Positions 1-51,897 of a stretch of DNA of 51,897 nt are shown here, in pieces. This DNA comes from Scytonema tolypothrichoides VB-61278. Lineage in GTDB: Bacteria > Cyanobacteriota > Cyanobacteriia > Cyanobacteriales > Nostocaceae. A program made the translations under genes and the position numbers. The notes under the pieces are model-generated. The model was given only the letters and a program-made list of their open reading frames with translations. It was not told where the DNA came from and did not search any database. The stretch covers positions 288,456 through 340,352 of the forward strand of contig NZ_JXCA02000024.1 of the NCBI RefSeq assembly GCF_000828085.3, in the 5' to 3' direction. Positions within the stretch are counted from its first letter, which is position 1, and each line of letters starts with the position of its first letter.

Positions 1-54
1 GTGCTGTGGTGGTGCGATCAGCGAGTATTTTACCAACCCTGTAGCCGCTGAATA
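1..54 (+). CDS. 3' end of an upstream gene (partial, frame uncertain)
   Basis: The window begins shortly before LanM, inside what may be the tail of another gene. Frame 2 is open from base 2 to a TAG at 52-54 and reads a short tail with Cys-Cys-Gly-Gly followed by 13 residues ending in AAE. A hairpin terminator follows at 74-100. Position (just before LanM) and the CCGG stretch would fit the end of a leader-peptide precursor, but frames 1 and 3 are open over a similar length, so this is only a candidate. Confidence 0.2.
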
Positions 55-73
55 GGATAATACCAAAAACGAT

Positions 74-100
74 GGGTGGGTTTTTTGACTCACCCTTTTT
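74..100 (+). terminator. Rho-independent terminator upstream of lanM
   Basis: GGGTGGG (74-80) pairs with CTCACCC (89-95), with one G-T wobble and a T-rich 8-base loop, and a run of five T follows (96-100). It separates the upstream transcript from lanM, which begins at 139. Confidence 0.6.
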
Positions 101-138
101 CCTTGCTAATAAGACCTTGTTAACAGGAGACTAAGACT

Positions 139-3100
139 ATGCATGAAGTATCTTTTCAAGAATCTGCCTGGTACAGAGCCATACCCTTAAGTGAACGTAT
201 TGCACTTTTTAAAAACGCACAGGGAGCGATACCAAATCTTGATATCAATACAGATTTTGCTCAGCGACTGATGCAGCGATGGAAATCACAATCTCCTTTT
301 ACAAATGATTCTTGTTTTGTCCAACGTCTGACAACAGATGAAATTACTGAGGAGGAATTGTTTTACCTTCTGGGTGAGCCAATTGATGCTTTGAAAAATC
401 GTTTTCCAGATGCCCCAAATTGGTTGATAGAGTTAGCTGAGGCATTTTCTAATCCTACTTGCTTGAATGCCAAAATAACTATTGAACCAGAAAAAACAAA
501 AGATAAGGGAAAAGCAGAGTTTTTGTATGCTATTAAGCCGCTAATTATCCAAGGAATTGACCGCTTGCATCAGGGAATTCAGGAGCTCATCCAGATACGA
601 TCTAATTTGCCTTTTGACCCCAGTACTGTCGAAGATTTGTTGTTTACCAATCTAAAAGGGCAATTGCTCTGGATGTTGAGTCGGACAATGATTTTAGAAC
701 TAAATGTGGCTCGTCTACAAGGACTATTAAAAGGTGAAACACCAGAGGAGCGGTTTGGGAGCTTTTTACAACGCCTACAACAGCCTGAGGTGGTGATTCC
801 CCTCTTGCAAGAGTATCCAGTTCTTGCCCGTCAACTTGTAATTAGCATTAAACGTTGGGTTAATTTTAGTCTGGAATTTCTCCAACACCTCTGTAACGAT
901 TGGGATGCTATCTGCACCACTTTTAGTCCAAAAGCAGAACCCGGCTTACTCGTGCAGATAGATGGCGGGAGAGGCGACACGCATCGCGGTGGACGTAGCG
1001 TGCTCATTGCAAAATTTAGCTCTGGCTTCCAAGTTGTTTATAAACCCAAACCTCTAGCTGTTGATATCCATTTTCAGGAACTCCTAGAATGGCTAAATCA
1101 GCGTGGCAATCATCCATCATTCCGCACTCTAAAAATTATAAATCGAGGTACTTATGGGTGGGTTGAATTTTTTGCTGTTCAAACCTGTACTAACTCAGAA
1201 GAAATTCAGCGTTTTTATGAAAGACAGGGTGCTTACTTGGCACTCTTATATGCTCTTGAAGCTACTGACTTTCATAATGAGAACCTAATTGCTACTGGGG
1301 AAAATCCTATATTAATTGACCTGGAATCTCTTTTCCATCCTCGTATTGAAAATTTCGACATTAAAAAATCTGACGAACTTGCTATTAATACAATAAATTA
1401 TTCTGTTTTACGTGTGGGCTTACTGCCCCAACGCATCTGGATCAATGCTGAGTCTGAGGGAATTGAGCTCAGTGGCTTAGGAGGAAAAAAGGGGCAACTA
1501 ACACCTACTAAGGTTCAGTATGTAGAAGGAACTGGAACCGATGAAATGCGGGTAGCTCGTAAGAGGAAGCCAATCCGGGGCAGCCAGAATCAACCTACCC
1601 TTAATGAGTCGGAAGTTAATGTGTTAGACTACACTGAGGCAATTCTGACTGGCTTCACTAGTATCTATCAGTTATTGTTGCAACACCGAAATGAGTTGTT
1701 GTCAGAAAACAGTCCTTTGACTTGTTTTGCCTCTGATGAAGTGCGGTTTATCATGCGACCAACTCAAATCTATGGTACGTTGCTGCATGAGAGTTTTCAC
1801 CCTGATTTGTTACGAAATGCTCTAGATCGCGATCAGTTTTTCGACCGACTTTGGAGAGGAATTGAGCAGAACCCTTATCTAGCAAAGGTGATTGCGACTG
1901 AACGCAACGAACTCTGGGAAGGTGACATTCCCATGTTTTCCACTCGTCCTAATTCGCGCGATCTTTGGACGAGTTATAATGAGCGAATTCCTGAGTTTTT
2001 CGACGAATCAGGCATGAATCTGGTGAAAAATCGTCTGCAGGAACTCAGTGAAGATGATTTGACACAGCAGCTATGGTTTATTCGTGCTTCTCTTACTACA
2101 TTAGCTATGGTAGGAGAACAAGGGGAATGGCCCAATTACCATTTGAAAGAACCGCAAAATAGTGCTAGCCGTGAGCAATTGTTGGCAGCTGCGCAGGCAG
2201 TGGGCGATCGCTTAGAAACTCTAGCATTGCAGGGTGAGCAAGATGTCTCTTGGATTGGCTTGATGCTCTTAAATCAAAAGCACTGGACTCTCATTCCCTT
2301 GGGCATGGAACTCTATCATGGTCTACCAGGAATTATTCTATTCCTTGCCTATCTTGGCACTGTTACTGAACAGAAACGTTACACTGAACAGGCAAGAGCG
2401 GCATTGATCACGCTGCAACGTCAGGTAGAAAGTAGCAAAGCATTCATGACATCAATCGGTGGCTTTGAGGGATGGGGAGGAGTCATCTATACTCTCACTC
2501 ATCTGGGCGTGCTGTGGAATGATCCCGATCTCCTTGATGAGGCTGAATTATTGGTTGAACTTCTCCCAAATTTGATTGAAAAGGAGAAAAATTTAGACAT
2601 TATCGCTGGTGCTGCTGGATGTATTGGCAGTTTAATCAGCTTATACCGTTGTCGCCCTTCTCAACGTATACTCGCTGCTGCTATTGAGTGTGGCAACAAA
2701 ATTGTTTCTTATGCTCAAACTATGGAGCAAGGTGTTAGTTGGCAGGTAAAAGATACGGAGGAAAAACCGCTATCTGGATTCTCTCATGGTGCGGCTGGGA
2801 TGGCGTGGGCGTTACTAGAGTTAGCGTCTGTGACTGGTGATTTGCGCTTTCGGACAACGGCTTTATCTGCCATTGAGTACGAGCGTAGTCTCTTTTGTCC
2901 GGAAGTGAAAAATTGGACTGATCTGCGCTATGTTTCCGGTTCATCTGCTCTGAGCTATGTTTCCAGTCTGCCGGATCTCAAGTATTTTCCTAATGCGATT
3001 TTGTCGGACAATAAGGACAACCAACATATATGCATGATGGCTTGGTGTCATGGTGCCCCAGGCATTGGATTAGCTCGCTTACGTTGTCTTCAGCATTTAG

Positions 3101-3459
3101 ATGATGCCGCAATCAGGGCAGAAATTAACACAGCCCTTCAAACCACCCTGACTCAGGGTTTTGGTCACAACCACTCCCTGTGTCACGGCGATTTGGGAAA
3201 TCTGGAATTGCTCCTGCAAGCTAGCTTAACCCTTGATGACCCGCAGTGGAAAACTCAAGTTGACCGCCTTGCTGCCATAATCCTCGAAAGCATTGATGAA
3301 CATGGCTGGCTCTGCGGCGTTCCTTTGGGGGTTGAGACACCCGGACTGATGACAGGTCTTGCAGGCATCGGTTATGGATTACTCCGATTAGCAGAACCAG
3401 AGCGTGTCCCCTCGGTGCTAGTGCTGGAGCCTCCAAAGCTTAAGAGTTCAAACAATTAG
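139..3459 (+). CDS. lanM: Type II lanthipeptide synthetase LanM
   Basis: Bifunctional enzyme that phosphorylates and eliminates Ser/Thr in a precursor peptide and then cyclises Cys onto the dehydro residues. The N-terminal dehydratase domain (DUF4135) shows GDTHRGGRSV (279-288), YKPK (301-304), the catalytic-loop segment DFHNEN (about 377-382) and DLESLF (394-399). The C-terminal cyclase domain shows the LanC zinc ligands Cys970 (WCHG), Cys1015 and His1016 (LCHGD). At 1106 residues it is full length for the family. The start has AGGAG at 125-129, nine bases upstream. No precursor peptide gene lies next to it inside the window, so its substrate is either upstream of base 1 or elsewhere. The stop overlaps the end of the convergent isomerase gene by 20 bases. 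Confidence 0.95.
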   Translation: MHEVSFQESAWYRAIPLSERIALFKNAQGAIPNLDINTDFAQRLMQRWKSQSPFTNDSCFVQRLTTDEITEEELFYLLGEPIDALKNRFPDAPNWLIELAEAFSNPTCLNAKITIEPEKTKDKGKAEFLYAIKPLIIQGIDRLHQGIQELIQIRSNLPFDPSTVEDLLFTNLKGQLLWMLSRTMILELNVARLQGLLKGETPEERFGSFLQRLQQPEVVIPLLQEYPVLARQLVISIKRWVNFSLEFLQHLCNDWDAICTTFSPKAEPGLLVQIDGGRGDTHRGGRSVLIAKFSSGFQVVYKPKPLAVDIHFQELLEWLNQRGNHPSFRTLKIINRGTYGWVEFFAVQTCTNSEEIQRFYERQGAYLALLYALEATDFHNENLIATGENPILIDLESLFHPRIENFDIKKSDELAINTINYSVLRVGLLPQRIWINAESEGIELSGLGGKKGQLTPTKVQYVEGTGTDEMRVARKRKPIRGSQNQPTLNESEVNVLDYTEAILTGFTSIYQLLLQHRNELLSENSPLTCFASDEVRFIMRPTQIYGTLLHESFHPDLLRNALDRDQFFDRLWRGIEQNPYLAKVIATERNELWEGDIPMFSTRPNSRDLWTSYNERIPEFFDESGMNLVKNRLQELSEDDLTQQLWFIRASLTTLAMVGEQGEWPNYHLKEPQNSASREQLLAAAQAVGDRLETLALQGEQDVSWIGLMLLNQKHWTLIPLGMELYHGLPGIILFLAYLGTVTEQKRYTEQARAALITLQRQVESSKAFMTSIGGFEGWGGVIYTLTHLGVLWNDPDLLDEAELLVELLPNLIEKEKNLDIIAGAAGCIGSLISLYRCRPSQRILAAAIECGNKIVSYAQTMEQGVSWQVKDTEEKPLSGFSHGAAGMAWALLELASVTGDLRFRTTALSAIEYERSLFCPEVKNWTDLRYVSGSSALSYVSSLPDLKYFPNAILSDNKDNQHICMMAWCHGAPGIGLARLRCLQHLDDAAIRAEINTALQTTLTQGFGHNHSLCHGDLGNLELLLQASLTLDDPQWKTQVDRLAAIILESIDEHGWLCGVPLGVETPGLMTGLAGIGYGLLRLAEPERVPSVLVLEPPKLKSSNN

Positions 3460-4195
3460 AGTCTAACTTCTTAACAACATCAACTTGAGTGATTTGTTGT
3501 TTTAGCCATTCAGAAAACAAATTTGAAGCAATTTTTTGGTATAGGGCATTATTCAATTCCAGTTGAATAATCTCCTCCACCAAAATCAGGTGTACTCCTT
3601 TAGAAGTAACAATCGGTTTGAGAAGCTGCGGCGGTTTAGCTGCAAAAACAGCAGCAGAAATTTCTGGCCTCAAATCCTGACGATACACTATTCCCCGATA
3701 TCCGCCTTTGCGACGTAACTCTATATCCTGGGTATATTTATGAGCAACATCATAGAAACTCTCCTCACCTTCCCGTATGGCATAGAAAAGTTCTATTGCT
3801 AAATCTTCGTCATTTAAGATAACCTCATATAACACTGCACGGGCATAGTCTAGTTGATGTTGAAAGAAATAGGGTTCAACTTTATCTGCAAACAGATGCC
3901 GAAATAATTTATGACTAATCAAGTTGCTGTAATTCATTTTTTCAAAGTCATCTAGAGACAGACCTTGTTTTTCTAGCCACGCCCAGGTATCTTCAGCATT
4001 CTGAAGTTGGTTCATTAATCGCAATTGATCTGCTGCTTTCTGAAGTTCCTCGGTCTCTACTTTGATACCCGCCTCAAATGCGGCATTTTCTATAACCTTG
4101 CGGCTGACAATCTCTTCAATGATTTCAGGAATTTTGCCAGATAGCTTGACTTGCTCAAGAATATCTTCGTTAGTAATTGTGATCCTTTGAGACAT
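3440..4195 (-). CDS. Parvulin-type peptidyl-prolyl isomerase (SurA/PpiC-like)
   Basis: 251 residues. Residues about 1-120 are a helical SurA-N-like region. Residues about 120-240 hold a PpiC rotamase-type domain, including a GGYRG segment and a GVHLILVEE strand near the end. No signal peptide is visible, so it is probably cytoplasmic or carried with the exporter. Start codon at 4193-4195 has a clear AGGAG on the minus strand. It is the last gene of the HTH > ABC transporter > HlyD > isomerase group; a foldase for an exported or modified peptide is a reasonable inference. Such parvulins often sit beside HlyD/peptidase-ABC exporters in cyanobacteria. Its 3' end overlaps lanM tail to tail by 20 bases. 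Confidence 0.85.
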   Translation of the reverse strand: MSQRITITNEDILEQVKLSGKIPEIIEEIVSRKVIENAAFEAGIKVETEELQKAADQLRLMNQLQNAEDTWAWLEKQGLSLDDFEKMNYSNLISHKLFRHLFADKVEPYFFQHQLDYARAVLYEVILNDEDLAIELFYAIREGEESFYDVAHKYTQDIELRRKGGYRGIVYRQDLRPEISAAVFAAKPPQLLKPIVTSKGVHLILVEEIIQLELNNALYQKIASNLFSEWLKQQITQVDVVKKLDSNCLNS

Positions 4196-4358
4196 GATGT
4201 TTCTCCTAAGTAGATAAACGATATTTTTGATGTTTGCTCAGCTAGATACAGTTTCTGTTCCCTGTTCCCGTTCGGCTACGCTCACCTTGGCATTGCCTGT
4301 TCCCTACCTCAATTAGTAAGTTCATAAACCAAACCCGATTCCTATATAAACAGAAGCT

Positions 4359-5891
4359 CTACAATTTCAATCCTCCTTTTTGCAACTGCTTGAAGGGGTC
4401 AAGCAGAAAATCAATAATCCGGCGCTGGCGCACAATGACCTCTGCCGTAGCTGTATCTCCAGGACGCAAATTAATACACTTATCACGACTGGGAATACAA
4501 TGCTGATTTAAGGCAATCTCCAAGTTATAAGCTGCCACTTTTCCATTAGGTGTGTCCACTTCTGTAGTAGTAGGAGAAATCTCTACTAACTTGCCTTCTA
4601 CTATTCCATAATCTTGAAAAGGATAAGCATCAAATTTTAGCTTCACTGGCAATCCTTTGCGCAAAAAACCACTCTCTGTCGTCGCCATTAGCGCCCGAAT
4701 AATTAGCGGTGATCCTTGGGGTGCAATCTCCGCAACCATTGTTCCTGGTTGCACCACAAACCCAGACCGTTGAATTGGTAACTGAAACACTGTACCGTTA
4801 GTCGGGGCTTTTAGAACTCGTTGTCCTAATTGAATCTTTAACGATAAAATTTGACTTTTACTTTGAGCAATTTCTGACTTTAGCGTAGTAATTTCTGTTT
4901 CCATACTCTTCTGTTGTTCCTCACTTTTTAAAACAGCTAGCTTGCCAGAGCGAGTCAAAGTCTGATAACTCCTTTCCTGTTCTTTTAGTCGCAACTGTGC
5001 CTGTTCAATATCCGCCTTTGCTTGGCGAATAGTCCGCTCATAACTGCTCTGTTGTTCTGTCAAACGTAGTTTAGCTTGTGCAATATCTGATTTACTTTGT
5101 TCATATAGCTTTTGTTTTTCTTTCGCTATATCTTGCTTTTCCACTAGATGAATTTCTGGAATAACTCCTTCTTGCGTTAGCTGGCTATAGCGTTGAACTT
5201 CTCGTTGAGAACTAGCTAAACTGCTTTCCACTAATTTACTAGCAGTTTGACTATGCTCAAGAGTTTGTCGTGCTTGATTCACTTGAGCTTGTTTTTCTTC
5301 CTTTTGTAACTCATAGGAATTTTTCAGAGTATTGATAGTTTGTCGTGCTTGGTCAATTTGAGCCTGCTTTTCTAATTGTTGAGCTTGATTTTGTTGCTGT
5401 TGAGTTGCCAAAGCTACAACGAATTGATTATTTGATGAATTTAACTGCGAAAGCCGATTTAATTGCCCTTCTAATTTATCTTGTAACGGTCGCAATTCCG
5501 CTTTAACTAATTCTGATTCCAACACCAACAAAGTCTGTCCAGCTTTAACCGAATCACCTTCCTTGACCAGGATTTGGGCAACGGTTCCCAGTACAGCCGC
5601 ATCTAGCCTAAGTGTCTTTCCTTTAGGCTCAAGTCGTCCTCTAGCTGTACCGGTTTCATCTACCTTAGATAGCATTGCCCAAGGTAAAATTATAGATACA
5701 AACACCACCAAAAAATACAGCAATCCCCTTGTCCAAACATGGGGTAAACTATCAAGTGATTCCTGAGTTACATCAGACCAATCATTATTTGATATGGCTG
5801 GTGTTCTTGCTGGTGTTTCGGAGGCTACAACTAGTTGCTCTGCATCTTCATCCACTTGGTTTGAAACCCGCCCGTTAAATATATTTGTCAT
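4359..5891 (-). CDS. HlyD-family periplasmic adaptor (membrane fusion protein)
   Basis: 510 residues. A short cytoplasmic N-terminus is followed by one membrane helix (about 55-75), a lipoyl-like half (about 85-120), a very long Gln/Lys/Glu-rich coiled-coil hairpin (about 125-350), then the second lipoyl half and beta-barrel region (LKAPTNGTVFQLP, about 360-500). This is the adaptor of a type I secretion system, bridging the inner-membrane ABC exporter and an outer-membrane channel. It lies 110 bases downstream of the peptidase-ABC gene on the same strand and is almost certainly its partner. No TolC-like gene is present in the window; cyanobacteria usually encode a shared one elsewhere. No strong ribosome binding site is visible. 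Confidence 0.92.
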   Translation of the reverse strand: MTNIFNGRVSNQVDEDAEQLVVASETPARTPAISNNDWSDVTQESLDSLPHVWTRGLLYFLVVFVSIILPWAMLSKVDETGTARGRLEPKGKTLRLDAAVLGTVAQILVKEGDSVKAGQTLLVLESELVKAELRPLQDKLEGQLNRLSQLNSSNNQFVVALATQQQQNQAQQLEKQAQIDQARQTINTLKNSYELQKEEKQAQVNQARQTLEHSQTASKLVESSLASSQREVQRYSQLTQEGVIPEIHLVEKQDIAKEKQKLYEQSKSDIAQAKLRLTEQQSSYERTIRQAKADIEQAQLRLKEQERSYQTLTRSGKLAVLKSEEQQKSMETEITTLKSEIAQSKSQILSLKIQLGQRVLKAPTNGTVFQLPIQRSGFVVQPGTMVAEIAPQGSPLIIRALMATTESGFLRKGLPVKLKFDAYPFQDYGIVEGKLVEISPTTTEVDTPNGKVAAYNLEIALNQHCIPSRDKCINLRPGDTATAEVIVRQRRIIDFLLDPFKQLQKGGLKL

Positions 5892-6001
5892 GATTTTTGA
5901 TCACACAATTTTGGATTTTGGACTCGTTCCCAGATAGAACTTGGTTACGAGAGAGAGATAGATAGCGGGAGTTTTTCTTGTCCCCGTGTCCCCCTCTTCA
6001 T

Positions 6002-8731
6002 TCAAGCTGCTGCATCTAACTGCTGTTGATTGAGATAGAAATAATGCCCTCGTTTCGCCATCAACTGTTCGTGATTTCCACTCTCAATCAATACGCCCCG
6101 ATCCAGCACCAAAATTAAATCAGCATTCCGCACAGTCGAAAGACGATGGGCAATGACCAACGTGGTTCGCCCTTTAAGAATTGTGTTAAAGTTCCTCTGA
6201 ATAATCCTTTCCGACTCTGTATCCAAATGGCTTGTCGCCTCATCTAAAACCAACAATTTGGGATTGCCTAATAAGGCACGGGCGATCGCAATCCGCTGTC
6301 GCTGTCCACCAGATAACAATCCCCCTCCTTCACCAATCTGCGTTTCGTAACCCATTGGCAACTTTTGAATAAACTCATCAGCACCAGCTAACCGCGCTGC
6401 CTCGATCACTTCTGCTAGCGTTGCCCCAGGATGTCCTAAACTAATATTTTCCCGAATCGTACTGCCAAATAAAAAGGTATCTTGGTCAACTACGCCAACC
6501 TGTTGACGTAAGGAACGCAAAGAAATACTGGTAATATCTTGTCCATCAACCAACACTTTGCCATCTGTAGGAAGATACAACCCCAAAACTAACTTAGAAA
6601 TCGTGGTTTTCCCAGAACCACTACGTCCCACTAACGCCACCATTTGCCCCGGTTTGACTTCAAAACTCAGATTTTCTAGGACATTGGTATCGCTTTCTGG
6701 GTGATAGCGAAATGTCACTTTTTCAAAGCGAATGTGTCCCCTAACTTCTGGTAAAGTTTGCCGTGCTTGATACTGTAAATCCTCCTCCGGTTCTGCATCC
6801 AGCACATCATGAATACGTTCCACGGCAATCACGACTTCTTGCAATTGATTCCATAACACCGTTAAGCGTTGAAAGGGCGTAATAATCTGACCCAGCAACA
6901 TATTAAATGCCACCAATTGCCCAATGGTTAACTGGTTTTGAATCACCTGATGCGCCCCAAACCATAGTAAGGAGGTAGTGACTACTGCTTGAATTGTATT
7001 GCTGAAAATTTGCAGACGATTGTTGATAAGTTGCCCAGAGAAGTTCTTTTTTATCTCTTTATTTAACAACTCTTCCCAATGCCAACGCACTGTTTGTTCT
7101 ATCGCTGTGGATTTAACAGTCCGCACACCAGTCAAGGCTTCAATGAGATAACTACTTTCGTTAGCGACAGCGTTAAATATTTCTCTGGAAATCTTCTGTA
7201 AAAAAGGTGTAGCAATCAACGCCAGTAAGAAAAAAGGCGGTATAATAACCAACGCCAGCAATGCCATTTTCCAGCTGTACCAAAACATCAATCCCACATA
7301 GATAAAAACTGTGAGTAAATCCAGCAGGATAGACAAAGCCTCACCAGAAAGGAAGCGTTGAATTTTGCGATTTTCCTGCATGCGAGAGATAATATCCCCC
7401 ACATAACGAGACTCGAAAAAATTCAATGGTAGCCGCAGTGTATGGCGAATAAAACCGACAATTAATGCTAAATCTATCTTATTCGCCGTGTGGTCTAACA
7501 GATATTGCCGCAACCCCATCATCACCACGCGGAATAAACTAAAAATCAGTAACCCAATTCCCACCGCCGTTAAGGTTAGTTCCGAACGCTGCACCACCAC
7601 TCGGTCTAAAATTAACTGAGTGAATAATGGGGTGATCAGTCCAAATAACTGGATAAACACCGAAGCAGTAAACACCTCCAGCATCACTAAGGAGTGAGGT
7701 TTCATCAACTCAAAAAATTGCCAAAAGGGAGTTGAAGTCTCTTTGGCATCTTTGAGAAAGACTGTGGGTTGCAACAGTAGTGTATAGCCAGTCCAATCTG
7801 CTTTAAATTCCGCGTGGCTGAGGGTACGTTGACCAATGCCAGGATCCGCTACAATAACCTGTTTGGGAGTGATTTCATAGACAACAATGTAGTGGTTTCC
7901 TTTCCAGTGGGCGATCGCCGGCAATTTTTGCTTCGCTAACTGTTCGAGACTCGCTTTCACAGGTCGGGTAGCAAACCCAAAACTTTCCGCCGCCGCCGAC
8001 AACCCCCGCAACGATGCGCCATTGCGGTCAACGTTGGCGATATCTCGCACGCGGTTGATACTAAAGTGTTTCCCCCAATAGCGAGACACCATCACCAAAC
8101 AAGCTGCACCGCAGTCTGATGCACTTTGTTGGGCAAAAAACGGATACCGCCGCAACACGTGCTGCCATAAATGCCCCACTCGCTGTGTAGGGTTAGGGAA
8201 GTAAGCCTTACTAATCTTTTTCTGCGGCTGAGCTTCTACCGCAGATATTGACAAAATATCATTATTGTGATGTTCGTTCGATTCAGTTGGCAGTACTGGA
8301 ACGTCATTAGAGTTCACCTGTTGGGAATTACGCGAAAGCGCCTGATTCCACAAATGCTCCCGGATTTGCGGATACTTAGCCATTAGTGGCGATAATACCT
8401 CACCCGGAATAAAGCACACCTGCAAAGAAACTGAAGCCCTAGCAGCATATGGCTGAAATTCAGCCTCCTTAAACAAGGTAAATTCGCCAAACGATGCTCC
8501 AGCCTCCAGAGTGACGATGATTTCACCCAGCTCATCCAACAATCTGACCTTGCCACCAACGACAATGTAGATACCTGCTTCAACGTCAGTTCCTTGCCAG
8601 AACTTTCCGACTTTCGGGGTTAGGGATTTAGCTTGTTTAAGACAACGTTGAAATTCCCCTTCAGAAAGAGAATGTCCCAAAGTATTACTTAGCTGTTGCA
8701 GAGATAACTGTTCAGATAGATTTTGTGTCAT
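6002..8731 (-). CDS. cNMP-binding / C39 peptidase / ABC exporter (PCAT, HetC-like)
   Basis: 909 residues in four parts. A cyclic-nucleotide-binding-like domain covers about 25-130. A C39 leader peptidase follows, with Gln201-202, catalytic Cys207 (SDCGAACL), His280 (GNHYIVV) and Asp296 (VADPG). A six-helix ABC membrane domain covers about 345-640. The ATPase has GRSGSGKTT, the LSGGQRQR signature and VLDEATSHLD. It should cleave double-glycine leaders and export the released peptide. The order matches cyanobacterial HetC-like and SunT-like exporters; HetC itself has a role in heterocyst differentiation, but sequence alone cannot assign that here. The N-terminal domain suggests gating by a small ligand. 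The start codon lies inside the last codons of the upstream HTH gene (20-base overlap), so translation is likely coupled. Confidence 0.94.
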   Translation of the reverse strand: MTQNLSEQLSLQQLSNTLGHSLSEGEFQRCLKQAKSLTPKVGKFWQGTDVEAGIYIVVGGKVRLLDELGEIIVTLEAGASFGEFTLFKEAEFQPYAARASVSLQVCFIPGEVLSPLMAKYPQIREHLWNQALSRNSQQVNSNDVPVLPTESNEHHNNDILSISAVEAQPQKKISKAYFPNPTQRVGHLWQHVLRRYPFFAQQSASDCGAACLVMVSRYWGKHFSINRVRDIANVDRNGASLRGLSAAAESFGFATRPVKASLEQLAKQKLPAIAHWKGNHYIVVYEITPKQVIVADPGIGQRTLSHAEFKADWTGYTLLLQPTVFLKDAKETSTPFWQFFELMKPHSLVMLEVFTASVFIQLFGLITPLFTQLILDRVVVQRSELTLTAVGIGLLIFSLFRVVMMGLRQYLLDHTANKIDLALIVGFIRHTLRLPLNFFESRYVGDIISRMQENRKIQRFLSGEALSILLDLLTVFIYVGLMFWYSWKMALLALVIIPPFFLLALIATPFLQKISREIFNAVANESSYLIEALTGVRTVKSTAIEQTVRWHWEELLNKEIKKNFSGQLINNRLQIFSNTIQAVVTTSLLWFGAHQVIQNQLTIGQLVAFNMLLGQIITPFQRLTVLWNQLQEVVIAVERIHDVLDAEPEEDLQYQARQTLPEVRGHIRFEKVTFRYHPESDTNVLENLSFEVKPGQMVALVGRSGSGKTTISKLVLGLYLPTDGKVLVDGQDITSISLRSLRQQVGVVDQDTFLFGSTIRENISLGHPGATLAEVIEAARLAGADEFIQKLPMGYETQIGEGGGLLSGGQRQRIAIARALLGNPKLLVLDEATSHLDTESERIIQRNFNTILKGRTTLVIAHRLSTVRNADLILVLDRGVLIESGNHEQLMAKRGHYFYLNQQQLDAAA

Positions 8732-9344
8732 GATTGTCTGATGTCTTTACAAAGGCGAAGTTAACAGGCAAAAAATCGTGATTATCTGACATCTTTGCCA
8801 GTTTTAGGTCACTAATCAAGATTTTGGAACTTTGAGCCTGAATCGCGGTTTCCTCGACATTCTTCGACTTTGGTCGAGTAGACAACTTCATTTGTTTGAG
8901 GAGGCGCTTGAGGTGGCGATCGCTCACTGCAATCCCCAGTTCTTTCGCCAAATGTTTGCTCAGCCAGTTCACTGTCCACCGCCGAAAAGGATAGCCATAA
9001 TCACGGGGACTACTGCTAAGTAGTTCTTTCAAACGTTCTAAATACTCGTCATTCACTGCCTTAGGGCGACCAATGGGGCAATCTTGCCATAGGTGAGCCA
9101 TTCCAGCATGTGCTATGTGCATCCAATGGCGTACCGTTGCTGGACAACACCCCAAGGTTTGACAAATTTCGATTTGAGATTTCCCTGAATCTGCCAGCAA
9201 CATAATTTGGATGCGCTGCTGATACGATGCAGGTAAATCTTCTTGTAAACTTTTTTGTAGCAGTTTCCGCTGAAAGGCAGTTAAACATTTACCACCAGAC
9301 ATGTCTGCGTTCTTAATATCTGATTTTTCTTGAGAGTGCGACAT
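8712..9344 (-). CDS. Helix-turn-helix protein derived from an IS630-type transposase N-terminus
   Basis: About 210 residues from the ATG at 9342-9344. The frame can be extended to a TTG at 9383, but this ATG has a GGAAA element upstream. It contains a HTH (SQIEICQTLGCCPATVRHW) and a second winged or Homeodomain-like segment ending in SDRHLKRLLKQMKLS, like the DNA-binding half of IS630/Tc1 transposases, with no DDE catalytic domain following. It is placed as the first gene of the exporter operon and overlaps it by 20 bases, so a regulator co-opted from a transposase is the likely role. The C-terminus carries a direct repeat (SDNHD twice, 17 residues apart). Confidence 0.72.
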   Translation of the reverse strand: MSHSQEKSDIKNADMSGGKCLTAFQRKLLQKSLQEDLPASYQQRIQIMLLADSGKSQIEICQTLGCCPATVRHWMHIAHAGMAHLWQDCPIGRPKAVNDEYLERLKELLSSSPRDYGYPFRRWTVNWLSKHLAKELGIAVSDRHLKRLLKQMKLSTRPKSKNVEETAIQAQSSKILISDLKLAKMSDNHDFLPVNFAFVKTSDNHDTKSI

Positions 9345-9383
9345 CTTAAGTTTCCGATAAGCCAGGGAGCGAGAATTTAACAA

Positions 9384-9940
9384 CGGTTCATTCCCAAGGT
9401 TTCTTAAAGAATAAACTGGGGTAGATAAGCGCCACCGTGATACTGTTAGCGGGCAATATATATTGTGGTTAGTTTATGTACTAGCCCTTCGGCTCAGCTC
9501 AGGGTAAACCCGTACATAAAACCTACTCAAATCTATCTATGAGGCTTGATCCGGCTTTACTTCCTGCTTCCACCAAGGAAGTCGGGTCCACGCCAGTCCC
9601 CTGGCGTGGGGGGAACCCTCCGAAGCTTTGAGTCTCCGGAGGAGACGCTGCGCGAACGGAGGAAACCTCCGCTCAAACTTCTCTCCGCACGGGGCTGGCT
9701 CTTCTTGTGAGGGGTTGGGATGAGACCAGAACTTTCTCGTGCTACAAACTGACCGCAATAACGCCGCCAATATGTAGTCATCGTGGACATAGTAGACATC
9801 GAAAAAAAACAGTCGTTCATTCAGATACAACTAGTGCCTTGATAATTGCTTTCATTATTTTCGATCTTTGTACTGCTTTATCCGGTAAAATCAGGCAAAT
9901 TACTGAGTTTTTATCCAGCCATCCCTATAAAGTATCTTAG
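9384..9940. other. Repeat-rich spacer without a convincing gene
   Basis: Holds a copy of the 30-base palindromic repeat (9482-9511) set in the middle of the palindrome TTTATGTAC/GTACATAAA. At 9540-9720 there is a GC-rich stretch of nested palindromes (CCAGTCCCCTGGCG, AGTCTCCGGAGGAGACG, GGAGGAAACCTCC). Reading frames across it on both strands show no protein-like composition. The last bases (9927-9940) match the natF leader. Confidence 0.6.
9482..9511 (-). repeat. 30-base palindromic repeat, copy 1
   Basis: Same sequence family as 37535-37564 and 42702-42731: GGGTT(T/C)ACCCTGAGC, then (G/T)GAGCCGAAGGG and (T/C)TA, here in reverse. The flanking bases are GTAC on both sides (9478-9481 and 9512-9515), as if inserted at the centre of a TTTATGTACATAAA palindrome with a 4-base duplication. 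Confidence 0.75.
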
Positions 9941-10090
9941 AAGGTGTTTATAAAATAAATCTTAAACAGTTAAGCAACGATGATTACGGGCTAATCGACG
10001 TAACATTAAATGCGTCATAGCTGCACATATCATGCTTTCACTTGTTTGGGGGAGATATTCGTAATCCTTACTCAGTCGGCGATAACGACA
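9941..10090 (-). pseudogene. Transposase C-terminal remnant (IS5-like)
   Basis: The minus strand reads a stretch beginning YRRLSKDYEYLP, continuing QTSESMICAAMTHLMLRRLA, which is the typical C-terminus of DDE transposases of the IS5 group found in cyanobacteria. Only about 40 codons remain, and the catalytic residues are gone. It is bounded on both sides by sequence matching natF (left 9927-9940, right from 10091), so it appears to be what is left of an insertion in a second natF copy. Confidence 0.7.
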
Positions 10091-10265
10091 TCTTTTCACT
10101 GAGTGCTTGTGCTGGAAAGCTTGGAGGAAGTGGTGGAAGTCTGTTGTATACAATCAAAAGCCGTGGTAAGCTCATCTGTGGTGTCAGCGGACAATTGCCA
10201 GGATTTAGCTATGTTAAGTCTAACCGGGAATACGCAGGGCTGGATGTGGATATTTGTCGGGCGTT
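10091..10265 (+). pseudogene. natF fragment (amino-acid-binding protein, codons about 17-70)
   Basis: Aligns closely, codon for codon, with natF from base 15103 on, including CAG, GGSGGSLL, IKSRGKLICGVSGQLPGFSY and GLDVD. It lacks the start and signal peptide and stops where natF continues into AIAAAIF. Several substitutions (a Tyr for Asp in SLLDTIK, an Arg for Gly in KSNGEY) show it is not a recent copy. The 5' side is the transposase remnant; the 3' side is a HAD hydrolase tail. Confidence 0.85.
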
Positions 10266-10508
10266 AAGCTAGCTGCGCCTCCGGCAATCGCTCCCATCGC
10301 AAAAATTGGCATCCCCTCTGAAAAAATTCTACACGTTGCTTGTAGTGTTTACCATGACATTGTTCCGGCAAATTCCCTTGGGTTATCTACAGTTTGGGTG
10401 AATCGTAGATTAGGACAAGATGGTTCGGGGGCTGCTTTACCTGCTCAAGGGAAGCCAGATTTAGAAGTGCCAGATTTGAAAAGTTTGGCTGCAAAAATTA
10501 ATTTTTGA
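10266..10508 (+). pseudogene. HAD-family hydrolase, C-terminal remnant
   Basis: The frame reads GIPSEKILHVACSVYHDIVPA and continues with LGLSTVWVNRR, the typical motif III/IV end of type II haloacid dehalogenase-like hydrolases, including the HD-P-A-LGL-T-W-NRR pattern. The N-terminal nucleophile motif DxDxT is absent, and the frame joins directly to the natF fragment, so this is a truncated gene rather than a complete enzyme. Confidence 0.7.
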
Positions 10509-10581
10509 AATGCCATCATCGGTTTCACGTGTTTGCATTAAACACTCTTCAAAAACTCAACCACATACAGCGTTACAGTAA

Positions 10582-11505
10582 ATGTCTCACCCAATTAATC
10601 GTCTCATCAAGTTTAGCCAAGATTTATTTGTTGTTTGGGTATTAATTGGTGCTGCTTGGGGTTATTTTTTCCCAAAAATTGCTGCAAGTGGTAGTGGTAA
10701 CATTTCAACAGCACTGGCAGTAGTGATGTTAGGAATGGGTTTAACAATCACTATGCAGCAATTACAAGGTTTACGAAATGCTGGTACGACCTTAATATTG
10801 GGGGTTTTGCTACAGTTTACTATCATGCCACTCATGGGATGGTTTGCTGCAACAGTTTTTAAATTACCACCAATGTTGGCATTGGGAGTGATTCTTGTTG
10901 GTGCAAGTCCTGGAGGAACAGCTTCTAATGTAGTTACTTTTTTAGCTCGTGGTGATGTACCTTTATCTGTAGCTTTAACAACTGCTTCTACACTAATCAG
11001 CCCAATTATTACACCTCTTTGGATTTGGTTTCTAGCCTCAACTTGGATTGATATAAAACCATTATCATTAATTATGACGACAATCCAAATTGTATTATTA
11101 CCTGTATTGTTGGGAATAGGAATTCGACGCTTTTGGACTCCTAGTAATTTTGTGATGGAAGGAATACTACCCTTAGTTTCCATGTCGGCGATCGCTTGGA
11201 TTATTGGTACGATTGTGGGCTTAAATCGTGATAAGTTATTCATCACACCAATAGTCATCCTAGCGGTCATTTTACATAATCTTTTAGGGTTAATCTTGGG
11301 TTATATCGGCGCAGCTATTACAGGTAAATCAACAGCTATTTGCCGTACAATTTCAATAGAAGTGGGAATGCAAAATTCTGGTTTAGCTGTAGCATTAGCG
11401 CTCGCGCATTTTGAACCAGTAGCAGCGATCCCAGGAGCTATATTTAGCGTATGTCACAATCTTACAGGTTCCCTAATAGCTGCAATTTGGCGTAAAAATT
11501 CATAA
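10582..11505 (+). CDS. BASS-family sodium/organic anion symporter
   Basis: 307 residues of almost continuous membrane helices (about nine to ten), matching the bile acid:Na+ symporter family. The conserved core GASPGGTASN (about 112-121) and a later EVGMQNSGLA segment (about 257-266) are the Na+-site regions of this fold. Bacterial and plastid members carry pyruvate, pantothenate or other carboxylates; the substrate cannot be told here. It stands alone between the pseudogene cluster and a long spacer, with no recognisable Shine-Dalgarno sequence. Confidence 0.88.
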   Translation: MSHPINRLIKFSQDLFVVWVLIGAAWGYFFPKIAASGSGNISTALAVVMLGMGLTITMQQLQGLRNAGTTLILGVLLQFTIMPLMGWFAATVFKLPPMLALGVILVGASPGGTASNVVTFLARGDVPLSVALTTASTLISPIITPLWIWFLASTWIDIKPLSLIMTTIQIVLLPVLLGIGIRRFWTPSNFVMEGILPLVSMSAIAWIIGTIVGLNRDKLFITPIVILAVILHNLLGLILGYIGAAITGKSTAICRTISIEVGMQNSGLAVALALAHFEPVAAIPGAIFSVCHNLTGSLIAAIWRKNS

Positions 11506-12388
11506 AGATATTGAGCGTATCTCCTCTACCAGATACTGGGCTTTAGCCCTCGCTTGCGTGCGCAAGGCGCTTACGGAGTAAAGCGCAGCTCAAACTTCTC
11601 GCAAAATCTAAAATCCAAAATTGTCTGACTGCTTTTTTAATCATTTTCAATCATTTGGCAAACAATAAAGTATCTTAGTCTTTATTGAGCAGAGGAGAAA
11701 ATTGGTAAATTGGAAATTCCGGCGTTGACAAGTTCGTTAGCGATACCATATTCTGTACCGTCCCTTTGAATGCTGTTCTTTTGTTATATGCAGATATCAA
11801 TATTTTTGTCAACTATGTGTGCTAGATTTAGATGCCTTAGCCCTGATTACCAAACGAGTGATCAATAATATTTGTTACTACTTACTAGTAGTCATTGGCG
11901 CAAATGCACCCACCATTATATAGCTAAGATATTAGTCTTCTTTTACGTTAAGTTAACCAGTCAAAATAATAGTTTGCTCACTTACGCAACGCGGTATTAA
12001 TCCAAGTTTTTAGTTATCAAAAAACACCTCAAACTCAGTACTCATTTCCCAAATATTACATTTTTTAGTCATGAAGAACACAAAATGTATTTGTATGATA
12101 AATTTTTTTGTGTCAAGCAACTAGGGGTGTAAGGGGGTAAGGGTATAGGGGTGTAGGGGTAATTAGTGGGGGCACCAAACCCGCCAGCAGTTAGGACCAC
12201 TAAATCTCTGATTTAGTGGGGGCTTGTACCCCTTTCGGTTTTATGGTCCAGGGTGTAAGGACTTGTTGAATTTACGAGAAAAATTTTCTTCCCCCCTACA
12301 CCCTTACACCCCTACTTGGTCAGTAGCTAGCAACTTACATTATTAGTGTGAGACAGTTGCCTACAAAAGTTTTACACAAGGTGAAAAA
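11506..12388. other. Long spacer with natF-leader copy and inverted GGGTGTAAGGG-type repeats
   Basis: No gene seen. It holds palindromic repeat sequence at 11530-11600, the duplicated natF leader (11652-11710), and a G-rich stretch built from GGGGTGTA/GGGTAAGGG units at 12123-12159. A C-rich complement of it lies at 12291-12315, and between them is a 9-bp hairpin (CACTAAATC 12198-12206, GATTTAGTG 12210-12218). The decarboxylase promoter should lie in the last part; I cannot pick one with confidence. Confidence 0.6.
11652..11710 (+). repeat. Duplicate of the natF 5' leader
   Basis: 59 bases identical to 14997-15055 except one base (GAGGAG against GAGGAA). It includes the AATAAAG/CTTTATT hairpin and the GAGG ribosome binding site, and ends at the AAAT just before where the natF start would be completed. 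No reading frame follows it. Confidence 0.9.
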
Positions 12389-14788
12389 ATGAGCAACCAA
12401 AACTCTCAAAACAATGGTTTAGGCAAAAAGAATAATGGAATTAACAGATTCTTCAAATTTGGAGAAGTACCCCATCTTGAAGGTCTGGGAACTCGTTCAC
12501 TTGAGGCATGGTTTTTAGGAACAAAAGCAGAAAATGCCGATGAACTTGAGAGTTTAGTTGTAGAAGCGATTCGCGACCACGCATTTTGGCGTCGAAATTT
12601 TCATCCTGGCGATCCAACTAACGTTACCGAACAAATTAAGCGACAACAAGATTATGCAGAGGCAATTGATACTCTCAAGGAGAGTTACCGCTCATTGCTA
12701 GCGTTTTTAAAGAAGTCCGTACCATTCTTCAGTATGCGCTATCAAGGGCACATGAACTGGGATACAACGATGCCATCTATCCTAGGTTATTTTGCGGCGA
12801 TGCTGTACAACCCCAACAATGTGGCTTTTGAAGGGTCAACGGCAACAACGCTTTTGGAAATTTTGGTAGGAGATGACCTTTGCCGAATGCTAGGATACAG
12901 CATACCGGATGAAGCAGAAATCGAAAAAGGAGCTATTCGTCCTTGGGGACACATCACCTGTGGGGGAACTGTTGCCAACATTGAGGCTATTTGGGCGGCG
13001 AGAAACTTGAAATTCTATCCCCTCGCCTTACAAGCCGCTTTGCAAAATGAAGCCTCACTTGTAGCTGCAAAAGACATCGAAATTTCCCTACCTACTGGTG
13101 GATCAAAACCTCTGATTGAACTCGACACTTGGTCAGTACTCAACCTCAAAGGTGATGATATCCTGGCATTACCGACTCGTCTGTATAAGGAGTATGGGAT
13201 TAAGAGCGAAACCTTAACAGAAGTTTTATCTAAGTATTCACTGCAAAACCTGGGAATGCCAGAGTTTTCACGCCGCTTTCTGGGCGACATCAACTCGCCT
13301 GTGTTTTTAGTGCCAGCAACAAAACACTACTCATTTCCAAAAGCAGCCGCCTTGCTAGGAATTGGAGCATCAAATCTGATTGACGTTCCTGTGGATGAAG
13401 ATGCTAGGAGCAGTCTCACTGAAATCAAAAAGATTCTCCAAAACTGCCTGCGAGAGCGCAAACCAGTCTACACAGTCGTTTGTGTCATCGGAAGCACGGA
13501 AGAAAGCGCAACAGACCCCCTGAGGGATGTTCTTGAATTGCGAGAGGAACTACGTTCCCAAGGGCTAGAATTTACTGTTCACGCTGATGCGGCTTGGGGC
13601 GGTTATTTTGCCACCCTGCTGCGCGAAGATGAAACTAACAACAGATTAGAACTCATCAAAGCAAAAGAAGAACTCGTCCCTGAGATTGGATTAAGTTCGT
13701 ATGTCAACGCACAGTTCCAAGTTCTAGGAAATGCTGATTCGATAACGGTAGACCCTCATAAATCAGGCTATATTCCATACCCAGCTGGGGCGCTGTGCTA
13801 TCGCAATTCAGCAATGCGGGATTTGTTGACGTTCGCTGCTCCCTACATGTACCACGGTGAAGCAGAACCTACAGTTGGTATTTATGGCTTGGAGGGGTCA
13901 AAGCCAGGAGCAGCAGCAGCTTCTGTATATCTCAGCCATAAGGTAATTCGCCCCACAAAGAGTGGATACGGCAAAATTATCGGTAAGTCTCTGTTCAATT
14001 GTAAGAAACTTTATGCGCGGCTTCTATGTATGGCGCGTCCGGAAGACCGTTTCACAATTGTTCCTGTTCCGAGACTTCCCGCAGAAATTTCACGAACTGA
14101 AGTAGAACAACAGATTCAATTCATTCGCGACAGAATTGATAAGGCAAGTAACAATGAACTCTTGGCTGATAAAGAAGCCATGCAACTACTTTCAGAAATT
14201 GGTCCAGACCAAAATATCATCACCTACGCATTTAATTTCAAAAATCCCGACGGTTCGCTCAATACAGATTTAACTTTGGCAAACCGTCTCAATAGAGCGA
14301 TCTATGAGAAACTCAGCATTGACCCAGGAGAGGATATCTACGGTTATAAGCTGATCGTCAGTACCACAGATTTTGATGCTGCTCATTACGGTGAAGTTTT
14401 CATCGAACACTATAAGCAGCGTCTACTAGGAGTCTCTGGAGCATCAGGCTCTTCTATCACTGTACTGCGTTCTACAGTACTCGATCCGTGGCTTGCGGAA
14501 ACATCAAAGGGTTCTTTTCTTGATGTTCTCGAACATGAGTTCCGTCAGGCGGTTTCTGATTCTCTGTTCCGAGATGCGCTGCTTCAGGTATTTGAAGATG
14601 TTGATAAGAATAAAGATGGAGTTTTGGAAGTATCTGAAATTGAGATAAAATTCAAATCTTTGGGTTATAAAGACGAGGACATCAGTATGTTCTGGAATAT
14701 GAGCGATATTAACAAAGATAGTACCTTGTCGATGGAGGAATTTATCCAGCACTTCTCGCAATTTTTAGTCATGTCGTCTCGGGGTTAA
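12389..14788 (+). CDS. PLP-dependent group II decarboxylase with C-terminal EF-hand pair
   Basis: 799 residues. A fold type I PLP enzyme related to aromatic amino acid/glutamate/tyrosine decarboxylases: CGGTVANIEA (about 192-201, cofactor phosphate region), HADAAWGG with Asp400 holding the pyridine nitrogen, and DPHKSG with the Schiff-base Lys458. Residues about 720-799 add two EF-hand loops, DKNKDGVLEVSE (739-750) and DINKDSTLSMEE (773-784), each with acidic or Asn ligands at 1, 3, 5 and Glu at 12. Known decarboxylases of this group end without a Ca2+-binding module, so calcium control or Ca2+-dependent assembly is a fair inference. The substrate is unknown. No adjacent amine/amino-acid antiporter of the acid-resistance type is present. 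Confidence 0.9.
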   Translation: MSNQNSQNNGLGKKNNGINRFFKFGEVPHLEGLGTRSLEAWFLGTKAENADELESLVVEAIRDHAFWRRNFHPGDPTNVTEQIKRQQDYAEAIDTLKESYRSLLAFLKKSVPFFSMRYQGHMNWDTTMPSILGYFAAMLYNPNNVAFEGSTATTLLEILVGDDLCRMLGYSIPDEAEIEKGAIRPWGHITCGGTVANIEAIWAARNLKFYPLALQAALQNEASLVAAKDIEISLPTGGSKPLIELDTWSVLNLKGDDILALPTRLYKEYGIKSETLTEVLSKYSLQNLGMPEFSRRFLGDINSPVFLVPATKHYSFPKAAALLGIGASNLIDVPVDEDARSSLTEIKKILQNCLRERKPVYTVVCVIGSTEESATDPLRDVLELREELRSQGLEFTVHADAAWGGYFATLLREDETNNRLELIKAKEELVPEIGLSSYVNAQFQVLGNADSITVDPHKSGYIPYPAGALCYRNSAMRDLLTFAAPYMYHGEAEPTVGIYGLEGSKPGAAAASVYLSHKVIRPTKSGYGKIIGKSLFNCKKLYARLLCMARPEDRFTIVPVPRLPAEISRTEVEQQIQFIRDRIDKASNNELLADKEAMQLLSEIGPDQNIITYAFNFKNPDGSLNTDLTLANRLNRAIYEKLSIDPGEDIYGYKLIVSTTDFDAAHYGEVFIEHYKQRLLGVSGASGSSITVLRSTVLDPWLAETSKGSFLDVLEHEFRQAVSDSLFRDALLQVFEDVDKNKDGVLEVSEIEIKFKSLGYKDEDISMFWNMSDINKDSTLSMEEFIQHFSQFLVMSSRG

Positions 14789-15053
14789 TTGTGCTATATA
14801 ACGCTCTCACCACTTAATATAATGCGATTAATCATTTAGACGTCAGACCCAGTACCGGGTGCTCCGCTGCACCTGGTGCTGTCTTAATGATAAGTCTTTA
14901 AGTGGACATGATATGACATGGTCATTAGGCACTAGCCACAGAGAGCCTACGTAGCTTGCTCTAACATTTTTAGTATAAACTGCTCACCTTTGCAACCATT
15001 TGGCAAACAATAAAGTATCTTAGTCTTTATTGAGCAGAGGAAAAAATTGGTAA
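14789..15053. promoter_or_regulatory. natF upstream region and leader hairpin
   Basis: Spacer between the decarboxylase and natF. The natF leader has a perfect hairpin, AATAAAG (15009-15015) and CTTTATT (15025-15031), then GAGG (15037-15040) 13 bases before the ATG. The same leader is duplicated at 11652-11710. I did not find a GTA-N8-TAC NtcA site. Confidence 0.5.
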
Positions 15054-16097
15054 ATGTTGAAGCTCAAACGGGGGTTATTACTGCTAGCTACTTTACCTCT
15101 AGTCTTTTCATTGAATGCTTGTGCTGGACAAATAGGAGGAAGTGGTGGAAGTCTGTTGGATACAATAAAAAGCCGTGGTAAGCTTATCTGCGGTGTCAGC
15201 GGACAATTGCCGGGATTTAGCTATGTTAAGTCTAACGGTGAATATGCAGGGCTGGATGTGGATGTTTGTCGGGCGATCGCCGCAGCAATTTTTAATGACC
15301 CCAACAAAGTAGAGTTCCGCAACTTAAACTCCAAAGAACGTTTTACAGCCTTGCAAACCGGCGAAGTAGACATCCTCAGCCGAAATACCACTTGGAGTAT
15401 GAGCCGAGACACCTCTGTAGGTATAAAATTTGCTGCCGTGGTATTTTACGACGGTCAAGGCATAATGGTGAAAAAAAATAGTGGTATTCAGAAGCTAGAA
15501 GACCTCAAGGGCAAATCTGTCTGTATTGGGACAGGAACCACCAACGAGCAAAACCTGACAGACCAAATGCGGCAACGTGGTGTTAACTATAAGCCTCTAG
15601 TTTTTGAAGATGCTAACACGGTTTTTGCCACCTACGAACAAGGTCGCTGCGAAGGCGTCACTGCAGACCGTTCTCAACTCGTTTCTCGTCGCACCACCTT
15701 ATCTAAACCGGATGACCATGTTGTTTTAGATACTGTGCTATCAAAAGAACCTCTTGCACCTGCTGTAGTCAATGGAGATTCTAAGTGGTTGGATATGGTG
15801 AGATGGACAATTTTTGCTCTTGTCAATGCTGAAGAACTGGGAGTCAACTCCCAAAATGTTGATCAACAAGCAAACAGTAATAACCCAGAAGTTAAGCGCT
15901 TGCTAGGTACAGAAGGTAACCTCGGTAAAGGGATGGGTTTAACAAACGACTTCGTCGTTCATATTATCAAAAATGTCGGCAATTATGGTGAAATTTACGA
16001 GCGTAATTTAGGGAAAAACTCTGAGTTAAAACTAGAACGTGGTCCCAACAAACTTTGGAATCAAGGTGGTATTCTTTACGCTCCCCCCTTCCGATAA
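15054..16097 (+). CDS. natF: Amino-acid ABC transporter substrate-binding lipoprotein NatF
   Basis: 347 residues. Signal peptide with lipobox LNAC (Cys23), then a type II periplasmic binding fold of the AapJ/BztA family: SRGKLICGVSGQLPGFSY, GLDVDVCRAIAAAIF, SRNTTWSMSRD, and GKSVCIGTGTTNEQN. It should capture amino acids (in Anabaena the N-I system takes neutral and acidic ones) and hand them to NatG/NatH. It is the first gene of natF-natG-natH-bgtA, the same order as Anabaena PCC 7120. A degenerate second copy lies at 10091-10265. A 127-base STRR-rich spacer separates it from natG. Confidence 0.93.
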   Translation: MLKLKRGLLLLATLPLVFSLNACAGQIGGSGGSLLDTIKSRGKLICGVSGQLPGFSYVKSNGEYAGLDVDVCRAIAAAIFNDPNKVEFRNLNSKERFTALQTGEVDILSRNTTWSMSRDTSVGIKFAAVVFYDGQGIMVKKNSGIQKLEDLKGKSVCIGTGTTNEQNLTDQMRQRGVNYKPLVFEDANTVFATYEQGRCEGVTADRSQLVSRRTTLSKPDDHVVLDTVLSKEPLAPAVVNGDSKWLDMVRWTIFALVNAEELGVNSQNVDQQANSNNPEVKRLLGTEGNLGKGMGLTNDFVVHIIKNVGNYGEIYERNLGKNSELKLERGPNKLWNQGGILYAPPFR

Positions 16098-16229
16098 CAA
16101 TTCAAAATTCAAAATTCAACATTCAAAAGTATTCTATTTTATGACCAATGACTAATGACAAATAACCAATGACTAATGACCAATGACTAATGACCAATGA
16201 CCAATGACTAATGACTAATGACCAATGAC
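16098..16229. repeat. STRR array between natF and natG
   Basis: Starts with three ATTCAAA-type units and continues with about a dozen heptamers of the form ATGAC(C/T)A, some drifting. The natG ATG (16225) is supplied by the last unit, so the array occupies the space where a ribosome binding site should be. Confidence 0.9.
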
Positions 16230-17145
16230 TACTCCAATTTGGCGCAACCGAAAGTTTTTTCCTATTCTCGGTCAGGTAATAGCTGCATTTATAGTTGCCA
16301 TCGTCGTGATGATACTATGGCACAACCTAATATACAATCTCCAGCGACTAGGTCTCCAACTAGGATTTGATTTTCTACAATTCCAAGCATCTTTTGATAT
16401 TGGTGAAACGCCCATTCCTTATAAGCCTTCTGACTCCTACAGCCGTGCTTTATTAGTTGGATTGGTAAACTCCTTGCGAGTTATAGTTTTTGGCATCATT
16501 CTGGCAACAATTATTGGCCTTACCGTGGGAGTGGCGCGGCTATCAGATAATTGGTTAGTGCGTCAGCTAGCTTTAGTGTATGTCGAAACCTTACGCAACA
16601 CACCGTTACTTCTGCAATTGTTCTTTTGGTACTTTGCCGTTTTTCTCAGTTTGCCAAAAACAGAAAATCAAATTTCTCTACTTGGCTTTATAAATATTAA
16701 CAATCGAGGAGTTACCCTTCCTTTTGGAATAGAACTCTCTTCTGAATTATCAACACTCATTTTAGGACTAACGCTGTACACTGGTGCCTTCATCGCCGAA
16801 ATTGTTAGAGCTGGAATTTTATCAGTTCCTAAAGGACAATGGGAAGCAGCACGGGCGTTAGGTTTCAAACCGCTTCTCATTTTACGGCTAGTGATTTTTC
16901 CCCAAGCTTTGCGGCTGATTATTCCACCATTGAGCAGTCAGTATCTTAACTTAGCGAAGAATTCTAGTTTAGCAATTGCGATCGGTTATCCTGATATTTA
17001 CTTTGTCGCCTCCACAACTTTTAACCAAACAGGTCGATCTGTAGAAGTTATTCTGTTAATTATGGTTACCTATCTGACCATTAGCCTGACCATCTCTTTA
17101 GGGATGAATTTGTTAAACCGTAGCGTGCAACTCAAGGAAAGATGA
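16225..17145 (+). CDS. natG: Amino-acid ABC transporter permease NatG
   Basis: 306 residues, HisM/AapQ type. Membrane helix at about 15-35, then a periplasmic segment, then the five-helix permease core; TLRNTPLLLQLFFWYF is the family's early signature. The EAA loop EAARALGFKPLL with a following PQALR is at about 208-228 and docks onto the ATPase. The sequence starts MTTPIWRNRKFF, and the ATG falls in an STRR unit. natH follows after a 10-base gap. Partner of NatF, NatH and BgtA. Confidence 0.92.
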   Translation: MTTPIWRNRKFFPILGQVIAAFIVAIVVMILWHNLIYNLQRLGLQLGFDFLQFQASFDIGETPIPYKPSDSYSRALLVGLVNSLRVIVFGIILATIIGLTVGVARLSDNWLVRQLALVYVETLRNTPLLLQLFFWYFAVFLSLPKTENQISLLGFININNRGVTLPFGIELSSELSTLILGLTLYTGAFIAEIVRAGILSVPKGQWEAARALGFKPLLILRLVIFPQALRLIIPPLSSQYLNLAKNSSLAIAIGYPDIYFVASTTFNQTGRSVEVILLIMVTYLTISLTISLGMNLLNRSVQLKER

Positions 17146-17155
17146 GTTTTTTCAA

Positions 17156-18190
17156 ATGAGTTCTTTTAAAAGTCAAAAACCTACTATCCTACAATGGCTA
17201 CAGAAAAATCTGTTTAATAACTGGTACAACAGTATTCTCACTGTTGTCTGTCTCTGGTTGCTCTTTTTTGGTATCAAAGGTATTCTGACTTGGGTATTGA
17301 CTCAAGCAAAATGGCAAGTCATTACAGCCAACTTATCTTTATTTTTTGTTGGTCGTTTCCCACAACAACTTTACTGGCGATTGTGGCTAGCACTGTTGAT
17401 TATCCTCGGTCTTGTTGGCTTGTCATGGGGAACTTTTACGAAACGCTTACCCCGTCAAATGAACAGTTGGTTACCACTAGGCTGGGCGCTTTCGTTTCCA
17501 CTTATTCTATGGCTAATTGGGGGAGGCTTTGGACTGCAACCAGTAGAAAGCAACTTGTGGAATGGTTTGCTGCTGACTTTGGTGATGGCGGTGATTAGTA
17601 TTGTTCTTTCTTTTCCCTTGGGTGTTTTATTAGCATTAGGACGTCAAAGTCAGCTACCTGTTGTGCGTTGGTTTAGTATCCTCTACATTGAAATTATCCG
17701 AGGACTGCCACTGATTGGAGTTTTGTTCTTTGCTCAAGTGATGTTATCGTTGTTCTTACCAGTAGAATACCGTTTAGATAGAGTTCTCAGGGGAATTGCT
17801 GGTTTAATTTTCTTTAGTGCCGCTTATTTAGCAGAAAATGTACGCGGTGGTCTTCAATCAATTCCACGCGGACAAATTGAAGCTGCCAAAGTACTGGGAT
17901 TTAATGCTCCTTTAACAGTACTACTCATTGTTCTTCCCCAAGCCCTACGTGCTGTTATCCCAGCCCTTGTTGGTCAATTTATCGGTTTGTTTAAAGATAC
18001 TTCCTTATTATCAATTGTTGGATTATTGGAATTAACAGGAATTTCTCGTGCTATCCTGGCTCAACCTCAATTTATTGCTCGCTATGCAGAAGTCTATTTA
18101 TTCATTGCATTTATTTATTGGGTCTTTTGCTATTCTATGTCCCTAGCTTCTCGACGCCTAGAAAAAGAATTGGGTGTAGGTCAACGGTAA
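17156..18190 (+). CDS. natH: Amino-acid ABC transporter permease NatH
   Basis: 344 residues. Extra N-terminal helices (about 30-50, 55-70, 75-95, 108-125) precede the permease core, as in AapM/BztC-like proteins. It has IEIIRGLPLIGVLFFAQ and the EAA loop EAAKVLGFNAPL with LPQALR. The start codon lies 10 bases after the natG stop, so the two are cotranscribed. It forms the second half of the heteromeric membrane channel of the N-I uptake system. Confidence 0.92.
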   Translation: MSSFKSQKPTILQWLQKNLFNNWYNSILTVVCLWLLFFGIKGILTWVLTQAKWQVITANLSLFFVGRFPQQLYWRLWLALLIILGLVGLSWGTFTKRLPRQMNSWLPLGWALSFPLILWLIGGGFGLQPVESNLWNGLLLTLVMAVISIVLSFPLGVLLALGRQSQLPVVRWFSILYIEIIRGLPLIGVLFFAQVMLSLFLPVEYRLDRVLRGIAGLIFFSAAYLAENVRGGLQSIPRGQIEAAKVLGFNAPLTVLLIVLPQALRAVIPALVGQFIGLFKDTSLLSIVGLLELTGISRAILAQPQFIARYAEVYLFIAFIYWVFCYSMSLASRRLEKELGVGQR

Positions 18191-18378
18191 TGGGGAGATG
18201 AGGGAGCAGGGGAGCAGGGGAGCAGGGGAGCAGGGGAGCAGGGGAGCAGAGGAGCAGGGGAGAATAATTTTTGACTCTTGACTAATGAACGGCACATGCT
18301 TTGTGCCGGGGAACCCGTCCACCGCACTGCCTCCTAATGACCAATGACTAATGACTAATAACTAATGACTAAATAATT
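18191..18378. repeat. STRR arrays and palindromic repeat between natH and bgtA
   Basis: About eight GGGGAGCA octamers (18200-18262), then a palindromic segment with CGGCACATGCTTTGTGCCG, then TAATGAC(C/T)A heptamers ending 15 bases before the bgtA ATG. It lies inside an otherwise compact transport operon. Confidence 0.9.
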
Positions 18379-19119
18379 ATGAATCAACCAAAGCCTATTA
18401 TTATTGCCCAAGATATCCACAAGTGGTATGGAAAATTTCACGTTCTCCAAGGCGTTAACCTGACAGTCAATCGTGGAGAAGTCGTGGTACTGATGGGACC
18501 TTCGGGTTCAGGAAAATCGACCTTTATTCGCACCTTTAATGCTTTAGAAGAATATCAACAGGGACGAATTGAAATTGATGGAATTGACCTCACAAATGAC
18601 CTAAAAAATATAGAAGCAATTCGGCGAGAAGTCGGAATGGTGTTTCAACAGTTCAACTTGTTTCCTCATTTGACAGTATTACAAAATATCACTTTGGCAC
18701 CAACTTGGGTGCGCAAGTGGACGAAAGTCAAAGCAGAAGAAACGGCGATGCAGTTGCTAGAACGAGTGGGAATTTTGGAACAAGCACAGAAATATCCAGG
18801 ACAGTTGTCAGGTGGACAGCAGCAACGGGTAGCTATTGCAAGAGCATTAGCTATGCAGCCTAAAGTTATACTTTTTGATGAACCTACTTCCGCTTTAGAT
18901 CCAGAGATGGTGCGAGAGGTTTTGGATGTTATCAAAACCCTCGCTGCTGATGGTATGACAATGGTTGTTGTTACTCATGAAGTTGGATTTGCACGCGAAG
19001 CCGCTGACCGCGTGATTTTAATGGATAGCGGTACGATTGTAGAGGAAGCCACACCAAGTGTTTTCTTTCAAAATCCAAAGCACGATCGCACTCGCAAGTT
19101 CTTATCTCAAATTCTCTAA
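18379..19119 (+). CDS. bgtA: Amino-acid ABC transporter ATPase BgtA
   Basis: 246 residues. Walker [10 protein letters not shown] (40-48), Q-loop [12 protein letters not shown], signature LSGGQQQR, Walker [15 protein letters not shown] and the switch His in [12 protein letters not shown]. Polar amino acid ATPase of the GlnQ/HisP class, energising NatG/NatH. In Anabaena the same ATPase also serves the BgtB-type basic amino acid system, so it may not be dedicated to this cluster. No Shine-Dalgarno sequence is visible; an A/T-rich STRR tail precedes the start. Confidence 0.93.
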
Positions 19120-19132
19120 CCTCTTAAGAAAC

Positions 19133-19190
19133 ACAGGGAACAGGGAACAGGGAACAGGGAACAGGGAACAGGGAACAGGGAACAGGGAAC
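19133..19190. repeat. CAGGGAA tandem heptamers
   Basis: About seven nearly perfect CAGGGAA units directly after bgtA, with no protein-coding signal. Confidence 0.9.
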
Positions 19191-19213
19191 GCTTAACTCT
19201 TAACTGGGTGAAT

Positions 19214-19386
19214 GGTGTTTCTTTCATATGTTGCTAGCAGTTTTCTAGCGAAGCGTGAGACACTCTGATCTTGCACGCCTCTTCAAAAACTGGGTACGAG
19301 TGCAAATCATATAACCACCGAAGCCTTAATTTATTGTTTAGAAACCCGGTTTTTTTGGTCTTTTTGAGAAAGGTGCAAGATATCAG
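19214..19386. repeat. Related copy of the TIR-bounded element
   Basis: Its left edge GGTGTTTCTTTCATAT (19214-19229) is the exact reverse complement of 27490-27505. Inside are CTGATCTTGCAC (19265-19276) and GTGCAAGATATCAG (19373-19386), inverted with respect to each other as in the element at 27291-27459. The interior does not carry the same four hairpins, so this is a related or decayed member. Confidence 0.6.
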
Positions 19387-19404
19387 TATAAAACCTCAAG
19401 CATA

Positions 19405-19911
19405 CTATTGAGACACAAGCAAGTGCGAGAAACGCAGCCTCAACAGGCGTAGCAGACGCAACCAGCCTTTGGCTGGCTGTTCAAAAAATGTAAAAATATC
19501 GCCATAACCCTGGTTGGTTTTTTGGTGGTGTTCCCAATGTCTTTCTGGAGTCGTGATAAACAGAATTCGGCATAAAATCTCTACTAATTTTGGTGTTTGC
19601 CAACCCAAGGTAGTCGTATGTCTCCACCATACATGAAACTGACCAAACAGTAGCCCACACACAACACCAATCGGGGAAAAAGACCATAGAACTGCTGCTA
19701 CGAGTAAATAAGGTAAAGCACCCAGAATACCATCCAGAAGAACTTGGGAATTGGAAGTTAGGATGGCATAATGGCGAAAGCTCTTCTTGTAGGAGTGGTG
19801 AGTTCGTAAGTGAAGCATACCAAAAACATGTTCAGGTACGTGATAGCAAAAAGTAGAAAGGAAGTCACCAATAACAAGTAGTATCCAAGCACACGCGATC
19901 GCCTCAAACAT
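19405..19911 (-). CDS. Sterol desaturase / fatty acid hydroxylase family protein
   Basis: 168 residues with three or four membrane segments. The His motifs of the di-iron family are present: HVPEH (about 24-28), HLRTHH (about 34-39) and a C-terminal RHWEHH, with single His residues in FHVWWRHT between. Members insert or oxidise C-H bonds in lipids, sterols or carotenoids at the membrane. This one is short for the family (often 200-300), but the three clusters are there. It stands alone and the substrate is unknown. Confidence 0.8.
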   Translation of the reverse strand: MFEAIACAWILLVIGDFLSTFCYHVPEHVFGMLHLRTHHSYKKSFRHYAILTSNSQVLLDGILGALPYLLVAAVLWSFSPIGVVCGLLFGQFHVWWRHTTTLGWQTPKLVEILCRILFITTPERHWEHHQKTNQGYGDIFTFFEQPAKGWLRLLRLLRLRFSHLLVSQ

Positions 19912-20599
19912 TATTTAATCCTCAAATTTTAGTAAAAACCACCACACAAAAAACAATCTGAATCTTCTTTCTCGGTGTTATCACATAATTTTTTTTTAGA
20001 AGCTATAAAAAGACACAATTTGGCTCCCTGAAGCACTTTACAAGGATTCTCGTTCTCGACTGGAATTCTTAGTTTTTGTTGATTTTGCTTTAAATGACAG
20101 TTTTAGACTGATTTGTTTTGTGGAACATTTATTGACAATCTCGCATATATCTATAAATTGATTGTATTACCGTAGTTTATCACAGTTATACTAAATCCGC
20201 TTTCATAACCCTCTGTTAACCCTGGCACAGTGGGACTATACGAGACTTGTCAGCCTATGCACGAAGCGCACGCTTTGCGAACGCGAAGTCATGTCCAAGG
20301 GGGGTATTGACCTAGACTTGGTATTATTTCTTAATTCTTTAGATAGAGTAAGATACTAAGAGCAAAAGTTAAGTTAAAATTTGCACAAATTTAGGTTAAA
20401 GTTGTCTGGTGGGGAAAGCCTTATGCCTGCGGCACGTCTACGACGTTAGCGTAAGCGCAAGCGCACGCTAAGAGCGTTAGCGCAGCGTCTCCGTAGGAGA
20501 TACGCGCAGCGTGCGCCTTTGGCGCTTAGCGTCTCCGGAGGAGATACGGTAGTCGCCTACCTTCAGGTTACCCTCCAAAGACGCTATTTCGATTGAGTT
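19912..20599. other. Spacer with stacked palindromic repeats
   Basis: No gene seen. The first 480 bases are AT-rich. From about 20420 to 20550 there are GC-rich nested palindromes (GCGCACGCTAAGAGCGTTAGCGC, and CGTCTCCGTAGGAGATACG followed by a variant with CGGAGG). These end 50 bases before the SGNH hydrolase start. Confidence 0.6.
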
Positions 20600-21235
20600 A
20601 TGTCAAAATATCGACAACAAATCAGGATTTGCTTCCTTGGCGAATCATTTGTCAACGGTACTGGTGATCCAGAATTCCTTGGATGGACTGGAAGAATCTG
20701 CGTTGATGCTTATAGAAAAGGGTATGATATCACCTTCTATAATTTAGGAGTTAGGGGGGAAACGAGTACAGAGCTAAGACAACGTTGGTTAAAAGAAGTT
20801 TCTTATCGTTTACCAAAACAATACAACGGCAGAGTTGTGTTTTCTTTTGGAGTGAATGATACAACACTGGTAAATGGTAAACCTCGTGTTGAATTAGCAG
20901 AATCAATAGAAAATGTCCGCAGTATTTTGAGTGCGGCTAAACAATTGTATCCAGTTTTAATGGTTGGTCCACCACCATGTGCAGATGAAGAACAGGATAA
21001 GAGAAATCAGAGAATCGCGAATTTCTCTAAACAATTTGCTTTGGTTTGTGATGAACTTGATATACCTTATCTAGATATTTTTCCTATTTTGGAGAAGTCA
21101 AATATTTGGCAAGATGAAGCAAGAGATAATGATGGTGCTCATCCCAGAGCTGGTGGTTACGCAGAATTTGCAGAAATCGTACAAAATTGGAACGCTTGGT
21201 TAAATTGGTTTCCTCCTTCATCATCCTATTTTTGA
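20600..21235 (+). CDS. SGNH/GDSL-family hydrolase
   Basis: 211 residues, no signal peptide. All four blocks are visible: block I FLGES with nucleophile Ser16, block II NLGVRGETS with Gly50, block III FGVND with Asn86, and block V DGAHP with Asp178 and His181. Esterase, lipase, thioesterase or acyl-releasing activity is expected; the substrate is not predictable. Its end overlaps the convergent methyltransferase gene by 10 bases. Confidence 0.88.
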   Translation: MSKYRQQIRICFLGESFVNGTGDPEFLGWTGRICVDAYRKGYDITFYNLGVRGETSTELRQRWLKEVSYRLPKQYNGRVVFSFGVNDTTLVNGKPRVELAESIENVRSILSAAKQLYPVLMVGPPPCADEEQDKRNQRIANFSKQFALVCDELDIPYLDIFPILEKSNIWQDEARDNDGAHPRAGGYAEFAEIVQNWNAWLNWFPPSSSYF

Positions 21236-22011
21236 ACAATGATTGCTTGTAGGAAACGATAACCGACATCAATCTCTGTTAACTTACTAGTTTCTCCATA
21301 TTTGGCATCCCATGCACCACTGCTCAAATCTGCTGCAAGTAACTTTATTCCTTGCTCAACTAAGCTGGGATCAGCTAAAGCGAAAGATGATATCCCTGCA
21401 CGCACATCAGGTTTGAGATACATTTGTGGGCGTCTCCAAGCTGCAGCTGCAAACAAATCAGATAAATCATAAGGTAACCTCAATGGGACAGCTTCAACAT
21501 GTCTTTGGGTATTTGCCTGAATTAATTCTGCAAGTTCGCTTAGTGGTAAAAACCTTGCTGCATCTTCCCAAAGCCAAGGAAAGTAATCATACAGCCATAT
21601 CTTTTCAGCTAGCCTGATATCAAAAGTCAGCACAACAATTGCCCCAGACTTGACAACCCGATGCATTTCTTGAAAGGCTTTCCCTAGGTTGGTAAAATGA
21701 TGAATGCTTAAGATACTTATCACTCCATCAACAGAATTATCTGGTAAAGGCAGGGCTTCTGCATATCCATTTAACCATTCAACTTGTGGATGCTCTTGCG
21801 CTTGTGACTGCATTACTAATGATGGTTCTATCGCATAGACAAAAAAACCTTGCTCAGCTAGCAATCGACTGTAACCACCAGTACCAGCCCCAACATCAGC
21901 GATAGTGCTACCTTTTGGTAAATTGAGCAAGTCGATTAACCTATAAACAATGCGAGGATCTGGAACACGAGTTCCTGCATATTGTTGACCAATTGAATCG
22001 TAGATAGGCAT
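21226..22011 (-). CDS. Class I SAM-dependent methyltransferase
   Basis: 261 residues from the ATG at 22009-22011; a TTG four codons upstream (22021-22023) is possible but less likely. Motif I is VGAGTGGYSRLLAEQG, followed by an acidic Glu in VYAIEPS and by GVISILSIHHF (motif IV region). UbiE/Methyltransf_11 type; substrate unknown. It faces the next methyltransferase head to head with only 19 bases between the ATGs, and meets the SGNH hydrolase tail to tail. Confidence 0.85.
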   Translation of the reverse strand: MPIYDSIGQQYAGTRVPDPRIVYRLIDLLNLPKGSTIADVGAGTGGYSRLLAEQGFFVYAIEPSLVMQSQAQEHPQVEWLNGYAEALPLPDNSVDGVISILSIHHFTNLGKAFQEMHRVVKSGAIVVLTFDIRLAEKIWLYDYFPWLWEDAARFLPLSELAELIQANTQRHVEAVPLRLPYDLSDLFAAAAWRRPQMYLKPDVRAGISSFALADPSLVEQGIKLLAADLSSGAWDAKYGETSKLTEIDVGYRFLQAIIVQK

Positions 22012-22030
22012 TTGTGAGAGCAAGTAGACG

Positions 22031-22717
22031 ATGACACATAATATTATTCAAGAACAAATTGCATACTATAGCGCCCGAGCCAGCGAATATGATGAATGGT
22101 TCTACAGAATTGGACGCTATGACCGTGGAGAAGAAATCAACCAGCGTTGGTTCAATGAAGTTGCTGTTGTCAAAAGCGCATTATCCCAAATTGGTGAAGT
22201 AGAACATATTTTAGAATTAGCGTGCGGAACAGGTATTTGGACGCAGGAACTTTTAAACATTGGTCAGAAAATTACAGCGCTTGACGCTTCTCAAGAAGTG
22301 ATTGAAATTAACCGCAAAAAGTTAGACGCTGCTAAGGTAGAGTACAGACAAGTTGACTTATTTTCGTGGGAACCTGATGCAGAATATGATTTAGTCTTTT
22401 TCTCTTTTTGGCTATCTCATGTACCGCCAGACTTGATTGATTCATTTTTGACGAAAGTCTATCAATCAGTTCGCACGGGTGGACAAGTATTTATCATTGA
22501 CTCTCGCTTTGACGCGACATCAACAGCTAAAAATCATATCCTAAAACACGAAGACGATATTTACATAAAGCGAAAGCTAAATGATGACCAAGAATTTACC
22601 ATTGTCAAGATTTTTTATCAGTCTGAAGAACTGTGTGAGAACCTAACAAAGGTAGGATTTCTAGCTGAAGTAAATGTGACAGATAATTATTTCATCTATG
22701 CAAAGGGCATAAAGTGA
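22031..22717 (+). CDS. Class I SAM-dependent methyltransferase
   Basis: 228 residues. Motif I is LELACGTGIWTQELL, acidic residue in ITALDASQEVIE, and DLVFFSFWLSHVP as the motif IV/V region. It starts with a short helix containing YYSARASEYDEWFYR, common in Methyltransf_25 proteins of cyanobacteria. It is transcribed away from the preceding methyltransferase, and the two cannot have room for separate promoters in the 19-base gap. A weak hairpin (AAGCCC/GGGTTT, about 22789-22806) follows in the downstream spacer. Confidence 0.85.
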   Translation: MTHNIIQEQIAYYSARASEYDEWFYRIGRYDRGEEINQRWFNEVAVVKSALSQIGEVEHILELACGTGIWTQELLNIGQKITALDASQEVIEINRKKLDAAKVEYRQVDLFSWEPDAEYDLVFFSFWLSHVPPDLIDSFLTKVYQSVRTGGQVFIIDSRFDATSTAKNHILKHEDDIYIKRKLNDDQEFTIVKIFYQSEELCENLTKVGFLAEVNVTDNYFIYAKGIK

Positions 22718-22888
22718 AATGCGTTTGAATTGAGAAAGTCATTTGGTCAGAGTGGACAAGATGCCAATCTTGAACAAGATTAAGTACGGAAGCCCTAGAA
22801 GGGTTTTGCTAAGTTTGCTAAGATAATTTACATTAGTTTATATTCTGTTACAGATTGTTTCAGATAGGCGTACTTTAGCAAGACTCAT

Positions 22889-24205
22889 ATGAAGGCAGTT
22901 CTCAACTCGGATACCTTACAAGTCACTCGATTATTTTCTAACCTTGAACTCTATGGAAACAAACTCAATCATCAACCAGGTAGTGTTTTAGGAAGTACTG
23001 CACTTGTTGCAGGAACTACTGTTGGTGCTGGTATTCTTGCATTGCCTGCTGTCACTTTACCCTCTGGTGTTGTGCCATCGACAGTTCTACTTGTTGCTGT
23101 TTGGCTCTACACCTTAGTTTCAGGTCTTTTGATTGCAGAGGTGACTTTAAACACAATGCGTCTTGTGGGGAGTTCAAGTTCAGGTTTGTTGGTGATGGTT
23201 GAGAGGACGCTTGGGAAGCCGAGTGCGCGGGTTGCTGGTGGTGCGTATCTGTTCTTGCACTACGCCTTGCTTGTGGCTTATGTTAGCCAAGGTGGAGAGA
23301 TTTTAGTATCTGCTGTTGAAAAAGTGTTAGGTGTGCAGAATAATTTGCCTGCGAGTGTGGGAACAACAGCGTTCACTCTCTTGTTTGGTGGCATCATGTA
23401 TCTTGGGCGAGAAAGATTTATAGAAAAATTAAACAGCGCGTTTGTGGCAATTGTCCTTGCTTCATTTGTAGGACTGTTAGTGTTGGGATCAACGCAGCTT
23501 AAGACTTCCTCTTTCTCTTTTCAAAATTGGAGTGCGCTTCCTGCAGCCGTTTCGGTGATGTTTGTGGCGCTATTTTACAGTAACGTTGTGCCAACTGTTG
23601 TCACTCAACTCGAAGGTGATGTCCGCAAGATACGTCAGTCCATCTTCATTGGTTCTGCGATTCCCTTAATCATGTTCTTGGCTTGGAATGCCGTGATTTT
23701 AGGAAGCGTCAGCACTGATATGCTACAAGGTAGTTCCGGTGGCGGAACTGTTTTTGACCCACTTCAAATTCTACGTGAAGGTGGCGCGGGAGAATGGTTA
23801 GGAGTTTTAGTATCTGTTTTCTCTGAGTTTGCTATTGTCACATCATTTATTGGGTTTGTGTACGGCTTGCTGGATTTGTTCAAAGATATTTCAGCACCCA
23901 ATGAGCCTTCTAAACGTCTACCGCTTTTTTCACTGATTCTTTTTCCACCAATGAGTCTTGGGGCGCTTAATCCTAGCATCTTCTTGGCTGCTTTAGACTA
24001 TGCTGGAACATTCAGTATTTCAGTTTTAGGTGGAATTATTCCTGCATTGATGATTTGGAAGCAACGTCAAGAACAGCAACAATCAAATAGCATGAGTCAA
24101 CCGCTGGTTCCTGGTGGTAGAGTGACGCTGATTGTGATGATTGGCATTGGGTTGGTTGTGATCGCCAAACAAGTGGTGTCAATCTGGGGTTCGTTTGGAT
24201 ACTGA
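22889..24205 (+). CDS. Aromatic amino acid (Trp/Tyr) permease family protein
   Basis: 438 residues with about 11 membrane helices. The start GSTALVAGTTVGAGILALPAV is the conserved first helix of the tryptophan/tyrosine permease family (TnaB/TyrP/Mtr), with the unwound GxGI segment for substrate binding. Probably a proton symporter in the inner membrane. Its neighbour downstream is the RiPP locus with three core tyrosines; a link is possible but unproven. Confidence 0.88.
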   Translation: MKAVLNSDTLQVTRLFSNLELYGNKLNHQPGSVLGSTALVAGTTVGAGILALPAVTLPSGVVPSTVLLVAVWLYTLVSGLLIAEVTLNTMRLVGSSSSGLLVMVERTLGKPSARVAGGAYLFLHYALLVAYVSQGGEILVSAVEKVLGVQNNLPASVGTTAFTLLFGGIMYLGRERFIEKLNSAFVAIVLASFVGLLVLGSTQLKTSSFSFQNWSALPAAVSVMFVALFYSNVVPTVVTQLEGDVRKIRQSIFIGSAIPLIMFLAWNAVILGSVSTDMLQGSSGGGTVFDPLQILREGGAGEWLGVLVSVFSEFAIVTSFIGFVYGLLDLFKDISAPNEPSKRLPLFSLILFPPMSLGALNPSIFLAALDYAGTFSISVLGGIIPALMIWKQRQEQQQSNSMSQPLVPGGRVTLIVMIGIGLVVIAKQVVSIWGSFGY

Positions 24206-24593
24206 TAATTTGGACTACTTCCCTCCGTCTCGTCCTTATGTCCTATCGGACAGGCTGCGATCAGCGCGTAATATCAAGCCTGGTATGTAGCATTTGGCTT
24301 GATATTAGCTCCTCCTACGGAGGCAAAAATTGAAAAATCATTAAGACATGTTGAATTGAAACTGTCTAGGTGAGAAGATTATCAGTCAGTGATGAGACTG
24401 CTTTAGTGTTTTCACTTAATCAGTAGAAAATCATTGCTAAGGTGTCAAATTTACGACTGTTTCAGCAAAACTACTAGTGCAGCACGGCAGAAATATCTGT
24501 TGAGTTTTTGAAAGCTCAAAACTAGATGTTATGAGCTTAGTTCTGTTTTGCCTGATGGCACTAGCTAGAATTTCAGTAATCCCAGGAGAAATT
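24206..24593. promoter_or_regulatory. Upstream region of the Nif11 precursor, with 12-bp hairpin
   Basis: A perfect stem of 12 bp (TAATATCAAGCC 24269-24280, GGCTTGATATTA 24296-24307, 15-base loop) follows the permease and may end its transcript, though it lacks a T run. The remaining 280 bases are AT-rich and should carry the precursor promoter. A strong AGGAG (24584-24588) ends it, five bases before the ATG. Confidence 0.55.
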
Positions 24594-24983
24594 ATGTCTC
24601 TAGAAGACGTCAAAGCATTTTACGAAAGACTAGGAACTGACGAAGCTTTCCGTACCCAAATTCAAGGGGTTAATAGTAAGGATGAATGTAGCCAAATGGT
24701 CAAAAGTGCTGGCTATGATTTCACCCGAGAAGAGTTGGAAGAATATACAGCCGAACTGTTGGAGTTAAGTGCTGATGAGGATGGTCTGGCAGATTTAGAC
24801 GAAAAAGAATTGGCAACTATTTTTGGTGGGATTACTTTCCAGGCGATGTATGGAGTCATTTATGAACCACCCACTGACTGGTCACCCACTAAGCGGCCAC
24901 CCAAGAAGTGGCCACCCATTGATCCTCAGCCTTTATATGGAGTTGTTCAGCCACTGTATGGAGTTGTCCTATCGCAAGAATAA
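24594..24983 (+). CDS. Nif11-leader RiPP precursor with three XYG core motifs (PlpA-like)
   Basis: 129 residues from the ATG at 24594, chosen because AGGAG sits five bases upstream; the frame is open 21 codons further but that part has no site. Residues 1-77 form a Nif11/nitrile-hydratase-like leader (MSLEDVKAFYERL... to ELATIFGG) ending in Gly78-Gly79. The 50-residue core (80-129) lacks Cys and contains Met85-Tyr-Gly, Leu114-Tyr-Gly and Leu121-Tyr-Gly, each followed by Val. Between them is a Pro/Lys/Trp-rich linker. XYG is the recognition motif of PlpX-type spliceases, which remove a tyramine equivalent. A radical SAM/SPASM gene and a small protein follow directly. Confidence 0.9.
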   Translation: MSLEDVKAFYERLGTDEAFRTQIQGVNSKDECSQMVKSAGYDFTREELEEYTAELLELSADEDGLADLDEKELATIFGGITFQAMYGVIYEPPTDWSPTKRPPKKWPPIDPQPLYGVVQPLYGVVLSQE

Positions 24984-24991
24984 CTCTAACG

Positions 24992-25045
24992 AAGCTTGAG
25001 CAATAAGCTTAAGTTTCTTGGGACGGATACAAGTAAGTCCGTCCC
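24992..25045 (+). promoter_or_regulatory. Two hairpins between precursor and radical SAM gene
   Basis: AAGCTT (24992-24997) pairs with AAGCTT (25005-25010). Further on GGGACGGA (25020-25027) pairs perfectly with TCCGTCCC (25038-25045). No T run follows either. Such a structure could leave more precursor than enzyme message by partial termination or by protecting the 3' end. Confidence 0.55.
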
Positions 25046-25075
25046 TATCTGAATAAATTAGCTGAGGATATTTTA

Positions 25076-26329
25076 ATGACATATCGCAGAGTGAGTTATG
25101 CGGTTTGGGAAATCACGCTAAAGTGCAATTTAGCTTGTCAGCACTGCGGTTCTCGTGCTGGGCACACAAGGGCGAAAGAACTTTCGACAGAAGAAGCCCT
25201 TGATTTAGTCAAACAAATGGCGGAAGTCGGGATTACAGAAGTCACCATAATTGGGGGTGAGGCTTTCCTCCGTCCTGATTGGTTGGAAATTGCCTCTGCG
25301 ATTACCGATGCTGGAATGCGTTGTGGCATGACGACTGGGGGTTATGGCATCACCTTAGACACAGCACGCCGGATGAAAGAAGCTGGGATAATGGTGGTTT
25401 CTGTTTCGGTTGATGGCTTAGAAGCGACTCATGACCGCCTCAGGGGTAGAAAAGGTTCTTGGGAATGGGCGTTTAAGACCATGAGCCATCTTAAGGAAGT
25501 CGGTATTATCTTTGGCTGCAACACTCAAATCAATCGCCTCTCTGCACCGGAATTTCCCCAAATTTACGAGCGTATCCGTGATGCTGGCATTTTTGCTTGG
25601 CAGATTCAGTTAACAGTCCCAATGGGAAATGCAGCGGATAATAGCGACATTCTACTACAACCATATGAACTGCTGGATGTCTATCCAATGATAGCTCGTG
25701 TTGCCCAACGCGCTCAAGAAGAAGGGGTGCAGGTGCAGCCAGGAAATAATATCGGCTATTACGGTCCTTATGAACGATTGCTGCGGGGAGGACATGCTTG
25801 GGCTTTTTGGCAGGGATGCAACGCGGGACTGGCTACGTTGGGCATTGAAGCAGATGGTGCAATCAAAGGTTGTCCTTCACTGCCGACTTCAGCATACACC
25901 GGAGGTAACATCCGCGACCACTCACTGCGAACAATCATTGAAGAGACAGAAGAATTAAGATTTAATTTGGGAGCTGATACTCCCAAAGGGACAGAACATC
26001 TTTGGGGTTTCTGCAAGAGTTGTGAATTTGCTCAACTGTGTCGTGGTGGTTGCTCTTGGACTGCTCATGTTTTCTTTGACAAAAGAGGTAATAATCCTTA
26101 CTGTCATCATCGTGCTTTGACGCAAGCAAAACACGGGATTCGCGAGCGAGTCTTTCTCAAGCATCAAGCGGAGGGAAACCCGTTTGATAATGGCGAGTTT
26201 GCTTTGGTTGAGGAAGCAATTGATGCTCCTTTGCCAGCAAACGATCCACTTCAGTTTAGTGGCGATCGCATTCAATGGTCAAAAAGTTGGCAACAAGAAC
26301 CATCACTTCCTTCATTAACAACTCATTAA
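25076..26329 (+). CDS. Radical SAM/SPASM peptide maturase (PlpX-like splicease candidate)
   Basis: 417 residues. The [4Fe-4S]-SAM motif is CNLACQHC (Cys17, Cys21, Cys24), followed by GGE (60-62). The C-terminal SPASM region has Cys248, Cys266, Cys313, Cys316, Cys322, Cys326 and Cys343, enough for two auxiliary clusters. Members of the Nif11-peptide radical SAM group include PlpX, which cuts tyramine out of XYG motifs; others epimerise or crosslink. The three XYG motifs of the adjacent precursor favour splicing. Start has GAGGA about eight bases upstream. The next gene starts two bases after its stop. Confidence 0.9.
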   Translation: MTYRRVSYAVWEITLKCNLACQHCGSRAGHTRAKELSTEEALDLVKQMAEVGITEVTIIGGEAFLRPDWLEIASAITDAGMRCGMTTGGYGITLDTARRMKEAGIMVVSVSVDGLEATHDRLRGRKGSWEWAFKTMSHLKEVGIIFGCNTQINRLSAPEFPQIYERIRDAGIFAWQIQLTVPMGNAADNSDILLQPYELLDVYPMIARVAQRAQEEGVQVQPGNNIGYYGPYERLLRGGHAWAFWQGCNAGLATLGIEADGAIKGCPSLPTSAYTGGNIRDHSLRTIIEETEELRFNLGADTPKGTEHLWGFCKSCEFAQLCRGGCSWTAHVFFDKRGNNPYCHHRALTQAKHGIRERVFLKHQAEGNPFDNGEFALVEEAIDAPLPANDPLQFSGDRIQWSKSWQQEPSLPSLTTH

Positions 26330-26331
26330 TC

Positions 26332-26502
26332 ATGTCTGAAGAAAATACAACTATTACTAACTCCCAAACTCAGGTAGACTCTCAAGCACCCCTGTTACCT
26401 CGCTTGGCTTGGAGTAATCAGGTAGCCTATTTGCGAGTTGTGTTGAAAGCTAAGAGGGCTTTAGACAGAATAGAGAAGGAAGCAGGTGTGTTGGAAAATT
26501 AA
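26332..26502 (+). CDS. Small partner protein of the radical SAM enzyme (PlpY-like candidate)
   Basis: 56 residues starting MSEENTTITNSQ. The N-terminal half is polar and flexible; the second half (LPRLAWSNQVAYLRVVLKAK) should form an amphipathic helix. The ATG lies two bases beyond the radical SAM stop, with no ribosome binding site of its own, so coupled translation is likely. PlpX needs a small protein, PlpY, for splicing; position and size suggest this is the counterpart, but I cannot show homology by eye. Confidence 0.6.
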   Translation: MSEENTTITNSQTQVDSQAPLLPRLAWSNQVAYLRVVLKAKRALDRIEKEAGVLEN

Positions 26503-26541
26503 AAACGAATCGACGACTGTCAATAATAGCCCAAAGATGAC

Positions 26542-27252
26542 TTATGGTGAACTCAATCTTTTTTGGCTCGCTTTCTGACGCCTGATTGGGTTCATCCAAA
26601 CTTCTAGACGAGAGAAAAATTGGGACGAAGCTAAGGTGAGAACCAGATAAACCAATGCAACTGCAGTGTAAATCTCGAAAGCACGATAAGTATTAGCCAC
26701 AATTAATTGACCGCGTCGTAATAATTCCTCGAACCCAATAACTGACACGAGACTGGTATCTTTAAGCAGGGAGATAAATTCATTTCCCAGTGGTGGAATC
26801 ATACGACGCAACGCTTGGGGAAAGATGATGTAGCGCATGGTTTGCACTCCACTCATACCCAGCGAGTTTGCGGCTTCGGCTTGTCCTGGTTCAATCGATT
26901 GAATTCCAGCACGAACAATTTCGCCTATATATGCAGCAGAGTTGAGACTCAAAGCAACCACAGCAGCAAGTAAACGGTCAAAACGCAGAGGTATGCCAAT
27001 GCTTTGAGCAAGTGCTGGTAAACCAAAATAAATCATAAAAATCTGCACAAGCAGAGGCGTACCGCGAAAAAAATCAACATAAGCGCGAGTGCAAAAGCGT
27101 AAGGGTAAAATTGGCGAAAGTCGGGCAATTCCGATCAACGAACCGCCAATCATACCAAAAACAACTGAAAGCGCGGTAATCTCAAGTGTGACGACAGCAC
27201 CAAAAAGTAAATTTGGTAGGGCGTTGAGAATGATAGTTAAACTCTGAATCAT
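26542..27252 (-). CDS. Polar amino-acid ABC transporter permease (GlnP-like)
   Basis: 236 residues, about five membrane helices, FRGTPLLVQIFMIYF signature and EAA loop EAANSLGMSGVQ with FPQALR. It belongs with the substrate-binding lipoprotein 417 bases upstream on the same strand and the divergent ATPase beyond. The preceding small RiPP partner gene converges on it with 39 bases between stops. The C-terminus ends in a basic tail. Confidence 0.9.
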   Translation of the reverse strand: MIQSLTIILNALPNLLFGAVVTLEITALSVVFGMIGGSLIGIARLSPILPLRFCTRAYVDFFRGTPLLVQIFMIYFGLPALAQSIGIPLRFDRLLAAVVALSLNSAAYIGEIVRAGIQSIEPGQAEAANSLGMSGVQTMRYIIFPQALRRMIPPLGNEFISLLKDTSLVSVIGFEELLRRGQLIVANTYRAFEIYTAVALVYLVLTLASSQFFSRLEVWMNPIRRQKASQKRLSSP

Positions 27253-27669
27253 TGTTAGTCATTAGTCATTGGTGATTAGTTATTAGTTATCTCAGATCTT
27301 GCATCTGGCCCATAGTACGCCTTGAACTCAAGTTCAAGGCTAATAGCCCAAGTCCGTTCAAACGGACTGAAAAACCTACCTAGTCCGTTTGAACGGACTT
27401 GAACTTTGAGCCAAGAAATTTATTTCTTGGCGTACGAAAATTATCGTGCAAGATCTGAGCCTCTGACTAGCGGCTTTGCAACAAGCATTATATGAAAGAA
27501 ACACCTTTTTCACGCCAGATACCAAGTGAGGGAGACCCTCATCAAGTACTGGCTCCCTTACACCCCTACACCCTTACACCCCTACACCCCTGTGTTTCTT
27601 AGGAGTCATTAGTCATTGGTCATTAGTTAGGAGTTTTCACCCTACTCCCGACTCCCGACTCCCTCATCC
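27253..27669. other. Spacer filled by STRRs and a TIR-bounded hairpin element
   Basis: TTAGTCA-type STRR at 27254-27290, the element at 27291-27459, its outer border to 27505, CCCTTACACCCCTACA-type units at 27548-27595, and another STRR at 27600-27640. All of it lies between two genes of one transporter. Confidence 0.85.
27291..27459. mobile_element. MITE-like element with four internal hairpins
   Basis: Perfect 13-base terminal inverted repeats, CTCAGATCTTGCA (27291-27303) and TGCAAGATCTGAG (27447-27459). Inside are four hairpins in a row: 10 bp (27319-27340), 8 bp (27351-27368), 8 bp (27382-27399) and 10 bp (27410-27431). It has no coding capacity. A diverged copy is at 35312-35480, and the border sequence recurs inverted at 19214. 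Confidence 0.8.
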
Positions 27670-28551
27670 TCAAGAAGTAGAAGCTGGCGCAGTTTCTGGT
27701 AGTTGCGGTGGTTCTGCATTGAACCACTTTTTATAAATTTGAGCGTAGGTACCGTCTGAAATTATCTTTGCAAGAGCTGTGTTAATGGCGTTGAGGTTGG
27801 GAGAGTTTTTTGGTAGGGCAATACCATAGTATTCTTCAGTGATAAGTTGACCAACTACCTTTAGACCTTTGATATTACCACTCTTGATAGCATGTATTGT
27901 CACAGGAGCATCGTTGATGACAGCATCCACATTACCATTTGCCAATTCTTGCAAAGCTAAAGGGGCAGAGTCGAATTCCCGCACTTGAGCACCAGAGATG
28001 CTTTTGGCTTTTTTAGATCCGGTTGTCCCAATTTGGGCAGCAATTTTCTTGCCTTTGAGACTATCTAGGTTGGTGATAGTTGTGTTGTCTTGGCGGATTG
28101 CGATCGCCAACCCAGCCCTAAAATATGGTCGAGAAAAAGACACTGCTTGAGCACGTTCTGGGGTGATGGTAATTGAACTGATAGCAGCATCAATAGTATT
28201 TGCTTGAAGTGCTGGTATTATACCATCAAAAGGCAGACTTTGGAACTCAATCGTTAATCCAGCGGCTTGTCCCGCTGCTTTGATCAAATCAATGTCAAAG
28301 CCTACGAGTTCATTGCCCGAACTTTTGGACTCAAACGGCGGAAAAGCAGGTTCTGTGGCAACTTTAATTGTTTTTCCTGCTGTAGGTGTTTGTGAATTCC
28401 CCTTAGAAGTAGTGCTAGTATTGCTGCTTGAGTTATCACAAGCTGACAAAATCACAGTCGCAGCGAAACCAGTTAAGAAATGTTTAATGAAACGCGATCG
28501 CCCCATGAGGGCGGGTGCAAAGCACCATCGCGTCACTTTTGACTGGAACAT
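27670..28551 (-). CDS. Polar amino-acid ABC transporter substrate-binding lipoprotein
   Basis: 293 residues with lipobox LSAC (Cys38). A Ser/Thr/Asn-rich linker follows, then a type II binding fold (KVATEPAFPPFES, LVGFDIDLIKAAGQAAG, AISSITITPERA, GKKIAAQIGTTGSKKA). GlnH/FliY class. A second start at Met16 (28506) would give a more normal signal peptide, but GGGAA stands before the ATG at 28551. It works with the GlnP-like permease and the ATPase divergently encoded from 28745. Confidence 0.9.
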   Translation of the reverse strand: MFQSKVTRWCFAPALMGRSRFIKHFLTGFAATVILSACDNSSSNTSTTSKGNSQTPTAGKTIKVATEPAFPPFESKSSGNELVGFDIDLIKAAGQAAGLTIEFQSLPFDGIIPALQANTIDAAISSITITPERAQAVSFSRPYFRAGLAIAIRQDNTTITNLDSLKGKKIAAQIGTTGSKKAKSISGAQVREFDSAPLALQELANGNVDAVINDAPVTIHAIKSGNIKGLKVVGQLITEEYYGIALPKNSPNLNAINTALAKIISDGTYAQIYKKWFNAEPPQLPETAPASTS

Positions 28552-28744
28552 GGTTTTTTCCCAAATAAATAATTGTTAACAGATACGATATTTTTAAAGA
28601 AGTACATTTCAAGGTACTACAGAAGCGGACAATGAATTTCCAGAACGTAACTAAATATCTTCAAATATGTACTAGCATAACTTTTATGTTTTCTTGTATC
28701 AGAGTGTTTAGCTAAAATCATCTGTAGTTCAAGAAACATAGAAA
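28552..28744. promoter_or_regulatory. Divergent promoter region of the polar amino-acid transporter
   Basis: 193 AT-rich bases between the head-to-head binding-protein and ATPase genes, so promoters for both must lie here. I looked for a GTA-N8-TAC NtcA box and found none (GTAC...GTAC at about 28602-28617 has spacer 10, not 8). Confidence 0.5.
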
Positions 28745-29518
28745 ATGAACAATTCCTCCCCTGCAATTGTCTTTGAAAATATTGAGAAAAGTTATGGTTC
28801 CTTAAAAGTTCTCAAGGGAATTACCGGCGAAATCAAACGAGGAGAAGTCGTCGCAGTCATTGGTGCTTCTGGTTGTGGTAAAAGTACTTTACTCCGCTGC
28901 TTCAACCGTTTGGAAACAATAGATTCTGGGCGTTTAGTAGTCAACGATATTAACCTATCGCAACCGAATTTTAGCAACAGGCAACTACGGCAACTGCGAA
29001 CACAAGTCGGCATGGTTTTCCAACAATTTAACCTGTTTCCTCATTTAAGCGTACTAGAAAATCTTACACTTGCACCGCGTCAAGTGCTGGGGAAGTCAGC
29101 GAAAGAAAGTACACAATTGGCGGGACTTTATCTGGAAAAAGTTGGACTTTTTGACAAAGCATCTGCATATCCAGAACAACTTTCAGGAGGACAAAAACAA
29201 CGAGTTGCTATTGCCCGTAGTCTGTGTATGAACCCCCAAGTTATGCTTTTTGATGAACCAACCAGCGCCCTAGATCCGGAACTTGTGGGTGAAGTGTTGC
29301 AAGTCATGCAGCAGTTAGCAACAGAGGGTATGACGATGGTTGTTGTCACTCATGAAATGCAATTTGCCCGTGAGGTGGCACATCAAGTTATATTTTTGGA
29401 TCAAGGTGTTGTGGTAGAACAAGGTTCGGCTGGCAAAGTTCTTTGTAATCCAGAGAGCGATCGCTTACGTACTTTCCTAAGTCGTCTGAATGGCAAAGGA
29501 TTGGGAATTAGAGATTAG
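28745..29518 (+). CDS. Polar amino-acid ABC transporter ATPase (GlnQ-like)
   Basis: 257 residues. Walker [10 protein letters not shown] (40-48), Q-loop [12 protein letters not shown], signature LSGGQKQR, Walker [15 protein letters not shown], switch His in [11 protein letters not shown]. It resembles BgtA but is clearly a separate paralogue. It energises the GlnP-like permease encoded on the opposite strand. No strong Shine-Dalgarno sequence. Confidence 0.92.
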
Positions 29519-29647
29519 GAATCAAGAATCGCATAGTACATGCACGTTTGGCGCTTAGTAATCGTAAAAATTCTATCTTATGTTTTTCAAGGTTGACCTA
29601 CTTATCAGGAGAATGAGGAAGCAAAATGTACAGGATTGTCTGCGTAG

Positions 29648-30052
29648 CTACCAAATTGTTTCGATCTCTGTTAAAGCTTGGATTCTGCTGTCGCGTGTCA
29701 CCAAGGGTAAATTCAGGTGTAATGCTGTCGCTGCAATAATCCGGTCAGGCATATCTGGTACAGTATTGCGAGGAATTTGTTGAAGCGTCTCGGCAATGAT
29801 ACGATTGAGCGGTACTGTGACAACCACCCCATCTGCAGCGTCACTAACATTGAGGAGGCGTTGCAGGACTAGTTCCGGTAATCTCCTTTTCTCGACTAAA
29901 TAACAGATTTCAACAATAGTGATAGCCGATACATAAATCGACTGTCCTGTACTTGTTGCCCGATCCAGGGCGAGGGAGGCGTTTTCTGATAATTGTTCCG
30001 GTTGGGCCACATACCAGACGATGGTATGGGTATCTGCGACAACAGCAGTCAT
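29648..30052 (-). CDS. vapC: VapC-family PIN-domain toxin
   Basis: 134 residues from the ATG at 30050-30052. PIN-domain acidic residues are Asp7 (VADTH), Glu48 (VEICYL), Asp103 (MPDRIIAATA) and Asp121 (TRDSRI), so it is expected to be an Mg2+-dependent endoribonuclease. The start overlaps the antitoxin stop as TGATG, the usual coupled arrangement. A frame extension ten codons upstream is inside the antitoxin gene. Confidence 0.9.
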   Translation of the reverse strand: MTAVVADTHTIVWYVAQPEQLSENASLALDRATSTGQSIYVSAITIVEICYLVEKRRLPELVLQRLLNVSDAADGVVVTVPLNRIIAETLQQIPRNTVPDMPDRIIAATALHLNLPLVTRDSRIQALTEIETIW

Positions 30053-30276
30053 CAAAAGTCCTCTTTTGGAAAATTGCCCCACATTTCGCGGCGTGCTTGG
30101 GCAATATCTTCAGATGTCAGGTGAACCCCTAAATCGGCACAAAGTCCTTTAATACTGCGGCGATGAACTTTGGGAGAACTTTTTGTTTTAAGGAATTGAA
30201 CAAAGTCCAGCACTTCCTGCTTTTTTTCTGGTGGTAAATCACGCAGATTTTCAACGATCGCTTGTTCGATAGTCAT
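30052..30276 (-). CDS. Antitoxin of the VapBC-like pair (DUF2281-type)
   Basis: 74 residues from the ATG at 30274-30276, which has AAGGGAA upstream; the frame extends 26 codons further without support. The start is MTIEQAIVENLRDLP, then EKKQEVLDFVQFLK, typical of DUF2281-like antitoxins, and the C-terminus (EDIAQARREMWGNF) is the toxin-binding tail seen with PIN toxins. It should neutralise VapC and repress the pair. Confidence 0.85.
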   Translation of the reverse strand: MTIEQAIVENLRDLPPEKKQEVLDFVQFLKTKSSPKVHRRSIKGLCADLGVHLTSEDIAQARREMWGNFPKEDF

Positions 30277-30480
30277 ACATTTTCCCTTGAACAGAGCTGT
30301 ACTGGTTGAAATTACGTTATTTTTTATTTTAGCGTATAACTTCAGGAAATCCAATGATTTTTATCATATTGTTGTGATTGCCATGACCCAGCTATCCCAG
30401 CCGCGCCGCACGCGGATTCTGTCAACACGACTGCTTTTTGTAGTATATTTGTAGTCTAGCCGTGTTAGGGGGTGTACACT

Positions 30481-31653
30481 ATGATGCCAAAATTTGAATA
30501 CAGCCAAGTTGTCAAAGAGGACATTCAGCAGCTGGGGAATATCCTTGAACAGTGTTTTCTCATGTCGCCAGGTGACAGCGAAATTTTCTTCAACCGCATC
30601 GGTTTAGAAAACTTCCGTGTTATTCGTGCAGGTGAGGAAGTTGCTGGTGGACTAGGGATTATCCCAATGGCTCAGTGGTGGGGTGGTGAACGTGTACCTA
30701 TGGCGGGAATAGCTGCAGTAGGGATTGGTCCGGAACATCGTGGAGGCGGGGCGGCATTAGCTATGATGCAGCACGCTGTTAAAGAACTCCACGCCAAGGG
30801 AGTACCCATTTCAACTCTCTATGCAGCAACTCAACGCCTATACCGAAAGGCAGGGTATGAACAGGGGGGTATCTCTTCTATTTGGGAAGTTCCTACTCAA
30901 AGCATCTTAGTGAAGGAACAGCCACTACCTGTTATCGCTGTTAGAGCTGATCATGAAATCTTTTATGAACTCTATCAGCAACATGCAAGACTCAATAATG
31001 GACTCTTAGACCGACATCAAGGTATTTGGCAGGGTATATTTAAACCACATGAGAAGGAAGCAATTTACGCCTATCTTATTGGTCGTGCAGAACAACCCCA
31101 AGGATACATCATCTTCAGCCAGCACCAAGATCAGGATGGCTCTTTTATACGAGTCAGAGATTGTGTAGTTCTCACAACGGCTGCTGCACAAAGTTTTTGG
31201 AGTTTTCTTGCCAAGCATTGCTCCCAAATTAAAAATGTGCGATGGAAAGGTTCTGCTACGGAGTCTCTAACTTTACTGTTACCAGAGCAAACCGCCAAGC
31301 AAAAATCTGTTAGCTATTGGATGCTGCGCGTGATTGATGTAGTCAAAGCGCTACAAAAGCGTGGTTATCCACTAGGAATTCAAGCAGAATTGCACTTGGA
31401 AATCCAAGATGACTTACTAGCTGAAAATAATGGTAGATTTATTTTGTCTGTTGCCAATGAACGCGGTGAAGTTACCAGTGGAGGAAAAGGCGAGATGAAG
31501 CTAGATATTAAAGGATTAGCACCTCTCTACACAGGCTTATTTACTCCCCAACAATTGCAACTTGCAGGACAACTTGATGCTACAGAAACAGCAAGGTTTG
31601 CAGCTACTCAAATATTTGCAGGCGCATCCCCTTGGATGGCTGATTTTTTTTAA
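30481..31653 (+). CDS. Eis-like GNAT N-acetyltransferase
   Basis: About 390 residues. An N-terminal GNAT domain has AAVGIGPEHRGGGAALAMM (acetyl-CoA binding) and TLYAATQRLYRKAGYE with the likely acid Tyr. A second GNAT-like region follows, then a C-terminal SCP2-like domain ending in WMADFF. In Eis the C-terminal carboxylate is the catalytic base, and the Phe end is kept here. AGGGGG at 30467-30472 places the start at 30481 or 30484; an in-frame GTG at 30472 overlaps that site. Substrates of this family are amines, including aminoglycosides and lysine side chains; here unknown. Confidence 0.85.
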   Translation: MMPKFEYSQVVKEDIQQLGNILEQCFLMSPGDSEIFFNRIGLENFRVIRAGEEVAGGLGIIPMAQWWGGERVPMAGIAAVGIGPEHRGGGAALAMMQHAVKELHAKGVPISTLYAATQRLYRKAGYEQGGISSIWEVPTQSILVKEQPLPVIAVRADHEIFYELYQQHARLNNGLLDRHQGIWQGIFKPHEKEAIYAYLIGRAEQPQGYIIFSQHQDQDGSFIRVRDCVVLTTAAAQSFWSFLAKHCSQIKNVRWKGSATESLTLLLPEQTAKQKSVSYWMLRVIDVVKALQKRGYPLGIQAELHLEIQDDLLAENNGRFILSVANERGEVTSGGKGEMKLDIKGLAPLYTGLFTPQQLQLAGQLDATETARFAATQIFAGASPWMADFF

Positions 31654-31863
31654 AAATTAGTTATTAGTTATTTCTTCTTTGACTAATGACCCTATGGCTG
31701 ACGCCACGGCTGCGCCTAACGGGTATGACCTCCGGTCACGCTGCGCTTTAGCCCAAAGGGCGTGCGCAAAGCGCATATGCCAGATGCCTGCGCCAGGGTT
31801 ACTCTCCCGCAGCACTGGTCTCACTAATGACTCATAACTAATGACTCATAACTCATAACTAAC
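31654..31863. repeat. STRR and palindromic repeats upstream of the EamA gene
   Basis: AGTTATT units, a GC-rich palindromic block at 31690-31820 (with GTGCGCAAAGCGCAT and similar), then ACTAATGACTCATA-type heptamers up to the ATG at 31864, again in the ribosome-binding position. Confidence 0.8.
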
Positions 31864-32781
31864 ATGCATACAACTTCCGGTCGCTGGCGTTTGGGGTTAG
31901 CATTATCGTTAGTGGCCGTTTTTTTGTGGGGAATTCTACCTATTGCCTTGGCAGTCACTCTGCAAGTACTTGATGTCTATACCATCGTTTGGTTTCGTTT
32001 TTTGATATCGTTTGTCTTGTTAGCTATTTATTTAGGATGGCAAAGAAAATTACCCACGCTCTTAAGATTGCGTTCCACTTCTTGGGTGTTGCTAACAATT
32101 GCTATTCTTGGCTTAGCAGCTAACTATATTCTTTTCACGCAAGGTTTAGCATTGACTGCACCTGCTAACGCTGAAGTTATTATTCAGATAGCTCCCCTAC
32201 TCATGGGTTTTGGGGGTTTATTTCTTTTTAGAGAACGCTATACTCTGCTTCAGTGGTGTGGTGTAGGGGTTCTTGTTATAGGATTTACTCTCTTTTTTCA
32301 CGAACAATTAAAAAATTTAGTGACTGCTCATGGTCAATATCTTCTGGGTAGTGGTTTGGTTGTGCTAGGTGCAGTAACTTGGACTTTTTATGCTTTGGCA
32401 CAAAAGCAGTTGTTGCAATCTTTATCTTCTTTTAGCATCATGCTCATTCTTTATGCAGGATGTGCTTTATTATTCACTCCATTTGCTAACCCAAAAGCAA
32501 TTTTTCAACTCAATCTTTTCCATTTGAGTGTGTTACTTTTTTGTGCTTTTAATACTCTCATTGCTTATGGTGCTTTCGCTGAATCTTTAGAACATTGGGA
32601 AGCATCACGCGTTAGTGCAGTTTTGGCATTAACTCCTATTGTCACTTTAATCTCAGTTTGGCTTGTATCAGTCATAATGCCAACTCTTATCTTACCGGAA
32701 AATATTTCCTTTCTAGGAGTCATAGGAGCGGTTTTAGTCGTCGCAGGTTCAGTCACTATTGCTTTAGGAAAAACTCGTTAA
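31864..32781 (+). CDS. EamA/DMT-superfamily transporter
   Basis: 305 residues with ten membrane helices in two EamA repeats (about 10-140 and 155-300). The second ends with the usual ALTPIVTLI and IGAVLVVAGSV segments. Drug/metabolite exporters of this type move amino acids or other small metabolites; substrate unknown. STRR heptamers adjoin the start codon, and a strong hairpin with a T run follows the stop. Confidence 0.88.
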   Translation: MHTTSGRWRLGLALSLVAVFLWGILPIALAVTLQVLDVYTIVWFRFLISFVLLAIYLGWQRKLPTLLRLRSTSWVLLTIAILGLAANYILFTQGLALTAPANAEVIIQIAPLLMGFGGLFLFRERYTLLQWCGVGVLVIGFTLFFHEQLKNLVTAHGQYLLGSGLVVLGAVTWTFYALAQKQLLQSLSSFSIMLILYAGCALLFTPFANPKAIFQLNLFHLSVLLFCAFNTLIAYGAFAESLEHWEASRVSAVLALTPIVTLISVWLVSVIMPTLILPENISFLGVIGAVLVVAGSVTIALGKTR

Positions 32782-32833
32782 TTTCAAGTGATTCCTTTTG
32801 ACGCTCGAAAATTATTTCTAAAAAACGAAGAAT

Positions 32834-32896
32834 CTCACCCCCATCCCCTCTCCTTAATAAGGAGAGGGGTGCCCGGAGGGCGGGGTGAGGTTTTTT
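32834..32896. terminator. Stacked-hairpin terminator
   Basis: Outer pairs CTCACCCC (32834-32841) and GGGGTGAG (32882-32889) enclose a perfect 12-bp inner stem CCCCTCTCCTTA (32845-32856) and TAAGGAGAGGGG (32858-32869). Six T follow (32891-32896). It closes the EamA transcript. The sequence resembles an interspersed repeat, and a related one is at 42970-43085. Confidence 0.8.
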
Positions 32897-32969
32897 ATTG
32901 TAAGTAATTAGACAAACTTGATATAAAACATAGTAATGATTAAAAAAGAAATCAAAATTCAGAACTCAT

Positions 32970-33869
32970 ATGCAAGGTTTCCTCAATCTCAACAAATCAT
33001 TCGGTTGGACTTCCCACGACTGTGTCGCAAAGACACGCAAATTTTTGCGTCTCAAGCGAGTCGGACATGCTGGAACTTTAGATCCCGCAGCAACAGGAGT
33101 ATTACCCATCGCCCTTGGAAAAGCAACTCGCTTATTACAATATCTTCCAGGAGAAAAAGCTTACAAAGCGACAATTCGCTTGGGTGTGCGTACAACAACC
33201 GATGATTTGCAAGGCGAAGTTATCACCTCACAACCTTGTACTGGGTTGAGTTTAGAAACAGTGAAATCAGCACTGCAACAATTTGTCGGCAAAATTGAAC
33301 AAATTCCTCCGATTTATAGCGCCATTCAAGTTCAAGGGAAACGCTTGTACGACTTGGCACGCAAAGGAGAAGATGTAGAAGTACCTGCGCGGATAGTAGA
33401 GGTTTTTAAAATTGAAATTTTGGACTGGCGAGAAGAGGAGTTTCCGGAATTGGATGTGGCGATCGCCTGTGGTGCAGGAACATATATTCGGGCGATCGCC
33501 CGTGACTTAGGCACAATCTTACAAACTGGTGGAACTCTCGCTGCTTTAACACGAACACAAAGCAGTGGATTTCACTTAGCAAATAGCCTCACGTTGACCG
33601 ACTTAGAAGCGAAGGTGCAAGCTGGGACATTTCAACCTCTTCTTCCTGATGCACCACTACAGCATCTTCCTTTTATCACCCTACCACCAACATCAGCACA
33701 GAAATGGTGTCAAGGTCAACGTATTCCTATGACTCTCAATGTTTTAGAAAACTTACCAAAAATCTTACGAATTTACGATGAAGATGGGAGCTTTTTGGGA
33801 ATAGGTAAACTGGTAAATTTAGATAACGAACAGCTACTCGTTCCTGAAATGGTGTTCGAGCCTATCTAA
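32970..33869 (+). CDS. truB: tRNA pseudouridine(55) synthase TruB
   Basis: 299 residues. It makes pseudouridine 55 in the T loop of tRNAs. The catalytic aspartate is Asp38 in [12 protein letters not shown]. Other family blocks are [38 protein letters not shown] and the late [17 protein letters not shown], followed by a PUA-like C-terminus. Length is normal. Its end lies two bases from the stop of the next, convergent gene. Confidence 0.96.
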
Positions 33870-33870
33870 A

Positions 33871-34149
33871 TTATTCACGCTTGTAACAGGATTTTGTCAT
33901 CAAAAGCCATTTCTGAACTAACTGCCTATATATTGCGACTGTTTGTATGTATGTATTTGTAGTATCTATGTGTGCTTGTAGAGCTTTATCATATAATACA
34001 CCGACTTCAGTCTTTTGCTGGTTTGAAGTTTTCATGGCTGCAACAAGTCGTGAAGAGTGTTCATAATTCTGTAAAAATTTCTCGTACTCTTCAATAAACT
34101 CACAGTATTTTTCAGTGAACTGATTGTATTCTTCAGAGGTTTTATGCAT
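33871..34149 (-). CDS. Small coiled-coil hypothetical protein
   Basis: 92 residues from the ATG at 34147-34149; the frame opens three codons earlier at 34158. It is rich in Glu, Tyr, Phe and Gln with heptad-like spacing (EEYNQFTEKYCEFIEEYEKFL) and no membrane segment or known motif. It converges on truB with a 1-base gap between stops. The triplicated module begins just upstream. I do not recognise the family. Confidence 0.55.
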   Translation of the reverse strand: MHKTSEEYNQFTEKYCEFIEEYEKFLQNYEHSSRLVAAMKTSNQQKTEVGVLYDKALQAHIDTTNTYIQTVAIYRQLVQKWLLMTKSCYKRE

Positions 34150-34158
34150 TATTATCAC

Positions 34159-34921
34159 AAAATTAATTTTTTTTGCGAGGGTGCAAAACTAGCGTAGCTA
34201 GTTTTGCACCCTTAAAATCTATCCTTGGGAATGAATTGAATATTAAGTTTCTTTGTAAATGGTGCTACATTCTCCTCGTTCCTAGGCTAAGTTTGGAGAT
34301 GAATTTTCTATAGTATCCGTTTGCCTCAAAGTCAAGAATTAGGGGGGTAAGGGAGTAAGGGTGTAAGGGTGTAAGAGAAAGAAAATAATTTGCGATTACT
34401 CTTCTAGTCACCTACACCCCTATACCCCTACACCCTACACCCTTAGTTTTAGTCATAAACCTTCTTCAAGAAAACAAACTTTTGACGTAACCACAACTCT
34501 CCAACGGACTAATTTTTTTGCGAGGGGGCAAAACTAGCGTAGCTAGTTTTGCCCCCTAAACATCTATCATTTTGGAATGAATTTTATATTAAGTTTCTCT
34601 GTATACGTTGCTACGTTTTCCTCATTTCCAGACTCAGGTTGGAAATAAATTTTCTGAAGTTCCGCCTTTAGTTTTATCCTATTCCCACGTAGAAACATCT
34701 CGCAGCACATCAGGTATTTGAAAATGTCAAACTTTTGGATAACTATAACCCCTCAGTAGATTAATTTTTTTGCACCCTTATTATCTATACTTTGGAATAA
34801 ATTTAATATTCAGTTTCTTTGTAAAGCTTGGTACATTCTCCTCATTTCCAAGCTCAGGTTTTCCTCGTTTCCAGGCTCAGCCTGGAAATGAATTTTTCGA
34901 GGCTCAGCCTCCAGTTTTATC
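34159..34921. repeat. Three diverged copies of a hairpin module
   Basis: Copy A begins about 34164, copy B about 34509, copy C about 34761. A and B open with T8-GCGAGG and then a perfect 15-bp hairpin with loop GTA (A 34179-34211; B 34524-34556). C has lost the hairpin. All share GGAATGAATT...ATTAAGTTTCT...GTACATTCTCCTC-like text for about 150 bases. B and C continue into the last codons of the small gene at 34922. G-rich (34341-34371) and C-rich (34410-34443) inverted repeats lie between A and B. Confidence 0.85.
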
Positions 34922-35218
34922 CTATTCCCAGGTAGAAACATCTCGCAGCACATCAGGAATTTCCCCTTGAGACAGAGGAAACTCCAGCACAGTTTCTTTT
35001 AACCCCAGATAGCCAGACTCAGCAAAGGATAACAGCATCCGCGTCAATGCGAACCAAACCTCAGGTTCATATTCCCAATCACCATAACGCGAAGCTTTTC
35101 CAGCGATTGAACGTAATGCCCAGAAATAGCTATTTCTCACCACAGAACCGCCTTTTTTATACTCTGGCACATCCTCGTGGTGAAGAAAAAGTACATCGTT
35201 TTCAATTTTTGCTCTCAT
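34922..35218 (-). CDS. Small hypothetical protein with duplicated 3' end
   Basis: 98 residues, soluble, with no recognised domain: KIENDVLFLHHEDVPEYKKGG at the start, an aromatic-rich middle (RYGDWEYEPEVWFALTR) and EIPDVLRDVSTWE at the end. The composition reads like a real globular protein. The final 14 codons and stop are repeated in frame at about 34680-34721, so part of the gene has been duplicated downstream. Function unknown. Confidence 0.6.
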   Translation of the reverse strand: MRAKIENDVLFLHHEDVPEYKKGGSVVRNSYFWALRSIAGKASRYGDWEYEPEVWFALTRMLLSFAESGYLGLKETVLEFPLSQGEIPDVLRDVSTWE

Positions 35219-35640
35219 AACTGCGATTTTAACTTAAAAATAGCAGTCCTAAATGATTCGTGAAAAAACAAGATGCCCGACTTTTCGCGAGAAGTCGAGC
35301 ATCTGAATACTTGGATCTTGCATCTTCTCCTGAGTACGCCTTGAACTGAAGTTTAAGGCTCATAGCTAAAGTCCGTTAAAACGGACTCAAATATATATTC
35401 AGTAAGCTAATCGCATACTTGAAATTTGAGCCAAGAAATTTATTTCTTGGCGGACGGAAAAGCTGGTGCAAGGTCTCAGAATAGAAGTTAATTTTCAAAT
35501 CAGTCAATCACGAGAAAATATCACAACCAAAGATGAAAATACCTATTCCCTATTCCCTGTTCCCTGTTAAGAGTTCCCTGTTCCCTATTCCCTATTCCCT
35601 ATTTTCAAGTTAGTACTCTGGATTGCTATAGACGCCATCT
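35219..35640. other. Spacer with hairpin element copy and STRR
   Basis: Contains the second TIR-bounded element (35312-35480) and a CTATTCCCTGTTCCCT-type STRR at 35545-35603. No gene is visible. Confidence 0.8.
35312..35480. mobile_element. MITE-like hairpin element, second copy
   Basis: Same order as 27291-27459: GATCTTGCA at the left, TGCAAGGTC at the right (one mismatch), a hairpin at 35338-35359 (one G-T pair), the AGTCCGTT/AACGGACT stem at 35370-35387 and the invariant 10-bp stem GCCAAGAAAT/ATTTCTTGGC at 35430-35451. The third stem has been lost. Confidence 0.75.
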
Positions 35641-37776
35641 CTAAATATTAGCTGTTAAACCCAAACGAAACGTAAACCCAGGGCTATAAATACGATTAAC
35701 TCGCTCGTATTTTTCATCCAGTAAATTCTCTAAATAAACTGTCAACCCCACATTTTGCGTAACAGGAACACGAGCGCTAAAATCCAAATTAAAGAAAGAA
35801 GGTGAGAAATCTGTAGCTGTCTCTCCAACTCTTGTATATATGGCTCGACGAGCGCCACCATAGTAAGTCGCATACAAATTTGCCTGCCAACCTCTATTTT
35901 CGTAACCAATTCCAGCAGAAGCGACAGAGTAGGGAATCAAGCCCAACTGCAACCCTTTGTCTGAGCCTGTTTTTATTTTCGCATCTGTATATGTGTAATT
36001 GATAAAAGTTGACCATCTAGAAGCAACTTTCCACCGTAGCGCCGCCTCAAAACCATTGGTATCAACTAACCCAATATTTGCCCATTTTCCTTGTATAACT
36101 CCTAAGCGATTATCTAAACTACTACCAAAATAGGTAAACTGTCCTGTTAAATCTTCAGCAAACCTGACATCAACTCCCGCAGTCCAAGATGAGCCAGTTT
36201 CTGGTTTTAAATCAGGGTTAGGTAGCCATCCATGTACCGTATCATAAACATACAACTGATCTAAACCAGGATTACGTTGTCCATCTGCCCAACTTCCTCG
36301 CACAGCCAAAGCAGGAGCAACATCATATTTAAATCCCACGCTTGGATTGAGATAATTTCCAAATTTGCTATCAAAGCTTTGTCTTAAGCCTAAATCTACC
36401 TGAAAATTATCGGTGATATTCCAAGTATTCACGGCAAATAATGCGGTGTTCAACAAACTCTCGCTTTCATTTTCATTTAAGGCAATTCGATTAGGAACTG
36501 TACTGAGCGCATCACCATTTAACTCTGTGTTTTGTAAATCTAATCCCCAGCGCAATTTATAATTTGAAGTGAGTTGCCACACATGGTCTACCCTAGCTGT
36601 ATATAATTGTGTATCTAAAGTTCCTGTACGGTAAAATTGACCGCTAGGACCGTAAGTGTTGAAGTAATCTTGGTTATAACCGAGTGTCGTTGTCACAACA
36701 GAATTGTTACCATTACCAAGGCGAGTCTTCCAAGAAAAGCCAATATTTAAATTATCGTGGTCTAGTCGGTCTCTTTGTAAAGGAAAGCCAAAATAAATTA
36801 ATCCCCGACGACTGCTAAGTGTAGTCACATCTAGGCTTAAAGTATTTCTAGGATCAACATCAAAAGCAAGACTACCAAAGTATGTGCTTCTTGCTGTATC
36901 TGCATTAAATAAGTATCCTTGAGAATCACGATTGGCTGCACCAACAGGAACGCGGTAACGGTTATCAATAAAAGACCTTTCAAAGCTGAGGTTATATCTT
37001 AAAGAGCCAGTTGCACCTGCATAGCTTAATTGTTGATTATTGAAATTCAAATCGCCAAATTCTACCGCCGCATTTAAGCGAGGATCCCTGCGACCTTCTT
37101 TCGTGATGATATTAACAACTCCTCCAAAAGCCGAAGGACCATAAAGAGTGGATGCTGCACCACTATATAACTCCACTCGTTCAATAGCTTCCACAGGAAT
37201 ACTATTTAAATCCGTTGCACCATGATATGTGTTAACATTAGTGTTAATCGGTCTGCCATTAATAAGAAATACAGACTGGTTAATCGAGGCTCCCCGATAA
37301 TATGTACCTGTGTGAATATCTGCACCATGACCTGAGTCATTGATTGCAAATCCCGGCAATTTTTTCAATACATCAGATACACTTGTCGCACCTTGTTTTT
37401 CAATTTCCTCTTTTTCAATAACATATGTAGGTGTAGACTGAGGAAGGTCATCTTTCTTCCCTGTCACATCTATAATAATTGCGCCGTCATCTTCAATTTT
37501 TGGTTCTGACTCATTTGTTGTGGAATTTGGTTGTGGGTTCACCCTGAGCGGAGCCGAAGGGTTATCAGTTGTTTGTGGTTTTTGAGATGGAATTGGTGTT
37601 TGAGTGAGTAATTCTGCACTGGTGTATGGTTTCTCTATTTCATTTAAATATGGGATTTCTGATGTCTTTTTTATAGAAGTCTTTTTTTGCTCGAAATTCT
37701 TTTCTTGTGCAAATGTGACAGGAGCTAAAGCAAAGTTAATTAATATGACTTGAAAAATAAGGAAACTAAATTTCAT
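35641..37776 (-). CDS. TonB-dependent outer-membrane receptor
   Basis: 711 residues. A signal peptide (about 1-23, ending TFA) is followed by a low-complexity Thr/Pro/Gln linker (about 30-100), a plug domain with TPTYVIEKEEIEKQGATSVSD, LINGRPINT and SGAASTLYGPSAFGGVVNIIT, then a 22-strand barrel (about 230-711). The last strand is TFRLGLTANI. It imports a metal complex, cobalamin or similar ligand; the class (BtuB/FhuA-like) cannot be set by eye. The start has GAGG eight bases upstream. A 30-base repeat lies in frame in the linker (NPSAPLRVNP). No TonB/ExbBD or ABC partner is in the window. Confidence 0.9.
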   Translation of the reverse strand: MKFSFLIFQVILINFALAPVTFAQEKNFEQKKTSIKKTSEIPYLNEIEKPYTSAELLTQTPIPSQKPQTTDNPSAPLRVNPQPNSTTNESEPKIEDDGAIIIDVTGKKDDLPQSTPTYVIEKEEIEKQGATSVSDVLKKLPGFAINDSGHGADIHTGTYYRGASINQSVFLINGRPINTNVNTYHGATDLNSIPVEAIERVELYSGAASTLYGPSAFGGVVNIITKEGRRDPRLNAAVEFGDLNFNNQQLSYAGATGSLRYNLSFERSFIDNRYRVPVGAANRDSQGYLFNADTARSTYFGSLAFDVDPRNTLSLDVTTLSSRRGLIYFGFPLQRDRLDHDNLNIGFSWKTRLGNGNNSVVTTTLGYNQDYFNTYGPSGQFYRTGTLDTQLYTARVDHVWQLTSNYKLRWGLDLQNTELNGDALSTVPNRIALNENESESLLNTALFAVNTWNITDNFQVDLGLRQSFDSKFGNYLNPSVGFKYDVAPALAVRGSWADGQRNPGLDQLYVYDTVHGWLPNPDLKPETGSSWTAGVDVRFAEDLTGQFTYFGSSLDNRLGVIQGKWANIGLVDTNGFEAALRWKVASRWSTFINYTYTDAKIKTGSDKGLQLGLIPYSVASAGIGYENRGWQANLYATYYGGARRAIYTRVGETATDFSPSFFNLDFSARVPVTQNVGLTVYLENLLDEKYERVNRIYSPGFTFRLGLTANI
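37535..37564 (-). repeat. 30-base palindromic repeat, copy 2, inside the TonB receptor gene
   Basis: Reads GGGTTCACCCTGAGC then GGAGCCGAAGGGTTA on the plus strand. On the minus strand it adds ten in-frame codons, NPSAPLRVNP, to the linker before the plug domain, where an insertion is least harmful. Confidence 0.85.
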
Positions 37777-37972
37777 TTTCTACCTCACAGCACCCAACTT
37801 TGACAAAAACTTTAGTAGCAGTTTTGTCAACTTACGATTAGTAAGACAACTTGTCAAAAGACAAGCTGTCAAACTTCGTTTCAGGTGTGGGGGAATCAGG
37901 AGGTTCGGATAAGAAATTTCTTGCGTGTTGGCAGGCTGGGGAGGCTGGGGGAGAAATAACTCCCTCATTTGA
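37777..37972 (-). promoter_or_regulatory. Upstream region of the TonB receptor with GACAA/TTGTC operator-like repeats
   Basis: TTGACAAAA (37800-37808) pairs with TTTTGTCAA (37822-37830), and GACAACTTGTC (37845-37855) and GACAAGCTGTC (37860-37870) lie 14 bases further, each nearly a palindrome on its own. The region separates the receptor from the sigma factor gene on the same strand. It does not match a Fur box or a cobalamin riboswitch by eye. A 62-codon frame here is not convincing. Confidence 0.5.
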
Positions 37973-39106
37973 TTACACCAGCCAGCCCTTTAAGCGTTTG
38001 GCTATGTGAGGGCGTCGTAACTTTCGCATGGCTTTGCTTTGAATTTGTCGTACTCGTTCGCGGGAAAGATTGAACATAGTACCAACTTCTTCCAAGGTAC
38101 AGGGTTCACTAGTAATTAAACCATACCTTAGAGAGATGACATCTTTTTCCCGTGGTGTGAGTACATCGCCTAAAACTTCCCAAATCTCCTGGCGCATCAT
38201 GCTTTCATTCATTTTCGCCTCTGGAGAAAGGTTATCTTCATCTTCTAGCAAATCCATCAATTCTGTGTCTTCTTCTTTACCAACACGATGGTTGAGGGAC
38301 AGTGCTTGTCGTCGTAGTTGTTGTAGCTGGCGTAGTTGTTGGGCGGGAACATCCAAAGCATCTGCCATTTCCTGTTCGGATGGGTTGCGCCCTAGTTTCT
38401 GTTTAAGTTCTCGTTGCGCTTTTTTCAGTTTGTTAAGTTTTTCAACAATATGAATTGGCAAGCGAATTGTCCGTGCATCATTAGCTATAGCCCGGGTAAT
38501 TGCTTGTCTGATCCACCAATAGGCATAAGTAGAAAACTTATATCCTTTATCGGGGTCAAATTTTTCTGTCGCACGATTTAACCCCATCGCCCCTTCTTGA
38601 ATTAAATCCAGAAAAGGAACTCCCCTATTTAAATATCGTTTAGCAATAGAAACAACCAACCGTAAATTTGAGCGGATCATTTTACGTTTTGCAACCCGCC
38701 CTTGATACAAGCGATGTTCCAGTTGTTTTTCTGTCATTCCTATGTGAGAAGCGACAGTTTCCTTACTCGGTTGATTTTCTAGCTTTTCAAGTAAGGAAGC
38801 TTGCAATTCCCTAATTTCCTCTAAAAACCGGACTCTACGCGCTAATTCCACCTCTTCATCTGGCTTTAGCAACGGATAGCGAGCCATTTCTTTAAAAAAC
38901 GCGCCAACAGCATCGTCATACTCGGTTTTATTATATCCCGAAGGACGCGCCGCCGCCATCTGATCTCCATCGCGGTCTTCGGCTTCTATATTTTCTACAA
39001 CAACTAGGGACTCATCCTCTGCTACTGCATCTAAAGTAATAAATAATTCTTCATTATCAGCAGCACTTCCCATTGTCTCCATTGTTCCCAATTCAGCTAT
39101 ATTCAT
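37973..39106 (-). CDS. Group 2 sigma-70 family RNA polymerase sigma factor
   Basis: 377 residues. An acidic N-terminus (about 1-60) is followed by region 1.2 (VGAFFKEMARYPLL), region 2 (NLRLVVSIAKRYLNRG through GYKFSTYAYWWIRQAITRAI, about 147-207), region 3 (about 215-300) and region 4 with HTH TLEEVGTMFNLSRERVRQIQSK (337-358). The size and lack of a long region 1.1 point to group 2 (SigB to SigE type), not the housekeeping factor. GAGGG lies upstream of the ATG. Which Sig it is cannot be told here. Confidence 0.92.
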   Translation of the reverse strand: MNIAELGTMETMGSAADNEELFITLDAVAEDESLVVVENIEAEDRDGDQMAAARPSGYNKTEYDDAVGAFFKEMARYPLLKPDEEVELARRVRFLEEIRELQASLLEKLENQPSKETVASHIGMTEKQLEHRLYQGRVAKRKMIRSNLRLVVSIAKRYLNRGVPFLDLIQEGAMGLNRATEKFDPDKGYKFSTYAYWWIRQAITRAIANDARTIRLPIHIVEKLNKLKKAQRELKQKLGRNPSEQEMADALDVPAQQLRQLQQLRRQALSLNHRVGKEEDTELMDLLEDEDNLSPEAKMNESMMRQEIWEVLGDVLTPREKDVISLRYGLITSEPCTLEEVGTMFNLSRERVRQIQSKAMRKLRRPHIAKRLKGWLV

Positions 39107-40214
39107 AGTTTCCCTCAGAGATTATTGCTCTGTTTGGTACATAATTAATGACAGCTACTCTGGCGAAGCTTGTTAATTTTCCTCAAAGATCAAAGCACCC
39201 GCCTCTGACAAGATACAAATATTTGCCCAGAAGTTGTGTGATTCTGAACAACAGTATCTATCTGTGATCACCGGAAGCTCACGCTTTGGTAAAAGTGTAT
39301 TAAGCGGATGACTTTCAAAAAAATGTCAATACTTACCATAAGCTGGGATCAAGGTAGAAGTACGATCAAATAGGGAACACTATCACACAAGCCCCCTAAT
39401 GTTTTATTTTTGGGGTTGGTTCATACTTCATTCTTAACACTTAAACCTCAGTTGATTTCATCTGTTGGTTACAGATAGATACAGTTCTTAACTAATTTTG
39501 GTAGTTACATCCATTAACATTTTCTTCAGGCTAATAACACATATCTTGCTAATTTTTTCTTAATGAAAAAACTTTCCAACCCTCCTCAACTAAAATTCAC
39601 CTATTTTAACAATTATAAAAACTCATTTGCCTCTCTCCAAAATCTTAAATTTTCTTGTACTTTTCTGAGTTTTCTGACTTTTTCTGTCTGAAAATTCGCA
39701 TTAACTTTCTGATTTTTCATCATGGGGTTATGCATCGTTCTTGAGCTTTCCCCAAAATGGGCAATTTGGCAAGTAAAAACTTTAACAATGTCTTCTCCTG
39801 ATAAAGGATCTCACATACACCTAGGCTTAAATATCTATCAATAGGGGGAAAAGCATTATTCCCTATTTAGTAATCAGAGAAAACTAACTGAAAAAAGCTG
39901 AGATTGTCTCATTTCGTTTGAATAGGCTGAAATCTTTATTGCCTTCTACAGTTAGAAGTAATTTTCTACCAGATTACATAAGACGAAACTTATCAAGTAT
40001 TATGTCTGTTGGCAGTATTGGCAATTACATTTTCGCTCAAAGGATGTATATATTTAGAGTTGAAGAATCAAAGGTTAAGATAGACAAACTGGTTCATGAC
40101 TGTTCATTGTTAAGTCGAAAGTTATAAAAGAATGGCTAGGGATGAATCCGAAAGATAAAACAAGGAATTTTTTTTTCCAAGACTTAATTCGGAGGCTTCT
40201 AACTATTTTCCTAA
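39107..40214. other. Long AT-rich spacer between divergent sigma factor and priA genes
   Basis: 1.1 kb with no repeat element seen. It should carry both promoters. A 69-codon frame at 39918-40127 lacks a binding site and protein-like composition and is not called. No known small-RNA signature was recognised. Confidence 0.5.
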
Positions 40215-42911
40215 ATGCTTGAGTTATCTGGAGGATTTAAAAGAAAAAAGACGTCTATAGCACTAGGGACTTGGAACTGTTTTGGTAAAGAAAATATCTG
40301 TACTATTAGTTCACAAAGTATGTATATGGATGGTGTCAGCTTGTCCTCTTTAATAGTTGCCGAACCTGGTCAATCGTACCAATCAGAAAAACTGGTGAAT
40401 CGTTGGATTGAGGTACTGGTAGACTGTCCGGGAAGTTCAGAACTTTATACATATCGCCTACCTGATCACTTGGAAGTAAAACCAGGGGATATTTTAAGTG
40501 TGCCATTTGGTACGCAACTGTTAGGAGGAATCGCCATTCGTTGTGTAACACAACCTCCAGTAGATTTACCAATAGAAAAAGTTCGTAATGTAGAAGATGT
40601 AGTCAGTGTAGGTTTTTTTGCCTCGAATTATTGGGAACTTTTGAATCGAGTTGCATCATACTATTATACACCCCTGATTCAAGTCATACGTATCGCTTTA
40701 CCACCTGGTTTGTTAGGGCGATCGCAACGTCGCATTCGCCTCCCTAGAAATGACAACAAGGAAACAAACCTCTCATCTGGCTCATCTTCCCTACCCTTTC
40801 TCTCCTCAGCAGCACAGCAAATTCTCAAACTTTTACAAGCACAAGCAGATGGAGATTACAGTTTCTCTTACCTGCAACGCCAAGTCAAAGCTGCTTACCA
40901 AGGTGTACGGGAGTTGCAGCGACTGGGCTTGGTGGAAAGTTACTTAGAACCACCGCAACTGACTCGACCAAAACAGCAAAAAGCAGTCATAATGATTGGC
41001 GCGACATTTGAACATGACTTAACCATTCGCCAGCGAGAAGTTTTGGAAGTGCTGCGAAGACGCGGAGGCGAGTTGTGGCAAAGTGAACTGTTACAAATTT
41101 GTAGTGCAAGTACCTCCATCCTTAAGACGTTAGAACAAAAGGGATATATCATCATCCAAGAACGAGAAGTCTTGCGAACTGCTGCTGTGTTTCCTCCCCT
41201 TGGAGATGGCACACAAGGAGACACTCCCGCAATGGATGTGACCAAGATATTAACATCAGCTCAATCGCAAGCGTTAGGGGTCATTACCCATCTAGAAGGA
41301 TGCGCCATAGTCTTGTTGCATGGTGTCACGGGTTCTGGAAAAACAGAGGTGTATTTACAAGCAATAAGCCCTCTACTTGGAAAAGGCAAGTCTGCCCTTG
41401 TCTTAGTGCCAGAAATTGGACTCACACCTCAGTTGACTGATCGTTTCCGCGCTCGTTTTGGGAACAAAGTGAGCGTTTACCACAGCGCCCTTTCAGACGG
41501 TGAACGTTACGACACCTGGCGGCAAATGCTAACAGGAGAACCCCAAGTTGTCATCGGTACGCGCAGTGCAGTTTTTGCTCCTTTACCAAACTTGGGTTTA
41601 ATCATATTAGATGAAGAACACGACAGCAGCTTTAAGCAAGATTCTCCCATCCCCACTTACCACGCCCGCACTGTTGCGAGATGGCGAGCAGAGTTAGAAA
41701 ACTGCCCCCTAGTACTGGGTTCAGCAACCCCCTCGCTGGAGACTTGGGTGAGTGTGGCGCAAGCACGGGAAGCAGGGGAAGAAATAACTCCCACTCACCC
41801 GACTCATTACCTCTCTCTTCCTGAACGCGTCTACTCCCGTCCTCTACCTCCCGTGGAAGTTGTAGATATGCGCCAAGAATTGCAACAGGGAAATCGTTCT
41901 ATATTTAGTCGTTCCTTGCAATCCGCTTTGCAGGAACTGCGAGAACGTCGTCAGCAAGGAATTTTATTTATTCATCGTCGAGGACATAGCACTTTTGTTT
42001 CTTGTCGCAGTTGTGGATATGTTTTGGAATGTCCAAACTGCGATGTGTCGCTATCGTATCACCATACAGAAGAGAAGGCGCCGCAAACACTGCGGTGTCA
42101 TTACTGTAATTTTGGGCGATCGCATCCCCGAAACTGTCCAGAATGCGGTTCTCCGTACCTAAAATTTTTCGGCAGTGGTACCCAACGAGTCGCCCAGGAG
42201 TTAGCAAAACAGTTTCCCCAATTGCGCTTCATTCGTTTTGATAGCGATACCACCCGTACAAAAGGAGCACACCGTACTCTCTTAACACAGTTTGTTAACG
42301 GTGAAGCAGATTTGTTAGTCGGTACGCAAATGCTCACCAAGGGATTAGATTTGCCTCAAGTCACACTTGTGGGTGTTGTTGCTGCAGATGGACTGCTGCA
42401 TCTCTCAGATTATCGCTCCAGCGAACGAGCATTGCAAACCTTGACACAGGTTGCAGGACGTGCTGGTAGAGGAGAAGAGCCAGGACGAGTGATTGTCCAA
42501 ACTTACACTCCAGAACATCCTGTGATTGAAGCAGTGCAAAATCACGATTATCAGTCTTTCATAGATGTCGAATTGGAACAACGACAAGCACTCAATTATC
42601 CTCCCTACGGGAGATTGATTTTATTGCGCTTAAGTAGCAACGATCCAATTCAGGTAGAGAACACAGCTGGGATCATAGCAGCAGCTTTGCCGACTCATGA
42701 AGGGTTTACCCTGAGCGGAGCCGAAGGGTTAGACATTTTAGGACCAGCACCCGCTTCTATTTTACGGGTTGCTAATCGTTACCGGTGGCAGATATTGCTA
42801 AAATTTGCCCCCAATGCTTTGCCACAGTTGCCAGATTGGGAACAAGTGCGTCAACTTTGTCCTGGGTCTGTCAGTTTAACAATTGATGTTGACCCGTTAA
42901 ATATGATTTGA
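40215..42911 (+). CDS. priA: Primosomal helicase PriA
   Basis: 898 residues in the longest frame; an ATG at 40320 or 40326 (residues 36 and 38) would remove an N-terminal piece with no obvious domain, and no start has a clear Shine-Dalgarno sequence. It restarts stalled replication forks. The 3' DNA-binding domain (about 65-170) is followed by helicase motifs GVTGSGKTEVYLQAI (Walker A, Lys376), LDEEHDSSFKQD, GSATPSLETW, a Cys-rich zinc region (CRSCG, CPNC, CHYC, CPECG, about 597-640) and helicase motifs V/VI. Ten residues, GFTLSGAEGL (830-839), come from a 30-base repeat not expected in PriA. Confidence 0.94.
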   Translation: MLELSGGFKRKKTSIALGTWNCFGKENICTISSQSMYMDGVSLSSLIVAEPGQSYQSEKLVNRWIEVLVDCPGSSELYTYRLPDHLEVKPGDILSVPFGTQLLGGIAIRCVTQPPVDLPIEKVRNVEDVVSVGFFASNYWELLNRVASYYYTPLIQVIRIALPPGLLGRSQRRIRLPRNDNKETNLSSGSSSLPFLSSAAQQILKLLQAQADGDYSFSYLQRQVKAAYQGVRELQRLGLVESYLEPPQLTRPKQQKAVIMIGATFEHDLTIRQREVLEVLRRRGGELWQSELLQICSASTSILKTLEQKGYIIIQEREVLRTAAVFPPLGDGTQGDTPAMDVTKILTSAQSQALGVITHLEGCAIVLLHGVTGSGKTEVYLQAISPLLGKGKSALVLVPEIGLTPQLTDRFRARFGNKVSVYHSALSDGERYDTWRQMLTGEPQVVIGTRSAVFAPLPNLGLIILDEEHDSSFKQDSPIPTYHARTVARWRAELENCPLVLGSATPSLETWVSVAQAREAGEEITPTHPTHYLSLPERVYSRPLPPVEVVDMRQELQQGNRSIFSRSLQSALQELRERRQQGILFIHRRGHSTFVSCRSCGYVLECPNCDVSLSYHHTEEKAPQTLRCHYCNFGRSHPRNCPECGSPYLKFFGSGTQRVAQELAKQFPQLRFIRFDSDTTRTKGAHRTLLTQFVNGEADLLVGTQMLTKGLDLPQVTLVGVVAADGLLHLSDYRSSERALQTLTQVAGRAGRGEEPGRVIVQTYTPEHPVIEAVQNHDYQSFIDVELEQRQALNYPPYGRLILLRLSSNDPIQVENTAGIIAAALPTHEGFTLSGAEGLDILGPAPASILRVANRYRWQILLKFAPNALPQLPDWEQVRQLCPGSVSLTIDVDPLNMI
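42702..42731 (+). repeat. 30-base palindromic repeat, copy 3, inside priA
   Basis: Same sequence as copies 1 and 2 (GGGTTTACCCTGAGC then GGAGCCGAAGGGTTA). Exactly 10 codons, in frame, in the C-terminal region before ILGPAPASILRVANRYR. Confidence 0.85.
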
Positions 42912-43457
42912 GCAAGAAGCAATAATGCTTATATCAAGTTCGCTTAATCACTTGTAAATCGCGCATTCACCCCACCCGCTCTATCGAACACCCTTCCCTT
43001 TGGGGAATTCAAAGTATGCCTGCGGCATACTTTGAATTTGAGCGTTTGCGCAGCGCCCCTAAGAGGGGCGCTGCGAGTGGGGAGGGGTAACGCGAGGACT
43101 GCAATGATAACTAATTATCCCCACCCTGCGAAGCGTTAAGCGTGAGGATTGCCATATATTAAGAAAAAATAACAAAAACTAAATTAAAAGAACCTCAATG
43201 AATTTGATGCAGATAAAGTTGCCAAAACTGACAAAAAAGAAGGATGATTTGGATTAAGTCTGGAAAAATAAAAACCGTCAAAAAACGACTCCACACTTAA
43301 AACAGTTATCAGTTATCAGTCATCAGCTCATCTTGGCTCGATAACTGTTCACTGTTCACTGTTCACTGTTGAAAGGATGATTTTCAGACCAAGTCTCCCC
43401 ACTAGGAAGCAAATTTTGACGGCAAAAGAGAAAAAATAAGAGAGTACCTAGAGCTTT
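42912..43457. other. Spacer with stacked hairpins and STRRs
   Basis: Two strong hairpins: 13 bp with loop TGC (TTCAAAGTATGCC 43008-43020, GGCATACTTTGAA 43024-43036) and 11 bp with loop AAG (GCAGCGCCCCT 43050-43060, AGGGGCGCTGC 43064-43074). C-rich and G-rich arms outside could pair too. STRRs (AGTTATC units, then GTTCACT units) run at 43302-43373. No gene is seen. Confidence 0.7.
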
Positions 43458-45668
43458 ATGAATAGCAGTGCAAACACCGCAGTGCAAGTACTGGGTGAGA
43501 AATTACCTTTTCCACTCAAGCGCTTGGCGGATTTAGCTTATAACTATTGGTGGAGTTGGACAAGCGATCGCGTCGCCCTGTTCCAAACCATCGATCCCCA
43601 AGCATGGGAACGCTGCGGGCACAATCCTGTGGAAATTTTACACTCAGCGACATACGAACGACTGACACAACTTGCTGAAGACCCTTTTTATCTCAAGCAA
43701 ATAGGGTCACTCGTGCGTGAGTTTGACGAATACATGAGCACAAAAGACACTTGGGTGAGTCGGGTTGCGCCACAAATTACCCAAGAACATCCCATTGCTT
43801 ACTTTTGCGCTGAATTTGGCATACATGAATCTCTCGCGGTTTACTCTGGTGGTTTAGGGATTCTTGCAGGGGATCACCTGAAATCAGCATCAGATTTAGG
43901 AGTCCCACTGGTTGGTGTGGGCTTATTGTATCGCCAAGGTTACTTCCGACAACGGTTGAATCGTGGCGGTTGGCAAGAAGATTACTACGTTGACAACCCC
44001 TTCTCCCAAATGCCTTTGGAGTTAATGAGGAATGAGCAAGGGGAACCAATCACCATAGAGGTACAAGTTCGCCAACGACTGGTAAAAGTGCAAATTTGGC
44101 GAGTGCAAGTGGGGCGAGTGAGTCTTTATTTATTGGATAGCGATCGCCACGACAACGATCCCATAGATCGCTGGCTGACTGGACACCTTTACGGTGGTAA
44201 CCAGGAAACTCGCATTGCTCAAGAAGTCGTCTTGGGAATTGGTGGTGTCAAGGCTCTAACAGCCTTGGGAATTCAACCTTCTGTCCATCACCTCAACGAA
44301 GGTCATGCTGCATTCTCCACTCTAGAAGTTGCGCGTCAAGAAATTGAGCGTACAGGCAAATCCTTTTACGACATCGAAGCCGATGTGCGAAATCGTTGTG
44401 TGTTCACCACTCACACACCTGTTCCCGCAGGTCACGACGTCTTCTCACCTGACTTGATAGACTCCTTCTTTGCCCACTACTGGACAAAGCTACGCCTATC
44501 CCGCGAGCAATTTTTAGCATTAGGCGCACGGCGACTGGGCGATCCTTGGGAACCCTTTGGTATGACAGTTTTGGCACTACGGATGTGTCGTGCAGCCAAT
44601 GGCGTCAGTGAATTGCACGGTCATGTTTCTCGTAAAATGTGGACAATTTTGTATCCACAACGTTCTGAAGACAAAGTCCCCATCGGTTACATTACCAATG
44701 GCGTCCATGCACCCACTTGGACAGCTCCCTTAATGGCAGAGTTGTACGCTCAATACTTAGGTGAAGACTGGAAAACTCGTGTCATTGACCCCAAAACGTG
44801 GGAAAAAATTGATGATATTCCAAATGAGGAACTCTGGTGGCGACACTTAGTCTTAAAAGAAAGACTCATTGCCTATACTCGGTATAAAGTGAAAAAAGCA
44901 CGGGAACAACGCGGTGAAGAATACCACAAAATTCAAGCAGCAGAAACACTGCTTGATCCCAAAGTGCTGACTATCGGATTTGCCAGACGCTTTAGCCCAT
45001 ATAAGCGCGGTCATTTGCTTTTGCGTGACGCGGAACGGGCAATAAGAATTTTTGGCAATGCACAACGTCCCGTACAAATTATCTTTGCAGGTAAAGCTCA
45101 CCCCGCTGACGAAGAAGGCAAACGGATTATTCAACGCTTAATGGAATGGTGTCAGCATTCCGCAATTCAGCATCGAGTTGCTTTTATTGAAGACTACGAC
45201 ATTTATGTTGGTCAAAAACTTGTCCAAGGTGTTGATGTCTGGTTAAATAACCCTCGTCGCCCCTTAGAAGCCTCTGGTACCAGTGGGCAAAAAGTCTGCT
45301 TTAACGGTGGAATTAATTGCAGCGTCCTAGATGGCTGGTGGTGCGAAGGATACAAAACAGATGCAAATGGTCAAGGGATAAATGGGTGGGCAATTGGTGA
45401 AGATGCTCACACCAGTGATCAAGATTTACAAGATAGTATAGATGCGGAATCCCTTTATAAGCTCTTGGAAGAGCAAATAGTTCCTTTGTACTACGACCAA
45501 GATGCTAACGGCACTCCTCACCGCTGGGTGCAAATGATGAAGGCATCAATCAAGACAAATGCACCATTGTTCAACACAGATAGGATGATTGCCGACTACG
45601 TTTCACAGGTATACGTCCCAGAAATTGCTACTCGTGTTGGACCGATTTTAGCAAAGGTTCTAGTGTAA
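43458..45668 (+). CDS. glgP: Alpha-glucan phosphorylase (GT35)
   Basis: 736 residues. It phosphorolyses glycogen or maltodextrins to glucose 1-phosphate with PLP. Family segments are LAYNYWWSWTSDR, YFCAEFGIHESLAVYSGGLGILAGDHLKSASDLG, HLNEGHAAF and EASGTSGQK with the PLP-binding Lys612, then INCSVLDGWW. This is the shorter alpha-glucan phosphorylase branch; homologues are often 820-860 residues, but no block is missing here. TATGAATAGC start has only a GAG upstream. A clear terminator follows. Confidence 0.93.
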   Translation: MNSSANTAVQVLGEKLPFPLKRLADLAYNYWWSWTSDRVALFQTIDPQAWERCGHNPVEILHSATYERLTQLAEDPFYLKQIGSLVREFDEYMSTKDTWVSRVAPQITQEHPIAYFCAEFGIHESLAVYSGGLGILAGDHLKSASDLGVPLVGVGLLYRQGYFRQRLNRGGWQEDYYVDNPFSQMPLELMRNEQGEPITIEVQVRQRLVKVQIWRVQVGRVSLYLLDSDRHDNDPIDRWLTGHLYGGNQETRIAQEVVLGIGGVKALTALGIQPSVHHLNEGHAAFSTLEVARQEIERTGKSFYDIEADVRNRCVFTTHTPVPAGHDVFSPDLIDSFFAHYWTKLRLSREQFLALGARRLGDPWEPFGMTVLALRMCRAANGVSELHGHVSRKMWTILYPQRSEDKVPIGYITNGVHAPTWTAPLMAELYAQYLGEDWKTRVIDPKTWEKIDDIPNEELWWRHLVLKERLIAYTRYKVKKAREQRGEEYHKIQAAETLLDPKVLTIGFARRFSPYKRGHLLLRDAERAIRIFGNAQRPVQIIFAGKAHPADEEGKRIIQRLMEWCQHSAIQHRVAFIEDYDIYVGQKLVQGVDVWLNNPRRPLEASGTSGQKVCFNGGINCSVLDGWWCEGYKTDANGQGINGWAIGEDAHTSDQDLQDSIDAESLYKLLEEQIVPLYYDQDANGTPHRWVQMMKASIKTNAPLFNTDRMIADYVSQVYVPEIATRVGPILAKVLV

Positions 45669-45697
45669 GGAATTTTAAGTTTCTTGGTTCAGCTTGT

Positions 45698-45723
45698 AGG
45701 CAGGTTTAAAACCTGCCTTTTTC
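45698..45723 (+). terminator. Rho-independent terminator after the glucan phosphorylase gene
   Basis: AGGCAGGTTT (45698-45707) pairs perfectly with AAACCTGCCT (45709-45718) around a single A, followed by TTTTC. A 10-bp stem with a short T run, 30 bases beyond the stop codon. Confidence 0.85.
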
Positions 45724-45946
45724 TTATTTGATTGCCAGTATAAATAAATGTCCGTATCAGTTTCGGCAAGAATTTCTAAAGAATTTTTAAAGAATATAGG
45801 AATCCGGTTTGTTCCTTTGAAAATCGATTGGTTCAGATTCCCAACTTCGAGCGAGAGGTTGGGAATGTTTTGGATTCTGGCGAACCAGGGGGTATTCAAT
45901 TATCTTTGTTGGGGCGACAATCAATGCTGGCGCTAGAAGGCAAGCC

Positions 45947-46120
45947 TCACCAGCGAGAACGAAAGTTGTTGACACCGCTGAAAGATTCGTTTTCCTGCTT
46001 AAAAATCGCTACACCAACAAGACCATAGTCCCCAAAGCGGTCTTTAAGATTCAGCACCAGAACAGAGCAAGACTTGTGAAGGTCTTGAATTTCGGATACT
46101 GCTGCAAAGCGGTGTTGCAT
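45947..46120 (-). pseudogene. Fragment of the FkbH-fusion gene's GNAT region
   Basis: A 57-codon frame from ATG at 46118-46120. Bases 45984-46098 match 47859-47973 of the FkbH-fusion gene with about seven differences in 115 (VSEIQDLHKSCSVLVLNLKD, then RFGDYGLVGVAIFKQENES). Only the middle of the GNAT domain is present; the ends are unrelated. It begins six bases beyond the glycosyltransferase stop. Confidence 0.8.
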
Positions 46121-46125
46121 AATTG

Positions 46126-47418
46126 CTACCTTTGAGCTAAGACTGGCTTAAGCGTAGCTATAGCCTCTTCCGTAATATCAGCGGCTCGATTAACCCCCCC
46201 AGCAAGGCGAATGGCTTGTTGTAACCTAAAGGCATTCTGTTTATAAGATTTTTCTGTCAGCACCCGCCCGATAGCTACTCGTAATTTGGGTACATTTAAC
46301 TCAGACAGGCGTACAACCTCCCCTGCACCAGTTCGAGCCAGACGTGCTGCTATTCCTGGCTGTTCGCTGGTAATTGGAATCGCAACCAAAGGTACACCAC
46401 TGCTTAATGCTGCCAAAGTGGTATTCATCCCAGCATGGGTAATAGTCAGGGCGGCTGTTTGAATCAATTGCTGCTGTGGTGCAAAAGGAACAACAATCGG
46501 TGAACCAGGTAAGTCAAAACCAGATTCTTGGCTGTCTGGGTTTCCCAGGGAGATGACCAATTGCACGTCCAAGCCAACACAAGCTTCGGCAATACACTGA
46601 AAAATTTCTGGTTTGCGGTTTTGCAAAGTTCCCAAAGCAGCATAAATCAGTGGTTGACCAGTCAACTTTTCAAAGGGAAAAGACAGGGACGGAAACGATA
46701 TGGGTTCTTGCCCGGAAGGGTCTTGCAAAGGTCCTGTGTAATGGAACCACTCAGGTAATTTAACGCGGGGAAAGTCAAACTCTGCGGGTAGCTGACATAT
46801 CTGAGCTAGCGTTGAATCTGCTTCTTCTCGGCGGGTGAAGGTTGGCAAGTTCCATTGACGGCGTTGCTTTACTATAATTTCCCAAATTGATTGTGAAAGG
46901 CGATCAAGCAGGAAATTCCCAACCCGGTTGCGTAAATGCGCCCACCAAGCAGTGTTGTAACTCCAATGAGTCATGTAGGGCGGAACACCTTCTTCCTTAT
47001 TAATCAGCAGGGCGTTACACACTGTAACAAAGGGAATATCCAGAAAATCGGCAATGGTTCCACCCGCACGTGTTGTCTGGTCTACCACAAGCGCCTCTAC
47101 ACCCGCCCCTTTGAGTGCTTCTGGCAACGCTCGAAAATGCATCATTGTTTCTTGTAGCAGGAAACTAATTACCAGCCGCAGAGCGGTCTGTCCGCTATTT
47201 TCTCCCAATTTTTTGTAAATTTGCGCGATTCGTCCAGGCGGAAATTCAGCCGCTCCAATTTCTTGAAATTCCAACCCAACTGTTTTCACCTTAGATTCGA
47301 TTTCCGGCTCTTGGAATAAGGTGACGCGATGACCGCGCCGTTGCAGTTCTCGACCCAAAGCGCACATTGGGTTGAGGTGACCGATCGCGGCTGGACAAAG
47401 GATACCAAAATGAGTCAT
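46126..47418 (-). CDS. GT1-family glycosyltransferase (UGT/MGT-like)
   Basis: 430 residues. The N-terminal domain starts HFGILCPAAIGHLNPMCALG; the C-terminal nucleotide-sugar domain has YAALGTLQNR, VPFAPQQQLIQTAALTITH and HAGMNTTLAAL with the conserved His-Ala-Gly. The GT-B fold is typical for transfer of UDP-glucose or similar to lipid or polyketide aglycones, as in zeaxanthin glucosyltransferase or macrolide GTs. It lies on the same strand, downstream of the FkbH fusion and SDR, with 163 bases to the former. A decorating step in the same pathway is likely. Confidence 0.9.
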   Translation of the reverse strand: MTHFGILCPAAIGHLNPMCALGRELQRRGHRVTLFQEPEIESKVKTVGLEFQEIGAAEFPPGRIAQIYKKLGENSGQTALRLVISFLLQETMMHFRALPEALKGAGVEALVVDQTTRAGGTIADFLDIPFVTVCNALLINKEEGVPPYMTHWSYNTAWWAHLRNRVGNFLLDRLSQSIWEIIVKQRRQWNLPTFTRREEADSTLAQICQLPAEFDFPRVKLPEWFHYTGPLQDPSGQEPISFPSLSFPFEKLTGQPLIYAALGTLQNRKPEIFQCIAEACVGLDVQLVISLGNPDSQESGFDLPGSPIVVPFAPQQQLIQTAALTITHAGMNTTLAALSSGVPLVAIPITSEQPGIAARLARTGAGEVVRLSELNVPKLRVAIGRVLTEKSYKQNAFRLQQAIRLAGGVNRAADITEEAIATLKPVLAQR

Positions 47419-47581
47419 AGTAAGTGCCTTTACTTGAGTGTTAAAAATTTATCCAAAGCTGTTACCATACTGAGAGGCAATCGCCGGACATTCGCCACCC
47501 AATCGATATCCATTTCTCTTAACATACAAAGGTGCGTTAGCGACAGCGTAATACACCCTTGTTGAGAATCTCTTAGTATTA

Positions 47582-50377
47582 CTACGCCAAATGTGGCTCT
47601 TGAACAAGCATTTTTATGTGCTCAGGCTTTTGGGGAGCGATCCCTACCTCAGCTTCCAGAATATCCGATTGCTTTGACGAAAAACCCATTTTCAAAAGAA
47701 AAGTTTTCACCTGCTCGTTTCGCGAACCTGAACAGTAAGGAGCAATAATCGTCTTTAAATTTTTCTGCTTAGCAAAATCAAAAAGGCTGCATAAAAAAGA
47801 TTCCTCTACTTTACGTCCCAAAGCACGACAGCTCATCAGCAAGGTATCTATGAATAAAGATTCGTTTTCCTGCTTAAAAATCGCTACACCAACAAGACCA
47901 TAATCCCCAAAACGGTCTTTCAGATTCAGCACCAGAATAGAGCAAGATTTCTGAATGTCTTGAATTTCGGATAACGAACGGCGAATTAAAGAAAGATTAA
48001 ACTGATTGGTTTTCTGCGTCAGTTGTGCTACTCGTGGCAAATCTCTTTCCTCGGCAGACCGGATTTCTACAACTAATTGCAAGGATTCTAGATAACTCTC
48101 AAGGCTAGTTACGCCTTGCTGCAATTCCCGGCGTTGTTGCTCCTGCGCTATAAATTCTGTTCGTATTTTGTCTTCTGTTGTGATACTGGAAGAATCAAAA
48201 CACCAAAGCTTAGAAAGAGTTTCAACATAATGTGCTGGCTCTTTTGGCATGGTTACAACAGTGACCTCTGGAGAATTAGTCTGCACTTCTAAACATTCGA
48301 CTGGGGAATCATCGATAAAAATGAAAGAATCCAAACCTACGTTTAATTCTTCGGCAAGTTCGCGCAAATTGGTAGATTTTTCCTTCCAGTTAATCCGATA
48401 AGCAGCAATATCTGAGCGTCGCAGCACCATTTCGGGATGACTTTCAAATACATTCCAGACATCTGCTTCCTCATTTTTGCTAGCTAGCACCAAGAGAATA
48501 CCGCGTTTTTTCAAGTCCAGAAGCATTTCTTGAAACAGACGAAAACTGCGCCCAGGATGATCATTGCTTAAGGCAATACCATCAATACCGTCCTCGCCCA
48601 CAACACCTCCCCATAGAATACCATCGCAATCAAGTGCCAGAACTTTTTTAGCTGGAAGGAATATTCCACGCGCCAAACGGGTCATTGCAATCCCAAGTCC
48701 CTGATAAACTATTTGTGAATAGGGAGCGCGAGCGATCGCCTCAAACGAAGCATCCTGTGCATTTTGTCGTCCAACTTCCTCAACAACTCTGGCAAAGTCA
48801 AGGATATGAATTCCCTGTATTTTTTCCAGTTGCTCTTGCCACCAAAAGCGTAGTTTTTCGACTTGTTGATGCTTTCCATGAAAAAATGGCGAAACTGCTG
48901 GCGGTAAATTAGACACAATCAACCCTTTTTTATTTACAGCATAACTACTGATAGCATCCAACAGTTGATTGGCTCGAATCATTCCGTCCTGATCTCCATC
49001 CGAGATGAAATCTTCTGGGCGAGTAAGAACTATATTTAACCCGTTTGGATTTTTCATAAACAGACTATCTGGAGAAAGAAGAGTCTGTTCTAATTGGTTG
49101 AATTCAGCAAACTCCACAGAAAATGGAATGCCGAAAGCTTTACACCAGAGTTCTAGAGTTGAACCTAATGGTTGTGCAGTAAAAGTGGCAGCGATAACAA
49201 TCTTTTTATCACCTTTTGGCATCGATTCTGGGAAACGACGGGCAAGTGCCTGTGTTACGGCTTCCGGATTGTAAAGCGGCAGAAGCTCTGGATTATTGGG
49301 AATTTCAGTGTCTTGCTTAGGAGTGGATACCGCGTCCGAACTATCTGGATTATTATCTGTATGTGCGGCAATGAGCTGCTCAATTGACTTGCGAGAATTC
49401 AGTTTGAAGATATCCTTGGCGGGGACACGAATAGAAAAACGGTCATATAATGAAGCGGCGATTGACATGGTAGCTAGGGAATCCCATGCCATACAGTTTT
49501 CGCTATTTAAATCATCAGCAATCTCTTCTACTGGCAAACGAATAGCATTGGCAATTATTTCATTCAATTGGGAGGAAGCTATCTGCTTCTGTGAAGCCTT
49601 TGGTTTTGCCTCATTTGCAAATTCGTTGCGTTTGCGGAGAAAAACAGCAGGATTACCGCCCCAGATTTCGCCACGTCCTATGCGCGTGTATGGAAGCACA
49701 TTGCTACCTACTTCTACTATCGCTTCCTCCTCAATTTTGACCCCCATTCCTATTCTAGTATTACCACCAATGGTACTTTTGTTTCCAATTACAATCGGTT
49801 CTGAAATGTATCTAAGTTTTCCATCAGATGTGTTGACAGCATGAGCAACAATATGACATTCAGTACCAATAACAACGTTATCGCCAATATATGTTAAATC
49901 GGGATCTTGTGGCCATATAAGTACTAGAGATTGTTTCCCAATATGTACCTCTGGAGCATAAGCTCGCATCACCAGGTTTCTGAGCCATTTCAAAGGAATA
50001 GGAGTCATTTTGAAATAACTCAGAAAAGGGAATGTTGCTATCAACACCATTAGCTTATACGAGATATTTATTGGTGAAAATTGAATAAGTAATTGCCAAT
50101 CCTCAAGGAGATTAGCTTCTAGAAATTTGGGTTTCTTAACAAACCGAAACAAAACAGTTGTACCCAATGCACTTAGGCAAAGAAAGAGAAACAACCAGAA
50201 CAAGTAAAGTAGGGGAAATATTGCCACTAGCACTAGGGTGTTGATTTCTGGAAACATGTTGAAAATTAGCCAAGCCTCCAGAAGCCCAGCTATAACAGTT
50301 AACACCAGTGGATAAAACCAATTTATAGTTTCAATAGTGAGTGCAAAGAGTATTTTTATTATCAGTTTCGTGTGCAT
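47582..50377 (-). CDS. Membrane-LbH-ACP-FkbH-GNAT fusion protein
   Basis: 931 residues from the ATG at 50375-50377, which has GGAGAA five bases upstream; a TTG seven codons earlier (50398) gives the longer frame. Numbering here follows the 938-residue frame. Residues 10-135 hold about four membrane helices. Residues 145-255 are left-handed beta-helix hexapeptide repeats (IGDNVVIGTECHI, IGNKSTIGGNTRIG). Residues 270-345 are an acyl carrier domain with the phosphopantetheine Ser307 in AWDSLA. Residues 370-585 resemble the FkbH N-terminal region. Residues 585-735 are the HAD-IIIC domain with LDCDGILWGG (Asp590, Asp592), Lys641 and FIDDSP. Residues 775-930 are GNAT-like. FkbH enzymes load a glyceryl unit from 1,3-bisphosphoglycerate onto ACP; membrane tethering is unusual. 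Confidence 0.88.
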   Translation of the reverse strand: MHTKLIIKILFALTIETINWFYPLVLTVIAGLLEAWLIFNMFPEINTLVLVAIFPLLYLFWLFLFLCLSALGTTVLFRFVKKPKFLEANLLEDWQLLIQFSPINISYKLMVLIATFPFLSYFKMTPIPLKWLRNLVMRAYAPEVHIGKQSLVLIWPQDPDLTYIGDNVVIGTECHIVAHAVNTSDGKLRYISEPIVIGNKSTIGGNTRIGMGVKIEEEAIVEVGSNVLPYTRIGRGEIWGGNPAVFLRKRNEFANEAKPKASQKQIASSQLNEIIANAIRLPVEEIADDLNSENCMAWDSLATMSIAASLYDRFSIRVPAKDIFKLNSRKSIEQLIAAHTDNNPDSSDAVSTPKQDTEIPNNPELLPLYNPEAVTQALARRFPESMPKGDKKIVIAATFTAQPLGSTLELWCKAFGIPFSVEFAEFNQLEQTLLSPDSLFMKNPNGLNIVLTRPEDFISDGDQDGMIRANQLLDAISSYAVNKKGLIVSNLPPAVSPFFHGKHQQVEKLRFWWQEQLEKIQGIHILDFARVVEEVGRQNAQDASFEAIARAPYSQIVYQGLGIAMTRLARGIFLPAKKVLALDCDGILWGGVVGEDGIDGIALSNDHPGRSFRLFQEMLLDLKKRGILLVLASKNEEADVWNVFESHPEMVLRRSDIAAYRINWKEKSTNLRELAEELNVGLDSFIFIDDSPVECLEVQTNSPEVTVVTMPKEPAHYVETLSKLWCFDSSSITTEDKIRTEFIAQEQQRRELQQGVTSLESYLESLQLVVEIRSAEERDLPRVAQLTQKTNQFNLSLIRRSLSEIQDIQKSCSILVLNLKDRFGDYGLVGVAIFKQENESLFIDTLLMSCRALGRKVEESFLCSLFDFAKQKNLKTIIAPYCSGSRNEQVKTFLLKMGFSSKQSDILEAEVGIAPQKPEHIKMLVQEPHLA

Positions 50378-50601
50378 AAGTTCTCCACTTAGTAACAATA
50401 AGTAGATAGGTGGAAATAAACAGATCGTTAGTTAAGAAATGTAAAAACGCCTCAAACCCTTACTAATGAACGGCAGGTGGCACCGTCGGGGGAACCTCTT
50501 TGCCAAAAGTAAAAATTCCAAAAGGGAGTATTTCCACCGTTCTCAAAATCGTTGGGCTTTTAACTGCTTTGGTTCTGGTGCTTTTTCATACAAACTTGTT
50601 A

Positions 50602-51369
50602 CTACTGGGCTGTATAGCCACCATCAATGACTAATTCTGCTCCTGTCATATACTTTGACTCATCGGAAGCTAGGTAAAGAATTCCATAAGCAATATCATC
50701 TGGGTTGCCCATATGTTCTACAGGGATTTGCTTTTCGTAGTATTTCAAAGCTTCTGTGGGGTTTTCTATTTTTTTTAAAGCCTCTTCCATCATCGGTGTC
50801 CAAATGAAGCCGGGATGAATAGAATTAAAGCGAATATTATTTTTTGCATATAGTATTGCATTCGCTTTAGTCATCAAACGTACCGCACCTTTAGCTGCAT
50901 GATAAGGTGGGACACCAGGTGAACCAACCAGCCCTAAAATCGAGGACAGATTGATAATACTACCACCACCGGTGTTTAGCATATAAGTGATGGCATGTTT
51001 GGTACAGAGAAAAACCCCATTTGTATTGATTGCCATCACTGTGTTCCATTCTTCTTCAGAAATCTCATGAGTGGGTTTATTGATACCAGCGATTCCTGCA
51101 TTATTGACTAGAATATCGATTTTTCCCCACTTGCGGTAAACTTCAGCAAAGACTTGCTTGACTTGAGTTTCCTGGGAAACGTCTAAATGCCAGTAATCAG
51201 CTTCTCCGCCATGACTAGAAATTTCTTGTACTGATGTTTGACCTTCATCCACAAGAATATCTGTGACAGCAACCTTCGCTCCTTCTTTTGCTAAAAGTAG
51301 AGCTGTTGCTCTACCAATACCTCGTGCTGCGCCTGTAACAATTGCAACTTTATCTTTGACTCGATTCAT
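50602..51369 (-). CDS. Short-chain dehydrogenase/reductase
   Basis: 255 residues, classical SDR. TGAARGIG (12-19) binds NAD(P); NNAG is at 89-92, Asn115, catalytic Ser142 or Ser143, Tyr156 and Lys160 (YHAAK). An Asp after the second strand (TDILVDE) favours NAD over NADP. First of three minus-strand genes in the window, 203 bases or more upstream of the FkbH fusion. It probably oxidises a hydroxyl or reduces a ketone in that pathway; substrate unknown. Confidence 0.92.
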   Translation of the reverse strand: MNRVKDKVAIVTGAARGIGRATALLLAKEGAKVAVTDILVDEGQTSVQEISSHGGEADYWHLDVSQETQVKQVFAEVYRKWGKIDILVNNAGIAGINKPTHEISEEEWNTVMAINTNGVFLCTKHAITYMLNTGGGSIINLSSILGLVGSPGVPPYHAAKGAVRLMTKANAILYAKNNIRFNSIHPGFIWTPMMEEALKKIENPTEALKYYEKQIPVEHMGNPDDIAYGILYLASDESKYMTGAELVIDGGYTAQ

Positions 51370-51897
51370 AATACCTAATTATTGCTACTGTAGTTGTTGT
51401 TGTACTGAAATTCTTGCCATCTTTGATTAACGTACGCTTATTTGTGAATGAATTCAGCATGGGCAAGAAGGAGTAGGCTGTTACTAAAGTTAGGATATTG
51501 GGCATCAACCAGGCGGGCTTTTTTGACGATCCTGTTAAAGAAGAAGTTAGCCAGCTTTAGTTGCCGAAAAATCTTCTGTGGATCACAAAGATGGGTTGTC
51601 GGTAGCTGTTGCCCCATAGTTCAATCAAGTTATGAGACACAGTAAGCAAAACCATGCAACGGTTAAAGTCAAAACCCCTTATCTATTTATTAAATGTAGG
51701 TAAAATCAACTTATGCACTTAATTCTATAGTGCATAAATGTAAAGAAATCGCAAAAATTTGACCGAATCAGTTACCAGTTACCAGTTACCAGTTATCAGT
51801 TATCAGTGATCAGTTATCAGGGAAGCGCAGTATCAGTTGTCAAGCAGATTTTTTGTTTTTTGTTCTTTGTTCACTGTTCACTGTTCACTGTTCACTG
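51370..51897. other. Window-edge spacer with STRRs
   Basis: No convincing gene. A 59-codon minus-strand frame (51438-51617) has some protein-like composition (KLANFFFNRIVKKARL) but no binding site. From 51768 there are AGTTACC/AGTTATC heptamers, and the window ends inside a GTTCACT heptamer array (51868-51897). Confidence 0.6.

Follow-up and report, generated by a model that had tools for sequence, protein, structure and literature searches.

The locus studied here lies in a stretch of 51,897 nucleotides from Scytonema tolypothrichoides VB-61278, referred to below as the window, and consists of three genes on the forward strand, which encode a putative peptide precursor, a radical SAM/SPASM enzyme and a small protein (Table 1). 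The precursor scores 58.8 bits with TIGR03798 (cut-off 32.3) and 63.7 bits with PF07862 (cut-off 23.8). Its leader is closed by Gly78-Gly79, and the 50 residues that follow (ITFQAMYGVIYEPPTDWSPTKRPPKKWPPIDPQPLYGVVQPLYGVVLSQE) contain no Cys. The Nif11 leader with its double glycine, the Cys-free core with one MYG and two LYG motifs, and the radical SAM/SPASM gene trailed after two bases by a 56-residue protein had all been reported in a preliminary description of this DNA, and every one of them was found at the positions given there. A longer reading frame for the precursor opens at 24531, but we favor the start at 24594, because it is preceded at a distance of four bases by the Shine-Dalgarno-like AGGAGA and because the Nif11 profiles align with the shorter protein from its first residue onward. 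Shuffling of the core at constant composition produced at least three YG in 0.02% of cases (P = 0.0002), which, together with the conservation of the motif across the family (see below), argues that the three copies are not due to chance. The source genome contains a single GG-type Nif11 precursor; its other Nif11 gene (L114) has neither a GG core nor YG and was rejected as a second precursor.

Table 1. Features of the locus and of the nearest peptidase-ABC cassette, in window coordinates
Feature	Positions	Strand	Basis or remark
PpiC, HlyD, C39-ABC cassette	3440-8731 (C39-ABC 6002-8731)		adjoins LanM gene, 139-3459
Nif11-leader spliceotide precursor (putative), 129 aa	24594-24983	+	leader 1-79 ending GG; core 80-129
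Predicted splice site 1, MYG, precursor residues 85-87	24846-24854	+	translation, family motif
Predicted splice site 2, LYG, residues 114-116	24933-24941	+	in first copy of the 21-bp QPLYGVV repeat
Predicted splice site 3, LYG, residues 121-123	24954-24962	+	in second copy of the 21-bp repeat
Hairpin with perfect stem, between precursor and enzyme genes	25020-25045	+	tail weakly T-rich
PlpX-type radical SAM/SPASM splicease (putative), 417 aa	25076-26329	+	TIGR04103, tree, identity to plp-locus enzyme
PlpY-type partner protein (putative), 56 aa	26332-26502	+	family HMM; LPRxxW...KxxL signature

A scan of positions 24200-26600 found no promoter-like site on the forward strand upstream of the precursor gene, and the number of terminator-like sites in the same region was at chance level (two, versus a mean of 1.7 after shuffling). 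The hairpin in the gap between the precursor and enzyme genes (GGGACGGA-N10-TCCGTCCC), at which the terminator scan made no call, has a pattern that occurs once in the window and in none of 100 shuffles. A perfect stem of length at least 7 is present in 19 of 64 equivalent intergenic gaps and absent from 45. We also observed similar GGACGG hairpins in the same gap of several related loci, most gaps being devoid of them. The hairpin is a possible attenuator.

The enzyme scores 832.7 bits with TIGR04103 (nif11-class peptide radical SAM maturase 3; cut-off 725), which we take to correspond to IPR026482. The runner-up among the NCBIfam families, TIGR03913 (GDL-motif peptide-associated radical SAM/SPASM maturase), reaches 411.7 bits, i.e. 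it is more than 400 bits behind and below its own cut-off of 591.75, and the enzyme is not a member of it. The CX3CX2C motif (C17, C21 and C24) is invariant in 25 aligned sequences, and so are seven other Cys residues (C248, C266, C313, C316, C322, C326 and C343) spaced in a SPASM-like pattern; these ten correspond to the radical SAM and SPASM positions. Comparison of a structure model of moderate confidence (pLDDT 66.9) points to the general radical SAM/SPASM fold and nothing further. The source genome has a single TIGR04103 match over the cut-off, and among 386 cyanobacterial genomes 25 have a match at E 1e-100, which in 21 of these genomes exceeds the cut-off. Five divergent matches from three other families of the phylum (L028, L029, L030, L031 and L033) score below the cut-off, with 435 to 635 bits, and these enzymes may have other substrates.

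In a maximum likelihood tree of 95 sequences, 87 other relatives group with the window enzyme and the enzyme of the plp locus (see below) at 97/94 support, and outside this group fall six further radical SAM proteins from the source genome, albeit with no resolution at the base of the group, very long branches of the six outsiders and a bootstrap that had not fully settled. The possibility raised in the preliminary description that the enzyme might group with epimerases or thioether synthases found no support: it groups with the plp-locus enzyme and has the scores given above, the comparison with characterized epimerases and thioether synthases, of which the tree contains none, resting on those scores. 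PlpX itself is filed under IPR026482 in a recent review (PMC11002830).

A search for a plp-like locus in 27 genomes of a Pleurocapsales family led to L121, which has two Nif11 precursor cores, with AVAAMYGVVFP and FPIRPLYGLPI. Since both cores match splice tags in Table 1 of an FtsZ study (PMC10533398), where Gly stands for X, we take L121, from its sequence, to be the plp locus of Pleurocapsa sp. PCC 7319 or a near-twin of it. The Met at position 5 of the first core fits the PlpA3-M5G variant of that study, and we infer that the other core is PlpA2. The L121 enzyme scores 823.6 bits with TIGR04103 and is 75% identical to the window enzyme (310/413). The two loci have in common Nif11-leader precursors with XYG, a radical SAM/SPASM enzyme and a small partner encoded directly after it, but the two precursors of L121 carry one XYG each, whereas in the window three are found in one precursor with a longer, Pro/Trp-rich core. 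According to the FtsZ study, PlpXY excises tyramine at XYG, with MYG and LYG as natural sites, and splices a ten-residue tag independently of a leader (PMC10533398). As only two of the tag variants listed in Table 1 of that study were accepted by PlpXY, the motif alone is no proof of splicing. Multiple splices in one precursor have already been described (PMC10373908) and antiSMASH 6 includes a rule for spliceotides (PMC8262755); a 2022 paper states that no natural spliceotide had been isolated by then (PMC8868522).

The 56-residue protein matched no Pfam or NCBIfam family. A profile HMM built from five proteins encoded downstream of the enzyme has matches at 78 of the 79 distinct loci represented by the best 80 of 169 relatives; the only locus without one (L096) is on a stretch that ends just behind the enzyme. 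Across 39 sequences, residues L22, P23, R24, W27, K41 and L44 do not vary, and the protein that follows the enzyme in L121 shares LPR..W and KAK..L with them upon inspection by eye. The predicted structure, of moderate confidence (pLDDT 68.6), comprises a disordered N-terminus and one main helix (residues 30-50). By its sequence the protein is a PlpY-type partner of the enzyme, and its role would be that of its counterpart in the Pleurocapsa plp system, PlpY, which has been described as a truncated RiPP recognition element (PMC11002830).

To the same 79 loci we added the window and searched the flanks of the enzyme gene, to a maximum of 5 kb in either direction, for Nif11-type reading frames. 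After removal of one coreless frame and two identical copies, the 127 frames left 124 distinct cores, of which 121 contain YG: one site is present in 50, two in 62, three in eight and four in a single core, one of whose sites is DYG and perhaps no true site; the remaining three cores have none. Five loci (L053, L061, L062, L075 and L078) have no usable Nif11 core within 5 kb of the enzyme, L071 was merged into L070 (same enzyme, same cores), and 73 loci with a YG core were counted. At the 202 sites X is most often Leu (94) or Met (52), followed by Ile (19), Val (10), Ala (9) and others; Leu and Met are the X residues reported for natural PlpXY use (PMC10533398). The flanks are mostly QP before the site and V plus V/I after it, so that the survey yields the motif profile QP-[L/M]-YG-V-[V/I]. 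For a control we took 20 genomes, all from the source organism's own family, out of the 361 in which the enzyme has no match. They contain 21 Nif11 matches, 11 of them with a GG-type core; YG is absent from all eight short GG-type precursors, and the three GG-type matches that have it are proteins of at least 480 residues. In this small control, the YG motif tracks the enzyme.

Both the presence of three sites and the seven-residue spacing of the last two, which the preliminary description had singled out, are real but not unique to the window. At least three sites are found in nine of the 124 cores, and in eight of the 79 loci (best 80 of 169 relatives) besides the window. A spacing of seven residues between YG sites occurs in six cores, in five of which (window, L054, L060, L064 and L092) X is hydrophobic at both sites, as in LYGVVQPLYGVV; these belong, apart from the window, to a Desmonostoc, two Nostoc strains and a Hydrococcus. 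On the enzyme tree the pair requires four changes, and the same number if only well-supported branches are considered (shuffled labels average 4.9), a count that is approximate, as a precursor gene need not travel together with its enzyme gene. The core of Desmonostoc vinosum HA7617-LM4 (L054) resembles that of the window in having three sites in the same layout, ending in PQPLYGIVQPMYGIV with the same seven-residue spacing, but it comes from another genus and enzyme clade, and the differences between its repeat copies are not all silent.

In the window, the pair corresponds to a tandem repeat of 21 bp, the copies of which differ at four bases, all of them silent; assuming tandem duplication and uniform substitution, the probability that four random changes are all silent is 0.0024. 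The nearest comparable precursor, that of Brasilonema bromeliae (L096), carries two sites, and the second repeat copy is missing from it. The leaders of the two precursors differ by four silent and four replacing codon changes in 79 codons, and the aligned parts of the cores by one silent and ten replacing changes in 43, so that the core changes fast while the YG sites stay. The Pro/Lys/Trp segment between the first and second sites, which had been put forward as a possible recognition or functional part, fares less well: many relatives have PP..W..PP spacers, and successive YG sites in the family are anywhere from 7 to 47 residues apart, so that this segment probably does not serve as a specific recognition element.

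Taken together, these data lead us to conclude that positions 24594-26502 very probably constitute a spliceotide (PlpXY-type) biosynthetic locus. The same reading had been put forward in the preliminary description, and it now has behind it the TIGR04103 score, the identity to the plp-locus enzyme, the PlpY-type partner and the conserved YG. In this class the precursor leader is of the Nif11 or the nitrile-hydratase type and closes with GG, and the core contains XYG; the window's precursor conforms to this with a Nif11 leader. The precursor would be bound by the radical SAM enzyme and the PlpY-type protein, which are predicted to excise up to three tyrosines partially and thereby to leave reactive keto groups; a C39-type peptidase/ABC exporter would then cut after Gly79 and secrete the peptide. 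The predicted product lacks Cys, is rich in Pro and Trp and would carry at most three ketoamides, of which two are near neighbors; it is plausibly a protease inhibitor. The reaction, which would leave an alpha-keto-beta-amino residue, the role of the partner and the expected loss of mass (net tyramine, -135.07 Da) are transferred from the Pleurocapsa plp system, and splicing at all three sites is a prediction of the model. The calculated core mass of 5724.97 Da would drop to 5589.91, 5454.84 or 5319.77 Da after one, two or three splices. The locus is typical of its kind, apart from a number of predicted splice sites that exceeds the average. The chemistry and multi-splice precursors are already known; what is uncommon here is the presence of three sites in one peptide, with two of them close to each other. 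The locus would provide a substrate that naturally has three sites and comes with the matching enzyme pair, suitable for studying the order and completeness of splicease action on neighboring sites, and could be useful toward peptides with several bio-orthogonal ketones.

Within this explanation, we see a considerable chance, though not an even one, that only one or two of the sites are spliced and that the extra copy is a duplicate without use. Such partial splicing would agree with the two sites and missing repeat copy of the B. bromeliae precursor, the nearest relative with a comparable core, with the prevalence of two-site cores (62/124, the commonest class) and with the VVQ common to sites 2 and 3, which makes their flanks overlap, but it does not sit well with the purely silent differences between the two repeat copies in the window or with the existence of similarly spaced pairs in three other lineages. 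The full converse, namely that selection has found close XYG pairs several times and that each of the three window sites is spliced, giving two ketoamides about six residues apart and a third one, we put forward tentatively and consider somewhat doubtful. If it is true, the peptide could be e.g. an inhibitor with two arms, directed at a pair of proteases or at a single protease whose two active sites lie near each other. The occurrence of paired sites in several lineages makes a multi-warhead function a testable question.

No exporter gene adjoins the spliceotide locus, and the nearest C39-ABC gene found in the window is about 16 kb away, in the cassette listed in Table 1. Peptidase-ABC transporters have been reported for spliceotides (PMC10885120), though an adjacent one does not define the class, and one might propose as an addition to the spliceotide reading that this cassette, as a spliceotide export module split off from the locus, cleaves and exports the product. 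In other genera, homologs are encoded within about 5 kb of the enzyme (PpiC at 34 of the 79 loci from the best 80 of 169 relatives, 25 of them with more than 45% identity, HlyD at 17 and C39-ABC at 10), the flanks of the surveyed loci being often too short to reach these genes, and when these proteins are compared with the four closest cassettes of the source genome, 19 of 25 PpiC and 9 of 10 C39-ABC proteins have their best match in that of the window. Nevertheless, next to the cassette is a LanM gene, upstream of which two GG precursors of 76 residues are encoded, so that the cassette most simply serves a lanthipeptide, and no homolog of it with more than 50% identity is found in 60 kb around the Brasilonema CT11 locus or in 40 kb of HA4187. 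We consider its involvement possible but less likely than not and dropped it as part of the locus, as the homology is suggestive but the LanM cluster explains its presence better. Window positions 139-8731 as a whole represent a class II lanthipeptide cluster (LanM scores 1070.5 bits with TIGR03897). Its two 76-residue GG precursors, just upstream of LanM, are nearly identical and end in ..GGGSYLCCGGAISEYFTNPVAAE; they are located at L140 17435-17665 and 18280-18510, the second, which has ambiguous bases, ending at about position 55 of the window.

Trp, Lys and Pro, all present in the core, are used by other RiPP enzymes, and the enzyme is distantly similar in structure and sequence to the RiPP radical SAM/SPASM enzymes SkfB, PqqE and SuiB, but epimerization, thioether formation or cross-linking of the core is nonetheless highly improbable given the lead of TIGR04103 over all other NCBIfam families, the lack of Cys for thioethers, the conservation of YG across the family and the close relationship to the plp-locus enzyme.

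The relatives that best match the window's spliceotide locus are three Brasilonema loci (L034, L035 and L096), whose enzymes are 96-98% identical to that of the window in the best segment. They have one to three precursors each, with two or three sites, but the seven-residue LYGVVQPLYGVV pair is found only in the window. All three have a Trp/Tyr permease gene on the 5' side, and L034 and L035 have an amino-acid ABC permease gene on the 3' side, where L096 is cut off; thus, the window and the two former loci have the same gene on each side. From these matches the window would probably be assigned to Brasilonema. For the genome of Brasilonema CT11, one lasso peptide, one lanthipeptide and four bacteriocin clusters, among others, have been reported (PMC7503407), and Brasilonema is nowhere mentioned in the papers retrieved by our literature search on spliceotides.

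Two neighboring genes were rejected as parts of the system. The Trp/Tyr permease gene of the window (22889-24205) has homologs (E 1e-20) at the three Brasilonema loci and, within the stretches available around them, at none of 75 non-Brasilonema loci, and the tyrosine-decarboxylase-like gene (12389-14788) has a homolog (E 1e-20) at none of the 79 loci from the best 80 of 169 relatives. The product of the latter gene scores 366 bits with TIGR03811, below the cut-off of 905, and has a C-terminal EF-hand pair.

A conserved Cys-rich protein of about 145 residues, with no Pfam or NCBIfam name, is encoded near 37 of the 79 loci from the best 80 of 169 relatives (e.g. L052 6791-7228, L042 3565-4017, L166 10971-11411). 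It was not found in the window, and its sole match in the source genome is on contig C2, behind a different reading frame with a GG leader. In a genome without a TIGR04103 match (L144 1501-3219), we found an in-frame fusion of a Nif11 leader with a GG-type end and a dCache/HAMP sensor-like protein. Just downstream of the plp locus lies a gene for a dCache/HAMP protein that has no such fusion (L121 2-1297, reverse strand). The fusion of a leader to a sensor was unexpected and may have to do with the regulation of such loci.
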